From positions 124,001-188,000 of the forward strand of contig JAPDRO010000005.1 of the NCBI GenBank assembly GCA_030247885.1: a stretch of DNA of 64,000 nucleotides, in the 5' to 3' direction. Shown piece by piece: positions 1 through 64,000 of this stretch; within the stretch, counting starts at the first letter, position 1; each line of letters begins with the position of its first letter. Under the pieces are notes generated by a model. That model was not told the origin of the DNA, searched no databases, and saw only the letters and a list, made by a program, of their open reading frames with translations. The translations under genes and the position numbers were made by a program. This stretch comes from Taxawa tesnikishii (nom. ined.). Taxonomy: Eukaryota > Ascomycota > Dothideomycetes > Dothideales.

Positions 1-1671
1 ACGCCAAAGACACTGCAACAAAATTACGTGGTGACACCACTGCAGGACAAGCTCGACACACTGTGGTCGTTCATACAAGCGAGCAAGAAGTCCAAGATCC
101 TCGTGTTCTTGTCTTCGGGCAAGCAGGTCCGCTTCGTGTACGAGAGTTTCCGGCATATGCAACCCGGTATCCCGCTTTTGCATCTTCACGGACGCCAGAA
201 GCAGACAGCTCGACTGGACATTACAGCCCGGTTTTCTGCGGCAAAGACGTCGTGTCTGTTCGCTACAGACGTCGTGGCTAGAGGACTCGACTTCCCCGCA
301 GTAGATTGGGTTGTGCAGGTGGACTGTCCGGAAGATGCAGATACCTACATCCACCGCGTTGGCCGAACAGCACGGTACGAGCGAGATGGACGCGCGGTGC
401 TGTTCCTCGACCCTTCAGAAGAGGAAGGCTTTCTCTCCCGGCTCGAGGCGAAGAAGGTTCCCATTGAGCGCATCAACGTGCGGCAAAAGAAGCAAACCTC
501 GATCAAAAACCAGCTGCAAAACATGTGTTTCAAGGATCCGACGCTAAAGTATCTGGGGCAAAAAGCATTCGTGAGTTACGTGCGAAGCATTCACGTTCAG
601 AAGGACAAGGACGTCTTCAAGCTTGAGAAATTACAGCTTGAGGAGTTCGCGGCGAGCCTTGGTTTACCGGGAGCGCCGAAGATCAAGTTCGTGAAGGGCG
701 AGGATGCGAAGGCCAGGAAGAACGCCCCGCGCGCACGCTTATCGGATACTGAAGACGAAAGCGAGCCAGAAGCGGACGGAGAAGATGTCGTTGGTGGGGA
801 AGCCGCGAAGAAGGCCAAGAAGCAAGACACCGTCAGGACGAAGTACGACCGCATGTTCGAGCGCAAGAACCAGGATGTGCTGGCCGATCATTACGCGAAG
901 ATGGTTCAGGACGAGGATGTTAATGCATTCGATGGCACGCAGGCTGAAGACGACGACCTCTTCTCCGTCAAACGACGCATTCCCGCGCGACCAGATTCAG
1001 ACGACGACGACGACGAGGCCGCCGCAGGCACCGACGAAGCAGACGGAGTACAAGTCGACGAACCCCTCCCACCAGGCGCAAAAGCCGTCGCCATCCCCGG
1101 CGCCAAGGCACCCCTCATCATCGACTCCAAACGGCGCGAAAAGCTGCTCAAATCCAAGAAAAAGCTGCTCAAGCTCAAAGACAAGGGCACAAAACTCGTC
1201 TTCGACGACGAAGGCAACGCGCATCCGATCTACGAGCTCGAGGATGAGGAAGCGTTCAAGGCTGCCGGTACGGCGGAGGAGCAGAGACGGAGGTTCCTGG
1301 AGGAGGAGGCGGAGAGGGTCAGGGTGCAGGATGTGGCGGATAAGGCGTTGGCGAAGGACAAGAAGAGGGCGAAGAAGGAGAAGAGGAGGGAAAGGGAGAG
1401 GGCGGAGGCGGCGGAGGATGAGGAGGAGGAAGGCGTGGGGTTGGAGGGTGGAGTGGATGCATTGGCGAACTTTAGGGCTGATGCTGAGTTTTCTGATGGA
1501 AATGAGGACATGGAGGAGGGAGAGGAGGAGGAAGAGAAGGAGGAAGAGGTGCCGAGGAAGAAACAGAAGAAGTGGTTTGAGGAGGACGGAAAGAGGGCGA
1601 AGGCTAGGAGGGAGGAAGAGCCGGAGACCTTGGAAGATTTGGAGGCGATGGCTAGCAGGATGCTCGAATAG
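1..1671 (+). CDS. DBP4: ATP-dependent RNA helicase DBP4 (C-terminal part, 5' end outside window)
   Basis: The frame is open from base 1 and ends at TAG 1669-1671, giving 556 residues of a partial protein; the N-terminal helicase lobe (Q motif, Walker A, DEAD) lies upstream of the window. The fragment opens in the short linker to lobe 2. Helicase motif V (ARGLDFP, about residues 93-99) and motif VI (HRVGRTAR, about 118-125) are intact. They are followed by the helicase-associated C-terminal region (around [15 protein letters not shown]) and then a long charged tail with acidic stretches and Lys/Arg/Glu coiled coil to the end. This order matches Dbp4/Hca4, a nucleolar DEAD-box protein needed for early 18S rRNA processing and U14 snoRNA release. 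No intron is needed. A DDX10-type name would be equivalent. Confidence 0.9.
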
Positions 1672-3031
1672 TGGAAACCTGCGCTGTAAGTGGAAGGACG
1701 TTATTCTCATCATGTGTTGTACTTGCAGCAGTCCGTTGGCACGTGAATCAACATATCGTTGAGTACATAGCATTGCAGGATAAACTGCGTCAAGTGGATC
1801 TGTTTCCCCTTCGAAAACCAACGTATGGTTGATGCAAGGACGGAGCCGCTGGAGCATGGTTTCTCCGTATTGTGTAGCCTCTTTCACCTCCGAGTGACAG
1901 CGCTGAGGCCCCAGAATGTGCTTCCACTTGGTGGATGCTTCGCCTATCGCGGCCTCTACAGCGCACTCGTGGAGTGTGGCCCGTAGTTGTGCGGTCGATA
2001 TGGCTATGGCCCGGTCCAGCCAGCCAGGGAAATGCGGGCATCCGTCATTCGTGGTTCACCAGCTCTCCAAACCTGTTTTTACCCCAGCGATGGCGCTTTA
2101 AGCGAGCCGCAGCTAGGCCTCATCTCGCAGCTACTGTGGCTATCATCTGTGGATCTTTGTGGCTGAAGTGGCGCAGTCGCCCTCTTCGACCTATAGGATA
2201 AATGGAAAGTGTGACATTTCTCATTTCTTCCACCGCTTGTCGCTTCGAGAAGACGTCGTCTCCTGAACCCTCGACGAAGCCGACTCCGGCTTATCCGCCA
2301 CGCAGATCAGCGGAAGCACACTGAGCGAATGGCGGCGTCTATCAATTTGGCGACCCTTGAACGCTTGCTCATGGCCCGGGTACCATCACAGCCATTCGCT
2401 CCTTTGACGTCCACTTCCCATGTTGTTAGCCGCACGCCGGGCAGGACGCCGCTCTCTCGCCAACCTCTTGCCAGGGAGAGGCCCTTGGCCCTGCATGTCG
2501 TTGCTGTACAAGGTAGAGTAACCGCACATGAATAGGATCGTCGTCTATAACCCTGCCATCGTCACCAGCGCCAGCACTGCCCTGTTTACGTGCTCGTGTG
2601 CGAGCGCATGCGATGAGTCTGGCCCGAGGACCCTTCTGATGTAGTCAGTCACAAACGCACTTCTTCTCTCCGTGAAGCCCAAGAGTCGGACATTTCTTTA
2701 AGTTTCATCTTTCCTCTGCCTGCACTTCTGTTTCATACCTCTACATAACGTGTGCATTGACTACTGATCATCCCCTACGTCCCCGAGCCGGACAGTCCTC
2801 GTTGGCTACTGACACAGCCACTTCTCGTCACTCCTTCCCACCTTCCTACCCTGCATCACGCTGTGGTGGACACATTATTGAGAGATACCATCAGCGAAGC
2901 CTAAGACACACCACATCTGCAGCTTGTACATACGCTCTTCCACCGACATATCGCAGCCGGTTTTCATTCACCAACAGGAGGCTCAGACCTAATTGTACCG
3001 GTCAAAACCTGATAGAGTGCCATCCACCCCA
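1672..3031. other. Intergenic region between DBP4 and the membrane-protein gene
   Basis: About 1.36 kb with only short, compositionally random open frames. The last 300 bases are pyrimidine-rich and probably hold the promoter and 5' UTR of the downstream gene. I see no gene or repeat here. Confidence 0.5.
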
Positions 3032-3967
3032 ATGCCTCGAACAGGGAAAATTGGCCTTCTAGCAGCTGCTGTTGCAGCTTCTTCCGTCATGGCGCAAACC
3101 AATGGACCAACAGCCATCGTCACGAGCTCACCGCCGGGCATTACCACAACTTCCCCGACAGCCACCACGACAAACGCGCCAGATTCAGAAACAACACGGC
3201 CATCCTCGAGCCAAGACGCAGCCCAGGCATTATGGAGTCAGGCATCAGCACTGCTAAGCTCATACTACCCCTCGCAGTCAATAGGCGACATTGCAACTCT
3301 GACATGGCCCACGGCCGTCGCCGTCGGTTCTTCGACGCTTCCAGTGCCACAATCATCCACAGTCTCGCCGTCGAGCTCACTATCCAACAACAACGCGGTC
3401 CAAACCCCATCCGTGAACAGCACCTCCACTTCCAAGTCGGACAACGACAACTCATCAGACGGCAGCGACAAGCGCCTCGGCATCATCCTTGGCGTGGTCC
3501 TCGGCCTCCTCGCAGTCGCCATTGCCGCCGGTCTATTCTGGTTCCTGCACCGCCGCCGCCGCCGCACCGGAACTTTCATGCACCGCCCCACCAGCCCCTC
3601 AGACGCCGAGATCCAGAGCTGGCGTCCTTCAATGGCGCAGACCTCGTATCGTGGCACAGACGATCAAGTTCACCTCACCCCCGCCCCACCGCTGGCGCTG
3701 CACCCGGCCTTTGCGCGCAGGCAGGAGCTAGAGGAGCCCGGGTATCCGTACCAGTACACGCCCACGCCTGGCGAGGTGCACGAGAACCCGTTCTTCGCGC
3801 CGGGAGAACGCGCCGGGTTCGCGCCTGTCGCCGCGGCCGAGCTCCCGGCGTCTCGTTCGGCACAGAGCTCCGTCGAAGCGCTGCCGCTGCGCACGTCCCG
3901 CGACCGGCCCTCGACGCCGTTGGGTCTCACGCGAACCATGATGATGGACAACCCCTACTACAACAAT

Positions 3968-4017
<50 letters not shown>

Positions 4018-4396
4018 CCACGGACCCGTGAGTCCCGTCTCGCCGATCCAGCATGACTCCTACCCCTCCTTTGACGACCACCGCTACTCCTCGCCCCGCA
4101 ACCCGTTCGCTTCGGACGAGGACTACGAAGCCGAGGGTCTCGTGGCCCCGGTCATTCCGGGCAAGAGTCCGGAGAGGAGGGACAGTCCGCGCATCCATTA
4201 CCCGAGTGGTGCGGAGCTGCAGGACTTTGATTTCGGGTTGCGGCAGAGTGCTGCGAGGGGAGTATGGAACGTGATGGTGCGGATGGGTGGAGGAGGCCGG
4301 CGAGTTGGGGCAGGGGCGATGAGTGGATGCACAATCATCAAGGGACTCATGGGAGACATGAGTTGGAGTAGGAATTTGAGAGGCAATGGATTATGA
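3032..4396 (+). CDS. Mucin-like single-pass membrane protein with poly-Asn tract (hypothetical)
   Basis: The first ATG of the frame (3032) begins a signal peptide (MPRTGKIGLLAAAVAASSVMA). A Ser/Thr-rich, probably O-glycosylated ectodomain follows to about residue 155, then one transmembrane helix (IILGVVLGLLAVAIAAGLFWFL) ending in an Arg-rich stop-transfer patch. The cytoplasmic tail is Pro-rich and contains 19 consecutive Asn codons (3962-4018). This is the architecture of the many fungal Mid2/Wsc-like or 'mid2-like' hypothetical proteins, but no WSC Cys-rich domain is present, so a wall-stress sensor role is only a guess. The C-terminus is uncertain: the frame shown ends at 4396 with an unusual tail. 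If one base is missing near 4240-4255, as happens elsewhere in this window, the protein would instead end at TAG 4369-4371 with a tail finishing in RHELE. Confidence 0.75.
3957..4020 (+). repeat. (AAC)n trinucleotide repeat inside coding sequence
   Basis: An almost pure CAA/AAC run with one AAT interruption near its start. It encodes 19 Asn in the cytoplasmic tail of the membrane protein and is likely to vary in length between strains. Confidence 0.95.
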
Positions 4397-5367
4397 ATTT
4401 TGATGGAGACGTCGGACTGATGTGATACCCGGGTTGTTTTCGTCCTTCGTTCTCAAGTATCTGCCCTCGTATGACTGTTGGGGGTGTACACTTTTTGTTT
4501 CCTTTTTCTTTTCTGTCGGTTTCACTGTCCATTTAATTGGACGAGACTGTTGATAATTTGGCGTACGATTTGCCAACACTCTTTTCCTTTTGTCCATAGA
4601 TTCAACGGAATGTCTGCAAACACACAGTCTTCTCGAGGGTATTCAGTTGTTCGCCCTTTCTCGTCATTCCCGTGGATTGGTCATGCGTGGTGTTGCGTTC
4701 ACGAGCGCTTGTAATGGTAGACTTGACACTGTTCGATTGAGAGAGCTTGCTGCTCCCTTGGAAGATCAGCGCAAGGCCGATGCGGTCAACGGGGTCATAT
4801 CTCGGGGTGCCTTTGGCCGATTACAGACATTGGGCGTTGCTTCTTGGGGCGTTAGATGACGAGCAAACAACTGGGAACGGCCACTCTGATACATCCAATG
4901 AGGAAGAGGCTAGCGAAAGTCGTGATTGTCTGTGGCTGTTTCTACTCGGGTACGCGTTCACTCCCTCATGCTACCAAACGATTCAAGCAACGGTCATTTA
5001 CTGAGTGAAGTGACCGTTCCTTCCTCAACACTCTGTAACCAAAACGCACGAAGTCGTGTGGATGTTAGGAATTTGTAAATACGAATCCTTTCTGCCTCGG
5101 GAGCACAGTCGCATGCAGCAAACCTTGAGGCGTTCGTCTGGTTTCTCCCAAAGACTCTCCCCTTCCCCCTTACTTCTGCTTCATTACAAATTCATGCCAA
5201 AAAGTCGTAAGCCAGCCGTAGCCCATCCATATCGTACAATACATCCGCTTCGAACCATCTCCCCCGCCCCCTTATCCCTCTCCTATACTCTCACACTTTG
5301 TCACCCCTCTCTCTTCATCCTCCCCTTCCCCTCCCCCTCATTCCCTCTTCTCATGCAAGGGACCGGT
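4397..5367. other. Intergenic region, convergent gene ends
   Basis: About 970 bases between two convergent genes. They include T-rich stretches around 4470-4590 compatible with 3' ends and a CT-rich block at 5250-5350. No supported gene was found. Confidence 0.45.
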
Positions 5368-5598
5368 CTAAGCACCACCCTCACGCTTAGCGTACTCGTC
5401 CTCGATGCGCTCTTCGTAAACCTTCTCGGCCGCGAGCTCGGCCTCGCTTTTCCCGCCCGTGACACCCACGGGGCTCTTCTGGTCCGAGACGTCGGCCGCG
5501 GGGACGCTGTCCTTGGGGTAGAGCTGATCGCCGCCGGTTTCAGAAGTCATTGGCTTCTCGGTCGTGGGGTTTATGGAGGTTTGTTGCGGGAGAGGCAT
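5368..5598 (-). CDS. Small conserved acidic protein of unknown function (76 aa)
   Basis: The ATG is at 5598-5596 and the stop at 5370-5368. The 76-residue product has no signal peptide or membrane segment. It is rich in Glu, Lys and Ala, and its C-terminal third (EAELAAEKVYEERIEDEYAK plus REGGA) looks like a charged amphipathic helix ending in a short conserved-looking tail. I recall similar small proteins ending in DEYAKREGGA as common in Pezizomycotina, without a known function; this is memory, not a search. Coding status is supported by the protein-like composition, the strong stop context and the lack of a competing longer frame. It stands alone, convergent with the membrane-protein gene on its left. 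Confidence 0.65.
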   Translation of the reverse strand: MPLPQQTSINPTTEKPMTSETGGDQLYPKDSVPAADVSDQKSPVGVTGGKSEAELAAEKVYEERIEDEYAKREGGA

Positions 5599-6263
5599 TG
5601 TTCTTTTCTTTTTTTTTTGTCTTTGTCTTTGTTGGTTCAGAGATGAGAGGGTGTTACGAGTCTGCTTCGGTTTCTGGTTTCTGGGAGAGATTGTGGATGG
5701 TGGGGGTACGTGATGCTCTGCTCTCTTATGCGGGTTCGTGCAAGTGTGGCGTTGGCTTCATACGTCATGTGTGGCTGTGCGGGTAGAGAGTTGCACGGTT
5801 GGGATTTGGGAAGAAGTGCAGCGTAAGGACAAATGCGAAAATGATCCGGAGCAGAAGGCGAAGCTGGAGCGGTCGACGAGTCACCTTCGGATACAAGGTG
5901 GTTGTCCGTTCCAATCAACTCTTGCTGTGACTGGGAGTCCTGCAACTATCAGAGCCCCTTTGTAGACCAGCTTGGCGCTGATTACGAACAACGGGGCAGC
6001 CGTACAGCGGGCTATCTTCGTCACGGGAGATCACTGATGTGGACGTGAGCGCGTGTCCGCATCTAGAGAAGTACGATGCGGGAAGACTACTGGATAAATC
6101 CCTGGCAGAGTTGTGCCAGTGAGGGCGGTGAGGATAGCGTGGCCAATTGTTCGCAGATGCTTCGATGCTTCATTCGATGGTGACGGGGTTCAATTACCTT
6201 CATTCGGCTTCATGTCCATACACAGGTGATCAAGCTAAGGCGGGATGGTTATCGTAGCACAGC
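5599..6263. other. Intergenic region
   Basis: About 660 bases between two minus-strand genes. They should hold the promoter of the 76-aa gene and the 3' UTR of the MFS gene. A T-rich run at 5603-5635 lies directly upstream of the small gene. Nothing else is recognisable. Confidence 0.4.
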
Positions 6264-8097
6264 TCAATCCGTATCCTTGTAGACCTTCTTGATGCCCTCT
6301 GTAACACCTCCATCTTTGACAACCGTTTCACTATCCACTCTGTCCACACTTGCAGCATCTGCCGTCCCCTCCTCGACTTCACCATGCAACGCGGCTTCGA
6401 AGGCTCGGCGTTTGGGTCTATGATCAGTGTTAGCGCAGCGAGAGTATCAGTTGAGATAGTACTGACAGCAGGTATCGAACGTCGACGTAACGCAACGTGC
6501 AAGTCATTGCGATGACGAGAACCCAAAGAGCTATACAAGACTGCCAGCCATACTTGTAGTAAGGCGCTTGGCTAGCGGGCCAGACCAACACCTGAGACCA
6601 AGCGGAGACGGCGTAGTATCCCGCTACCGCAACACCGACGATGAGGGAGCGTGCTTCGGGATCTTGGGGATGAGATCCGAGAGCCAAGCGAAGATGAGCG
6701 GCGCCGTTCCAAGCGCCAGATACGAGATGAAGTAACTTGCGTATGCAGCCGATAGAGGGGTTGCGTTGGGATGTGACGTCCAGATTGACATGGTAATGCA
6801 AGGAACGAGGCCGATGAGGGCTTGAGTTACTATCAGCGTCCAGCGCGTTCGCAAAGTATCCGAGAGCAAGGCCCAGATCCAGACGAAGAGGACGTTGATG
6901 GCGCCACCGCCGATGGGGATGACGTTTACCTGCTCAACGGACCAGCGTTTGGTGCCGTCCGGACTCTTCAGGCTCTTCAAGAACAGCGAGAAGTAGACGT
7001 AGCCGTATGATGCCAAGACGGTAGATATGTAGAGGATGGCAACGAAGTAGACGACCCAGGTCGAGAAAGTCCGCTTGACCCCGGCCCAAGAGATGCGCTT
7101 CGGTTCGGCGCGATTGTGCCTTGCGAGCCGTGTCATGGCCAGTTCGGCGTCTACCCTCTTGAACCAGAACGCCCTTGGATTGGGCCGGTTGGGAAGGTCG
7201 GGAAGCATCACGAGGCCCAGAAAGCCCCATACGACCGTGATTACGGCGTTAATGACGAACAGCCAGCTGAAATTTCGTCAGTCAGGAATATTTTGTTGGC
7301 TGTCTCGATCGGATCTCGAAGCTCGTACCGCCATCCGGCAAGACCGGTGTGTCCGTCCAAAGTGTCCATAATCGCAGCCTGTAACGCACCGGACATCATG
7401 CTACCAAGCGCCTGACATGAATGGTAGAACCCCATGCGCTTGGCGAGCTCCATAGGGGTATACCAATGCACTATGAAGATATGAGCGAGTAAAAAGTTTT
7501 GAAGAGGACGACCTACTGAACAATGTGATCATGCCTGGCCATGCGCTACTCTCACACAAGCCGAGGAACACCCTGATGATGTAGACCTGCTTCGCGCTTG
7601 TGGTCATTGCCATCAGACCAGTCATGACTCCCCATGCCACTTCCAACCCTGGCAGCCAGAAGCTCGGGCGGACGTAGGTCAGTATGACTTGAGACGGGAT
7701 GAGCATGATGCAGTACGCTACGTTAAAGTAGGTCGTGAAGTAGTTGAGCTCGTTGCCATTGAGATCTAAGTCCTCCTTCATGCCGGAGACATACGCATTG
7801 TTGATGTTCTGCTGGTCGAGATATCTTGCCGGTCCTCGTCAGCTGGCGCTTGCATGCCCTGTTCCAACCCAATTCGTCCAAAAACCTCGTGCATTCAGAT
7901 GACTCGGACATGCCTTCGAGCGTCGACAACTGCTACGGAAGAAGGAGCGGAAGAGCCTACTTGATAACTTGACTGATACACCCAAAAGTCATCAGAAAGA
8001 TGTCAAGCCTGCGAACAAGGCTCCTCTCCTCGGCGGACCGATGCTCTTGCTGCAACACCGCTGGCTGTGCACCCTTGACACGACCGAAGAAACCCAT
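6264..8097 (-). CDS. MFS permease, allantoate/nicotinate (Dal5/Tna1-like, anion:cation symporter) family
   Basis: Five exons: 8097-7961, 7824-7517, 7470-7329, 7266-6467, 6417-6264, with introns of 136, 46, 62 and 49 bases. The protein of about 513 aa shows the family signatures KYLDQQNINNAYVSG after TM1, a TM4-5 block (LGLCESSAWPGMITLF), WYTPMELAKRMGFYHS and the C-terminal KRRAFEAALHGE. It is expected in the plasma membrane, importing a small organic anion such as allantoate, ureidosuccinate, nicotinate or pantothenate; the substrate cannot be read from sequence. Exons sum to 1541 bases, one short of a multiple of three. The frame slips at the GGGG run 6666-6669 (SDLIP to QDPEARS), which I attribute to a missing base in the assembly. 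It is divergent from the FAD oxidoreductase, sharing about 500 bases of upstream DNA. Confidence 0.85.
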
Positions 8098-8600
8098 GCT
8101 GACGATTGAAGACGTAGGAGAGTGGTTGAACAGAAGACCACTCAACTAGACTTTTCGCGGCCACAATCCCTTTCATATGTTGCGGCGGCGAACATGGCGC
8201 TTGAGCCGATATGCCTTGCGCCCGGCGTACATTGGCCGGCGTCGCATGATACAAAGATACAAAACCCTGGTCAGAAAGGCAGGGTTACATCCTGATCGGC
8301 AGAGATAGGCGGTCAATGCACGTGCGAAGTGGAAGCGCGATAAGAAAGACTCTGAAGAGAGGAGGTGTTTCCCCGCATTTTACCCGAAAGGGAAATCCTC
8401 CTTTATCATCCCGACGCCGTATAATGCTGTCAAAAAGACCGGCAGGCGGGCAAGCCCTGCACCAGTACGGCCAGCCGGTCCATTCAGGGACTTTATCCTT
8501 TGAAGCTCGATTGTAGGATACTCACTCCATCAGACGTATCTCCGTACATCATCCATCGTCCGTTCGTCCATTAGATCATCTTCAACTCACAGACCTAACA
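8098..8600. promoter_or_regulatory. Shared divergent promoter of MFS permease and FAD oxidoreductase, with GATA-type sites
   Basis: About 500 bases between two start codons. HGATAR motifs, the core bound by AreA/Nit2-type nitrogen regulators, occur at 8303-8308 (AGATAG), 8338-8343 (CGATAA) and 8403-8408 (TGATAA on the minus strand). Such short motifs occur by chance about 1.5 times per 500 bases, so the cluster is suggestive only. Confidence 0.4.
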
Positions 8601-10331
8601 ATGTCTCCCCACAAAACTATGCCTACACCTCCCTCATCTCCTCCTCCTCACCTTGAACCTTCTTTGCCTCTCGCGTTTCCTTGTCTTTCCTATTGGCACC
8701 GCACTACACGAGCTTTTCCGCACCTAAATGCGAACAAAAATTCTCCGGTACCAGAATCATCAAAGTATGCTGTTATTGGTTCCGGCCTGTCAGGAGCAAT
8801 GACAGCATTTGAACTGCTGGAGACAGGCGTGAAGGGAGAAGATGTTGTGATTCTTGAGGCGAGGGAGGCGGTTTCAGGAGCAAGTGGGAGGAACGCTGGA
8901 CATGTTCGACCTGGTGCGTTGACTTCTCTTCTTAATCGTTTATCTGACGAACTTCTCGCTACCTTCTCGTTGTCTTGCCTCTCCATTCTTTCTATCTGCC
9001 GTATGAGAACAAGAGCGACGAGAGCTATGCCACCAATGTAAAAGACGAATATTCCTTACAAACCACCAACATCTCCTCTCATGCAAAGATCTACCATGTC
9101 ATTCCCGATCTCACCACCTCGATCCTGTTGACGCCCCTCAGATGCGTTCCGCGGCTACACAGCCTACAGCACCCTCCATGGCCCGATCCAAGCCCTCAAG
9201 ATCATCGCCAACGAGCGCCTTGTCCTCTCGCGCGTCGCCGACTTCGTCCGCACCCACAATGTCCCCTGTGACTTCGAGCTCACCTCAACCTTCGACGTCT
9301 GCCTAACCCCCGAATTTGCAGCATACGAAGCGCAAAGTTTCGACACCTTCAAAGAAGCCGGTGGCGATGTGTCCCACGTGCGGTTCTACGAAGGCGAAGA
9401 GGCTCGGCAAAAGACGAGCGTCTCGAGTGCGGTTGCGGCGTACGAATGGCCAGCGGGGAGCAGTCATCCGGCGAAGCTGGCGCAATGGATCCTCAACAGC
9501 GTGATTGAGCGCGGTGTGAGGTTGTGGACGCACTGTCCCGTGACTAACATTACTCCCGCAGAGATGCTTGAGAAGGGCCGCTGGGATCTACATACGCCTC
9601 GCGGGGTTGTGTGTGCGGATACGGTGGTGCATTGCACGAATGCTTACTCTGTCTTCCTATTGCCGCAGCTCGCGAACTTTGTGACGCCGAATAGGGCACA
9701 AGCCCATTCCCTGGTCCCGTCGTCCGCCTTCTCCGGTGATAAGGCGATGACGATTACAATGTCATTGCGCTACAGTCTGCATCACTTCTACTCGTTGATC
9801 CAACGTAGGAACGATGGGACGCTGATTCTCGGCGTCTCGCGCTCGAATCCGGAGCTCAGTGCTGAGACGCTGGCACAGAGAGAAAGCTTCGACGATTCGG
9901 GATTCAACGGAGAGATTATCGAGGATGCGATGAGGCAGTGGAAAAGCTGTTCCCCTCGAACGAAGGGGAAGGGGTCAAAGAGAGGCACGGCGAGGGGCTG
10001 GATCACGCATGGACGGGAGTCATTGGCATGACACCAGATTCCGTGCCGTGTGTGGGCGCGGTGGAGGGAGCGGAGGGGCAGTGGATCTGTGCTGGATTCA
10101 ATGGACACGGTGAGCCTCGCATCGCTCGATGCAACTGGCTTGTTTGCTGGCGGAGAATATGTTTGGCTGATGATTACAGGTATGGCCCGGATCTTCACGT
10201 GCGCACCAGGAGTGGCGAAACTCATAACCGGGAGGTCATGGGAAGACACAGGATTGCCGGAATGCTTCATGTTCAACAAGGAGCGGTTGGTGAAGGCGCA
10301 GCACAAGAGGGAGAAGGGGAGCGTATGGTAA
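8601..10331 (+). CDS. FAD-dependent oxidoreductase, DAO (glycine/D-amino-acid oxidase, OrdL-like) family
   Basis: Three exons: 8601-8913, 9142-10109, 10180-10331 (introns 228 and 70 bases), giving about 477 aa. The N-terminal Rossmann dinucleotide motif is YAVIGSGLSGAMTAFEL (about residues 56-72), followed by the acidic end of beta-2 (VVILEAREAVSGASGRNAGH). The C-terminal substrate lobe has the DAO signature (TPDSVPCVGAVEG, ICAGFNGHGMARI). Members oxidise secondary or primary amines of small amino compounds, reducing FAD and yielding H2O2. Exon length is 1433, one short of a multiple of three; the frame slips near 9932-9936, between IEDAMR and AVEKLFPS. Its head-to-head arrangement with the MFS permease suggests uptake plus oxidation of one nitrogen compound, which is inference. 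Confidence 0.85.
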
Positions 10332-10811
10332 GATGCTCGACATTCCGTCGTCGTATCTGAGAACAAAATGGCTTCACTGTGCCGTCCTACAACCAAAGGC
10401 CTGTAATCAGCCTACGTGTTCATAACTTTTCTTCAAGGACCAGCTATGACTGATCGATCAATGGAGACCGTACGTCTAGGGTGGATGGTTGTAAATACTC
10501 GAAACACCCAATTCGCGGATCGTCGGCCTTGCTTGGGGCCTTTGAGGATGAGAAGTAGGTCGCGTAGCTGCATTGATTGTGCAGCGTAGGCATAGCCTGG
10601 TTCCTACTTTGGTACAAAGTGATAAACACAAGCAGAATCCTGTGTTTCTCCTTTTCTTGTTTCTCTAAACACACTTCGGCAGCTATCTCACACCTGTTAT
10701 TCGACTACCTCCCCATCACACTCTCAAGGCTAGACAACAGCCGTCAAGCTTTGGACGGATTTTGTCGTCTTTTCACTTCCGCAAACCGTGAAGAGTTATC
10801 TACCGCTGCCA
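10332..10811. other. Intergenic region between FAD oxidoreductase and STAND relic
   Basis: 480 bases. They hold the 3' UTR of the oxidoreductase and a CT-rich segment at 10625-10740 just upstream of the STAND start codon, which may be its promoter. No gene is seen. Confidence 0.4.
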
Positions 10812-11375
10812 ATGGCAGAATTTGCACTCGCGACCAGTGTTGCCGGACTTCTCTCTCTTGGAATAACTGTTTGTCAGGGTCTGTCGAATATTATGGATTC
10901 TACAAGTACCAAGATAAGGAAATTAGAAAGATATGGACCTCAGTCAACGGGCTGAAGAAGGTGTTCGGAGTCCTGGATTCAACGACTAGTGGACTTGGAG
11001 GAAAGCCCTTCCCTCAAAATGGCGTGGATGCAGTGAACGAGAGCATACAAAGCTGCGAAGAAACCCTCAGGAAGCTTCAGAGAACGCTAGCGAAAGTTCG
11101 AACAACCACACCGCTGGATCTGTCCATTCTAGAGAGATTAGCCGGAAGCGCACGGAGAGCGACATACCCTTTTAGAGATGGTACACTCGCGACTCTCCAA
11201 GATACTGTTCAGGATTTGCGAGACAACGTAAACTTAACGGTGACGACGCTCGATCTGGTCGTAGCCACGAGAAGCGGCTTAACCATTCAACTGAGCTTTG
11301 TTGTTAACCTAAAACGTAGGCAAGTAACTATCGATAGACTCGAAGTTCTCAACACGCGGTTAAAGAGCCATTGCC
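10812..11375 (+). pseudogene. Fungal STAND (NLR-type) N-terminal domain gene, truncated by a transposon relic
   Basis: The ATG at 10812 opens a typical fungal STAND N-terminal domain: MAEFALATSVAGLLSLGITV and CQGL, then, one frame over, EYYGFYKYQDKEIRKIW, SVNGLKKVFGVLDS and a helical stretch to about residue 190 (LDLVVATRSG). The frame changes near 10885 because one base appears to be missing, as in other genes here. After about 11372 the sequence is no longer STAND-like but matches, on the opposite strand, the DDE domain of a pogo/Fot1 transposase. No NACHT or NB-ARC domain or repeat domain follows. The gene is therefore an N-terminal remnant of a self/non-self recognition-type receptor, or a short stand-alone helical-domain gene that lost its end. 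Confidence 0.65.
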
Positions 11376-11630
11376 GTACGCCCTTTTGAGCGGGCTGAAG
11401 AAGCCGACATCAAGAGGCTGGGTAATGTGGGAGGAATGAGGAGGGAGACAGATAGGGATAATCTTGTGGTCCTTGCAGTAAGCCTCAAAGTCGACCGACT
11501 GGTGACCCTCGTGCCGGTCGAGCACTAGCATTCGATAATTGCCCTTTGTGCGCGCTCTAGTATGCTTGTCCAAGTGTTTGACCCAGTCCAGGACGCGACT
11601 CGTATCATTGGCGCCGCGATTCGAATCGCG
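11372..11630 (-). mobile_element. Pogo/Fot1-type DNA transposon relic (DDE transposase fragment)
   Basis: Reading the minus strand, about 85 residues match the pogo/Fot1 (DDE_1) catalytic core: WVKHLDKHTRARTKG, YRMLVLDRHEGHQS, then IIPICLPPHSSHITQPLDVG and PLKRAYG. This is the second-Asp (LLLDGHxSH) to PPHSSHxxQPLDV segment of the family. Here the conserved Gly after LD is Arg and the HxSH part is altered. Only a fraction of the roughly 550-residue transposase is present and no terminal inverted repeats are visible, so it is a dead fragment. It abuts the STAND relic on one side and a tetranucleotide repeat on the other. Confidence 0.8.
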
Positions 11631-11670
11631 ATTAGTAATAGCTCTTGCCACCTTTAGGGTCCATAGCTTC

Positions 11671-11752
11671 ATGAATCAATCAATCAATCCATCCATCCAT
11701 CCATCCATCAATCCATCCATCCATCCATCAATCAATCAATCAATCAACCAAG
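11671..11752. repeat. (ATCC/ATCA)n tetranucleotide microsatellite
   Basis: Alternating blocks of ATCA and ATCC units occupy about 80 bases between the transposon relic and the alpha/beta hydrolase start. The block pattern (ATCA, ATCC, ATCA, ATCC, ATCA) suggests repeated slippage. Confidence 0.95.
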
Positions 11753-11795
11753 TCTCTACGGTTCCACTTGGCTCGGGAGATTACAAACCCCCACC

Positions 11796-12740
11796 ATGCA
11801 AGCCAAAGACTGGTTGTCTAGTGAGCAAGATGGCCGTGTCCAACTCATGGACGGCTGCTACCTCTACCTTAACGCCGCGGGTCCTGCGCGAGAATCTTTG
11901 AGTACGCCCGCAGTTGTGCTCGTACATGGTTTAGGCGGCACAGCAAGCGAATGGCGCGCGGTACAGCGCCTGCTGGCCCGCTTCGCCCGTGTATACCTAT
12001 ACGAACGAGCTGGACACTACAAGAGTGACGCTCCTACAAAGCCACCGACTCCCCCAAACATAGCTGCAGATCTTCGAGCACTATTAACCGCGGCGAAGGT
12101 CGAACCGCCGTACCTCCTCATAGGACATTCGTACGGTGGTGTGCTCATAAGGCAGTTCCTAGCAAACTACACGGACGATGTTTTCGGTATGGTGATCATA
12201 GACTCGGTGCCTGTGGTGAACAGATTTCCGGGAGTCTGGACGACGCTGTTAGGTGATAAGAAGTACGAGGAGGTTATAGGCTTGCACGCCAACATCGGCA
12301 TCGCCGAAGACGAGTATCAGATCATAAGGCACGAAAGCGAACTCAATGAAGCTGCCGGAGGCATTGCAGAGAAGGAGTTGGAGTTAATGGTCCCGGACAA
12401 CCAGCGACTTAAGAAACTATTGCACGGCAAGAAGCTGCTCGGCAACCGACGCCTTTCTGTCATCTTCTGCGATGAGAGCAATGACTTTCAGAGAGTGTAT
12501 GATTATGGCGTCAAGCATGGTCATGGCACATTGGAGGAGCAAGAGATAGTGCGGATGCACCTGGAGAATATGTCAGTAGAGGATGAGGCAGCTCAGCGGG
12601 AGCAGCTTGCGCTATCTAGCAATGCTCGGTTCGTGAAGACAGACGGGAAGCGTGCAACGCATAATGTGCACTTGGTGGACCCGGAGTGGGTCGCTCAGCA
12701 GATTAGGTGGGTTTTTGACGGAACGGAGCCAGAGCAATAG
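11796..12740 (+). CDS. Alpha/beta-hydrolase fold protein
   Basis: A single exon of 314 aa; the start ATG 11796 has a perfect context (CCACCATG). The oxyanion-hole motif VLVHGLGG is at about residues 41-48. The nucleophile elbow GHSYGG places the catalytic Ser at about residue 112. Asp in VIIDSVP and a late His (THNVHLVDP) are candidates for the other triad members. There is no signal peptide, so it is probably intracellular. The substrate (ester, lactone or epoxide) cannot be inferred. The frame is intact from end to end, unlike most neighbours. The downstream region is AT-rich, and upstream lie the microsatellite and the transposon relic, so it sits in an accessory, rearrangement-prone block. 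Confidence 0.85.
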   Translation: MQAKDWLSSEQDGRVQLMDGCYLYLNAAGPARESLSTPAVVLVHGLGGTASEWRAVQRLLARFARVYLYERAGHYKSDAPTKPPTPPNIAADLRALLTAAKVEPPYLLIGHSYGGVLIRQFLANYTDDVFGMVIIDSVPVVNRFPGVWTTLLGDKKYEEVIGLHANIGIAEDEYQIIRHESELNEAAGGIAEKELELMVPDNQRLKKLLHGKKLLGNRRLSVIFCDESNDFQRVYDYGVKHGHGTLEEQEIVRMHLENMSVEDEAAQREQLALSSNARFVKTDGKRATHNVHLVDPEWVAQQIRWVFDGTEPEQ

Positions 12741-13884
12741 CATTTGGGTGTCAACACAAGAGCAGCGAATGCCATATCATTCTACACTCAACTCTACCTG
12801 TTCGACTACGGCTCCAATATCTTGACCACATGGCATATTGTCCGCTATTTAGAAGATGAAACTACGCTCTATAGCTGATTGCGCGCCTCGAGATGTGAAC
12901 GTGGACATGCAAGATCAAGCCTATTTGCTTACGTAGATGTGAGGATACCTATCGACACAATGTGTGTAATTATAGTACCTCATTAAGAGTCTCCGAATTC
13001 GCCTACTATATGCTTTGTACTAATATATTTAGCAATCGACTAGCAAATTGGGTATAGAATAGTTCAAGGATTAAAAACTTGTATAGTAATATAAACTATA
13101 GAAAAGTAAGTTAAATAGAGTAGTTAATTACTAGATCCTAACTCCTTTAACTTTAATTTGACAAACTGTTGTAGTATCGTAGACTTGGTGTTGCGCAGTC
13201 CTCACTAAGAGTCCGAGGCATGTTCCGAAAATAGAATCCGGATCACTGTGCCGGTCGCGCGTGATTCAGCATGCATGTGCAGGGTTTATATATGCATCAT
13301 GCAAGGTCTATTGACGGCGTGCAGGGGTTTATCACATGCTATCCATGCGATGCAATGACGATCCTTCTTGATTTTATTCATTTATTCAGAACGTTTGGTT
13401 TGGTGGTGGTCAAGACAATAGACTAGTATGCAGTATTTTCACCTTGAAGACCAGAGAGCGGCTGGCACAGTTAATGAGTACTTAGCCTTCGTTTGTGTAA
13501 TAAAATTGCAGTTCATTAATAAAGTGGATATTTGGAGGAATCGAACAGCTGGGCGAGTGAGTCACATGTATGCGTCTGGGGCCACAGTAGCTAGAGCAGT
13601 AAGTACCGTGATAAGAAGTCTCTGCCATGATCATGTGCACCTGGAAGATCTCCTGGTTCGTTGTAATCAATCGTGAATGACCATTGAAATCACATGTAAA
13701 TCCTGCCTTCGTGAGAGAACAAGTTTAGTAGCGGCATGCAGCCGGATAACCATCCCATAACACCAGCCCAATTGACTGCCCCCGTCCGTCCGAACCGTTT
13801 TCACGATCAAGCAAGTAGTAAAAATACGAAAAGTCTAGGATATGATGCGCCTGTACAATATGCACACCTGCGATCAAAACACGT
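12741..13884. other. AT-rich, RIP-like intergenic region
   Basis: About 1.1 kb without a credible gene. From about 12950 to 13200 the DNA is clearly AT-rich and dense in TA dinucleotides (for example ATATATTTAGC, TAGTAATATAAACTATAG), unlike the roughly 50-55% GC of its surroundings. Such composition is what repeat-induced point mutation leaves in old transposon copies in ascomycetes. No coding similarity remains to name the source element. Confidence 0.5.
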
Positions 13885-15207
13885 TTACCAGCCCTTTCCG
13901 CCCCAACCAGGACCGAAGTGTCCTCCAGCTTTCTTGCAAGCGGTGACGGATGCGGTCGGCACGACGGTGGTGGTGTAGGTCCAGTAGGCAGTCATGGTCC
14001 TGGTGACGGTGGTCTGTGTGTATTTGATGCTGTAGCCGGTCTTTGTTGGTGTTGGGGCGGTGACGGTGGACTTCACAACACCGGAGTAGATGGTTTGTGG
14101 AGGAAGAGTACTGTAGAGCTGTTAGTATCCATCTCCGCAGAGTGCAATGAATCAGAAGGACCAAAACTTACGAGTACGCGGTCTTAGTGGTAAGAACCAC
14201 ATTAGAGAACGTGGTGGCGGCAGCAGTCTGCGTGATGGTGCTGTTGACGGCCACAGTCGCGGTGCTGGTGATGGTTGGGATATCGGCGGAGCGCTTGGCC
14301 ATGTCACGAGCATCGATCTTGGCAGCACGGCGGGCGCGCAGGCGCGCGAACCTGTCCCTGACTGCGACAGGGTCAAGAGGAACGTCACGCTTGCCTGGAA
14401 TGTGCACACCCTTTGGAAGCTTCTTGATGTGTGGCACGATGCGGCAGGTCGGATCGGGCTGCTGAGGCTTTGGTGGGACTGTGCAAGTAGCGGTAACAGT
14501 CTTGGTGTTGACGACTGCGGTCTTGGTCCACTGCCTGACTGTGCGAGCAATGGTCTTGACGGAGGTCGTGGTAACTGGCTTAGGCGTAACGGTAACGAAG
14601 CCGGTCTTGGATGGCTTCACAACGGTGGTCGTAGCATTGACCGTGCTGGTCAATGAAACAACTGATGTCGTGGTGATGTTTACCGTCGGTGTGATGGTTT
14701 GGGTGAAGTAGGCGGTCGGGGTAATGGTAGTGGTGACCTGAGGACCGCAGTCGAGGGAAAATTGCCTCTGGTAGGCGAATGGGTTCCCGTCCAGGTTGTT
14801 GCCCATCAAGACGAGAGACCACTCTCCACTAAACATCTGGTTCTTGACGATGTCGCAGGTGGTCATCTCGGGAGTATTGTCCGGTAATGTTGGAAGATCC
14901 GTACAATCGTACTCGTCTCCATTGGGATCCGACAGGAGGATATCTGCGGTGTCGTTGTTGCAACCTGTGCTTGTGAGCTTTCGTGGAATCATGTGAGAGC
15001 TACTGAGTACTCACCGGACCACTGTGTTACTGCTGTGAAGCTTTGATTGGAGAGCGTGTTGATGAAATAGCTGCCGCCGCTCACAAAGTCGATACCATAC
15101 GAAAGGCAGACCGAGTTTGGGTCATCGTAGTTCCGGGCCGCGACAGCGCCACTAGTGAGGAGGGAGACAGTGGCCAGAGGCAGCGCCCAAATGGAACGAG
15201 CGTACAT
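13885..15207 (-). CDS. Secreted Thr/Val-rich protein with dibasic processing sites (hypothetical)
   Basis: Three exons, 15207-15015, 14964-14172 and 14110-13885, with introns of 50 and 61 bases (the second has a clear CTAAC branch site), sum to 1212 bases and encode 403 aa in one intact frame. The signal peptide is MYARSIWALPLATVSLLTSG with cleavage after about AVA. A globular Cys-containing region (residues about 25-135) is followed by long Thr/Val-rich repeats of the VTTTITPT, KTVTATCTVP type. Dibasic sites (GKRDVP, AKRSAD) suggest Kex2 processing. There is no GPI signal; the C-terminus is Gly/Trp-rich (GPGWGGKGW). The likely location is cell wall or extracellular. I do not recognise a named family. 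Confidence 0.75.
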
Positions 15208-17527
15208 TGTGGCTGCAGCTTAGTAACGAATGCAGGCTGCAGTGACAAGGGTAAATGACGGGACGGAAGATGTGGAATGCAGATGGAATGCAAGATGGAG
15301 AAGAAAAGTCATGTACTCGAGGAGCAGGGACTGGCATATAAAGACTTCAGGTCTGCCAACCATGCACTTACCATTAATATTCTTGACATTCCGTTTTGAG
15401 GTAGTTGAGACACATTGCAAGCTCCAGCCCCCACGTCACATCACTAGAGCACCATGTCAAGTGTAGACACGAGACGAAGGAATGGTGGGAATCGGTCTAA
15501 GCGCGGTGGACTGACGACCATACCGCCGGACCAGAACGAGGTGATCGACAAGACGAAGCAGCTATACCAAGGAGGATCAATAACGTGGATCCTGTTTGCC
15601 GCTCTTCCGCTACGCCTCTCGCGAACGCAGTGGGTTTACGAGCAGCTGGCTTGGATAGCCCTAGTCGGTTGGTCTGAATAGACGACGTAGGAGGACTTGG
15701 CTAATCCCGGCTGAGAATAGTACAGGGAAGCTTCTGTCAGGGCGTTTGCAGCCACGGCACGCCTGCGAGTATTTTTGCTCCCTCCGAGCGATTCATCGCG
15801 GATAGAGCGGTTGAGAGTTGCGGTCGCCGCGCGCCGTCTCTGTATGAACGCTAGATGTGGGGTTGGCGTTGACGTCCTCGGGAAATTACTGGCCACTCAG
15901 GCATGCAGGAATGCCATGCTGCCTTTCGTATCCTTTAAGCTACTGGCGACTAGTGTGGGACTATCCCTCGAAGTCGTGGCGTTTTAGGCTCAACCTACGT
16001 CCGGAGTAATTTCCAGAACAGGCCTGTTCAAGGCTTTTAGATCAGTTCGAAGAGAAAACGGCACGCGAGCAGGCGCACCAGGCGTTGTTGGCTTTTGATG
16101 CGCTACGAGTAAAGGCAAACAGGTAGTACTGCCCTGACCAGAATAGACAAGGGCAAGCTCATGGAGATTGCGAGCTGGTCGATGCTTTGTCGTACCATCT
16201 CAGATCTCCTGTGTGGAGTTGCAGGCATGTCTCGGTTGCACTGTTGTCCGTTGGGCGTTGCTCCACGTGTGAATCTGAGACAGGGCGGCGTTTGTACAAC
16301 GCTTCGCGTCCTTCGACCTCACGCTCCAAGGAAGTACGGCTTCGAGAGGGTGTCTCGGCGGAGGATGTCTCGGTGCAGTCGCCCAGAAGTCTTGCTGAGG
16401 GATCATGAGAGATCGGGTCAAGCTGTGTGCCGTAAAAGGTGCATGTTCTCTCCTTGTTCGGTGATGGACAGGGTTGATCTATCTATATCCACAGCTAACC
16501 TCATCCGGAAAGGCTGATCCCGGACTTGCGTTATCACTCCGCACGCTTGCATGCTTGTGCCTCCGATCCAATCGGTACCCCAGCTTCTATCCGAAACAGT
16601 GGGAACAGATTTCCTAAACGGTCGAAACATCTCGTCATGCAGAACTCTAGATCAGCCTCAATCACCAACCTTATGCAAAGTCCGAAGGATTTCTCCATGC
16701 TATTCACCGCCGCCCACCAACTCTGTCCTCCTACGCCTAGGCAGCTGTAAAACGAGGCCTGATATTTGCCTCCCCGACATGGCAATGTCCGGCCCACACC
16801 CTGTTGTCACCATCAGCACATGTCTTGGTCGCTCGTCCTTTGCTTGGACTGCCTCTGCTTCTCGTGCCATCAGGCTCGGGAAACTTCACGTCGAGCCTGC
16901 GACAGATGCATGGGAACCGCTCGGTAGCCCTCAGGTTAGGGCACATCGGCCTGCACCGAATTCAGGCGGCTACAGAGGCAACTTGTCTGCCACGTGCTCA
17001 CAGTGCTCAACAGGCAAGCTGAAAGAGCATGTTGGCCTGCGCCAACAAGTCGTTGCTGTCCTACACGTGTTCCGTTACACATTGTGCTCGAAAACCCCGA
17101 ACATATCGAAATCGTCAAGGTACCTGTCTATGGCTCGTGATCGCTCCACCGGGACAAGATCAGCTGTCCAGAATGTACATCCGTTGTGGGAACAGCCAAG
17201 TACACCAAGCGCTTCGTTGTCTTTTCGGTCGCCTCAGTGTCAACCCATTACTTATACCAAGAGCCTCCCAAGAGCGCACAAGCGAACATAGCCTTCTTGG
17301 ACTCGTCAAACAGGCTTTCCACAGTACAGCCTCATGCACTCCTTACGGCATCATGCCAGCTCCATGTGGTCCAGACGTTCTATCTACGGACTGCCGAAGT
17401 CCTCAACGTGTTGGAGACATAGAAGGCAAGTTTGCTATATAGAGGGCAGCTGCATTGCGCAGATCATTTCTTGCTCATACACACTCACTTACTTCTCCGC
17501 CTGCAATCGTTCCATAATCTGATCGAA
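15208..17527. other. Long intergenic region upstream of laccase
   Basis: About 2.3 kb. Open frames are short and have no recognisable domain. A 75-codon frame at 15454-15681 (CCATG start) is possible but unsupported. The final 100 bases before 17528 are pyrimidine-rich, as expected of a laccase promoter and 5' UTR. Confidence 0.4.
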
Positions 17528-19747
17528 ATGAGACCTCCCTCGTTCGGGCAAGTGGCCCTTGTCTTCTCATGTCTTTCCTTCCATGCCTTCACGGCTATAG
17601 TTCCCATAGCGGAAGACCCGGTAGAACATGGTCTCATTGCCGCACGCCAAGCTACGTCTACTCGGGTGGCAGACGCGGTATGCACAAACGGCCCAACCAC
17701 TCGTTCTTGCTGGAAGTCTGGCTTCAGCATAGGTAAGAGGACTCACGTTCCAGCGCATCAGGACGAGAAGCTGAACTTCGTGGAAAGCAACGGACTTTGA
17801 TGCGAAGGCCCCGCCAAATGGTGTTGTTAGAAAGTATAACTTAGAGATCACAAACACGACCATGTCGCCAGATGGCACGCCTCGCCTGGTCATGGCCATC
17901 AATGGACAGTACCCCGGACCAACACTGTACGCCGATTGGGGGACACCATGCAGGTCCGTCGATCGAACGAAGATTTGGCGAATCACCTTGCTTACGTACT
18001 GACGCAGGTCACCGTCAAAAACTCACTACAGCACAATGGAACCTCCATCCACTGGCACGGTATTCGGATGCTTAATTCTTGTCAACACGACGGCGTGAAT
18101 GGTATGTTACGGATGGTAGAGGGGATATCTCTTTGCTGATAACGAAGTTCAGGCGTCACCGAATGCCCAATTGCGCCGGGCGAGACTAAGACATATACCT
18201 TCAGATGCACGCAGTTCGGTACTTCCTGGTGAGCAGATACTAGTGTAAGTTATGCAGATTGGGACCTAACGAACGACAGGTACCACTCTCACTTCAGCGC
18301 TCAGTATGCAGATGGCGTCGTCGGAGCGATAGTCATCAACGGACCGGCGACCACCAATTATGACACCGACCTTGGTACCATGACGCTCACCGACTGGTAT
18401 GCTTTCGGTCACAACCGGTGGTTTTATCAATCGCTTATGTGTCATTTCCAGGTTCTACGACACAGCTTTTGCACTCAACGTGCGCGCTCAACATAGCACT
18501 GCGGGACCACCCACTCCGAACAATGTGAGATCGTCGCTTTCCCCGGGAAGCAATATCTCTGACTGATCGTGTAGGCTCTCATCAATGGCACCATGAAGAA
18601 CGCGAACGGCGGCGGAAGCTACCTGAGGACCAAGGTTACCAAGGGCAAGAAGTATCGCCTGCGTCTCATCAACACAGGCATCGACAACTTGTTCCACGTC
18701 AGCATTGATGGACACAAACTGACGGTTATCACCTCGGATTTCGTTCCGGTCAAGCCCTACACCGTAGACTCGGTTGCGATTGGCGTTGGCCAGAGGCACG
18801 ATGTTGTCTTCAAAGGTATGTTTGTCAAGCGCTCATACATAGTTTCGCACCGTTAATTTCGTCCCAGCCGATCAAGCTATTGGCAACTACTGGCTGAGAG
18901 CACAGCCTGCCACAGACTGCAGCCGCAACAGCAACCTCGGAAACATCAAGAGCATCATTAGCTACGACGGTGCCTCTGACACGGATCCCACAAGCACCGG
19001 AATCACGCCGCCCACAGGATGCTACGATGAGCCCGTCACCCCATACGTCGCGAACCAGGTACCGAAGGATCAATTTGCTGCCGCCGCAAAGTCCTTCAGT
19101 ATGGACTTCAACGTCGGGCAAGCAGCTAACCTGCCACTGATCCAATGGCTGATCAACGGCTCCGACATGCGCGTCGACTGGGGCAAGCCGTCCCTTCAGT
19201 ACGTTCAGGAAAACAATTACACGTTCGAGAAGAAGATGAACGTGTTCGAGATCAACCAAAAGGATATGGTGGGTCACACTGTCTAACCTCCGCTTCCAAA
19301 CACAAACACTCCGTACTGACATAGGCGTAGTGGACCTTCTGGATAATCCAAACCGTTCAAGGCGACCCCGTCAATCTACCCCATCCCATCCATCTGCACG
19401 GCCATGACTTCTACGTCCTGGGGCAGGGTGCCGGTGTCTGGGACGGTGTGGTGGACAACCTGAAATTCTCAAACCCTCCACGCAGGGATACCGCGCATCT
19501 TCCCCGGGGAGGATGGCTAATCATCGGATTCCCGGCGGACAACCCAGGAGCTTGGCTGCTCCACTGCCACATCCCGTGGCACGTTGGCCAGGGTCTCAGC
19601 TTCCAGTTTTTGGAGCGCAAAGATGAGATACTGGGCAAGATTGGCGATCTGAGCGATATGAAGAAGGGATGTGATAGCTGGAACAAGTACTGGGGAACTG
19701 GAGTGAGTGAGCGTAGGCCTTATATCCAGGATGATTCTGGGTTGTAG
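17528..19747 (+). CDS. Ascomycete laccase (multicopper oxidase)
   Basis: Nine exons: 17528-17732, 17788-17953, 18008-18101, 18153-18228, 18280-18396, 18452-18524, 18575-18815, 18868-19268, 19331-19747; eight introns of 50-62 bases; about 596 aa. A signal peptide (MRPPSFGQVALVFSCLSFHAF) and propeptide precede the three cupredoxin domains. All four copper-binding segments are present: HWHG, WYHSH, HPIHLHGHDF and HCHIPWHVGQGL. The T1 axial position, ten residues after the Cys, is Leu. The protein ends exactly in DSGL, the C-terminal plug that mature asco-laccases expose after processing, so no tail needs removal. It is secreted and oxidises phenols with O2, for example in melanin or lignin chemistry. 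Exons sum to 1790, one short of a multiple of three; the slip is at the five-G run 17938-17942, within DWGDT. Confidence 0.92.
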
Positions 19748-21034
19748 AAATGGGGCTTGGCGTTGTTACTGTCTGGTTTGCATCTCTGGTTCGCGGTTCC
19801 TTCTGGCATAGGGGGCGTGGAAATCTTCCGTGGGTTATGTTCGATGAGGTGCATGATATAGATGGTTGTACGAAGAACTTGGACGAGTCGTTCCGCTCCC
19901 TTGGCTCTTTGAACCGTTGAACATTCCTGTATGACATTCGATACCCAGGTACTATTGCTCATCCCTGGACTGAACAGCATAACGCTGATGTGGGGGACAG
20001 TCCCGACCAACTCGAGACTTCGTGGACACCGTGACCGCGACCGTAACTGGTCGTGACACATATGACCATCTTCCCAGGTTCAATGGAAGGACGTGGAAAG
20101 AGGTTGTATACATCTCCGGCGGAACTTTGATACTGAAGACAGTGAGCGCTAGCGCGAAGAACCATTCGCCGAGTGAAAGAACGAGTGGTGTGCGACAAAC
20201 ATCAGGTTCCCAAGGTGCAGGCGACACGTACATTTCTTTTGTCTACGTGTGGAAGGAGTTCAGAGCTCGGCTACCGGTTCGACAAGCGGGTACTGTGCAA
20301 ATCCAATGGGATTTTCGCGTATCGTGCCGGTGCAATCCCATGAAATCTACACACGATCCGCTCGGCGAACTCTTATCGATGTCAGGTTCTGTGACCAGTC
20401 AGCGCATCACCTTTGTTAACGGGACTAAGTCTGCGTTTCACTTTCCTGATAGATACTGCCCCGAATTCAAGAGCACAGCCCGCGTAGCTTTGATCACGGG
20501 CAGAAGCCTTTCCTTGAGCGGTTAGCGCCCGAACGCTCTTGAGACGTCCTCTGAACCAACTCGTCAAGTCGCGAGCAGCACAAAACCATCAGCCCAAACA
20601 AGCACTCCAATGCCCAATCTTGCTCCCTGTTGTTGCGTCTCCCATACTACGGATGTTTCTGCCTTCTGGCTCACTACTGGATTCACGGTTCTGCTGGTTT
20701 CTGACGCACCACAAATCTAGGCCTCCAATGGCTTTGTCATCGAACCGCTTTGTTCCCGAACCAACAAAGACCTTCGTAGATAGCGCAGCTGGTATGGCCG
20801 GATTAGTAGATGGCACTCAAGAAGATTGCGGCAGGCAAAGATGTGTAGGTACATCCTCGATTTGGCTTTTAGTTCCAGCTTCCGGTTGCGTTCTTTCCTT
20901 TCATCGCTTCGTGATATTGTTCCGGACAGCCAGGTTTCAACGTCGCGTTCCCCATGTATTTCCTACACCACATGTCACCAAGACAGAGATCGCCAGCGAT
21001 CTTAATCCCGAAACTCCTGTAGTGCGATATTGTC
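19748..21034. other. Intergenic region between laccase and DHCR24-like gene
   Basis: About 1.29 kb. Frames at 20022-20525 and 20539-21063 are open but have no recognisable domain and random-looking composition. It probably carries the upstream region of the DHCR24-like gene. Confidence 0.4.
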
Positions 21035-22622
21035 ATGGAGCAGCACAAGAAGGCAGTGGCTGATATAGCCGCCAAAGTGGCGTCCTTCCACAAACGGAAG
21101 GTGCCTTTTCGGGTCTACCATGAATCCACCAACAGCACGCGCCACATCCAACACGATCCCCGCAAAGTCGTCAATACCGGACCACTTTCGCACATCATCT
21201 CCATCAATACTGAGAAACAAGTTGCTCTTGTGGAGCCTAATGTCCCAATGGATACCTTCGTGAAGGCTACGCTGGAGCGTGGTTTCGTCCCACAGGTGGT
21301 ACCCGAGTTTCCGGCCATCACGGTCGGTGGGGCTTTCTCTGGAACCGCGGCCGAGAGCTCGTCTTTCAAATACGGTTACTTCGACCAGTCCGTCAACTGG
21401 ATCGAGGTGGTGCTCGCGGACGGCAACATCATCAAGGCTTCGCCAGTGGAGAACTCGGATCTCTTTTACGGTGCAATTGGAGCGTGCGGGACTCTGGGCG
21501 TTACCACCCTTTTCGAGATAAAGCTCATCTCTAGCGGCAAGTTTGTGGAACTCACGTATCTGCCTGTGCATTCCTTTTCGGATGCCGTGGCCCGCATGGA
21601 CGCCTGCATCGCCGAATGCTGGGATTACGTCGACGGCATCATGTACTCGGGTAACATGGGCGTCATCGTCGTCGGTCGCATTACGGATCGCCGCACTACC
21701 GGACTTCCTGTGGTGAAGTTCACTCGAGCCAGGGACAAGTGGTACTTCCTGCACGCGCACTCGCAGGCAGCACACCTTCGCAACACGATCTGCACAACGT
21801 GCTATTTTGGTGACGCTCGCCCTGCACGACTTTCTGAAAAGGCATCGGAGCTGGTGCCCCTGTACGACTACTTTTTCCGCTACGACCGCGGATGCTTCTG
21901 GATGGGCTCGTACGGCTGGCCACCATGGTGCATCAACATGCTTCCGGGTCGCCTCCTCTTCAACCGCTTATCACATACTAAGATCAACTATAAGCTCATG
22001 CACCACAGCCGCCGTTATCAGTCATTCATCATCCAGGATCTCGCTATCCCACGGGTCAATGCCCAGCAGTTCCTCGAATGGACAGAGGAGAGCCTCGCCC
22101 TGTTCCCGCTGTGGCTGTGCCCTATCCGTGCGGAAACCAAGGCTCCGCTGCACAATGCCAACCGCCCGCCCGCCGTTGCTGATACTGCTCCGACGGCCTC
22201 TGGTCCGGACTCGACCACGGAAGATGCACAGACGGGCCAGCCGGGCCCAGACTACGTCCTCAACGTCGGTCTTTGGGGCGTGAACAATTCGTCCTGGCCA
22301 CATCTCAAGAACAACATCGGACCCGAACACTACCCCGCGTGGGTCGCGGACAACCGTGCCGTCGAAGCAAAGGTGAAGGAGCTCGGCGGGCTGAAGTGGC
22401 TGTACGCGCACAATTTCTACACCGAGGACGACTTCTGGAGCATCTACGATAAGGAAAAATACGATGGGTTGAGGGCGAAATGGGGAGCGGAGAGCATGCC
22501 GAGTATCTGGGACAAGGTGAGGCGTAGGGATTTCGAATATCTGGAAGGAAGTTTTGCGAAGGCGCTTGTGCTGACGGTATTGGGACAAGACCATTTGTTG
22601 AAGAAGAGGAAGGAGGAGGAGG

Positions 22623-22653
<31 letters not shown>

Positions 22654-22654
22654 G
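21035..22654 (+). CDS. FAD-linked oxidoreductase, Delta(24)-sterol reductase (DHCR24/DIMINUTO)-like
   Basis: A single exon of 539 aa starting at ATG 21035. The N-terminal half is a PCMH-type FAD-binding domain with the DHCR24 signature around residues 55-115 (HIISINTEKQVALVEPNV, then EFPAITVGGAFSGTAAESSS and KYGYFDQSV). The C-terminal half has aromatic, Tyr/Trp-rich blocks typical of the family (LYDYFFRYDRGCFWMGSYGW, then GLWGVNN). Plant and animal relatives reduce or isomerise the sterol side-chain C24 double bond; in ascomycetes these homologues are uncharacterised, so the substrate is open. No signal peptide or clear membrane anchor is seen. The last 17 residues are a charged tail ending in nine Lys, encoded by a GAA/AAG repeat that runs into the stop. 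Alternative: a general FAD-binding oxidoreductase of other specificity. Confidence 0.82.
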
Positions 22655-22670
22655 TAGTAGAGTAGAAGTA
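22608..22670 (+). repeat. Purine-rich GAG/AAG repeat encoding a poly-Lys tail
   Basis: An uninterrupted purine tract (AAGAGGAAGG, GAGGAGG, then AAG units) runs to the TAG stop and continues as TAG TAG TAG. It creates the KKRKEEEEKKKKKKKKK end of the upstream protein and would be length-polymorphic. Confidence 0.9.
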
Positions 22671-23555
22671 GTTTGGTGCTGTGTGTTCCCCCTTGTCCTT
22701 TTGTATTGCATCATCGAAGGAGCGACTATCAGGAAGCCATTGTAAAACGCAAGAAGAGTATGCAAAAAGCCCTTTCCGCACATCGACCCATCTCAACATC
22801 ACAGCCACTTTCCCCTCGCCCCCTTACGCACAATAACACGAGCTAACCCATCTTAGCAACCGATCGCTCCTCCCGCCCGCACCGTTATCGGGCGCAAACC
22901 ACCGTCACAGTAACCGAATGGAGGAAAAAAATCGAAACCCAACCCCATTCACAGCCGTTTCCGCAGGGTGGAAAGAAAGGCGCGGTTGAGCGGAACGCGG
23001 CTTCGCTGTCTGTCGGTTGGGGGACCGCTTTGTGCTTTCGCCCTGAGCAGAGAGATCCACGGCTCATGTTTTCACGACGCCGCAATCGCTACAGACGAGA
23101 AACAAAGCGAGACCAGGTTGGATATGGAGGAAAACGGGTTGTATATGTTCCTCAAAATCCCCGCTAGGGACGGGGGATGGGTGAGGGCGGAAAAAGCAAT
23201 GGGCGAAGCGCTTTCTGCCGTGAACAAGACTACGCGCGACGACCGAGGATTGTGGGGAAAATTTGCTCGTCAGAGGAGGGAGACTATGGAGGGCGGGAGT
23301 TCCATGGACTACCGATGCCGATACGAGACGTTTACGGGTTAGTGAAAGTAGGAAATGGCATATGGCAGCGATAGAAGATGTAGGAAAATGTGCCATATCC
23401 GAATCCCCACAGAAAAAGATCCCATCAACTTTAACATTTAGAAAAAAACCCATCACACTCGACCACTTCCCCTTCCTTCCCTTCCGTCCCTCCGTTTCGC
23501 CCCCATCCTTCCGTCCCTTCATCTGCCCCCTCTCATTCTCGATCTTCGGCCCCCT
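22655..23555. other. Intergenic region, convergent gene ends
   Basis: About 900 bases between the DHCR24-like gene and the ammonium transporter, both ending here. It includes a CT-rich block at 23455-23580. No gene is supported. Confidence 0.45.
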
Positions 23556-25598
23556 CTACACGAACCCAGGCCCACCCTCAACAACACGGTTTGGCCCCGC
23601 GGGCGCCGCAGACGGTCCACCCGTCGGGTTCGCCCTAAGCGGGGTGAGGGGCTGATAAACCTCATTTGCAGGATAAGGGACCGCATTGCCGATGATGGCG
23701 CCCCCAAAGCCAGCTTCGGAACCCGAGCGCGGCGAGGGGATTTCTCCCTCGTCGTCACGGTCATCGGAGGAGGAGTCGTCACGGTCATCGGAGGAGGAGA
23801 CGTCAAGCGGTCGCACGTCGCGCGTCAGTTCGACGTAGTCGTACTGTCAACGGGGCATGTCAATGTCAGCTCGGCTTGCGGTAGGGAGCGAGGGGCCAAC
23901 GTTGTTGAGGGAGAGAGGCCGAATGATGTTTTTTCCGCCGAAAGGGGGCAGGGGAGGGAAAGGTTGGGGCACGATTTTTCGCCATGTGTGCAACTTACGG
24001 CAAACTCTCCAATCTCCGCGTCATCGATCCCCATAGCCTCTTCTTCCTCGCTCGCTCTTAACTTGAAGATCGGCGCAAATCTTCCGATAAAGTCGAGCGT
24101 ATATAAGATGATGACACTTCCGCCGAACGAGTACGCGCCGCCGGCGGCGGAGTCGGCCAGCTGGATGCCGAGTTGGCGGTAGTTGTGGTTGAGCCAGCCG
24201 CCTGGGATGATGGTGAAGCCGTCCAGGTGGGCTATGTAGTCACTGTTCGCGCACGCAGGTTAGTTCCAAGACGTTCAGAGCAGAGCTGAAAAGCTGGGTT
24301 CGGTGGGCTGTGGGAGTGCAGGGGAGGATAGTGCGGGGAGGAGGGTTAGAAGCATGAATTGGACCTACGCAGCAAAGAAGGCCGTCAGGATATTCCCGAT
24401 CAACCCACCCACAGCGTGGACGGCGAAGATGTCAAGCGCGTCGTCACAGCGCATGAAGTACTTGAGCTTGGTCGCGTAGTTGCAGCCCACGCCCGCCACG
24501 ACGCCGAAGACGACAGCCGCCCATGCGGGCACGTATCCAGAGCCGGGGGTGATGGCCACGAGGCCTGCGACGACACCTGAGCAGAAACCGACCGTCGACC
24601 ACTTCTTCTCGAGTCTGTAGTCGACCAGACACCAGGTGATGCCGCCGACGCAGGCTGCGAGATTTGTCACCACGGCCGCCATGACCGCACGCAGATTGGC
24701 GCTTAGTGCGCTACCAGCGTTGAAGCCGAACCACCCAACCCAGAGAAAGACGGTTCCGATGACAATGTGCGTGACGTTGTGCGGGCGGTAGTTGAGTTCG
24801 TGCGTGCCGTGACCCTTGCGGCGGCCCAGCGCGAACGAGTACGCGAGCGCAGCGCAGCCGGAAGCGACATGCACAGGCGTGCCTCCGGCGAAGTCGAGTC
24901 CGCCCAGCCTATATACCCAACCCATGGGGTTCCAAGTCCAGCATGCGATGGCGTCGTAGATGACGGTAGTCCAGACGAACATGAAGATGACGCAGGGGAG
25001 CATGCGGCCGCGCTCAGCGACGGCGCCGACCGCGAGCGCAACTGTGATGGAGGCAAACATGCCTTGATAAACTGCGTACAGCAGGTCGGGGATGCGTGGA
25101 CTGCCTACGCTGGGCTGTGCAAGGACATTTATGAAAGCGAAGTTGTCGAGTGCACCGATGTACTTTCCAGCTTGGTGGGAAAAAGCTAGTGAGTAGCCCC
25201 AGAAAAACCACTGGAAGGAAACGACACCGACAGACATTATCGAGAGCCATATCAGAGAGAGGGCTGACTTTCGACGGGCAAGACCGGAGTAGAAGAAGCT
25301 AGTTGAATTAGTCAATTGTCTGAATGCACGATGCGTTACAGAGGATGGCATACCCGACGCCTGGAATCATGAGGAGCACGAGAGCAGTGGATGTGATTAT
25401 CCATGCTACATCTCCAGACTGTTCAATCGTCAACATTGTGCTTCGTCAGCCTTGGGCATTCTTTTGTTACCTCGTAGTAGATGTTTAGGTTGTCGTTCAG
25501 CGAATTCCCACCGGTCGGACCAGAGCCGTTGTAAGGCACCAGCGGGACATAGTTGGTTGTGCTGGTATCGTAGTTCACGCCTCCCCATTTTGCGCCAT
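23556..25598 (-). CDS. Ammonium transporter (AMT/MEP/Rh family)
   Basis: Five exons: 25598-25471, 25418-25354, 25298-24369, 24242-23999, 23843-23556 (introns 52, 55, 126, 155 bases), about 551 aa. The start is ATG 25598 in a GCCGCCATGG context. The N-terminus carries the fungal Mep signature YNGSGPTGGNSLNDNLNIYY. Eleven membrane helices follow, with FFYSGLARRKSALSLIW, DFAGGTPVHVASG (first pore His) and FAVHAVGGLIGNIL (second pore His). The cytoplasmic tail is acidic and includes two copies of SSSDDRDD. The protein imports ammonium at the plasma membrane. The first exon slips at the CCCC run 25583-25586: one added base gives MAQNGGGVNYDTS and makes the total 1656 bases. Regulation by an AreA-type GATA factor is plausible from the upstream motifs. 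Confidence 0.93.
23749..23798 (-). repeat. Two-copy 24-bp tandem repeat in the ammonium transporter tail
   Basis: The unit GTCGTCACGGTCATCGGAGG plus four further bases is repeated twice head-to-tail on the plus strand. On the coding strand it gives the duplicated peptide SSSDDRDD in the acidic C-terminal tail. Confidence 0.85.
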
Positions 25599-25696
25599 GG
25601 CGGCTTGAGCCTGTCGTTGGCCTGCTGAGGCGAAGTCGCTGTAAGAAAACTGAACTGATCGCGGTAGAATGGAGGCAGGTGTACCGTAAAGGCCTC

Positions 25697-25852
25697 TGAT
25701 AAGATGGCAGTGGAAGATTCCTCAGCTGCGAAGGGAAAGGTGGTTCGGATGGCAGATAAGATCCAGCGGTGGAAAGCTACCACTTGACGAATACACAAAA
25801 AGGAGGCGCTTAATGGAGAGCGGCTTCGAATAGAAGTATGGATGATTTATCA
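25697..25852. promoter_or_regulatory. Cluster of three HGATAR sites upstream of the ammonium transporter
   Basis: TGATAA at 25697-25702, AGATAA at 25754-25759 and TGATAA (minus strand) at 25847-25852 lie 99-254 bases upstream of the transporter start codon. Fungal ammonium permeases are classic targets of AreA/Nit2/Gln3 GATA factors under nitrogen limitation, so these are good candidate sites. Binding is inferred from motif and context only. Confidence 0.55.
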
Positions 25853-26809
25853 GCGCATAACTCAACTTGAGCGGGTCCCCTCTCATAACATGCTTCCCAA
25901 ATAGTAAAAACAGCAAGTACTTGTGGTCTTGGCTGCGGATTTGGTGTGTTGAAGGTCAAACATTCCTTCGTTGGTGTAGCAATGTGGGTTGTTAGGGAGG
26001 AATGTATGGGTTACCAAGGGTAGCACCAACATCCTACACCACCCAAGCAGCTTGGAGTCTTTCCCAGAGACCAGCATGCAGAGAACTTGGCGCTTCTTTT
26101 CTGAGAAGCACAGGAGAGGACAGAGAAGGCCTGTAACTTTGGAACAAAGACGATGTATTGGCCCACCCGGTAGAACGGCCAGGCGGGTGCTTGCGCATCA
26201 CTTGCAGCGTCAGGAGACCTCATCCTACAACCCAGAAGATGGGTATATCAGCAGGCGTGAGGCGATATATATTGAGTGTTGGCGCTTTGTGTTTCGCTAA
26301 TGCAGTACAGAGCAGTAGAGCTCAAGTGCATGGTAGTACCGCATGGGAAGTACTGCATTTAGCGCCGCAGCCACGAGTGCTTGCGCAACACGCCAGGATG
26401 CAGAGGAAGAGCTGCCAACGAAGATAGACACGTTCAGTGGCACCGACCGTCCCAGAATGTAAGGCCTCCCACGCTGCATGTTCCCTGGCAGGTAAAGCAG
26501 AGTGCGGGGACGGAAACATGGAAAAGGTGAATCAGAGGCCTATACCACTGGAAAGGGCTCTGCATGCTCTCGGCCAAACATGGTGACCGACGCCGCTGTT
26601 ACTCGTTATATGCAGGAATCTCTTCGGCCTTCTTGCAGGGGCGTAATTTGAAGAGGATGCGGTGGTAAGAGAACGGTTCTTCAGCCGCAGCCAGACGATG
26701 CTCTGTTCAACGAGCGCGTACTCACGACTCGGGTCTCTTTTGTAGGCAAGAGAGGGAGACAAGAACACATGTGGCTCAACACTGCCTGCCTGCCTGTCCA
26801 ACATAGTGA

Positions 26810-26858
26810 AGGAGAGAAGGAGAGGAGGAGAGGAGGAGAGGAGGAGAGGAGGAGCGAT
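26810..26858. repeat. (GGAGGAGA)n purine-rich low-complexity tract
   Basis: Near-perfect GAGGAGGAGAG repetition over about 45 bases in the spacer. Confidence 0.85.
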
Positions 26859-27069
26859 GGGCAGTCGACGGGTGATGCCGGCCACGACTGAGCTGCTGCA
26901 CAGTGACGAACCCCGCAATGGCCCAAGCTCCCTGCGCGACTCGGTCGCGACTTCCACAATTCCACGTGTGTCTCTGCCTGCAACCAAGTGTAACTGTCGC
27001 ATAGCAGAAACCACTCTAGCTCAAGACCAAACACGACTCGACCACACGGTCGGAATCGCTCGCTGAACC

Positions 27070-27117
27070 GCTGCCATTGCCGCTGCCGTTGCCGCTGCCG
27101 TTGCCGCTGCCGTTGCC
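27070..27117. repeat. 12-bp tandem repeat (GCCGCTGCCGTT)
   Basis: Three to four head-to-tail copies of GCCGCTGCCGTT about 95 bases upstream of the CUS2-like start codon, probably within its 5' UTR or promoter. Confidence 0.85.
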
Positions 27118-27209
27118 AACTGCCATCGCCGCTCTGCGCACCGCCCGGGTAGCAGCGCACGCAGATATTGATCCAGCTTCCAACAGATCCGCTCCTCCAG
27201 CTGCCTGCA

Positions 27210-28835
27210 ATGGCCGAGTCGCTCGTTCCGCACCGCGGCTCACCACCGCCTGGTGATGCCCTTTCCGCCGTCCGCGTCGCCTTCCCCAAGACGAAGCCGA
27301 TTTCGGCGCCGACGTCCGCGTCTCCTTCTCCAGGCTCGAGAACAAATGGCTCCTCGAAGACGATGATGGAAGCGAGTGGGAGTGGCTTGCCACATACAAG
27401 AAATGGGTTCCATCGGTACGCCTGAACATCCTCCAAACCCAGTCCTGCAACCATACAAGGGCCGGCTTGGCTTTGGCGCAAGCTGCTGGGCTTGCGAGAG
27501 GCTGCCGTGACGCGTCACCGACACCATACGATATAGCATACTGCCAGAAAGAAGATGGATGGATTCTAACTTGAGCCTGTCCCGGCACAACAGACGGACG
27601 AGGCGCTCTTGGAGCAGCAGAGATCGGCCTACAAGATCGAGGGTGTCGACGAGAATGCCACTGCCGCTGCCAGCAACAAGAAGCGTAAGCAGGAGCAGAA
27701 GGTGAGCGCTCGACCACCCCGCGTCACGTCACCTGAGCCCTACTGACTCCCCGACAAAGGCTGCTGGAGGCAACAAGAAGGCCAAGAAAGAGCCCGCCGA
27801 ACGTGTCAACACCTCCGTCTACGTTACCGGCCTTCCCCTCGACGTCACCACCGACGAGATCTATGATGTCTTCAAGAAGTTCGGAATCATCATGGATGAC
27901 ATTGACAGTGGAAAGCCCAGAATCCGCATGTACGCCGACGACCATGGCAAGTTCAAGGGCGAGGCCCTAGTCTGTAAGTCTCGCCGTCTTATCCAGATGG
28001 CTTGACGCCCTCGGTTGATGTTCGCAGCCTACTTCAAGCCAGAGTCCATCCCGAACGCAATCAACATCCTCGACGAGACCGACTTCCGCACCGGTGGCCC
28101 TGGCGCCATGCGCGTTCAGGAGGCCGATCTCTCGTACAAGAAGCAGAAAGAAGTCCCAGCTGGCGAAGCCGGACAGCAGAACAAGAGGTCCCAGAGAGAT
28201 CGCCAGAAGATCATCGAGAAGACTCAGCAGATGAACGCGTACGTTTCCACACGAACCTCTGCTCTACGTCCGGATACTGACGACAATGCAGGAAGCTGGC
28301 TGACTGGGACGACGACGACCCGAGTGTGGTCAAGGAAACCGTCTCCAAGTGGGACAAGAATGTCACCCTGAAGCGCATGTTCACGCTGGAGGAGATCGAC
28401 GTTCGTTCCGTCCACATCCCTTCGCTCTCACATGTAATGCTAACGTCCCACCAGAAAGACCCACAAGACGTACTCGACATCAAAGAGGATGTCCGCGAGA
28501 TGGCCTCGCAATTCGGCACCGTCACAAACGTCGTCCTCTACGACCTCGAAGCCGACGGCATCGTCACCATCCGCTTCGACGATCCCGACGCCGCCAGCGC
28601 CTGCGTCGAAAACTTCAACGGCCGCTGGTTCGCCGGCCGCCGCATCGAGGCCTACATCCCTACGGGCAAGGAGCGCTTCCGGAAGTCCAAGAAGACGGAC
28701 ACTGGCGTCGAGGACGACGCCTGGGACGAAGACGATCCGAACGATGCTGAGGCCCAGCGCATCGAGCGCTTTGGCGATTGGCTCGAGGCGGATCCGTCCG
28801 AAGAGCAGGACGGCGGCCTCAATCGTCAGGGTTGA
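27210..28835 (+). CDS. CUS2: U2 snRNP assembly factor CUS2 / TAT-SF1-like RNA-binding protein
   Basis: Six exons: 27210-27415, 27594-27701, 27760-27973, 28028-28238, 28292-28400, 28455-28835 (introns 178, 58, 54, 53, 54 bases), about 409 aa. An N-terminal aromatic OCRE-like stretch (WEWLATYKKWVPS) precedes a Lys-rich linker. RRM1 follows (TSVYVTGLPLDVTTDEIY), then a basic linker and the second RRM. This second RRM is a U2AF-homology motif, with the GRWFAGR signature (Arg-x-Phe) that binds tryptophan-containing ligands in SF3b1. The tail is acidic. Cus2 and TatSF1 help U2 snRNA fold and control Prp5 in prespliceosome formation; the protein is nuclear. The frame slips in exon 1 at the CCCC run 27284-27287 (AFP to QDEADFG). 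The donor of intron 5 (GTTCGT) is slightly unusual. Confidence 0.9.
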
Positions 28836-29137
28836 CGTGTGATAGCATGGCATGGCGTTCCCAACGGTGGGCTACGGCGTTGGCGTAGGTCCTTGTGACA
28901 AGGCAAGATGGTTGTGGACCGGCGCGGATATGCCGTCTCACAGCTGCGTTTTTACATGAGCTTCGAGTGGCCAGCAAGGACTGGCCCCGGTAAATACCCA
29001 TAACGAAAGTCTGTTCTCAAAATTCGTGCATCAATTGCGACGGAATCCTTGTCTGCATACCACACAGACTTTCAAGGAAAATAGAAACAATAATATCAAA
29101 AGAAATTGAAGGCTTTTCCAAAATCGGAATATGTCGC
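28836..29137. other. Short spacer between convergent CUS2-like and PRP22 genes
   Basis: 302 bases containing both 3' ends. A-rich stretches at 29080-29110 are compatible with poly(A) signals. Nothing else is seen. Confidence 0.5.
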
Positions 29138-32100
29138 TTAACCCCAAGTGCCACCCCCACCCCTTCCCTGCCTCTTCTGCGCACTCAACCTCCACTCGTC
29201 CTCGCCCTGGAACCTATTATGCAGCGGCTGGATCCTCTCCGCGCGCTTCCTCTTACTCAACCCGCCCTCCTTGCCCGCGACCTTGAAGAAGGTCGGGGCG
29301 GCCTCGACGAGCCACTTGGGCTCGATACTGGTGACGTTGTGCATGTACTCCTTTGTGGTCTCGACGAGGCTGTGGTAGAGGACGTGCTCGGCGGGCTTAC
29401 CGAAGAGCGCGGACGAGGGGTGCATGTAGACGGGGTGCCCTCGACGAGGGTCTTGTAGCCCTCGTGGGGGTCCTTGCGGGCGGCGTTGCGGAAGAAGCCG
29501 CTGCAGAGGGCCTGGCGCACGCGGGTCGTGTCGCGGCCGCAGCTGAGCACGCGCAGCCGGTGGCGGTCGAGGATCTGGACGAGCTGCTTGCGCACGTCCT
29601 CTGCGCGGCGCATGCTGCGCGGCTGGATGAAGTTCTCGTAGCACCACGGGTCGCTCATCCGGCTCTGCTTCCACGCGTTGTACACGTTGAGGAGCGTCAG
29701 GTGGTCGCCGGCCGGGTCGTGGAACTTGGCTTTCTTTTGGTCCGCTTGTTGCTGCTTGTCCTTGGGCCGGTGGAAGACGGTCTGCGTGGCCGAGATCATG
29801 GCCACGATGGAGAGGAGCTCGTCCGAGCAGCCGAGGTCGACGGACATGATTAGCGACTTGGCGAGCGCGGGCTCCATGGGGAAGTCGGCCATGCGCCGCC
29901 CGAGGCGCGTGAGCAGGCCTTCGTCGTCGAGCGCGGAGAGTTGGTACAGCTCTTCCAGGGCCGTGAGCATGGTGTTGGTGGGCGGAGGATCCATGAAATC
30001 GAAGTGCAGCAGATCGTTGATGCCCATGGCCTTCAGCATCAGAATGGTGTTGGCCAGGTTCTGCCGCTGGATTTCGGGGATTGTCGTGGGCAGCATCTCG
30101 GACTGGTACGCTGCCTCGGTGTACAGACGGAAGCACTTTCCAGGCCCCGTTCTCCCAGCACGTCCGGATCGCTGCTTGGCCTGCGCCTGCGAGATTGGCG
30201 TGACCTGAAGCCTGTCCATGCCGAGTTTTGCATCATATGCGGTCTGTTTGACGAAGCCAGGGTCGACCACATAGTAGATTCCGTCAATGGTGATGGAAGT
30301 TTCCGCGATATTGGTAGCGATGACGACCTTTCTGCTGCCCACTGGTGCGGGCTCGAAGATTTTGCTTGCAATCTCACTAGGTAGCGCTCCGTAGATGGGC
30401 AGGATGATCAGCTCCGGTACACTTGGACCAAGAGCTTTCATCCTTTCAAAAGGATTTCGCAGCTGGTATCGATCTCTTCCTTGCCTGTCAAGAAAAGCAG
30501 GATGTCTCCAGGAGGTTCGGTGAGGTGAATCTGCATGACGGTAGTAAGGGCTGCATCGAGATAATCCGACTCCGGCTCCCTCGAGTACATGATCTCAACC
30601 GGGAAGGTCCTTCCGGGAATGGTGAGAATGGGGCATTGGTTGAAATATTCGGAGAATTTGTCAGCGTCGAGAGTGGCCGACGTGACAATCAGTTTGAGAT
30701 CCGGCCGCTTCTTCAGCGTCTTCTTGAGTAATCCAAACAAGACATCGGTGGCGATAGTACGCTCGTGTGCTTCGTCGAGCATGATGACCGAATATTTGCT
30801 GAGTGACGGATCTAGCAAGATTTCTCTCTGCATGATACCATCGGTCATGTACTTGATCTTGGTATTCGGAGACGTCTTGTCCTCGAAACGGATGGTGTAA
30901 CCGACTTCCTCACCTAGCCGGCAGCCAACCTCGTCCGATACGCGCTGTGCCACGGACATGGCTGCGACACGACGAGGCTGAGTGCATCCAATCATGCCGT
31001 TGTTTGCAAAGCCCTCTTCCGCGAGGTACTGTGTCAGCTGCGTCGTCTTTCCGGAGCCAGTGTCTCCGACCACGATCATCAGCTGGTACTGCCGAACCGC
31101 ATCGATGAACTGCTTTCGCATCTTGAATGCCGGCAAGGATTCTCTTTGCTCCTTGATCGGAAGACTTGTCCGCTTGCCGAAAGATTCGTTCTTACTCCGC
31201 GAGGCAATCTTCTTCCATTCGGGTACTTCTGTAGTCTCATTCTGACGCGCTTGGCGGAGGTCGCTCGCAAACTGTCGCTGCCCTGGTGCGACCATAGGAT
31301 CGTTCCACTGCGCCTGAAGGTCGACTTGAGAGGCTTCCTTCGCTGCCTTATCCTGAGCCTCCTGTTGTCTCAGGTCACGGCGCTCTTTGGCTAGCACGTC
31401 CCCAGCCATAGCCGCTCTGTTCATAGACCCATCAGGCGCCTTGACGACTCGGATGGGTGACAGCTCCAGCGATTGCTTTGTCTGACCTGCCAGGAACGGT
31501 GGCTCCTCTTCTCGGACCTCGATGTCAATATCTTCCTCCTCTTCAATTTCTTCACCTCTCAGAGCTGCATCATGAACTTCGTTTAATTCGGGATAATCCG
31601 ACGCCTTGATCGCGCCGGACGCAATCAGCTGCTGAATCTCCCAGCGCTCAGGCGACGTCAAGCGCTTCTTTTGCCGTTGGCGAGTATTGCCTTCAATGAC
31701 CGGGACGTTCGAGCTTAGGTTGCCGTATCTGCCGTCGGTATCTGACACTCCGTTCAGGCCCATTGCATTGGCGCCCGAAGCTGCACCGATTCTGCGACCT
31801 GGATGCAGGTCCTGCCCGGTGACCTGATCTACCTCGGCCATGGATAAACTGATGCGCTTGTCTTGAATCTTCATGACCTTGACCTTGACTTCCTGATTGC
31901 GCGACACCAAGTCGGACGGGTGATTTACTTTTCCTTCGGCCATTGCAGACACGTGCACAAGGCCGTCAACCTTGCCCCTGACATTGTGCAGATTGACAAA
32001 CACTCCGAAATCTTTCACGCCCGTAACCTTGCCGTTGTAGACTTTGTAGAGAACGGGCGACTCGTCGATCTCCGGAGTAGGGGGTCGTCTGAACCTGTCC

Positions 32101-32768
32101 TCACTTGGGCTTCTGCGCCGCCTGCGACTCTTGCGGTGGTCATCCTCGTCCCGTGAACGCCAGGTCCTAGTCCGGCCAAACTCGTCTTCAAAGACGTATT
32201 CGTCATGCTTCGGTGAGCGTGAGCGGGTCCGCGATCTGCGCCTGTGCTTCTTACTTCTTCCGGAATCAAACCCATCTTCTTCCAGTGGACTGACGCTGCG
32301 CTTGCGCGACCCGTTCGTGGCACTCTTCTTGGCCGTAGGAGCCAGTCCCTCCAGCATCGCGAACGTGTCATCCAGCGCATTCGACTTCGCGACATCCTCG
32401 CCATCCCGAGCCCCATCGTTTCCCCAAGCCAGCTCCTTGTCCGGTATAGCTAAGCCCTTGAACACCCTCGTTTTCCTATCTTGCGCCTCCTCAGCATCTT
32501 CAGCATCCGCATCGTCTTCCGCCGCTTGTGACTTGTTCCTGTATTTCGGGTGCATGGTGATGACAAGGCGATCGATACTGTCTGCCAGACTGGTCGGGAA
32601 GTCGAAGTCGGCGACCTTGGATCTGAACTCCTGGAGATTCTTGCATTTGCCATGTTGGTCTATAACGAATTCCGCGATGGTTTTGTCGGAGATGCCCATG
32701 TGATTTTGAATCTCCGAGGTCACTTTGGAGACCAGAGAGAGGAGCTCCAGCGCCTGTAGGTCCTCCAT
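29138..32768 (-). CDS. PRP22: Pre-mRNA-splicing ATP-dependent RNA helicase PRP22 (DEAH box, DHX8)
   Basis: One exon, ATG 32768 to stop 29138, about 1210 aa. The N-terminal helical region is followed by an Arg/Ser-rich linker. An S1 RNA-binding domain lies at roughly residues 240-320 ([20 protein letters not shown]), the feature that separates Prp22 from other DEAH helicases. The helicase core has [10 protein letters not shown] (motif I), TQPRRVAA (Ia), DEAHERT (II), SAT (III) and [14 protein letters not shown] (VI), then ratchet and OB-fold domains. Prp22 releases mRNA from the spliceosome after exon ligation. Two single-base losses break the frame: at the TTT run 30444-30446 (EILLK to RMKALG) and at GGGG 29432-29435 (LVEGTP to VYMHPS). 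With both restored, 3631 bases become 3633, a multiple of three. Confidence 0.95.
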
Positions 32769-33081
32769 CTTGGCTTCTGGCTTTGCGACAGCAAGGCGGT
32801 TGGATATGTGTTACGGCACAGTAGAGCAGTACAGCAAGCCCGCAAAAGATGGAGCGGAACCAGACGCCGCTCGGGATTTCCTCGGATCTTTGGCAAGGCT
32901 TCAGCTTCAGGTTCTCGTCTTCACTTCTGTTCCTTCCATACACAAGTCGTTGCACTACGAATGTCTAAATGTCAGATCAATCGACCACGGGTCAAGCTGG
33001 CTCATTGCTTTCGCTTGGAAACTGTCCATAACGACATGTCCAGTGCGTTCATGGCATTTATCTGTCTACGTCTGGCTATTG
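32769..33081. other. Spacer upstream of PRP22
   Basis: 313 bases between PRP22 and the next minus-strand gene, presumably the PRP22 promoter. No motif is recognised. Confidence 0.4.
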
Positions 33082-33639
33082 TCACTCTCTATCACGCCAG
33101 CTTCCCTGCATACTCGCCCAGCACTGGTCGACGAGTTGGAAACATGTCTGGCCAAATATGGCGGCTCCCAGAGCTGAAACCTTTTTGGCCATCTGAGCCT
33201 CGGTTTCTTCTCCCAGCATCAGGAATATCATGCCTCTTGCGGTTAGGTATGCTACCTCAGACACCTCACACCGAAGCGTCTTCAACGGCTCAATAGGGCA
33301 GCGCGACATCAGCTCTTCGCATGCTTCTTTTTCTGCCTTTGTGAAGTTGGTTTCCAAATGCTCCATCATGGCATCTTTCTTACTAGGCATGTACACATGA
33401 TACCGGTGGGTACACGTGCGGATGGCCTGGTCAACCTCTTCAGTGACCCCGCTCTGTGCAATAAATGCCGGTGTTCGCCTTGATGCCGTACAGATCTGAT
33501 GGAAGGAACGTTCAACATCGAGTTGCTCATTTCTCTGTCGACCGATAAGCTCGGCGGCGTCGTAGTCGCCGAAGGAGGAGACGGCGGAGGAGACGGCGGA
33601 GGGAACGGTGAAGCAGGAAATGAAGGAGTGTAACGACAT
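33082..33639 (-). CDS. Hypothetical protein (185 aa)
   Basis: The ATG is at 33639-33637 and the stop at 33082, giving 185 residues. The N-terminus has a mildly hydrophobic Ser/Val-rich stretch (FTVPSAVSSAVSSFGDYDA). The rest is a charged, helical-looking protein with several Cys (ICTASRR, RTCTHRYHVY, CEELMSRCP, QTCFQLVDQC). No domain is recognised. Coding status rests on length, a good ATG and composition; introns or a missing base could alter the ends. It lies between PRP22 and the SRR1-like gene on the same strand. Confidence 0.5.
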   Translation of the reverse strand: MSLHSFISCFTVPSAVSSAVSSFGDYDAAELIGRQRNEQLDVERSFHQICTASRRTPAFIAQSGVTEEVDQAIRTCTHRYHVYMPSKKDAMMEHLETNFTKAEKEACEELMSRCPIEPLKTLRCEVSEVAYLTARGMIFLMLGEETEAQMAKKVSALGAAIFGQTCFQLVDQCWASMQGSWRDRE

Positions 33640-34005
33640 GTAGCACACAGCAAGCGGTAATGCTTGCCTTTGACTCCTAACGGTCCTCAAGCGCGTCTTG
33701 CGAAGACCTTACTTGGGCACTCTTCATCATCTCGGGGCAAGGTTGTTGTATTGTAATAATCGCTACTCGAGTTATACAACAGACTGTTGGGAACCCTGTC
33801 ACAGGTCTATGTTATGGGCAAGTACGTACGCTGGACGAGACAGGTAATGATTAACGATTGATTTTGGTTCTTCTGAAACGAGCATGTGCACTAGCCGACG
33901 ACTCTTCCGTGCTATTCTTTGACAGTAACCACGGTCTGACGAGTCCTATGAGGAGAAAGCACTGCCCGTCAGACGAAGGTATCAAGATGGTCATCCCAGC
34001 GGCCC
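33640..34005. other. Spacer between hypothetical and SRR1-like genes
   Basis: 366 bases with no recognisable gene or repeat. Confidence 0.4.
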
Positions 34006-35252
34006 TCAATTCGAAAGGGTGACAGGCTCGCGCGATCGCATTGCGTGGACATCCTCTAAATCCACTAGGTTAGCAGGATCGCTCTCATCGCCTCCGTATT
34101 CACGGAGGATCCTCTCCACCATCTCAGCGATCGAGAGATCGGCAGCACTGTGTTCCACTTCCTGTGGGACGAAGGGACCAACACTACTGTCCCCTCGCTC
34201 TTTCCTCTCCCTGGCCTTCCCGCCAGACCTCTTCTTCTTCATCTCCTTCATCTTCTTTTGCTTAGGCTGTTGCTCCTCCTCGGCGATGCTGGCCTCCTCA
34301 CCGGAACCGTCGTCTGCACCAGTATCGTCGATTGCGCCATCGTCGTCTGCACCGGGATCAGACGGTACAGGTAGGAAACGAACGAACATCTCCGGCGCAT
34401 ATTCCGCCTCCAGTGCCCACTCCAGCTCCGTCAGATCGCCATCAGCTGAGAACAGGAACGTTTGCCGATCCAGCGTGCGTACGTCACGGCGAAAAACGTG
34501 GTCCTCTACTGGGCACGGCACAAATATCAGGGGGCCCTGGATTCGCCCTGGTGGAATTTCCATAACTGTGAGAGAGTGAGAAGACCTTTCCACTTATCTG
34601 ATATCGTTTCCATCTGGCTCCACGTACCTCCCGGAACAGCTGGAGATCTGTGAGCTGGGCTTTACTTGTGTGGATGATGACCTGTAACGTTCTATGTTGG
34701 ACAGTAAGATGACCCAGTTTGTCCGCTAGCGCTATGCGGATCTGTAGGCAGTGAGACATGAGGCAAACGAATCGCCACAACCGTTTCCGGAAGTCTCGAT
34801 CGCGAGTGAGGAGGCTACCAAGCCCAATGCAGATGGCTTTGTCGATTTTGGAGAGGTTGGTATGCCGGCGCAAGGTATCATTGTACTCCGTCGTAGTCTC
34901 CATGGAAAGGTGGCGGTTGTACGCTTGATCGTACAGCTCCATGAATGCCGAGACGCTCCATTCGCCGGGAAGCGGCTCGGGTGTATGAGTGATGTTAACA
35001 ACGTATTGGTCTGGGAGGTAATGCGGACCAGCTGGCTCCCATTCCCTGTCAGCGATGTGGGTATTTGGTCTCGTCACCGTCTCCTTTCGGGAAGTCGGTG
35101 GTCTTTTTGCTAATGAGGGGAAGCTCTTCCTGCCGGCTTTGATATGGTATCTAGTGGTTGCTCTCTGCAATTAGTCAAGGCCAGTTGGAGGGTATACTGC
35201 ATGACAACATCAACACATACGCTCCATTGGGTACGAATGGGATTTGGGCCAT
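34006..35252 (-). CDS. SRR1-like domain protein (tentative)
   Basis: Best model has three exons: 35252-35221, 35164-34628 and 34565-34006 (introns 56 and 62 bases), about 376 aa. The N-terminus (MAQIPFVPNG) is followed by a basic region. The central segment KIDKAICIGLGSLL, then RRLWRF-type helices and a later strand RQTFLFSADG, resembles the SRR1-like domain of fungal hypotheticals (CIGLGS and TFLF are its strongest landmarks). The C-terminus is acidic, then Lys-rich (KKMKEMKKKRSGGK), then an amphipathic end. Two single bases appear to be missing: at GGGG 35117-35120 (restores GRASPSLAKR) and in the GGGCCC region near 34531-34536. Each restored exon block is then a multiple of three. Alternative: acceptor use further downstream removes the second anomaly. 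Confidence 0.5.
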
Positions 35253-35751
35253 TATATTTCCTCGCGGTGGGATGTCCTGGCAATTGGATGCAATGGTAGA
35301 GGCACGGTAGATGTGACGCTTGAGCTCAACCAGCACGTAGACGGTAAGAATGCTGCCTTGTTATCGCAGTGGACTGTATGGTTTGGCAGAGTGTTGCAAG
35401 CGCCGAATAAGAGTTCTCGATTCTTTTCCGAATCCAAATTGGGAAGTGACTGTGGTAGCTGGCTGGGGAATTTAGGGCCATGGTAAGCATAGACAAAAAG
35501 TGGAAAGTGGCAGGGTTGAGTTGAACCGCTAGGTGCTAGAGTGCGGTTTCCAAAGAATATGCAACAAGGAAAGTTTATTCATGCACAACATGGCTTCCAG
35601 CACGACGTTCACCTTTTAACGTAAGCTCAGTGGAAACCGCCTGAATGATCTATAGGACGAAGGGCGCATCTTTCACAGTCAAAAAGAACCTTTCGGAGCG
35701 TTCGTAGCGTAGGTACATACAAGATGTATTCTTGGAGTGCTTGCCGAAAAG
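35253..35751. other. Spacer between SRR1-like and GST genes
   Basis: 499 bases, containing the promoter of the SRR1-like gene and the 3' UTR of the GST gene. No gene is seen. Confidence 0.4.
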
Positions 35752-37037
35752 TTAAACATTCGTAGAACGCAAAGCAGCCGCAGCAGCAGGCACTTCCTGA
35801 TCCAATGGTAAGATGTTCGGCTCAGGCCCAACAGGCGTGATCGAAAATGGGTTGATCTGCTTATGACTCTTGGTATAGTGGCTCTTGATGTGGGTGAACT
35901 CGGTCGTGGTGCCAAAAGCATCCACATTCCAGTAAAGGTTCCGCACCCACCTGCCGATAGTTAGCGAACGCCACCACAGCGACAGTAGAAGAGAGTTTAC
36001 TTGTGCAGGTTTGGGTAACCGCTCCTGATGTCGCGGATGTTGCACTTGAAGTGCTGCACGTAGACGGGGTCGAATCGGATGATTGTAGTGTAAAGACGAA
36101 TATCGAGCTCCGTGATCTTGTCACCAAGGTAGTATGGCCCACTGCTCTTCGAAAGGTCCTCCTCGGCACGGTCCAGCGACTTGAACAGTGTCTTGACGTT
36201 CTTCTCGTACGCCTCTTGAGTACTGGAGAAAGGTCAGCTCCTACCAACGGCCGAACAAGACGAGTACTGACGTGGCAAATCCGGACTTGTAGACACCGTT
36301 GTTGATATCGTTGTAAGTCCATTCGTTAGTCTCGTCGATTTTCTTTTCTAGGTCTTTGGGCAGGAGGTTGATGCTCTTGTACTTCTCTGGGAGCTGATCG
36401 TCGAAGCATGTATATAGCATGCGGATGATCTCGCTGCTCTCGTTGTTGACGATGCGCTTCTGCTTCACATCGTAGAGCGTAGGCACGGTAAAGCGTCCAT
36501 CGTAGTCGTTGTTGTTTTCGAAGTAGATGTCGCGCAGGTGAGTGTATCCTTCATGGATCGGATCCGGATGGGTGTTACCAGGCACGTCTTCGTCTGGCTT
36601 GGCAAATCGCCACCCTGGAAACGCGTCAGTACACTGCTGACTGCGAAGCAAGAAGCGGGTTTGGATGGATACCCTTCTCAAGCATCTCCCAATGCACCGA
36701 CGTGTATGGAAGGAACTCCTCCAGACCCTTCAGCTTTCTGACAATGAGCACACGGTGGGCTGGGAAGTGAATTAGTCTCCGATCACATAAAGGACACAAT
36801 AACCGTACCCCATGGGCACGCGTATGAAACGTAAAGGTGGTATCGGCCCTTCTCAGCAGGGAACTCTGCACCGGGCTCATTCTTGATGAGGTCTCTGAAG
36901 GTGGACTGCTGGCGCTTGAACTCGCCGCTCTTGTCCTTGGGGTCTACCCAGTTCAAGATGTCTTTCTTCTGCTGGCCTTCGGTCTGCATTCATCAGTAAC
37001 GAGTCGATCGGATGGATGATGCTACACTGACCGACAT
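35752..37037 (-). CDS. ECM4: Glutathione S-transferase omega-like / glutathionyl-hydroquinone reductase (ECM4/GTO family)
   Basis: Six exons: 37037-37032, 36983-36809, 36759-36673, 36614-36272, 36222-36001, 35950-35752, with introns of 48-58 bases, total 1032 bases and 343 aa in an intact frame. The first coding exon is only six bases (Met-Ser), in a CCACCATG context. The thioredoxin-fold N-domain carries the catalytic YACPWAHR motif (Cys nucleophile, about residue 57), then the PTLYD and [11 protein letters not shown] glutathione-binding segments. The all-helical C-domain follows ([20 protein letters not shown]). These enzymes reduce glutathionyl-hydroquinones and act as thiol transferases, in cytosol or mitochondria. 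It is divergent from URA2 with about 460 bases between start codons. Confidence 0.93.
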
Positions 37038-37499
37038 GGTGGAGGCGAGACGGACTGACGGTAGATGTAGCTTTACTTGCTGGGCACGGCGGAGGAAGGT
37101 GAGCATGTACGGAGAACTGGTATGAACAGGACAGACTCAGGAAACATATACAAGGGTTATATATTGCAACGAAGTACGGCAGATGTACTGATATGTGCAG
37201 CTTCACTCGCTGATCTCATACTGACTAATCTAATCAAGATCGACGCTGGGATCCCACATCCGGGACCCATAAATCTCTACACAGAAGCACCACCAATGAC
37301 AGATGCGGATAATCGTTCGGCTCCATGCCGGCAAATCTCCAGTCAGAAAATGGGAAAAAAGGGAACGCATCATCTCGCCAAGAATCGTGGGGAAGGGTAC
37401 CTGAAAAAGTCAAGCAGCTGAGAAGGGCTTCTCTTCTCCTCTTCTCCTCTCCTCCTCCCCAGCCCAAGGCTTCGATCCTACTACATCATCTCTTCTATC
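37038..37499. promoter_or_regulatory. Divergent promoter region of GST (ECM4-like) and URA2
   Basis: 462 bases between the two start codons. A strong CT-rich tract (37425-37460) directly precedes the URA2 ATG, a common core-promoter feature of highly expressed filamentous-fungal genes. No specific factor site is claimed. Confidence 0.45.
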
Positions 37500-40400
37500 A
37501 TGGCTGGCCAGACGGAGGAGAGGCTGATCGCCCTCGAGGTGAAGGAGGGAAGTGAGACCATTCGTCTCTGCCAGGGAAAGAGCTTCGGTGCTGAGCGAAG
37601 CGTTGCTGGCGAGCTGGTCTTCTCGACCGGTATGGTGGGATACGAAGAGTCTGTTACTGACCCTTCGTATCGCGGCCAGATCTTGGTCCTGACCTATCCT
37701 CTGATCGGCAACTACGGTGTTCCATCTAGGGAGGAGAGGGATGCTCTTCTCAAGGATCTCCCAGCCCACTTCGAAGCAGCTGAGATTCACATCGCCGGTC
37801 TGGTTGTCGCCGACTACTGCGGAGAGGACTTTTCTCACCACCTGGCTACCTCTTCCCTGGGAACATGGCTCAAGGAGCAGAACGTCCCAGCCGTGTACGG
37901 CGTCGACACTCGAGCTCTTACCAAGAGGATACGGGAGAAGGGAAGCATGCTCGGCCGTATGCGCATGCAGATCCCAGGCGAGCTGGACACCAGTGCCCTT
38001 AACAACGCCCTCTTGAAGGTTCCAACGAACAGACCCAATGGCACCCTTACTCCAGGCGCCATCACCCCTGGCACACAGACACCCGTGATGAACGGGCACG
38101 TCTCACGGGCAGTGTTCGAAGACATCCCTTTCTCTGATCCCAACACCAAGAACTTGGTCGCAGATGGTGAGATTGTTGTTCCGATCATGTATGAACTGGC
38201 GGCTAACGCTGCTCTATGTAGTCTCAATCAAGTCCCCACGCAAATATTCCCCGAACCGTCCACAGCCCTTAAGCATCCGTCTGGTAGGCCCGTACGTATC
38301 GTGTGCGTTGATGTGGGTCTCAAGTACAACCAACTGAGATGCCTGGTCAATCGGGGTGTAGAAGTCGAGGTTGTGCCATGGGACTACGACTTCCCACGCC
38401 TTGCGGGGAAAGAGTATGACGGTCTTTTCATCTCCAACGGACCAGGTGACCCAGCGATGATGAAGGATACGGTCGAACACATCAGGACTACCATGAAAGA
38501 AGCACGCATACCAGTCTTCGGTATTTGTTTGGGACACCAGCTGCTTGCCCGTGCGGCTGGAGCGGATACGGTTAAGATGAAGTTCGGAAACCGCGGCCAC
38601 AACATTCCCTGCACGAACCTTCTGTCGGGAAGGTGTTACATTACCTCGCAGAACCACGGTTTCGCCGTGGACGCCCGTACTCTTCCGCAGGACTGGACTG
38701 AGCTGTTCGTCAATGCCAACGATGGCAGCAACGAGGGTATCCGCCATGTCAGCCGCCCATACTTCAGTGTGCAGTTCCACCCTGAGAGCGCTCCTGGCCC
38801 TCATGACACTGAGAACCTGTTCAACGTCTTCATCGACACCGTCACGAAGGTCATGAACGACCCCAGCCTTATGCACCAACCGGTCAAGTTCCCCGGTGGT
38901 GATCTTGCCGAGAATATCCAGAAGGCGCCCAGAGTCACTCCTAAAAGGTTCTTGTTCTTGGTAGTGGAGGTCTGAGTATTGGACAAGCCGGGGAGTTCGA
39001 TTACTCTGGTTCGCAGGCGATCAAGGCCTTGAAAGAGGAGGGCATCTATACTATTTTGATCAACCCCAACATCGCCACCATTCAGACTTCGAAGGGTCTG
39101 GCTGACAAGGTTTACTTCCTTCCAGTCAATGCAGACTTCGTTCGCAAGGTGATCAAGGCGGAACGTCCAGACGCCATCTATTGCACCTTTGGTGGTCAGA
39201 CTGCCCTTTCGGTCGGTATTCAACTCAAGGATGAGTTTGAAGCTTTGGGTGTAAAGGTTCTCGGTACGCCTATCGAGACCATCATCACCACCGAGGACCG
39301 TGAGCTCTTCGCTCGCAGCATGGAGTCCATCGGTGAAAAGTGCGCCAAGTCTGCCTCTGCCAACAACATCGACGAAGCAATGGCTGCTGGAAAGCAGATT
39401 GGCTTCCCTGTCATTGTTCGTGCAGCCTACGCTCTTGGAGGTCTTGGAAGTGGTTTCGCCCACAACGAGGCCGAACTACGCGACCTTTGTAACAAAGCTT
39501 TCGCCGCAAGCCCTCAGGTTCTCATTGAACGCAGTATGAAGGGATGGAAGGAGATTGAGTACGAAGTCGTTCGTGACGCACGCGATAACTGCATCACTGT
39601 GTGTAATATGGAGAACTTCGACCCTCTGGGTATCCACACTGGTGACTCCATCGTCGTTGCACCATCTCAGACTTTGTCCGATGAGGACTACAACATGCTC
39701 CGTTCTACAGCGGTTAACGTCATCCGGCATTTGGGTGTCGTGGGTGAATGTAACATTCAGTATGCACTCAACCCCGATTCCAAGGAGTACTGCATCATCG
39801 AGGTCAACGCTCGTCTATCGCGTTCGTCCGCCCTGGCCTCCAAGGCTACCGGCTACCCACTCGCATTCATCGCTGCTAAGTTGGGTCTCGGCATCCCGCT
39901 GAACGAAATCAAGAACACCGTCACAAAGGTGACTTGCGCATGCTTCGAGCCTTCCCTTGACTACGTCGTTGTCAAGATTCCAAGATGGGACTTGAAGAAG
40001 TTTACTCGCGTCTCTACGCTTCTCGGCTCTTCCATGAAGAGTGTTGGTGAAGTTATGAGCATTGGCAGGACATTCGAGGAGGCCATCCAGAAAGCAATCC
40101 GCTCCGTAGACGTCAGCAACCTGGGCTTCAACCAGACGAAGGCCCTCATGTCGATCGATCAGGAGTTGCAGACACCCTCCGACCAGCGAATGTTTGCTTT
40201 GGCCAACGCCATGTATGCCGGCTACTCCGTCGACAAGATTTGGGAGATGACGAAGATCGACAAGTGGTTCCTGCGGAAGCTCAAGTCTCTGAGCGATTTC
40301 GGAAAGTTTATGGAGTCTCGAAAGGTTCAAGACGTGTCGCCATTGGAGTTCAGACGTGCTAAGGAACTCGGTTTCTCGGACCGTCAACTCGCAAACTTCT

Positions 40401-43365
40401 GGGGCACCAGCGAGCAGACCGTCCGCAGGTCCAGGTTGGAGAGTGGAATCAGGCCGGTGGTGAAGCAGATCGATACCGTGGCAGCCGAGTTCCCGGCCTT
40501 CACCAACTACCTTTACATGACCTACAATGGAACCGAGAGCGACATCGACTTCAATGACCACGGTATCATGGTTCTCGGCTCTGGCGTGTACCGCATCGGT
40601 TCTTCCGTAGAGTTCGATTGGTGCTCCGTCAGAGCTGTTCGCACCCTTCGCGACAATGGCTACAAGACCGTCATGGTTAATGTGAGTTGTATCTTTTCCT
40701 TATTTCTTTTGTGTTCGACCGGACGCACGTGGGCGTCGGACGTTGCGGCCGCCAAGTCGAGCCCCGTTCTCGAATGATGGGGCAACCATACTAACCCAGA
40801 CTTTGCTTCTCTGCATTCTTATAATACCTTTTGCTCTTGCTCACCATCCTATTGCTATTGCTGACCCTCGTAGTTCAACCCGGAAACCGTAAGCACAGAT
40901 TACGATGAAGCTGATCGTCTCTACTTCGAGAACATCACACTGGAGACGGTGCTTGATATCTACGAGCTCGAGAGGTCCAGCGGCGTTATCCTCTCCATGG
41001 GCGGTCAGACACCAAACAACATCTCGCTTCCATTGCACCGTCTCAACGTCAGGATTTTAGGCACTTCGCCTGAAATGATCGACACCGCTGAGAACCGCTA
41101 CAAGTTTTCTCGCATGCTTGATCGCATCGACGTTGACCAGCCTCAGTGGAAGGAGCTGACTGATATCGAGGAGGCGAAGAAGTTCTGTAATGCCGTCAAA
41201 TACCCAGTGCTTGTCAGGCCTTCATACGTGTTGTCCGGAGCCGCCATGAACACAGTGTACTCGGAGCACGATCTGGCAAACTACCTGAACCAGGCTGTCG
41301 AGGTGTCCAAGGAGCACCCTGTGGTCATCACCAAGTACATTGAGGGTGCGAAGGAGATTGAGATGGACGCTATCGCCCTGAACGGCAAGATGATCCAACA
41401 CTTGATCTCGGAACATGTCGAGAACGCTGGTGTGCACTCTGGAGATGCTACTCTGATCCACCCACCACAGGACCTCGACCCTGAAACCATCCGCCGTATT
41501 GAGGACGCCACGAGGAAGATCGGTGACGCTCTGAACGTCACTGGTCCCTTCAACATTCAATTCATTGCCAAAGACAACGATATCAAGGTCATTGAGTGCA
41601 ATGTCAGAGCTTCTCGTTCATTCCCCTTCGTGTCGAAGGTCATGGGTGTCGACCTGATTGAGATGGCTACCAAGGCGATGGCCGGCTTGCCCGTCAAGGA
41701 ATATCCACCTCTGAATCTTCCACCGGACTACGTTGCTGTCAAGGTGCCGCAGTTCTCATTCTCTCGCCTGGGTGGCGCCGATCCCGTCATGGGTGTTGAG
41801 ATGGCATCCACTGGTGAAGTCGCCTGCTTCGGTCGGACAAAGTACGAGGCGTACATCAAGGGCTTGATCTCCACCAACTTCCGTTTGCCGAAGAAGAACA
41901 TTCTTCTGTCCATTGGATCCTTCAAGGACAAGGCCGAACTGCTGCCTTCGATCAAGAAGCTTCACGAACTGGGTTTCAACCTCTTCGCTACCGCTGGTAC
42001 AGCTGACTACCTCGAGGAGCACGGCGTGTCCGTCAAGTTCCTCGAAGCGTTACAGGACGATTCGCAGCGCACTGAGTACTCTTTGACGCACGCGCTGGCG
42101 AACAACCTTATCGACCTCTACGTCAACTTGCCCTCCTCCAACCGTTTCCGCAGACCTGCCAACTACGTGAGCAAAGGCTACCGGACTCGGAGAATGGCTG
42201 TTGACTACCAGACACCCCTGGTGACCAACATCAAGAACGCAAAGATGTTGATCGAGGCCATCTCTCGCAACTACGATCTTGAGATCAGCAAGGTCGACTA
42301 CCAGACTTTTGCAGAGGTGCCTTCGCAGGCAATGGTCGTGCCGCAAGCCAAGGCTTCGCCGTCATTGACTGAGCTTTTGCACAACTCGCCACTCAAGAAC
42401 AGAGACATTATTTCCGTCACTCAGTTCAGCAAGGCAGAGCTCCACCTTCTTTTCACTATCGCATCGGAGATGCGTCTGGGTGTCGAGCGTGACGGTGTCC
42501 TTGACACCTTGAAGGGCAAGGTCCTCTGCTTGATGTTCTACGAGCCTTCCACTCGTACATCGGGTTCCTTCGACGCTGCAATGAAGCGTCTGGGTGGCCA
42601 AACCATGCTCATCAACGAGTCGCACTCTAGCACGAAGAAGGGTGAAAGTCTGGCCGACACCATCAGGACGCTCGATCAGTATGGTGATGCCATCGTCCTT
42701 CGTCACCCAAGCGACGACAGTGCAGACATTGCCGCCAAGGCTGCCGATCACCCTGTCATCAACGCCGGTAACGGCTCGCGCGAGCACCCAACCCAGGCCT
42801 TCCTCGATCTCTTCACTATCCGTGAGGAGTTGGGTAGTGTCAACGGCCTGACCATCACTTTTGTCGGTGACCTCCGCTACGGCAGAACCGTACACTCTCT
42901 CTGCGAGCTGCTGAGGCACTACAACGTCTCCGTACAGCTTGTCGCACCACCAGAGCTCTCCGTTCCTTCCAAGGTCCGCAGAGCACTCGAGTCCCGCGGC
43001 CAACTGTCTGCCGAATCAAAGGAGTTGACTCCGGAGATTGTCGCCAAGTCCGATGTGCTGTACTGCACCCGCGTCCAGAAGGAGCGCTTCGACGACTTGG
43101 AGCTTTACGAGGCGGTCAAGAACGCGGTCATCGTGAGCTCGGATACCCTGCGTCACGCAAAGAAGAACATGATCGTCATGCACCCTCTGCCCCGCAATGA
43201 GGAGTTGAGCAAGGAGGTCGACGACGACCCGAGGGCGGCGTACTTCCGACAAATGAGATACGGAATGGTAAGTTCTTCGCGTCTGAGCCGTGCTTGTGCA
43301 TTTGTACTGACGTTTTGCGATAGTTCGTCCGTATGGCGCTGTTGGCTTTGGTCATGGCCTCCTAA
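37500..43365 (+). CDS. URA2: Multifunctional pyrimidine-biosynthesis protein URA2 (GATase-CPSase-ATCase), lacking the dihydroorotase-like domain
   Basis: Four exons: 37500-38166, 38222-40681, 40874-43267, 43324-43365 (introns 55, 192, 56 bases), about 1854 aa. Order: glutamine amidotransferase (Cys in FGICLGHQ, His-Glu in QFHPESAPG), two carbamoyl-phosphate synthetase halves with ATP-grasp folds ([28 protein letters not shown]), the regulatory MGS domain ([10 protein letters not shown] to KVDYQT), then aspartate carbamoyltransferase ([37 protein letters not shown]). It makes carbamoyl aspartate, the first committed steps of UMP synthesis, under UTP feedback. Fungal Ura2 is usually about 2200-2270 aa because an inactive dihydroorotase-like domain sits between MGS and ATCase; here only about 40 residues lie there. 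Two missing bases, at CCCC 38249-38252 and AAAA 38943-38946, interrupt the frame. Confidence 0.95.
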
Positions 43366-44421
43366 AATTTATAAAGACTGTCTCTTAGATGGATGGACAT
43401 GGCGTTTGTTAGGGTTGTATAATAAACTCTTGAGGCATTTGTACGGAGTTTGTACAGTGATGATGTTCATGAGTCTGGTCGTAAGATATAGATGTATGGT
43501 GTATAGAGAGTCGGCCTGTTATAGCCGTTATGTTTTACCGATTTCTGTGGTTATCTATTTTTAGTACTCATCGTACTTTCTAGCATGGCTGGGTACTTTT
43601 AGGAACAACCCCTCACGGCCGTGGGAGCCAGAGGCTCTAGACGTATAATACCTTCGATTGTCTCCTGAGTTCTGGACAATCCTGTGCTTCTCTTCCTCTT
43701 TCCTTGTCGTCATACGCTATTCACCCGCGAGCTAATCTTGAGATGTTAGCTATATCACCAAGCCTCGGCGGTCAGGCTGCCTTGCGCATCAAATGTCCGT
43801 CCCGCCCGTGCGTCCAATCCCCTCCGTCGGCCAACCCGGGCTTGTTCGTCTCAGGCAGCCCTCCTGTCCTTTCATTACCTCAATTCAGCCTTGAGGCTTG
43901 TCTTAGGCGAGCTGATGACAACCTCATGGGAGCTGTTCTCAGCATTGTGGCTCGTTTGAGGGTTATATCGAAGTGTTAGTGGTAGGTCTCGTCGCAGCAA
44001 GCGAAACCCAAGCAAAGCCGAGCCCCAGGCCAGCTATCGTACCACTTCAGCCGCCGATAAAACAACACCTCCTGACCGCTGTAATGGTGTGTGCGCGTGT
44101 GCTGTCATGTTAGGGTGAGTGGATGTCTCACCAGTCCCTATCGCACCATCGCCTCATCCGTTTCGCGGTTTCTCAACATCCAGATTTGAATTTTCGTCAG
44201 GGTCCACTTAACGAAGACCTTGCGGCAGTCCGACGCCAGGTATATGTCAGTAAACTTCCGTCAGCTTGTCCAACGAACTGTCACTCTTCACCTTGTCGCA
44301 TATATATCACGGTCGATGCATCTCGCAGGACGCCTGCTCATAAATACTCCCTGAGCCAAGCCTCGCTTTGACTGCCTTCGTCAACCGTTACCTTTTCCTA
44401 CAGATCGAAACAGTCACGACA
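43366..44421. other. Intergenic region downstream of URA2
   Basis: About 1.06 kb holding the URA2 3' UTR and the upstream region of the next plus-strand gene. No gene or repeat is recognised. Confidence 0.45.
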
Positions 44422-44880
44422 ATGTCGCAACCACTTCTACCAACCGCGGCCAAGCCGGCGTCTGCAGATTCCGCACCATTTTCATTCCTGGATCTCCCTG
44501 GCGAGCTGCGCAACCGCATCCACAAGCTCGTTGTCGCGCAAGACACGACCTCAATCTGCGCTTACCTGCCCGTTCCAGAATTCGCCTCCCAGCCGGCATG
44601 GACGAACACGAACCGTCAGATCCGCAATGAGAGCCTGGGCATGTTTTACTCTTCCAACGGTTTCACTCCGTGCCAGCATTGCGCGCGCCCGCGCTCAGAT
44701 AGTAACAAGGAGCCGGACGATATGCGCCTGCGCGCTTGCATCTCTGCTGTGAGGCAATGGTGGAATGAGGTCACGCCGGAGAACAGAGAGGCTGTCAAGG
44801 CGGCTCCATTATTCGACGAGGTTGCCAATCGCCCAAAAGCCCGGTGTTTAATTCTCAACACCGTTCCTGAGGTTCAATGA
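44422..44880 (+). CDS. Small protein with F-box-like/2EXR-type N-terminus (hypothetical, 152 aa)
   Basis: ATG 44422 to TGA 44878-44880. Residues about 22-60 (FSFLDLPGELRNRIHKLVV) match the LPxELRNxIY motif opening the large family of fungal F-box-like/2EXR hypotheticals. This is followed by the typical second landmark (QPAWTNTNRQIRNESLGMFY, then SSNGFT). The C-terminal part has no further known domain. Related proteins are usually 200-300 aa, so this copy may be short or its end may be displaced by a base error. Function unknown; an adaptor role is only a family-level guess. Confidence 0.6.
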   Translation: MSQPLLPTAAKPASADSAPFSFLDLPGELRNRIHKLVVAQDTTSICAYLPVPEFASQPAWTNTNRQIRNESLGMFYSSNGFTPCQHCARPRSDSNKEPDDMRLRACISAVRQWWNEVTPENREAVKAAPLFDEVANRPKARCLILNTVPEVQ

Positions 44881-47458
44881 AGTGCTGTATCGTATCACGC
44901 AACCCGATTTTCTTGGCGACGCAGGCTAAATCCTCTCCGGGTGCTGAAAAGTGGTAGCCGTCAATGCATTTTCCCGAGCTATATGCATTTCTTGGAAATC
45001 CAATCTATTGGTCTTTGCTTCGGCACCAGTGTGTTCGTCAGATTCCGAGTATGGGAGTCAAAATTCTCTGGTCCGACTTGAACGCGCCGCTCGAACCGAA
45101 CGGGACACATCTGATGCGGAACTGCGCAACCCCTGATGCCGGTCGCATGGGGCATGAGAGCTTCTGGGGGTCGTTTCCGTACATCAGAAGGCGCGTTTAC
45201 TTCCTATACCGTTCAGACCGAGATGCCCTGGACAAAGGTATGGCAGTGAGGCCAGTTATACAACCAAGCGACTGACTCGTCGCTCCGCGGCATATGGTCT
45301 TTCAATGCCCCTGGGCTGTATTGTCAGCACGAGCCGCGCTCGGAAATCTGATACATTCGACTGGAGTGATACTGCGAGATGCTCCCTTCTCCGCGGTTGA
45401 CTGCATAATCTGAAAGGAAACTGCTATTGAAGTTGTAACTCAAACCCCGAAAGGCATATTGTTATCCCAAGGCTCCTCGCTTCTTCGCATTGTGCTACCG
45501 CACTTTCCGCATGTCGAAAATTTGCAGATGAAGTTTTTTCTTTCTTGGGTTTCCTGTATACATACGCAGAGGGAAGAAGAGCGGGTAGTTCTCCCAAACG
45601 CAGCTTCCTGAAGCGAATCACTACGTCTGCAGAGAGAATGCTTATGCTTTCCCAATTGTCCGTCTCATCTCACCGCCTCTGTCTCTTAGAGAATTTGACA
45701 GTGTTGCATCGCGACGTCGCTTCTTATTTCCCTTTTACCACCGAATGTCCTCCTCTACAAACTCCTCTCGGATCCCGTGAGCTCGTTACGCGCCTGAGAT
45801 CCTAGCTCCAAATGCCGGCTATGCCTACACACGCAGGTTTGAGCCGTGTCTCGTTGGCCTCTCGCGTCGTAAGGCAACTTCCGCCAAGGGTGTCAGTATG
45901 CGCCAGGTCGACTACCAAGAGCAGGTGAAGGCTATGCAGCACCAGGGAAGGGGAGAGACCGAGACGGGTCGTGGAGAACGCGTATGAGAACGTTTTGCTG
46001 ATGTCCTCTTCTTCTCTTTGCATGTTGGTTGCTGCCTGGTGGCCGCGTCTCGACCGTGTCGTGGCCTTCATGTCATATAAAAGCCCCAGCAGATACTGAC
46101 TCAACCCTGCGGTCACCTCGGGTGGAATTCGTAGAAGAAAGGACATCATCTATCCCAGAGCGGAGAGTGTTTCTTTCCAACGAGCAACTCTGAAGCGAGG
46201 AGGATAGGAGGTCTAGACCCCTTTGGAACGAGAGCAGGTGGGACTGCGCTGCGATGCGATTCCAGTTCTACTCACCCAGCTGGAATGCCCATCAAAATGC
46301 TGCAACTGTCGAAACTACGCGTATCTGGTTGAACAGGCTAGAAGGGACGATTGGTCGTGGAGATTGCTGCTTGGCTGCAGGATTCGGGGCACATGTTTCC
46401 GTTCCAGGCTTTTTTTCTGATATGATGGAAAAGGTGGCCTGGTTGGCATCTATCCGCTTTCTCGTCTTTCGAACAAAACTTTACCTTTTCTCCCGTTGCT
46501 CAGAACAACACACACATCATAAACGATCCCCCCGGTCCCAACGGCGCCATAGATATCTACTAAACCGGTGTTTCTCCATTTTGAAACGGCCCCCTTTTCA
46601 TACTGCTTGGTAACTAAACCTGGAAGGAGGCTGATCTACGTGCGGTGAGGTTGGACGCCTTTTCTGACGATTGCGAGGGGGCAGGGGCGAGTCGAAAGCA
46701 GACTTTGAGTAGAATTGAAATGCTGCTTGCGAAATATAGCGGGCACAGAACGTTCACGTTCTGCGTTACACGTAAAAGACCATCTGGATGTCTGGGGAGT
46801 GGATTATGCCCCCCCCCCCGGGGTGTAGCGCTTGGAGGTAGCTATGGAGGCACGAGGTACTCGAAGTGAAGGGGTTTTCCTTTTGCTCGCGCGGGCATTA
46901 CGCCGTTGGGCGCGTGATGGCGGTCAGGGCATTGTTTCATTTCCGGCTTCTGGCAGAGCAGAGCAGGGTATCTCGCGATCTGGGGGCCCATCTGTCTTGG
47001 GAGGAACGGGCATCTGTCACTGGTGTAGAAATCCCCCTTAAGAAAAAGAAAAACGAATGCGTTGTGGTGATATTGCTCCTCGGAGCTGAGGGCGGGTAGG
47101 GGTTCGCTACACCCACGGAGCATGCCTCGTCCTTCGTCTGCATATCATACTGCCATCTGCCGCTTCTGCCGGACTCTGGACACTTGTTGTTTTATGACCG
47201 GTTGCTGTATCTCTCACTGCTTGTTATCGTGTACGACTCGGCCTCCCCTTTCTGAGCTTCCACATTTTCCGACCCCTGGAAATCTTTCGCAGACCAGGTT
47301 GAGGCTGATCAGACAACAGGACTGTCGTACGTGAGCAACAAAATGCCCGTTGGTGAAGTAAGGAAACTAAGCCGAAAAGAAACTCAAGATAACATGCTCG
47401 TGCTAATAATACAAGCAGCTTCCCCGAACCGTCGTTCGTGATCGGGTTCACCCGCGAT

Positions 47459-47481
47459 GGGGGGGGGGGGGGGGGGGGGGG
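47459..47481 (+). repeat. Poly-G run of 23 bases
   Basis: 23 consecutive G. Such runs can form G-quadruplexes and are hard to sequence, so the true length is uncertain. Confidence 0.9.
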
Positions 47482-47521
47482 TATAAATCATCGCAAACTG
47501 CCGTCCACAACCCCAATGCAC

Positions 47522-47548
47522 TATGGAAAGAAAGAAAGAAAGAAAGAC
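47522..47548 (+). repeat. (AAAG)n microsatellite
   Basis: About six AAAG units in the spacer, 40 bases beyond the poly-G run. Confidence 0.9.
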
Positions 47549-48068
47549 CGCAAGACAAACAACCCCTCCCATCCCCCATCCTCTATCCCCCAATCCTTGG
47601 TCAACCCATGTTCCTCCGTCCGTCCGCCTTAAGCCCAGTCACTTCGCTTCGGCTGCTCAGCAGCGGAAGGTGTGCTGTATCCAGTTGTGTTCCCGATGCT
47701 GCGAATCACCTACTCTGCTCTCGTAAAGTGAACAAAGGTAGGGCAACGGGATCACGCCCCAATACTTTTGTTAATGCATGGAAAAGAATGCCAAAACTTT
47801 GCTCGTCCCCACACGGCCGGAAAGAAAACGCCATCCCCACGCGATCGCAATGCTTCGAGTCAGTAGTAGTGTCAATGAACAAGCACAAGAAACCGGGGAA
47901 GGAATCAACCTCTGTCTGCCGGCAAGGTTCATCGTACAGGAGTTGTTTACGTCTCGGTGTTTCCACGTTTCTAGGTAGTCCGCGATTTTTTCGTGGTGGT
48001 GATTGGTGATGTTTTCAGAACGGCAGTATTGTTGTGGATGTCGTGGTAGGTCCCCAGTTTGCCGGCGC

Positions 48069-49623
48069 CTAACCGGCGAGTTGAGGTACGACGGTGGAGC
48101 CTTGGTCCGAGAGCGCAAGGAGCAGTTGGGCGAGACAACGCTTCGTTGCCGCGTCGTCACGCAGGACAGATGAGAAGGTCGCGTCACGGAGTGGCTCGGG
48201 GAGACACTGTCTCAGGGCTTCTCTCGCACGGGCATTGTCGCTGAGTCTGTTGCATGAGTTAGCGTGTCGTTCCTCCAAGTATGTTACGAGAAAACCGAGA
48301 CGGAATTGATACGCAGAGAGAAGCAGTGCATACCGTAAAAGCACCTCACCACATGCTTCAACAGCCTGACAGTCTGCTGCTCGACGAGCTGGTTGACCAT
48401 GTTGCTGAGCACGGTACCAACAGCGTAGAAACGCTCGTATGTCTGGCAGATGTATTGCAAGCCGAGGTCGTCCAACAGGATCTTCTGGACGATGAAGATG
48501 GCCACGGTCTTGCTGAGCTCGCTACCCGTTTCCATGATGCGCAGACACAGCGGGATGATCTCGGTCGTCAGGAGAAAGTTGATGACTTCGCTAGAGTCAT
48601 TTTTCACCAGCGCACCGATGACGCCGAGGGAGGTCAGGCGCAGGTACTCGAAGGGGCGCGATTTGGAGGTCGTGTTGAGAAAAGGATAGAGGAAGAGGGG
48701 GATGTGTGCTGTCAGGTATGTTAGTAGACGCTCCGAGGGAACCAATGGGGTTTATGAATCGTACCGCCTAAGAATAGCCCTCTGGTTTCTTGGTGTGAAG
48801 CCACACACTGCAGCAGAGCCAACGCATTGCAGACGCGGTTACTAGCCGCGGCCGTCAGTTGCGATGGGTTGAGCAGCGGGTACACCGAGATGATCTCCTG
48901 CAGCAAGCTTGTCATAACGCCTGCGACGAGTCGCGTCAGCAATCGTTCTCAGCTCCTAACCCTCCTCATCCTTCCAACCGATCACGCTGCTGCCCCCATC
49001 GAACTGTCTCCCAGCTCCTGCTCCCAGCCATCCAACAACAGCATCGGCCCGTCCCACAAACCTCTTCCAAGCTCTTGCCCTTGCCCTTCTATCCATCCAT
49101 CCATCCATCCAACGTAGTGCCAACTTACCAAACGAATGCCAAAGAATAAGCGCCAACTCCGGAACCTGCTCTCTCTTCTTACTCAACTCCAGCAGCGCGC
49201 TCTCCCTCGTGGCCGGATTCATCATCTGCGCAATCCACTCCAAGACCCGTCTGTTCTCATCACTGACCTCCCTCCCGCTCCGCCGGGCCCTCCGACCCCT
49301 CCCGCCGCCCCGCCGCCAGGCCCACCGGGCCCGCCCATGCCGCCAGGACCGGCATTGCCGTGGCCGTTAGCGCCTCCGTTCAGCGGACCGCCGACGTTTA
49401 GGCTGTTGAGGCCCTGGGAGTGGTCACCACCGCCGGGGCCGCCGAGAGAGTTGCCGGCGAGGGCATTCTGCTGGCTCGCGATGCGGCCGTAGTGTTGCTG
49501 CTGGGCGGCATGCGCTTGCGTATGTTGCGAGATGTTGGGGATGTTGTGGTGGGGCGCGTGGTGCTGCCAGTCGGCGGGCGGGTACTGGTGCTGATGACTG
49601 AAGACGTGCTGCGAGGGCAGCAT
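48069..49623 (-). CDS. CAF40: CCR4-NOT complex subunit CAF40 / RCD1 (CNOT9)
   Basis: Four exons: 49623-49129, 48920-48765, 48708-48334, 48246-48069 (introns 208, 56, 87 bases), about 401 aa. The N-terminus is a fungal-type low-complexity region rich in His, Gln, Gly and Pro (about residues 1-115). The armadillo-like RCD1 domain follows, very conserved: [40 protein letters not shown], then [13 protein letters not shown] and [24 protein letters not shown]9 bridges the deadenylase complex to GW/Trp-containing partners, in cytoplasm and nucleus. Two bases appear missing: one at the end of the Gly-rich stretch (about 49283-49300, before [10 protein letters not shown]) and one in AAAA 48337-48340, where adding a base gives VRCFLRLSDN and a proper phase-2 donor. 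The sum is then 1206 bases. Confidence 0.93.
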
Positions 49624-49723
49624 GGTGCGCGGGTTTCTTGCCAGTGTTGTGTGGGTTGTTTGGGTTGGAGCGATAGAGCTATGTTTGTTTAGTTGCTGGC
49701 GATGTGGTTGTTGTTGGAATGGA

Positions 49724-49760
<37 letters not shown>

Positions 49761-50442
49761 GTGCAAATGTAGTCGAGGATTGAGAGGAGTGGGTTGGGTT
49801 GGTGGTAGATGCAGACGTGGGTATGCGATGCGGTTGCTGGCTAGCTAGTGTAGAACAGTGGAACTGCTCGAGGCCGCGCACGAGCTCGGAGCTTCCCGTT
49901 TCCAGTAGCACTCCACGCTTTCGCTTCGCTAATTCGATCAAACAAGCTTGAATCCCATCCTTTTTGCGGAGAGTGAGTTTCGGACCCAACCACGCTGCCA
50001 AACGTCGCCTGTTTTCCCAATATGTGAATTACTAGTGAGCGAGTATTGGTCATTTGCTACAAAAACAAAGCCTCTTGCAGAAAACGGAGACCGTTGATGT
50101 CAAGATAGTTGACAGCTCGATACAGTGAAGCAAATCGACAGTTTGATACCAATTATACGGATAATATAACGGCCATTGCAGGCCTGTCGAGGAGCCAGCT
50201 GAACGCTCTGCTCCAATCAACATAATAATAAAACTACAAACAAAGTCCTTCCCCCATTCCCTAAGCGCCCGTTCCTTCCGTTCCGGCATGATGTTCGTTG
50301 ACGCCAGATAGCACATATCAAACCTGCTCAAAGGGAAACAAGACGAAGAGGTCGCGGCATTGTCTCATCCCTATATAGTCCGTGGGCCTTCCACTGTATT
50401 ACCTCCTCTCACCCTATTCGTCCCCGCTGACGTGCCGACCTC
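49624..50442. other. Intergenic region upstream of CAF40, with GA microsatellite
   Basis: About 820 bases. A (GA)n run lies at 49723-49759, about 100-135 bases upstream of the CAF40 start, probably in its 5' UTR or promoter. The rest contains the 3' UTR of the KIN1 gene. No gene is seen. Confidence 0.5.
49723..49759. repeat. (GA)n dinucleotide microsatellite
   Basis: About 15 GA units in the CAF40 upstream region. On the transcribed strand it reads as a CT tract. Confidence 0.95.
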
Positions 50443-53400
50443 TTATAACCTGAGCTCGTTCAAGATCGTCTGCGCCATGTTCTTGTACTGCCAAGTCCCG
50501 CCATCGACCTTCTTGAACTGAATACCATGCAAGCTGAGCAATGGAACTTTGACGACAAAGATCTCGAATCTCAGCGCCATACCCTCGCCAAGATCGCTCT
50601 GCACGTGTGTGCTCGTCTCTCCTGCCGCCCGACTGTGCGAGTGGTTGTCTTTGCGCGATGTCGATTTTGATACCGGCTCGCCAGGACCCTCGTCGTTTTC
50701 GTTGGAATCGCTGTCCTCAGAGTTCGTGTAGCTGCGGTCTGGTGCGCGCATCGTGCGGGCTGTGGATGATGGCGTGGGTGGCTGCTGACGCTGCGCCTCG
50801 CGGACATCATGGGGATCGCGGTCCGGTCCTCCGCCGATGAAGCTGAAGCTGATCTTGCGTCGATGGTTGCTCTGCTGAGGTCTTGTCTCCGCCTCCTCAG
50901 CTTTCTGCATGTCGATGGATGGTGCATGCCGGCAGCTGAAGCCACCTTTAATCTCTCGGTACTCAACACCGAGCTGGCGCAGTACACGAATGATGTCCGT
51001 TCGGATGATGGGTAGCGGCTTGCTGGATGTCGTCGATACGCTGAAGAGGCCCTTCAAGTAGACTGGCTTCATGCCGTTAGGGCTGCTTTGACCGCCGGAG
51101 TCCCGACCCTCGATCTCGTCCTGAATTTCTTGGTCTGTCTCTTCAGCCACAGCAGAAGTGCGAGACTGCTCTCGCCTTGCGCGACGTGCTTGTATGCTCT
51201 CACGCCTCGCATGTCCAAGTGACCGTGTACGTGATGCTGGCATGCTCCGCGCAGTAGATGTCTCAACGTCAGAGGCAGCGCCGTCGTGCTGTGGCCGCTC
51301 ACTTACCGAAGGTCGTAATTCCGAGCCCTGATTGATCGTTGACTGCTGGATCGAAGAGCCCTCAGAAACGCCTCGCCTGCCCGGGCGTCGCCCGAAGTTC
51401 TCTCCAGAGTTGACGCTTGCCGATCTTCCCAGCTTTGGAGCCCTCAGATTCAAGCGGCCCGAAGATGGCTCTGCCGTAACTGGTGGCGAAAGCAACTCAG
51501 GTTGCTGAGCTTGTGATGTGTCCGGTCTTGGAAGCAGAGTCATGCTGGGCTCGCGGTCTCTAGTGCGCCTAACACTAAAACTCTTCCGCGGCGTACTCAG
51601 TGCATCCGGTATGAATGAGGTAGGGGATGCGAGCGGTCGGTATCTTTGTTACGCCTCGTACTAAAACGGCGCAATAGAGCACCCGGGAGGCTTTCCTTCT
51701 TCGCTGGCGTCTCAGTAGGTGAAGGCTGAATCTTGATTTGTGGGGAGGGGGTGGCTTCGCTGGCGATTTGAGATTCAGTTTCTGCACCTCGTCTGTCACC
51801 TCGTCTTCGCCATGTGTCCTGGCACGAGGCCTTGATCTGCCACCTGTGGGTTTCTCGCCGGCCATCTCCGGTGTGGCCATGTTGGTGTACGCGGCCTCTG
51901 GTGCCTGCAGTTCCGGCAGCTTGAGGGCTTGCTCTCCGGGCGAGGTCGGCAAAGTAAGAGCACCAGGGTTGCTTTCCTTCTGCTCGCGCTCAATCTTCTC
52001 CTTCGCAAGGTAGTACACCGATATGAGTGGACTGTACGCATTGATCGGATCTGAGCCAAGCTGTACGGTTTCGGAAGAAACATTGGTGAGCGTATCGCGG
52101 CTAGTCGTGGAGTTCCTTCGCTTGTAAAACCCGCTAAAATCAAAGCCACGCTTCCGTTCAATCTCTGGCGTAGGCAGGTTTGTGCGCCGCTCGTGGTTCC
52201 GGACAGCTCGCTGGTAGTCCTCCGATTCAATTGTTCTCGTCAGCTGAGCCTCAATATCACTTGCGCTGCCAAAGTCGAATCCCTCCATCTTCTCAACGAC
52301 CTTGGGGTCGAGAGGTAGCTGAAGAGGCGTGCGGTGTGGTAAGTAGTTCTCTGGCGGACCCCCAAATCCCTTGATGAGCCATGGGTGGGTCAAAATTTCT
52401 GATAGCGATGCGCGCTGCGATGGGTCCGTAACCAGCATGCGGCCGATCAACTTCTTGCAGTCTTTTCGCCGCGTTAGTGAGAATCAACGATCCATGTACT
52501 GTTTTGCCACGTACCATCTGTGAGCCAGGGAGGATAATCCACAACACCTCTCTTGATCTTGGCATGCAGTTGTGGCATACTTTGGTCATCGAAGGGCACT
52601 TTGCCGCAGACCAATACATAGAGGACAATGCCGAAACTCCAAACGTCGACTTCGGGGCCTGTGTAGGGCTTGGCTTGAAGCAGTTCCGGAGCAGCAAAAT
52701 AAAGAGACCCGCAGAATGTTTTCAGATTGGACTTCGGGGAGAAGGTGTTGCTCAAGCCGAAGTCGATGATCTTGATATCACCGGTTTTGCTGATCAGAAT
52801 ATTTTCAATCTTGAGGTCTCGGTGGACTATGCTGTTTTTGTGGCAGTAATCCAGGGCGCTAGCAATTTGACGACCGAACTTGCGCGCTTGCTTCTCCTTG
52901 AGTCTGCCGTGTGAGATGATGTAGTCGAGCATCTGGCCTCCGTTGACGTATTCAAAGAGCATATACCAATGATACGTGGTCCGCACCACATCGCGCATGC
53001 CGCAGATGTATGGGTGATCCACCAATGTTACGATGGCTGCCTCCCGTGCGGTACGAATCTCCTTGGAGTGATCTGCTCTCTCCCGTTCCTGTGCGTTGCG
53101 GTGTTCGTCGGTTGACTGACGCGGTACGATCTTGACCGCGACCTAAGAAGCACATCAGGTACAGCTCCATCTCACTAGTACTGGGCAAATCCTACCTGCT
53201 CTCCCGTCTCCTTGTTTCGGGCCAACTTAACCTTGCCCATACTGCCAGCGCCAATCGTCTTGCCAAGCTCCCAGTGTCCTGTTATAGCATCTATCGTCGT
53301 TCTACGCCGTGGTTGCTGCTGCGTACTGCTCGAGTGGCGCGCGCTGGCTTCGCTTGGTTGCGATCCGTTCGCCATCGCTGCAGAGGGAGCCGAAGCATTG

Positions 53401-53779
53401 GAGTCGTATCTGGTGTGTCCGTGCCTTGAGCCTGAAGCGGGGTTGCGGGTGGAATCGGTGCGCGAAGGCGTGCTGTTCGCAGGTGGTCGGTCGCGTGACT
53501 CGCTACGTCGTGAAGAAGAGGGAGGATGGGCTACATTGGTCTGCTCGAAGTCGCGCCGTGCAACGTTGGCCAGTTGGGCCTGCTGTGAGCCTGAAGGAGT
53601 GCGGTGTTGTGTGGGTGAAGGCGCAGCCGCCTGAGACTGGGACAGCGAGCGGCGAGGCGAAGCAGCAGCTCTTGTTGGTGTATAATTATGGCGGTCGGAG
53701 GGAGCAGCTGGGTAGGCCTGTTGCCGGCGAGCGCTGGAGGGACTGCGGGGAGTGCTGCCGGCGACGCAGCGGCCGACAT
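50443..53779 (-). CDS. KIN1: Serine/threonine protein kinase KIN1/KIN2 (PAR-1/MARK family)
   Basis: Three exons: 53779-53196, 53142-52515, 52461-50443 (introns 53 bases each), about 1077 aa. A low-complexity Ser/Pro/Gln-rich N-terminus (about 150 residues) precedes the kinase domain: [17 protein letters not shown] (P-loop), [42 protein letters not shown] long Ser-rich linker follows, with the kinase-associated KA1 domain at the very C-terminus ([27 protein letters not shown]), which binds anionic lipid. Kin1/2 act at the plasma membrane in polarised exocytosis and ER-stress HAC1 mRNA targeting. Three bases appear missing, all in GGGG runs: 53747-53750, 51742-51745 and 51623-51626. With them, 3231 becomes 3234 bases. 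It is divergent from GPATCH1. Confidence 0.94.
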
Positions 53780-54615
53780 TGTTGTGTTTGTGTGTACCGG
53801 TTCACAGAGAAGCGGAGGCGTTTACAGTCAGTCGTTTCTTGTTCCAGCCGTTGTGGTTATACAGAAGGTACAGGGGAGCGGAAGAGCAGACAACGCTCCT
53901 GCTTGGCGATAACGGTCAAGACTTGGTACGGTGAAGCGCTTCAGCGAGGGATCCGGCGACTGACTGTTACCGCAGGGCAGCAGCAATTGTCATTCGTGTA
54001 TGCGAAGCACAAACAGCGAGTATCTTTAGGGTTGAAGCCGGGCGCGTGTGTGTTTGGGCAGGTGATGTCTCGAAGATGGTGGGCGTGATTGTGGTGGTGT
54101 ATGTAGGTGTAGGGGTGTTGGCTTGGAGAAGGTACTGGGTAGGTACACAAGATGCCGCGTCGGTCTTTCCTTGATTGCTGGCAAGCGTGTCGACGCACAC
54201 GAGTAGCGAGATGAGAACAAGCCGACAGCGCTGCACTCTCGTCCTGCGTGCAGTCGCGGTTCCGAGCACGAAGCAGACTCGTTCCGAAGGGCCTTGATGC
54301 TTTTTGTTTATGTTTCCTCATACGGCGACCCCTTCTGCGGATAGGCAAACTAAGTGGACCGGAGCAGGGTGTAGTCACGACCGTCGTCTCGTCGCCCGCT
54401 CAGGGCGCGTTTAGTCAACACACAACACACCAGGGCTCCAAGGGTTTTGACCGCTAGCTTGTTGCACTGCCTGTAACTCTGCCACCTAGTTCTCCTCTAG
54501 CTCGCGGCCAGCGGGCATGGCCTTGAAGTTTGCGCGTCCCCACGATAGTTCATTCTTGTCTTGCTCAACTAGGTACAAGATCAGATGAGATGCCGTGGTA
54601 ACCTCTTCGAAATGG

Positions 54616-54655
54616 TCAGCCAGTCAGCCAGTCTGCCAGTCTGCCAGTCAGTCAA
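54616..54655. repeat. (CCAGTCAG/CCAGTCTG)n short tandem repeat
   Basis: About five imperfect 8-base units, AGCCAGTC alternating with TGCCAGTC. Confidence 0.8.
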
Positions 54656-54783
54656 ATGACCTCGGAGATGCTCAGACATCCATTTCCATATTTACTCGCT
54701 TGGGCTAGCGTGGACTGATCCCCGTGCATACCGCGGTCTATCGGTAACTGCCGGTCGACTAAGCAAGTCTCAGGTTGCCGACG

Positions 54784-54809
54784 ACTGTGACTGTGACTGT
54801 GACTGTGAG
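54784..54809. repeat. (CTGTGA)n hexanucleotide repeat
   Basis: Four head-to-tail CTGTGA units, about 180 bases upstream of the GPATCH1-like start. Confidence 0.85.
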
Positions 54810-54986
54810 ATCAATTCCTAATTTTGGCATCGCTTTGTACCTTTGTTGCTCCTACACCATCAGACTGTTTGCCTATTGGGGACACTGTAAAGACACAAGC
54901 GAAGACAGGTTCAGGTAAGCTCTCTCGCCATGCTCCCGAAATCAGACCATCTCAATGCTTGACACCTTTCGGACAGAACACTGAGA

Positions 54987-57164
54987 ATGTCCTTCAAGCG
55001 CTCCAGAGCCAATTTCGAATCCGATCTCCCCGCTCACCAGCAGCCGCCCTTCGTCACCTATGGCACCCCACTTCCACCTCTCGATTCACAGACCCGCGAC
55101 GATGGCAGCTATGTCCCGCTTTGGAAGCAAGAGGTTCGGGATGAGCGGGGAGGAAGCGCTTGCATGGCGCATTCACCGGCGGCTTCAGCGCAGGCTACTT
55201 CAACACCGTAGGATCGAAAGAAGGGTGGACACCGTCGACATTCGTATCCTCACGCACGAACCGCCACAAAGATGACCAGAAGACTACCCAGCAGCGTGCT
55301 AAAGCATTCATGGACGAGGAGGATCTTGCCGATGCGGCTGAAGCGCAGAAGCTGGAAACCCAGGGATCCTTTGCAGGGCTTGGCTCCACGCAGGAAGGTG
55401 GCATGCCTAGAGGGTTCCTAACAGACTTGTTCAAGACAAGCGGAGAGACTATGGGCGTCAAACTGCTACAAAGAATGGACTGGAGGCAGGGGCAAGGCAT
55501 TGGAGCAAAGGTACGGCGGAGAGCAAGGCTCGAAGGATCTGGCAAGGCTGTGCCTGCGGACCAAGAATCGCACCTTTTCGCCCCGGATGATTCCCAGATG
55601 GTATCTCTGGTCAAGAAGACGGATCGCTTTGGACTCGGTTACTCTGGGGAAGAGCGGCTAGAGTCTGCGGTTGTTCGAGGTAGCAGAGCCGTTCAAGACG
55701 AAGACGAGGATGAAGGCAGTAGCAACATCTTCTCCCTCAGCCGTGCAAGTTCCACCAAGCCAAAGGCGAAAGCAAAGCGCACAGGCTTTGGTGTGGGCAT
55801 ACTGAACGACACCGGTTCCGACGAAGAAGATCCTTACGAGATGGGCCCAAAGATTGCCTACAACCGAATAATAGGGGTGACAAGAGAAAGAAAAAGGTGG
55901 AATCATCGCCAACACTACTACCACTAATAATCCTCAGTTCAAGAAGTCCGCACCAACATTCTCCACTACAAACAGAGCCTTGCAGCGGAGTTCGGCCATA
56001 TCAGGTTTTCGCAAGTGCTATGATGGCCGGTTACCCCTTGATGGATTCATCCTTTCTACAACCTTGCTCGCAGATCAGGAATCGAAGTATCCGCCACCGA
56101 AGATCCCTGCGGGCTGGAGATCGTCCAAGCAAGGCTTGTCTGCCTCTGCCCCGGGCACCTCTTCTCCAAGCAATTTCCAATCTACTGCCGATGCTGCAAA
56201 GGCCTCTACGCTAGACCCTGCTGCACGCGCTGCCTTGTTGGGAGAAGAGCAGCTGAAAGGCAAATCCGTGTTCGATTATCTGACATCAGCGGCACGCGAT
56301 AGGCTTGCGGCGGCCACAGGGAATCAAAACTTACCTGCCGCGCGAGGCGAAGCGGCGCCTGCCGGATACCAGCAAACAGAACAAGAAAAGGCGCGCTCCT
56401 TGTGGGATCTCGTCCCACGGCTCGACAAAGACACCGCCGCGGCAGCACTAAGTCGCGGCACCAGCGGCTGGATGCCCTACGCCGAGGACGAGAACAAAAG
56501 GGCCCGATACAGAGCTTTCCTGGAAATTATGTCAGGCCTGCGCAACGGGCTACCGGAGCGCGCAAAGGGCATGGCGAACGCGGAGTGGGAGACCGAGATG
56601 CGAGAGTTTGTCCAGGCGGCATTGGTGTTCAAGCCCGTAACTGGGCTCATGGCGTCGCGGTTCACGTCCTCGTCGTCTGCACCCAAGTTGGCGAACGATG
56701 CGCCAGATAAACCCGCGGTTGAGGAGGCGAGGAAGGACCCTGCTGAGGAAGCGGCGAGGCTGGGTATGTTCGGTCCGATGACGAGATCGAGAGTGCAGTT
56801 TTATCCGACCAGGCTTACGTGTAAGCGGTTTGGTGTCAAACCGCCTGCGCATGTGCTTGTGGATCCGGGACCGGGCGCTGGGGACGAGGGATCGGCGGCT
56901 AAGGACAGTAGATTGGGAATCGTTAACCAGGCGAAGCTGGATCAGATGATGAGAGAGATGAGCTGGAACAGGCCGACTGCTGCAGCCGCTGCTGGTGTGC
57001 AAGGGGATGGAGGTGTGGGAATTGAGGCTGAGATAGCGTTGGCGGGAACAGGTAGGACACAGCCGGCTGAAGTGGATGTGGAGAGGAATGATGCACTTGA
57101 GGGACAGAGGGCTGGTGAAGCGGTGTTTAAAGCCATCTTTGGGAGTGATGATGAGGATGAGTAG
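54987..57164 (+). CDS. G-patch domain protein, GPATCH1/TOUGH-like
   Basis: A single exon, ATG 54987 to TAG 57164, about 726 aa. The N-terminal DUF1604 block is characteristic of GPATCH1 (ANFESDLPAHQQPPFVTYGT, then VPLWKQEVRDERGRKRLHGA, FTGGFSAGYFNTVGSKEGW). A G-patch follows (GVKLLQRMDWRQGQGIGAK) with the QGxGxG core. Then comes KIAYNRIIGGDK and FRKCYDGRLPLDGFILS, and a C-terminal region with FGPMTRSRVQFYPTRLTCKRF. Human GPATCH1 binds spliceosomal helicase DHX35 in late spliceosomes, so a splicing role is likely; location is nuclear. Three missing bases interrupt the frame: GGGG 55147-55150, GGGG 55874-55877, and about 55896-55898. The total then becomes 2181 bases. It is unusual in needing no intron. 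Confidence 0.9.
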
Positions 57165-57551
57165 ATCGAAGTGGTATCGAATATGGCGTTCATGGTATAG
57201 TTGTGTTGTAGATGAGTGTTCCTGGCCCTCCACATACCGTTTCTGATCGACGTCAGCATGCAGCGGCACGGGCCGGCTCACGCGCAGTCCATGCTTGAGG
57301 TCGTTCGCAAGGTCGCAAGGCATTTAACTTGCATCTACAGAGTGTCCTGACTGCTCGTTACTCCCTAGCTCATCTGTACAAGATCCAAAGCCGACAGAGG
57401 CGCATGTCGATCGCTTGACCCTTGCGGTACAATCCCTCACTTCATCGAATAAAGCCGCTGCCCCCGCGCCGTTGTCCAAGTCCAACAACGGACTTCCGGA
57501 TGCGACTCTGTATTTTCTCGATTCAATCGTGACACGTCCGATGTCGAATGA
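57165..57551. other. Spacer between GPATCH1-like and VRL1-like genes
   Basis: 387 bases, tandem plus-strand arrangement, holding the promoter of the next gene. A 77-codon frame at 57415 overlaps but is not needed and has no recognisable domain. Confidence 0.4.
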
Positions 57552-60500
57552 ATGCACTCGCTTAATCCTTTCTTACGGGCCTTCTTCCGAAGCACCGTCC
57601 CGTCCCAGTGCCTTCCCATCACCAACCACGTATGCGCATCCGTAGACTGCGCATGGCTGATCTACGACGGTCGCTGACGCGCTAGTAGATACTCCTCATT
57701 CCCACTACAGACGTACTCCTCCACTCAAAAGATCGCGATACCAACACGCTCTACGCCGACCTTGCCGGATCCGAGGAATTTCTAGCCAGCCATGTCATTC
57801 GCGTATCGAGCAACTCGGCCAGTCAAGATGGTGGAAATGTCAGGGAATCAAAAGGCAAGGCAAAACAGTATACTACAGTCAATGGCAGGACTGTAGTCGT
57901 CAAGGACGCTTTTGTCTACAGCAACAAGGGCTTCAAGACGTTGAACCAGGCGCAATTGTTGCAGGATGCGATCTACTACCCGGATACTCTTGACGGACAG
58001 CAGTGGCTCGTCTATTACATCTCCAAGCCGCTCATTGGATCTCTCGAGGCCATCACGATAATCCCAGCTTCGATCACCCACGTTCGAGAACAGCGAGAGG
58101 CGGCAAGACAACGGCAGCTGAATGGTGCTTCAGACTCGGGCAGTAGCCTGGCATCTGACTTGAAGAAAAGGGAAATAAAGAACTTCAACGAGCTACTTTC
58201 GCACTTTCCCATGATTGCGAGGCAGATGCAGCCCGGGCTCGAGAAGGTGTTTAAAGAGTTTGTCAAGCAGTTTCAGAAGCCCTTGCCGCAGAAGCCGTCC
58301 AGGTCTTCCTCCGTCAGCTCTCAGAAATCTTCAGAATCCCTGGTAGACTCTCTTGCTTCGCTCAGATCGTCCTTGTCGGGAAGCGACACCATTCATGGAT
58401 CCGCTGTCGCACTGGATCCTGAGGAAGATGACATGCGATTCGCGCTAGAAAGTGCTACAACTGCTGCAATCGACCTATTCCAGAGCGTGGATAAACAGCA
58501 ACTGTCACTGCTTGGTGCGACGACAGATCTGTCCGGTCCCATGGTCGAGCGTTTGATTGAGCGCTACGTGGCAGAGCAACTTCATGACACCGTTCTTTTC
58601 CCTCGGATATGTGGCGTGCGACGGCCCGAGGATATGAATTTGGAATCGAACATCCGGAGAATGACGGACGTTGATATTGCGCAGGTCGGTATACCTATTG
58701 AAGGCGGCATGCGAGGCAAGCAGGAGCTGGCTGTTCGGCTTGACAGAGGAATCGCAGTCTTCAAGAGAATGGGTGTTGCAAGTAGTCCCCAGGAGATGGT
58801 CGAAATTCTACTGGCCACACAGAAAGCTGTGACCGCTGCGGAGACTTCGGTTCCAAACCAGGGCACTACCGGCAAAGAAAACTCTACATCAGAGAAGGGC
58901 AGTACGGCCATGACCATAAATGCCGACATCCTTGTATCGATGCTCCTCATTGTGGTCATTAGGAGCACTGTACGGCATCTGCACGCTCGTCTCTCGTACA
59001 TGCGGCATTTCATCTTCATTGACGACGTCGAGACTGGCGAGACCGGCTATGCGTTAAGCACTTTCGAGGCTGTCTTGGTATATCTTACGAATGAGCCGGG
59101 AGCGCTGCGAAGGGCAAGTCGCAGGAACAACAAGCTTTGGCAAGCGGTCAAGAACGGCGATGTGGCAGAGCTTCAGTCAGTACTGGAGCCGGGAAAATCT
59201 TGGTTGGCCACGTCAGAAGAGCTGAAAGAGGAGTCCGAACACTCTGAACATGCAACAGACTCAGCTGAGGGCACCGCAGACGATAGTATTCACGACGCAG
59301 ATTCGGCAGGCAATGTCTCGAAAGGTAGCCTCGCACAGCATGTTGGAATTCAACCCACAGGACTACGTACAGGAGACTTTGCCGCCGTGAGCGGCTCTCT
59401 CTCCATGTGTTTCCCTTCCAACGACCGCCAACGCCTCCACCGGAAACAGAGCAGCCACGGATCAAAAGGGTATCGATGGCGACGATGCGGAGTACCTCTG
59501 CCTCCTCCGCTTTCTCGTCGAGGTCACACTCTAGATCAAAAAGCTTCGATTCGACTACAAGTACCGCCTCGGAGCACGAGAACGACATCTCAACTGGGAA
59601 ACTTGCTCAAACGCAGGGCCACCAGGGAGAATCTCTCCTGATGATGGCAGTTGAAAGCGGCCAGCTTCATTCTCTGGATTACTTGCTCAGTCTTGATGAA
59701 CACTTTCCCATCGAGACGGTCTTGGAAGACACCAACAGCGAAAACGTCACCCTTCTCAGCGCCGCGTTGCAGGGCGATGATAAGAACCTAACGACTCATT
59801 TGCTCAACCATGTCATTGATAAGGCTCCGACAGAAGACATCTTACGGAAATATTTCAGCAAGCAAGACAACAAGGGAGATGTGTCGCCCACTACCTGTTC
59901 AACCATCCGCATCTCATGGAAACGGTCGGTGAGTTGCTACCATGGAAATTGAAAGACAGGAATGGGCAGACTCCGTTATTCGCTCTGTTCCGATCCTACG
60001 ACCATCAAGAATACCATTGGATGATTGAAAAGGCTCTTTCTCTGGCTTCGAAAACACAAGGAGACGGAGAGCCACTCCATCTGGATGACCACATTGACGG
60101 CAAGGGAAACACTTTGTTGCATATTGTCAATGATTCCCCATTAGCGATGCGGCTTCTTCACAAATGCGACTCGGACGTCAACGCCGCCAATGACAAGCGC
60201 TTCACGCCTATCATGGTAGCCAGCAAATACGGCCGCATCGACCTCGTGCGTGCTATATTTGGGGATCCTCGAGTTGAAACGCAGGCACGAGATCATCGAG
60301 GGCTCACTGCAGTGGAGCTTGCAAAAGACGACGAAGTCCGTAACCGCATAGACGACATGGTGTTACTCTCAACACCGCCGGGGCCCGACGGCCGCATCAC
60401 GACAGTCGTGCGATCCTTCTTCGTCGAAGATGCAAGCGTCCGTCTAGTATTGAAATCAGGAGGCCCGAACGCAAATGGCAGCATCACCGTCACCACATGT

Positions 60501-61493
60501 CGACGCTCCCTTGCAGACTTCGAGAACTTGGCCAAATGGCTTAACATCGAGCAGCCGGCGTCCTGGTTGCCGACGCAATTCAATCTGCCGTCTCCGTTCG
60601 TGATACCCTCGAAGCCGTCACGAGCACTGCTTCGTGACATCCAAATCCGCATGGACAATTTCCTCCGCAACCTCCTGACCCACACGACCTTCTCGACGCA
60701 CGAAATGGTGTGGGAATTCTTCCTCGTGCCCGAAATCGACGGCGCCCTCCTCGCAGAGCGCAGCAAGCGCAAAGCCGAGCTGCGCGTCGAGAACGTCCGG
60801 GACGAGTACCCACCCGTCTCGATTCCAGAAACGCGCGACATCGAGACGTTTGTCGCCCACGCCAAGGAGCAAGTGCGCGCGCTGTCCCAGTCAACAAAAC
60901 AGCTGGTGCGTCGCACAAACGGCGCCCGACAGCTGACAGGCGACCTGTGCGACGCGGCGTCCTTCGCGTCGCGCGCGCTCGCCACGCTGCCCTTCCTCCC
61001 CGCCGCCCACATCGCCGCCTTCGACCGCTACACCAGGACGCTCGCGCCCACGGACTCCCACCCGCTCAACGCGCTCTACTACGCCCTGCACAGCATCGTG
61101 AGCACGAGCGCCGCGCTGCAGACCGCGCTGACGCGGCCCGCGCATCTGGTCGGCAGTATGAGCGCCGCCCAGCGCTCCATCGAGAGACAGTACAGCACGC
61201 TGAGCCGCCAGAATCGGTGGACCCCGAATATCGGCCTCTTCGACGACGCTAGGCGCGCCATGCAGCAGGAGGCGTTGGACAAGGCGGACAAGGCTAGGAC
61301 CGAACTCGAGACTCTGGGCAGTGAGTTGAGGTACACGCAACAGACGGTCGCGGCTGAGTTGGCCGGTTGGCAGGAGGAACATGTCAGGCAGGGGCGCCTT
61401 ATGTTGAAGACGTTGGCTAAGGGGATGGTGGTCAAGGAGAAGGCGAGGTTGGAGGGTATGAAGAGGGCGTTGAGGGAGTTGAAGAAGTCGTGA
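57552..61493 (+). CDS. VPS9-ankyrin-PX-BAR protein, VRL1-like (VINE complex type)
   Basis: Two exons, 57552-57629 and 57689-61493 (intron 59 bases), about 1294 aa. The start MHSLNPFLRAFFRSTVPSQC reads through the splice into ILLIPTTDVLL. A helical N-terminal region is followed by a VPS9 domain (about nt 58430-59150, ending YALSTFEAVLVYLTNEPG), the Rab5-type GEF fold. A Ser-rich linker precedes ankyrin repeats (about 59640-60360; GNTLLHIVNDSP, FTPIMVASKYGRIDLVRAIF). A PX-like domain (about 60400-60760) and a long C-terminal coiled-coil of BAR type (about 60800-61490) end the protein. This is the AnkRD-PX-BAR order of yeast Vrl1, the GEF-containing sorting-nexin subunit of the endosomal VINE coat. 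Two bases appear missing, near 59395-59408 and 59880-59888; with them exon 2 is 3807 bases. Confidence 0.8.
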
Positions 61494-61733
61494 TGTCGTA
61501 TGAGAGGAGTTGGGCGTTTCTGGTCAGAAGAGCGCAGTTTTTTTCTCCTTCCGAGGCGGGTCGCGACGTATGCGCATGTAAGATAGGTACGGCGTCCTAG
61601 GCTTGGGATGAAACTTTGAGAGAACGGGTCTCAAGTGGTACGCACAGAAGCTTGCGTACTCTGTACTCATAATGCATGCCAACGCAACATGTTCTTCCAT
61701 ACTTCTTTTCCTATGTACATCACATTTCACATT
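61494..61733. terminator. Short convergent 3' spacer between VRL1-like and GCN20
   Basis: 240 bases between two stop codons; both 3' ends must lie here. No distinct signal can be assigned to either gene. Confidence 0.3.
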
Positions 61734-63977
61734 CTAGTGCTTCGCCACGACGCCAGCCTCGTTGGCCTGCGCCGTAATCCTTTTCTTGTAATCCTGCACC
61801 GTACCCCCAAAATGCTCCACAGTGCCGTTGTCACAGACCCAGAGACTGGTACAGACGTTCTGCAGCATGGTAACGTCATGACTGACCATGAGCACGCCAC
61901 CTTGGAAATTCTGCAACGCCGTGCTCAACGCGTCCATGGCCTCGATATCCAGGTGGTTGGACGGCTCATCCAGCACCAGAATGTGCGGGTTCTGCAAGCT
62001 CAGACACGCGAACGCGACGCGCGACTTTTGGCCTCCGGACAGCAGTGCCATCTTCTGCAGACCAGTCATGCCCGTGATGCCGAATGCGCCGAGGTGACGG
62101 CGGTACTCTTCGTCCGTCTTGCCGTGGTATTTGGCGGCCATGAAGCCCACTGCGCTCATGTTCAGGTCTAGAGCGTCGACGTGGTGTTGCGCGAAGAAGC
62201 CAATGCGCAGACGTGGGTTCTGCGATATCAGACCGGATGTTGGTTGCAGGGCGCCGATGAGCAGTTTGAGTGCTGTCGTCTTTCCGGCTCCGTTAGGGCC
62301 CACAATACCGATACGGCTGTCGAGCTGCACGTCCAGGTCAACGTTTTTGAGCAGAGGCTTATCTTTCGTGTACCCGAACGACACGTTGCTCATCTGGATG
62401 ATCGGTGGCGAGAGCTTCTCAACCTCAGGGAACTTGAAGTGCACCGTGTATTCGCTCTCCGGAGCCTCGAGCACAGGCATCTTCTCCAGCTTCTTGATGC
62501 GAGATTGCGCTTCGGATGACTTGGCGGCATTATAGCGGAATTTGTCAATGAACGACTGCAGGTGTGCACGCTCGGCCATCTGCTTCTCGTACTCGCGCTT
62601 GGCGGTCTTGCGGCGTTCCTCTTTAGTTGCGTAAAAAGACTCGAAGTTTGCTCCCTTGTAGTAGTCGAGACGCTCAGAGTGCTGGTGGATGATGTCTGTT
62701 GCAACCTCGTTCAGGAAAGCTCTGTCGTGAGAGACAACAAGAACTGTGCTGGGATATGACTGGAGGTAGTTGGATAGGAAGGTAATGGATGGCACGTCCA
62801 ACATGTTGGACGGCTCATCGAGAAGAAGTAAGTCCGGCTCGCAGAACAAAGCCCGTGCGAGGGCCAGTCTCATTCGCCAACCACCAGAGAACGTCTTGGT
62901 GGCAAATTGTTGTCTTTCGGGAGAGAAACCAAGACCAGCCAGGATACTTGCAGCACGGGACTCTGCCTTGTCGGCCTCCATCTCTGCCAGTCTTGACTGG
63001 ATATCACCAAGAGTGATGTCAAGTCCTTCCTTTTGCTTGTCCAGTTTCGCGGCTTCTCCAGAGGTGTCGGCCATCGAGGAGCGTTCGGCTTCAAGCTCGG
63101 CCAACTCCCTCGTGATTTTGTCTTGCTCCCTGAGCAGGTGTTTCCGCCACACGTCAGCGTCAAGGACAGCTTGCAACGCAGGCGTATCATCACCGGTGAT
63201 CTCCTGTTCAACGTGGAGAATGGAAATGTGCGTAGGAATAGCGACCTCTCTCTTACTGAGAGCCCTGAGCAGGGTAGATTTGCCAATACCGTTCTGTCCA
63301 ACAAGACCATACCGGCGGCCATATGCCAAGGTCAGGTTGGTGTCACTAAGGATTCTCTTGCCACCAATAGAGATGTCGATGCCGTCAACTTTGATGTCTT
63401 TACTTTTCGACTGAGCTTCAGCACTTTGAAGTGGGTTGACAGCCATGAAGAACTCTTCGTACGACTTCTGGTCATCAGGCTGGTCCAAGAGGCGTGAAGC
63501 CTCGTACTCGACAGTCTTGAAAGTCTTCTTGTCTTGCTTGGCTCGCAGCTTTCGTTCTGCCTTCTCAAGCTTCTTCTTGTCGACACGTGATTCCACCTTT
63601 CTCGTGTTTGCCGATTCCAGGTCGACAGTGCCTCCGGTGAGACCTAGTGTAGTCGAGATGTTGCGTTGAGAACCGACATGGATGGTCTGGTCCAGCTTCC
63701 TGGCCGAAGGAGCCTGCTGCCGCCGTTCGCCATCTTTGCCACTTGCATCGTTGAGGCGAGAGACAAACTTTTCTACGAGGTTTTGCACAGTGATTTCGTT
63801 CTCGCTAGACAAGTCGCCGGAAGCTGATAGCAAGAGGGCGCTGATGGTAGCGGCAGCCTCTGCAAGCGGGTCACCCTCAGCACTGAAGGTTTCAGATGCA
63901 TGACTGAGGTAACCGGCCGAGTATTCAGATATAACCGGGTCGATATTGGGAAACTGGGCTCTGATTTCCGTCTCCAT
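61734..63977 (-). CDS. GCN20: ABC-F ATPase GCN20
   Basis: A single intact exon, ATG 63977 to stop 61734, 747 aa, close to yeast Gcn20 (752). The N-terminal about 190 residues are helical and match the Gcn20 region that docks on Gcn1. Two ABC ATPase cassettes follow. ABC1 has Walker A GQNGIGKST (about 226-234), signature FSGGWRMRLALARAL and Walker B LLLLDEPSNMLD. ABC2 has Walker A GPNGAGKTT, signature LSGGQKSRVAFA and LVLDEPSNHLD. A charged linker joins them. There are no membrane segments, as expected for ABC-F. With Gcn1 it lets uncharged tRNA at the ribosome activate the kinase Gcn2 in amino-acid starvation. The frame needs no correction over 2.2 kb. Upstream bases 63978-64000 are its leader or an intron edge. 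Confidence 0.96.
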   Translation of the reverse strand: METEIRAQFPNIDPVISEYSAGYLSHASETFSAEGDPLAEAAATISALLLSASGDLSSENEITVQNLVEKFVSRLNDASGKDGERRQQAPSARKLDQTIHVGSQRNISTTLGLTGGTVDLESANTRKVESRVDKKKLEKAERKLRAKQDKKTFKTVEYEASRLLDQPDDQKSYEEFFMAVNPLQSAEAQSKSKDIKVDGIDISIGGKRILSDTNLTLAYGRRYGLVGQNGIGKSTLLRALSKREVAIPTHISILHVEQEITGDDTPALQAVLDADVWRKHLLREQDKITRELAELEAERSSMADTSGEAAKLDKQKEGLDITLGDIQSRLAEMEADKAESRAASILAGLGFSPERQQFATKTFSGGWRMRLALARALFCEPDLLLLDEPSNMLDVPSITFLSNYLQSYPSTVLVVSHDRAFLNEVATDIIHQHSERLDYYKGANFESFYATKEERRKTAKREYEKQMAERAHLQSFIDKFRYNAAKSSEAQSRIKKLEKMPVLEAPESEYTVHFKFPEVEKLSPPIIQMSNVSFGYTKDKPLLKNVDLDVQLDSRIGIVGPNGAGKTTALKLLIGALQPTSGLISQNPRLRIGFFAQHHVDALDLNMSAVGFMAAKYHGKTDEEYRRHLGAFGITGMTGLQKMALLSGGQKSRVAFACLSLQNPHILVLDEPSNHLDIEAMDALSTALQNFQGGVLMVSHDVTMLQNVCTSLWVCDNGTVEHFGGTVQDYKKRITAQANEAGVVAKH

Positions 63978-64000
63978 AGTGCAGGTACTGCTGTGAGTAC

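Follow-up and report, generated by a model that had tools for sequence, protein, structure and literature searches.

A fungal URA2-type gene that has probably lost the inactive dihydroorotase-like domain between MGS and ATCase

The URA2-type gene described here is a whole fungal Ura2 gene from which the inactive dihydroorotase (DHO)-like domain is missing. Its product, a single chain of about 1,854 residues as counted from exon lengths, contains glutaminase, CPSase, MGS and ATCase domains in this order, and the DHO-like domain is absent between MGS and ATCase, where there are only 33 residues, all within one uninterrupted exon. Clean in-frame loss of the pseudo-dihydroorotase, leaving a tethered CPSase-ATCase together with a stand-alone dihydroorotase, is the best explanation of these observations, with a probability of roughly 0.78. 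The inactive domain is described as a standing part of fungal Ura2 in the excerpts of PMC9863657 drawn on here, and those of PMC4581275 state that it is 'usually' present, in agreement with the expectation for fungi expressed in the original prediction.

The window, that is, the whole stretch of 64,000 nucleotides that was analysed, comprises bases 124001-188000 of contig C30 in a genome assembly of 29,367,862 bases and 34 contigs. The gene consists of four exons (Table 1). The N-terminus of the encoded protein carries the glutaminase and CPSase small-chain domains (PF00988 and PF00117 in Pfam, TIGR01368 in NCBIfam), and both CPSase halves and the MGS domain are identified in the same chain with profiles from these two collections. 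The call of intron 1 relies on the conserved frame downstream of it, presumably as in relatives. Exon 3 is free of stop codons over its 798 codons, and the open frame to which it belongs (40874-43561/43564, 896 codons) continues into intron 3. The original prediction of a continuous, intronless frame of this size is thus confirmed, and its estimate of about 1854 aa for the complete protein is matched by the independent count of coding bases. Because the upstream exons encode the glutaminase and the first CPSase half and the last exon ends the ATCase, the locus represents a complete Ura2 gene that lacks the DHO-like domain.

Table 1. Features of the URA2-type gene, in coordinates of the window
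Feature	Position	Strand	Basis or remark
URA2-type gene, whole	37500..43365	+	four exons; start codon and splice sites by eye
Exon 1, CPSase small-chain domain	37500..38166	+	Pfam/NCBIfam profiles and sequence
Intron 1, 55 nt, GT-AG	38167..38221	+	by eye
Exon 2, glutaminase and first CPSase half	38222..40681	+	profiles; frame apparently broken near 38250 and near 38943
Intron 2, 192 nt, GT-AG	40682..40873	+	sequence
Exon 3, 798 codons: second CPSase half, MGS, short linker, ATCase	40874..43267	+	profiles and sequence
MGS-like regulatory domain, PF02142, frame residues 355-451	41936..42226	+	coordinates computed from the Pfam match
MGS-ATCase junction, 33 residues; LTELLH (42365) within it already belongs to the N-terminal part of the ATCase	42308..42406	+	phmmer and sequence
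ATCase domain (OTCace_N and OTCace) up to intron 3	42401..43267	+	profiles, phmmer, structure search
Intron 3, 56 nt, GT-AG	43268..43323	+	sequence
Exon 4, last 13 ATCase residues and stop	43324..43365	+	sequence

The domain content of the junction exon is clear from profile searches. Pfam matches on the frame 40874-43561 are CPSase_L_D1 (residues 2-70), CPSase_L_D2 (75-275), MGS (355-451), OTCace_N (510-651) and OTCace (658-800), and there is no amidohydrolase family among the 10 Pfam families found in this frame at E<=0.01. Among the best 25 of 56 NCBIfam families on exon 3, CPSaseII_lrg ends at residue 463 and asp_carb_tr starts at residue 510. The KVDYQT motif (42290-42307) is followed by LTELLH 19 residues on and by IISVTQF (from 42407) 33 residues on. 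LTELLH is assigned to the ATCase side because phmmer aligns the stretch containing it with LLHSLVGQHILSV of human CAD ATCase. An end of MGS at KVDYQT and a start of ATCase some 40 residues later had been predicted originally, and these positions prove correct to within a few residues. The spacing of 33 residues is read directly from the frame and is independent of the genome-wide negative results with DHO profiles that are described below.

The extent of the loss can be estimated by comparison with the Chaetomium ATCase (ctATC). The aligned part of ctATC starts at residue 9 of a 315-residue chain; given that the construct spans residues 1939-2253 in the excerpts of PMC9863657, this is residue 1947, and the equivalent point in the URA2 protein is approximately residue 1,546 (again counted from exon lengths). 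From the ATCase start to the C-terminus, the two proteins are nearly equal in length, with 306 residues in ctATC and about 308 here. Judging from this alignment, about 400 residues would be missing upstream of the ATCase compared with Chaetomium, a number that would be accounted for by the DHO-like domain and the greater part of the linker that follows it; differences in the length of the N-terminal part could supply some of this shortfall.

The ATCase domain shows 193 identical residues among 295 aligned with ctATC. The invariant columns in an alignment of nine ATCases include S209-T212, H288-Q291, G315-L317, H420, P421, P423 and R424, which we take to be active-site stretches of ATCase. A Foldseek search with the ATCase model returns ctATC as the top match (8bpl, TMt 0.88, rmsd 2.4, 65% identity). 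The model has a mean pLDDT of 67.0 and a pTM of 0.64. Of the 30 ten-residue blocks from residue 151 onwards, 24 average at least 75 and the other six 55-74; values under 50 are found for residues 1-145, which comprise MGS (a part without aligned relatives) and most of the junction. Because of this low confidence for MGS and the linker, the model is used for the ATCase part only.

The foremost alternative is an assembly artefact, whereby about 1-1.3 kb of coding sequence between MGS and ATCase was dropped by the assembler or polisher. This appears unlikely, even if the draft nature of the sequence lends it some weight. The remark on base errors in the original prediction is borne out by exon 2, where the frame is apparently broken twice by single-base errors, each time in a short homopolymer run (by eye); these breaks are most simply explained as draft base-calling errors, and a gene that is actually broken is a less likely explanation. 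In addition, the domains of a DEAH-type helicase gene in the same window (29257-32810, minus strand) are split, with S1 and DEAD versus Helicase_C and HA2, over two overlapping same-strand frames (29257-30594 and 30438-32810), which is likely to be another frame break. However, all these breaks look like single-base events and none is of kilobase scale, and exon 3, which holds the junction, is free of apparent breaks. The MGS-ATCase join is in frame and both its ends lie within inter-domain linkers. Composition is even, with GC3 of 0.71 before, 0.65 within and 0.73 after the 40-codon junction stretch. There are no exact direct repeats of at least 12 bases in 42000-42700; the maximum is 11 bases, reached by two repeats, neither of which flanks the junction. 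Furthermore, no block of kilobase size is missing from three long control genes: the profile matches cover 5-1044 of 1052 positions in the CPSase on C33, 4-1110 of 1143 in the pyruvate carboxylase on C32 and 70-1200 of 1201 in the urea carboxylase on C20, the latter two each with a stop inside one piece. The sequence is still best read as the clean deletion with a short linker that was originally proposed, and an artefact is disfavoured by the in-frame join, the location of its ends in linkers, the presence of a single ATCase in the genome and the three gap-free controls; the choice between real loss and artefact stays a judgement, according to which the loss of the DHO-like domain is probably genuine.

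Another possibility is a decaying gene copy, in which the frame breaks and the domain loss would both be real, with pyrimidines obtained in some other way. The two apparent breaks in exon 2 are compatible with such decay, but neither the catalytic stretches nor the 798-codon exon show any damage, and the pyrimidine pathway genes found across the genome make this scenario highly improbable. The search of all 34 contigs with the PF00185 profile identifies two transcarbamylases, the URA2 ATCase on C30 and one on C4 that is taken for a putative ornithine transcarbamylase, so that URA2 holds the only ATCase of the genome. Two full CPSases are detected with TIGR01369, URA2 and the one on C33, which is taken for a putative arginine enzyme, along with weak matches to other ATP-grasp genes. 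A URA4-type dihydroorotase gene is retained on C34, where the match to TIGR00856 (341 positions) is divided into a piece of positions 3-197, interrupted by a stop, and one of positions 197-277; because the exons are scored apart, both pieces are below the curated cut-off. The respective frames contain HVHLR, KSYPAG, HGES, LEHC and GTDSAPH, which are presumably the marks of an active dihydroorotase. On these sequence grounds, dihydroorotase activity can be assigned to this separate gene, as in the Ura2/PyrABCN group.

Several other genes were considered as possible displaced pieces of Ura2 and rejected. Comparison with solved structures identifies the amidohydrolase on C14 as a dihydropyrimidinase and the one on C33 as an allantoinase; the TIGR00857 match on C34 is the URA4-type gene itself, the one on C12 is dihydropyrimidinase-like (by eye), and the weak places on C13 and C7 do not have the look of a moved Ura2 piece (by eye only). 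Genome-wide, TIGR00857 matches 10 places at E<=10, none of them on C30, and PF12890 yields no match; both searches were run without a fungal DHO-like positive control, and the PF12890 result says little because no more than 3 of 14 control genomes give a match to this profile. The Chaetomium DHO-like structure is not seen among the best 60 of 89 and the best 60 of 152 solved-structure matches obtained with amidohydrolases of this genome as queries.

Finally, the least probable reading, for which no support was found, is that the lineage never had a DHO-like domain and arose through an independent CPSase-ATCase fusion: the domain occupies the same place in animal CAD and in the fungal proteins described in the excerpted literature, and the structure search places the ATCase nearer to Chaetomium (64-65% identity) than to human CAD (at most 54%), which makes descent from a fungal ancestor that carried the domain likely.

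Four features of fungal CAD-like proteins are found here, namely, the N-terminal glutaminase/small chain, the CPSase halves with MGS, the C-terminal ATCase and the separate dihydroorotase, and one, the DHO-like domain, is not; with the other four in place, this Ura2 is classified as a variant of the fungal CAD-like protein. It shares with Ura2/PyrABCN of Saccharomyces, Schizosaccharomyces and Chaetomium the single-chain glutaminase-CPSase-MGS-ATCase order, the separate dihydroorotase gene, the second CPSase encoded elsewhere and an ATCase that is 65% identical to that of Chaetomium, but has 33 residues in place of the domain and linker, and the part of its chain ahead of the ATCase is shorter by about 400 residues. 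In animal CAD, too, CPSase precedes ATCase on a single polypeptide, but an active dihydroorotase domain is present between them, whereas here this activity seems, from sequence, to reside in a separate gene. The bacterial and archaeal CarA, CarB and PyrB are the same enzymes, with an ATCase chain that lacks a DHO partner, but are separate proteins, in contrast to the fused chain encoded here by a gene with eukaryotic introns. The ATCase of Pseudomonas aeruginosa resembles fungal Ura2 in the very part in question, an inactive DHO homologue next to ATCase; as presented in the excerpts of PMC7053772, however, this partner is a separate chain that is needed for activity, and it has no counterpart here.

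A natural fungal Ura2 without the DHO-like domain appears to be undescribed in the titles and abstracts surveyed from the open-licence literature, and might sit unremarked in fungal protein databases. Searches for fungal Ura2 relatives in viral contigs (2 loci, none and 3 loci) and in genome contigs (9 loci) produced bacterial, archaeal or IMG/VR sequences only. The tblastn search of plasmids matched 281 records; among the matches listed (10 of 281), none is fungal and none spans 80% of the query at a single place. Frames were inspected in 4 of the 14 relative loci: in L018, the ATCase frame is cut off by the end of the contig, and in L027, L028 and L029, the CPSase frames of 1088, 1056 and 1071 aa, respectively, have the size of a separate large chain. 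Two IMG/VR contigs (L015:5001-5837 and L016:5001-5813) encode ATCases that are 43% and 47% identical to that of URA2, and could represent either viruses or misfiled cellular contigs.

Other genes in the window encode an ammonium transporter (24365-25366, minus strand), a VPS9-domain protein (57689-59641, plus strand) and an ankyrin-repeat protein (59823-61493, plus strand), and the frame 36241-36729 (minus strand) resembles a xi/omega-type glutathione transferase (by eye). Overlapping same-strand frames at 50443-51648/51575-52483 (minus) and 55145-55927/55881-57164 (plus) could reflect a frame break or an intron; these regions (50443-52483 and 55145-57164) adjoin the end of a KA1-domain kinase and a DUF1604 protein. 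The 5.8S rRNA family has no match in the whole assembly, so the rDNA is either absent or missed; the single place that fits the 5.8S primer pattern with two mismatches was rejected as rRNA. Going by the style of its genes, the genome may be that of an ascomycete.

With respect to the origin of the short protein, an in-frame deletion in the course of evolution has probably removed the dead DHO-like domain together with the greater part of the linker that follows. Deletions within yeast URA2 arise at microhomologies of 1-11 bp according to the excerpts of PMC2674068, and by analogy, a deletion of the microhomology type would be a plausible route of loss. The shortened Ura2 would still make carbamoyl phosphate, hand it over to a normal ATCase trimer and be controlled through MGS, with the product passing to the free dihydroorotase.

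In the excerpts of PMC9863657, the DHO-like domain of Chaetomium is reported to have no active site yet to form a homodimer very like that of human DHO, and in the model of CAD, DHO dimers link the ATCase trimers, with a possible contribution of CPSase dimerisation; both the structure of the DHO-like domain and the effects of CAD mutations speak in favour of a scaffolding function within the hexamer. In Chaetomium the pseudo-domain forms dimers, and in the model it bridges two ATCase trimers; on this basis, the shortened Ura2 is predicted to exist as trimers, or as hexamers held by CPSase-CPSase contacts only. The same excerpts report that the activity of isolated ctATC is comparable to that of a construct including the DHO-like domain, so by analogy, ATCase catalysis should survive the loss, and because MGS is kept, control by UTP could survive as well. 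The requirement for the inactive DHO homologue in P. aeruginosa ATCase, as stated in the excerpts of PMC7053772, indicates that dispensability of the domain is no foregone conclusion. The odds seem about even that a whole fungal lineage possesses such a minimal glutaminase-CPSase-ATCase chain, with the pseudo-dihydroorotase dispensable, MGS tethered directly to ATCase and a trimer or CPSase-dimerised particle.

If confirmed in reads and in relatives, this gene would provide a natural test of the need for the DHO-like domain in assembly, and a natural Ura2 that lacks it would demonstrate that loss of the scaffold is compatible with retained function. Should this be the case, assembly, UTP control and carbamoyl-phosphate channelling, on which the domain loss may itself have a bearing, would become open to study in a natural bridge-free protein that separates hexamer formation from the other two. 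Such a protein would also offer a smaller particle for structural work, in a field that, as noted in the excerpts of PMC9863657, has been hampered by disintegrating particles.
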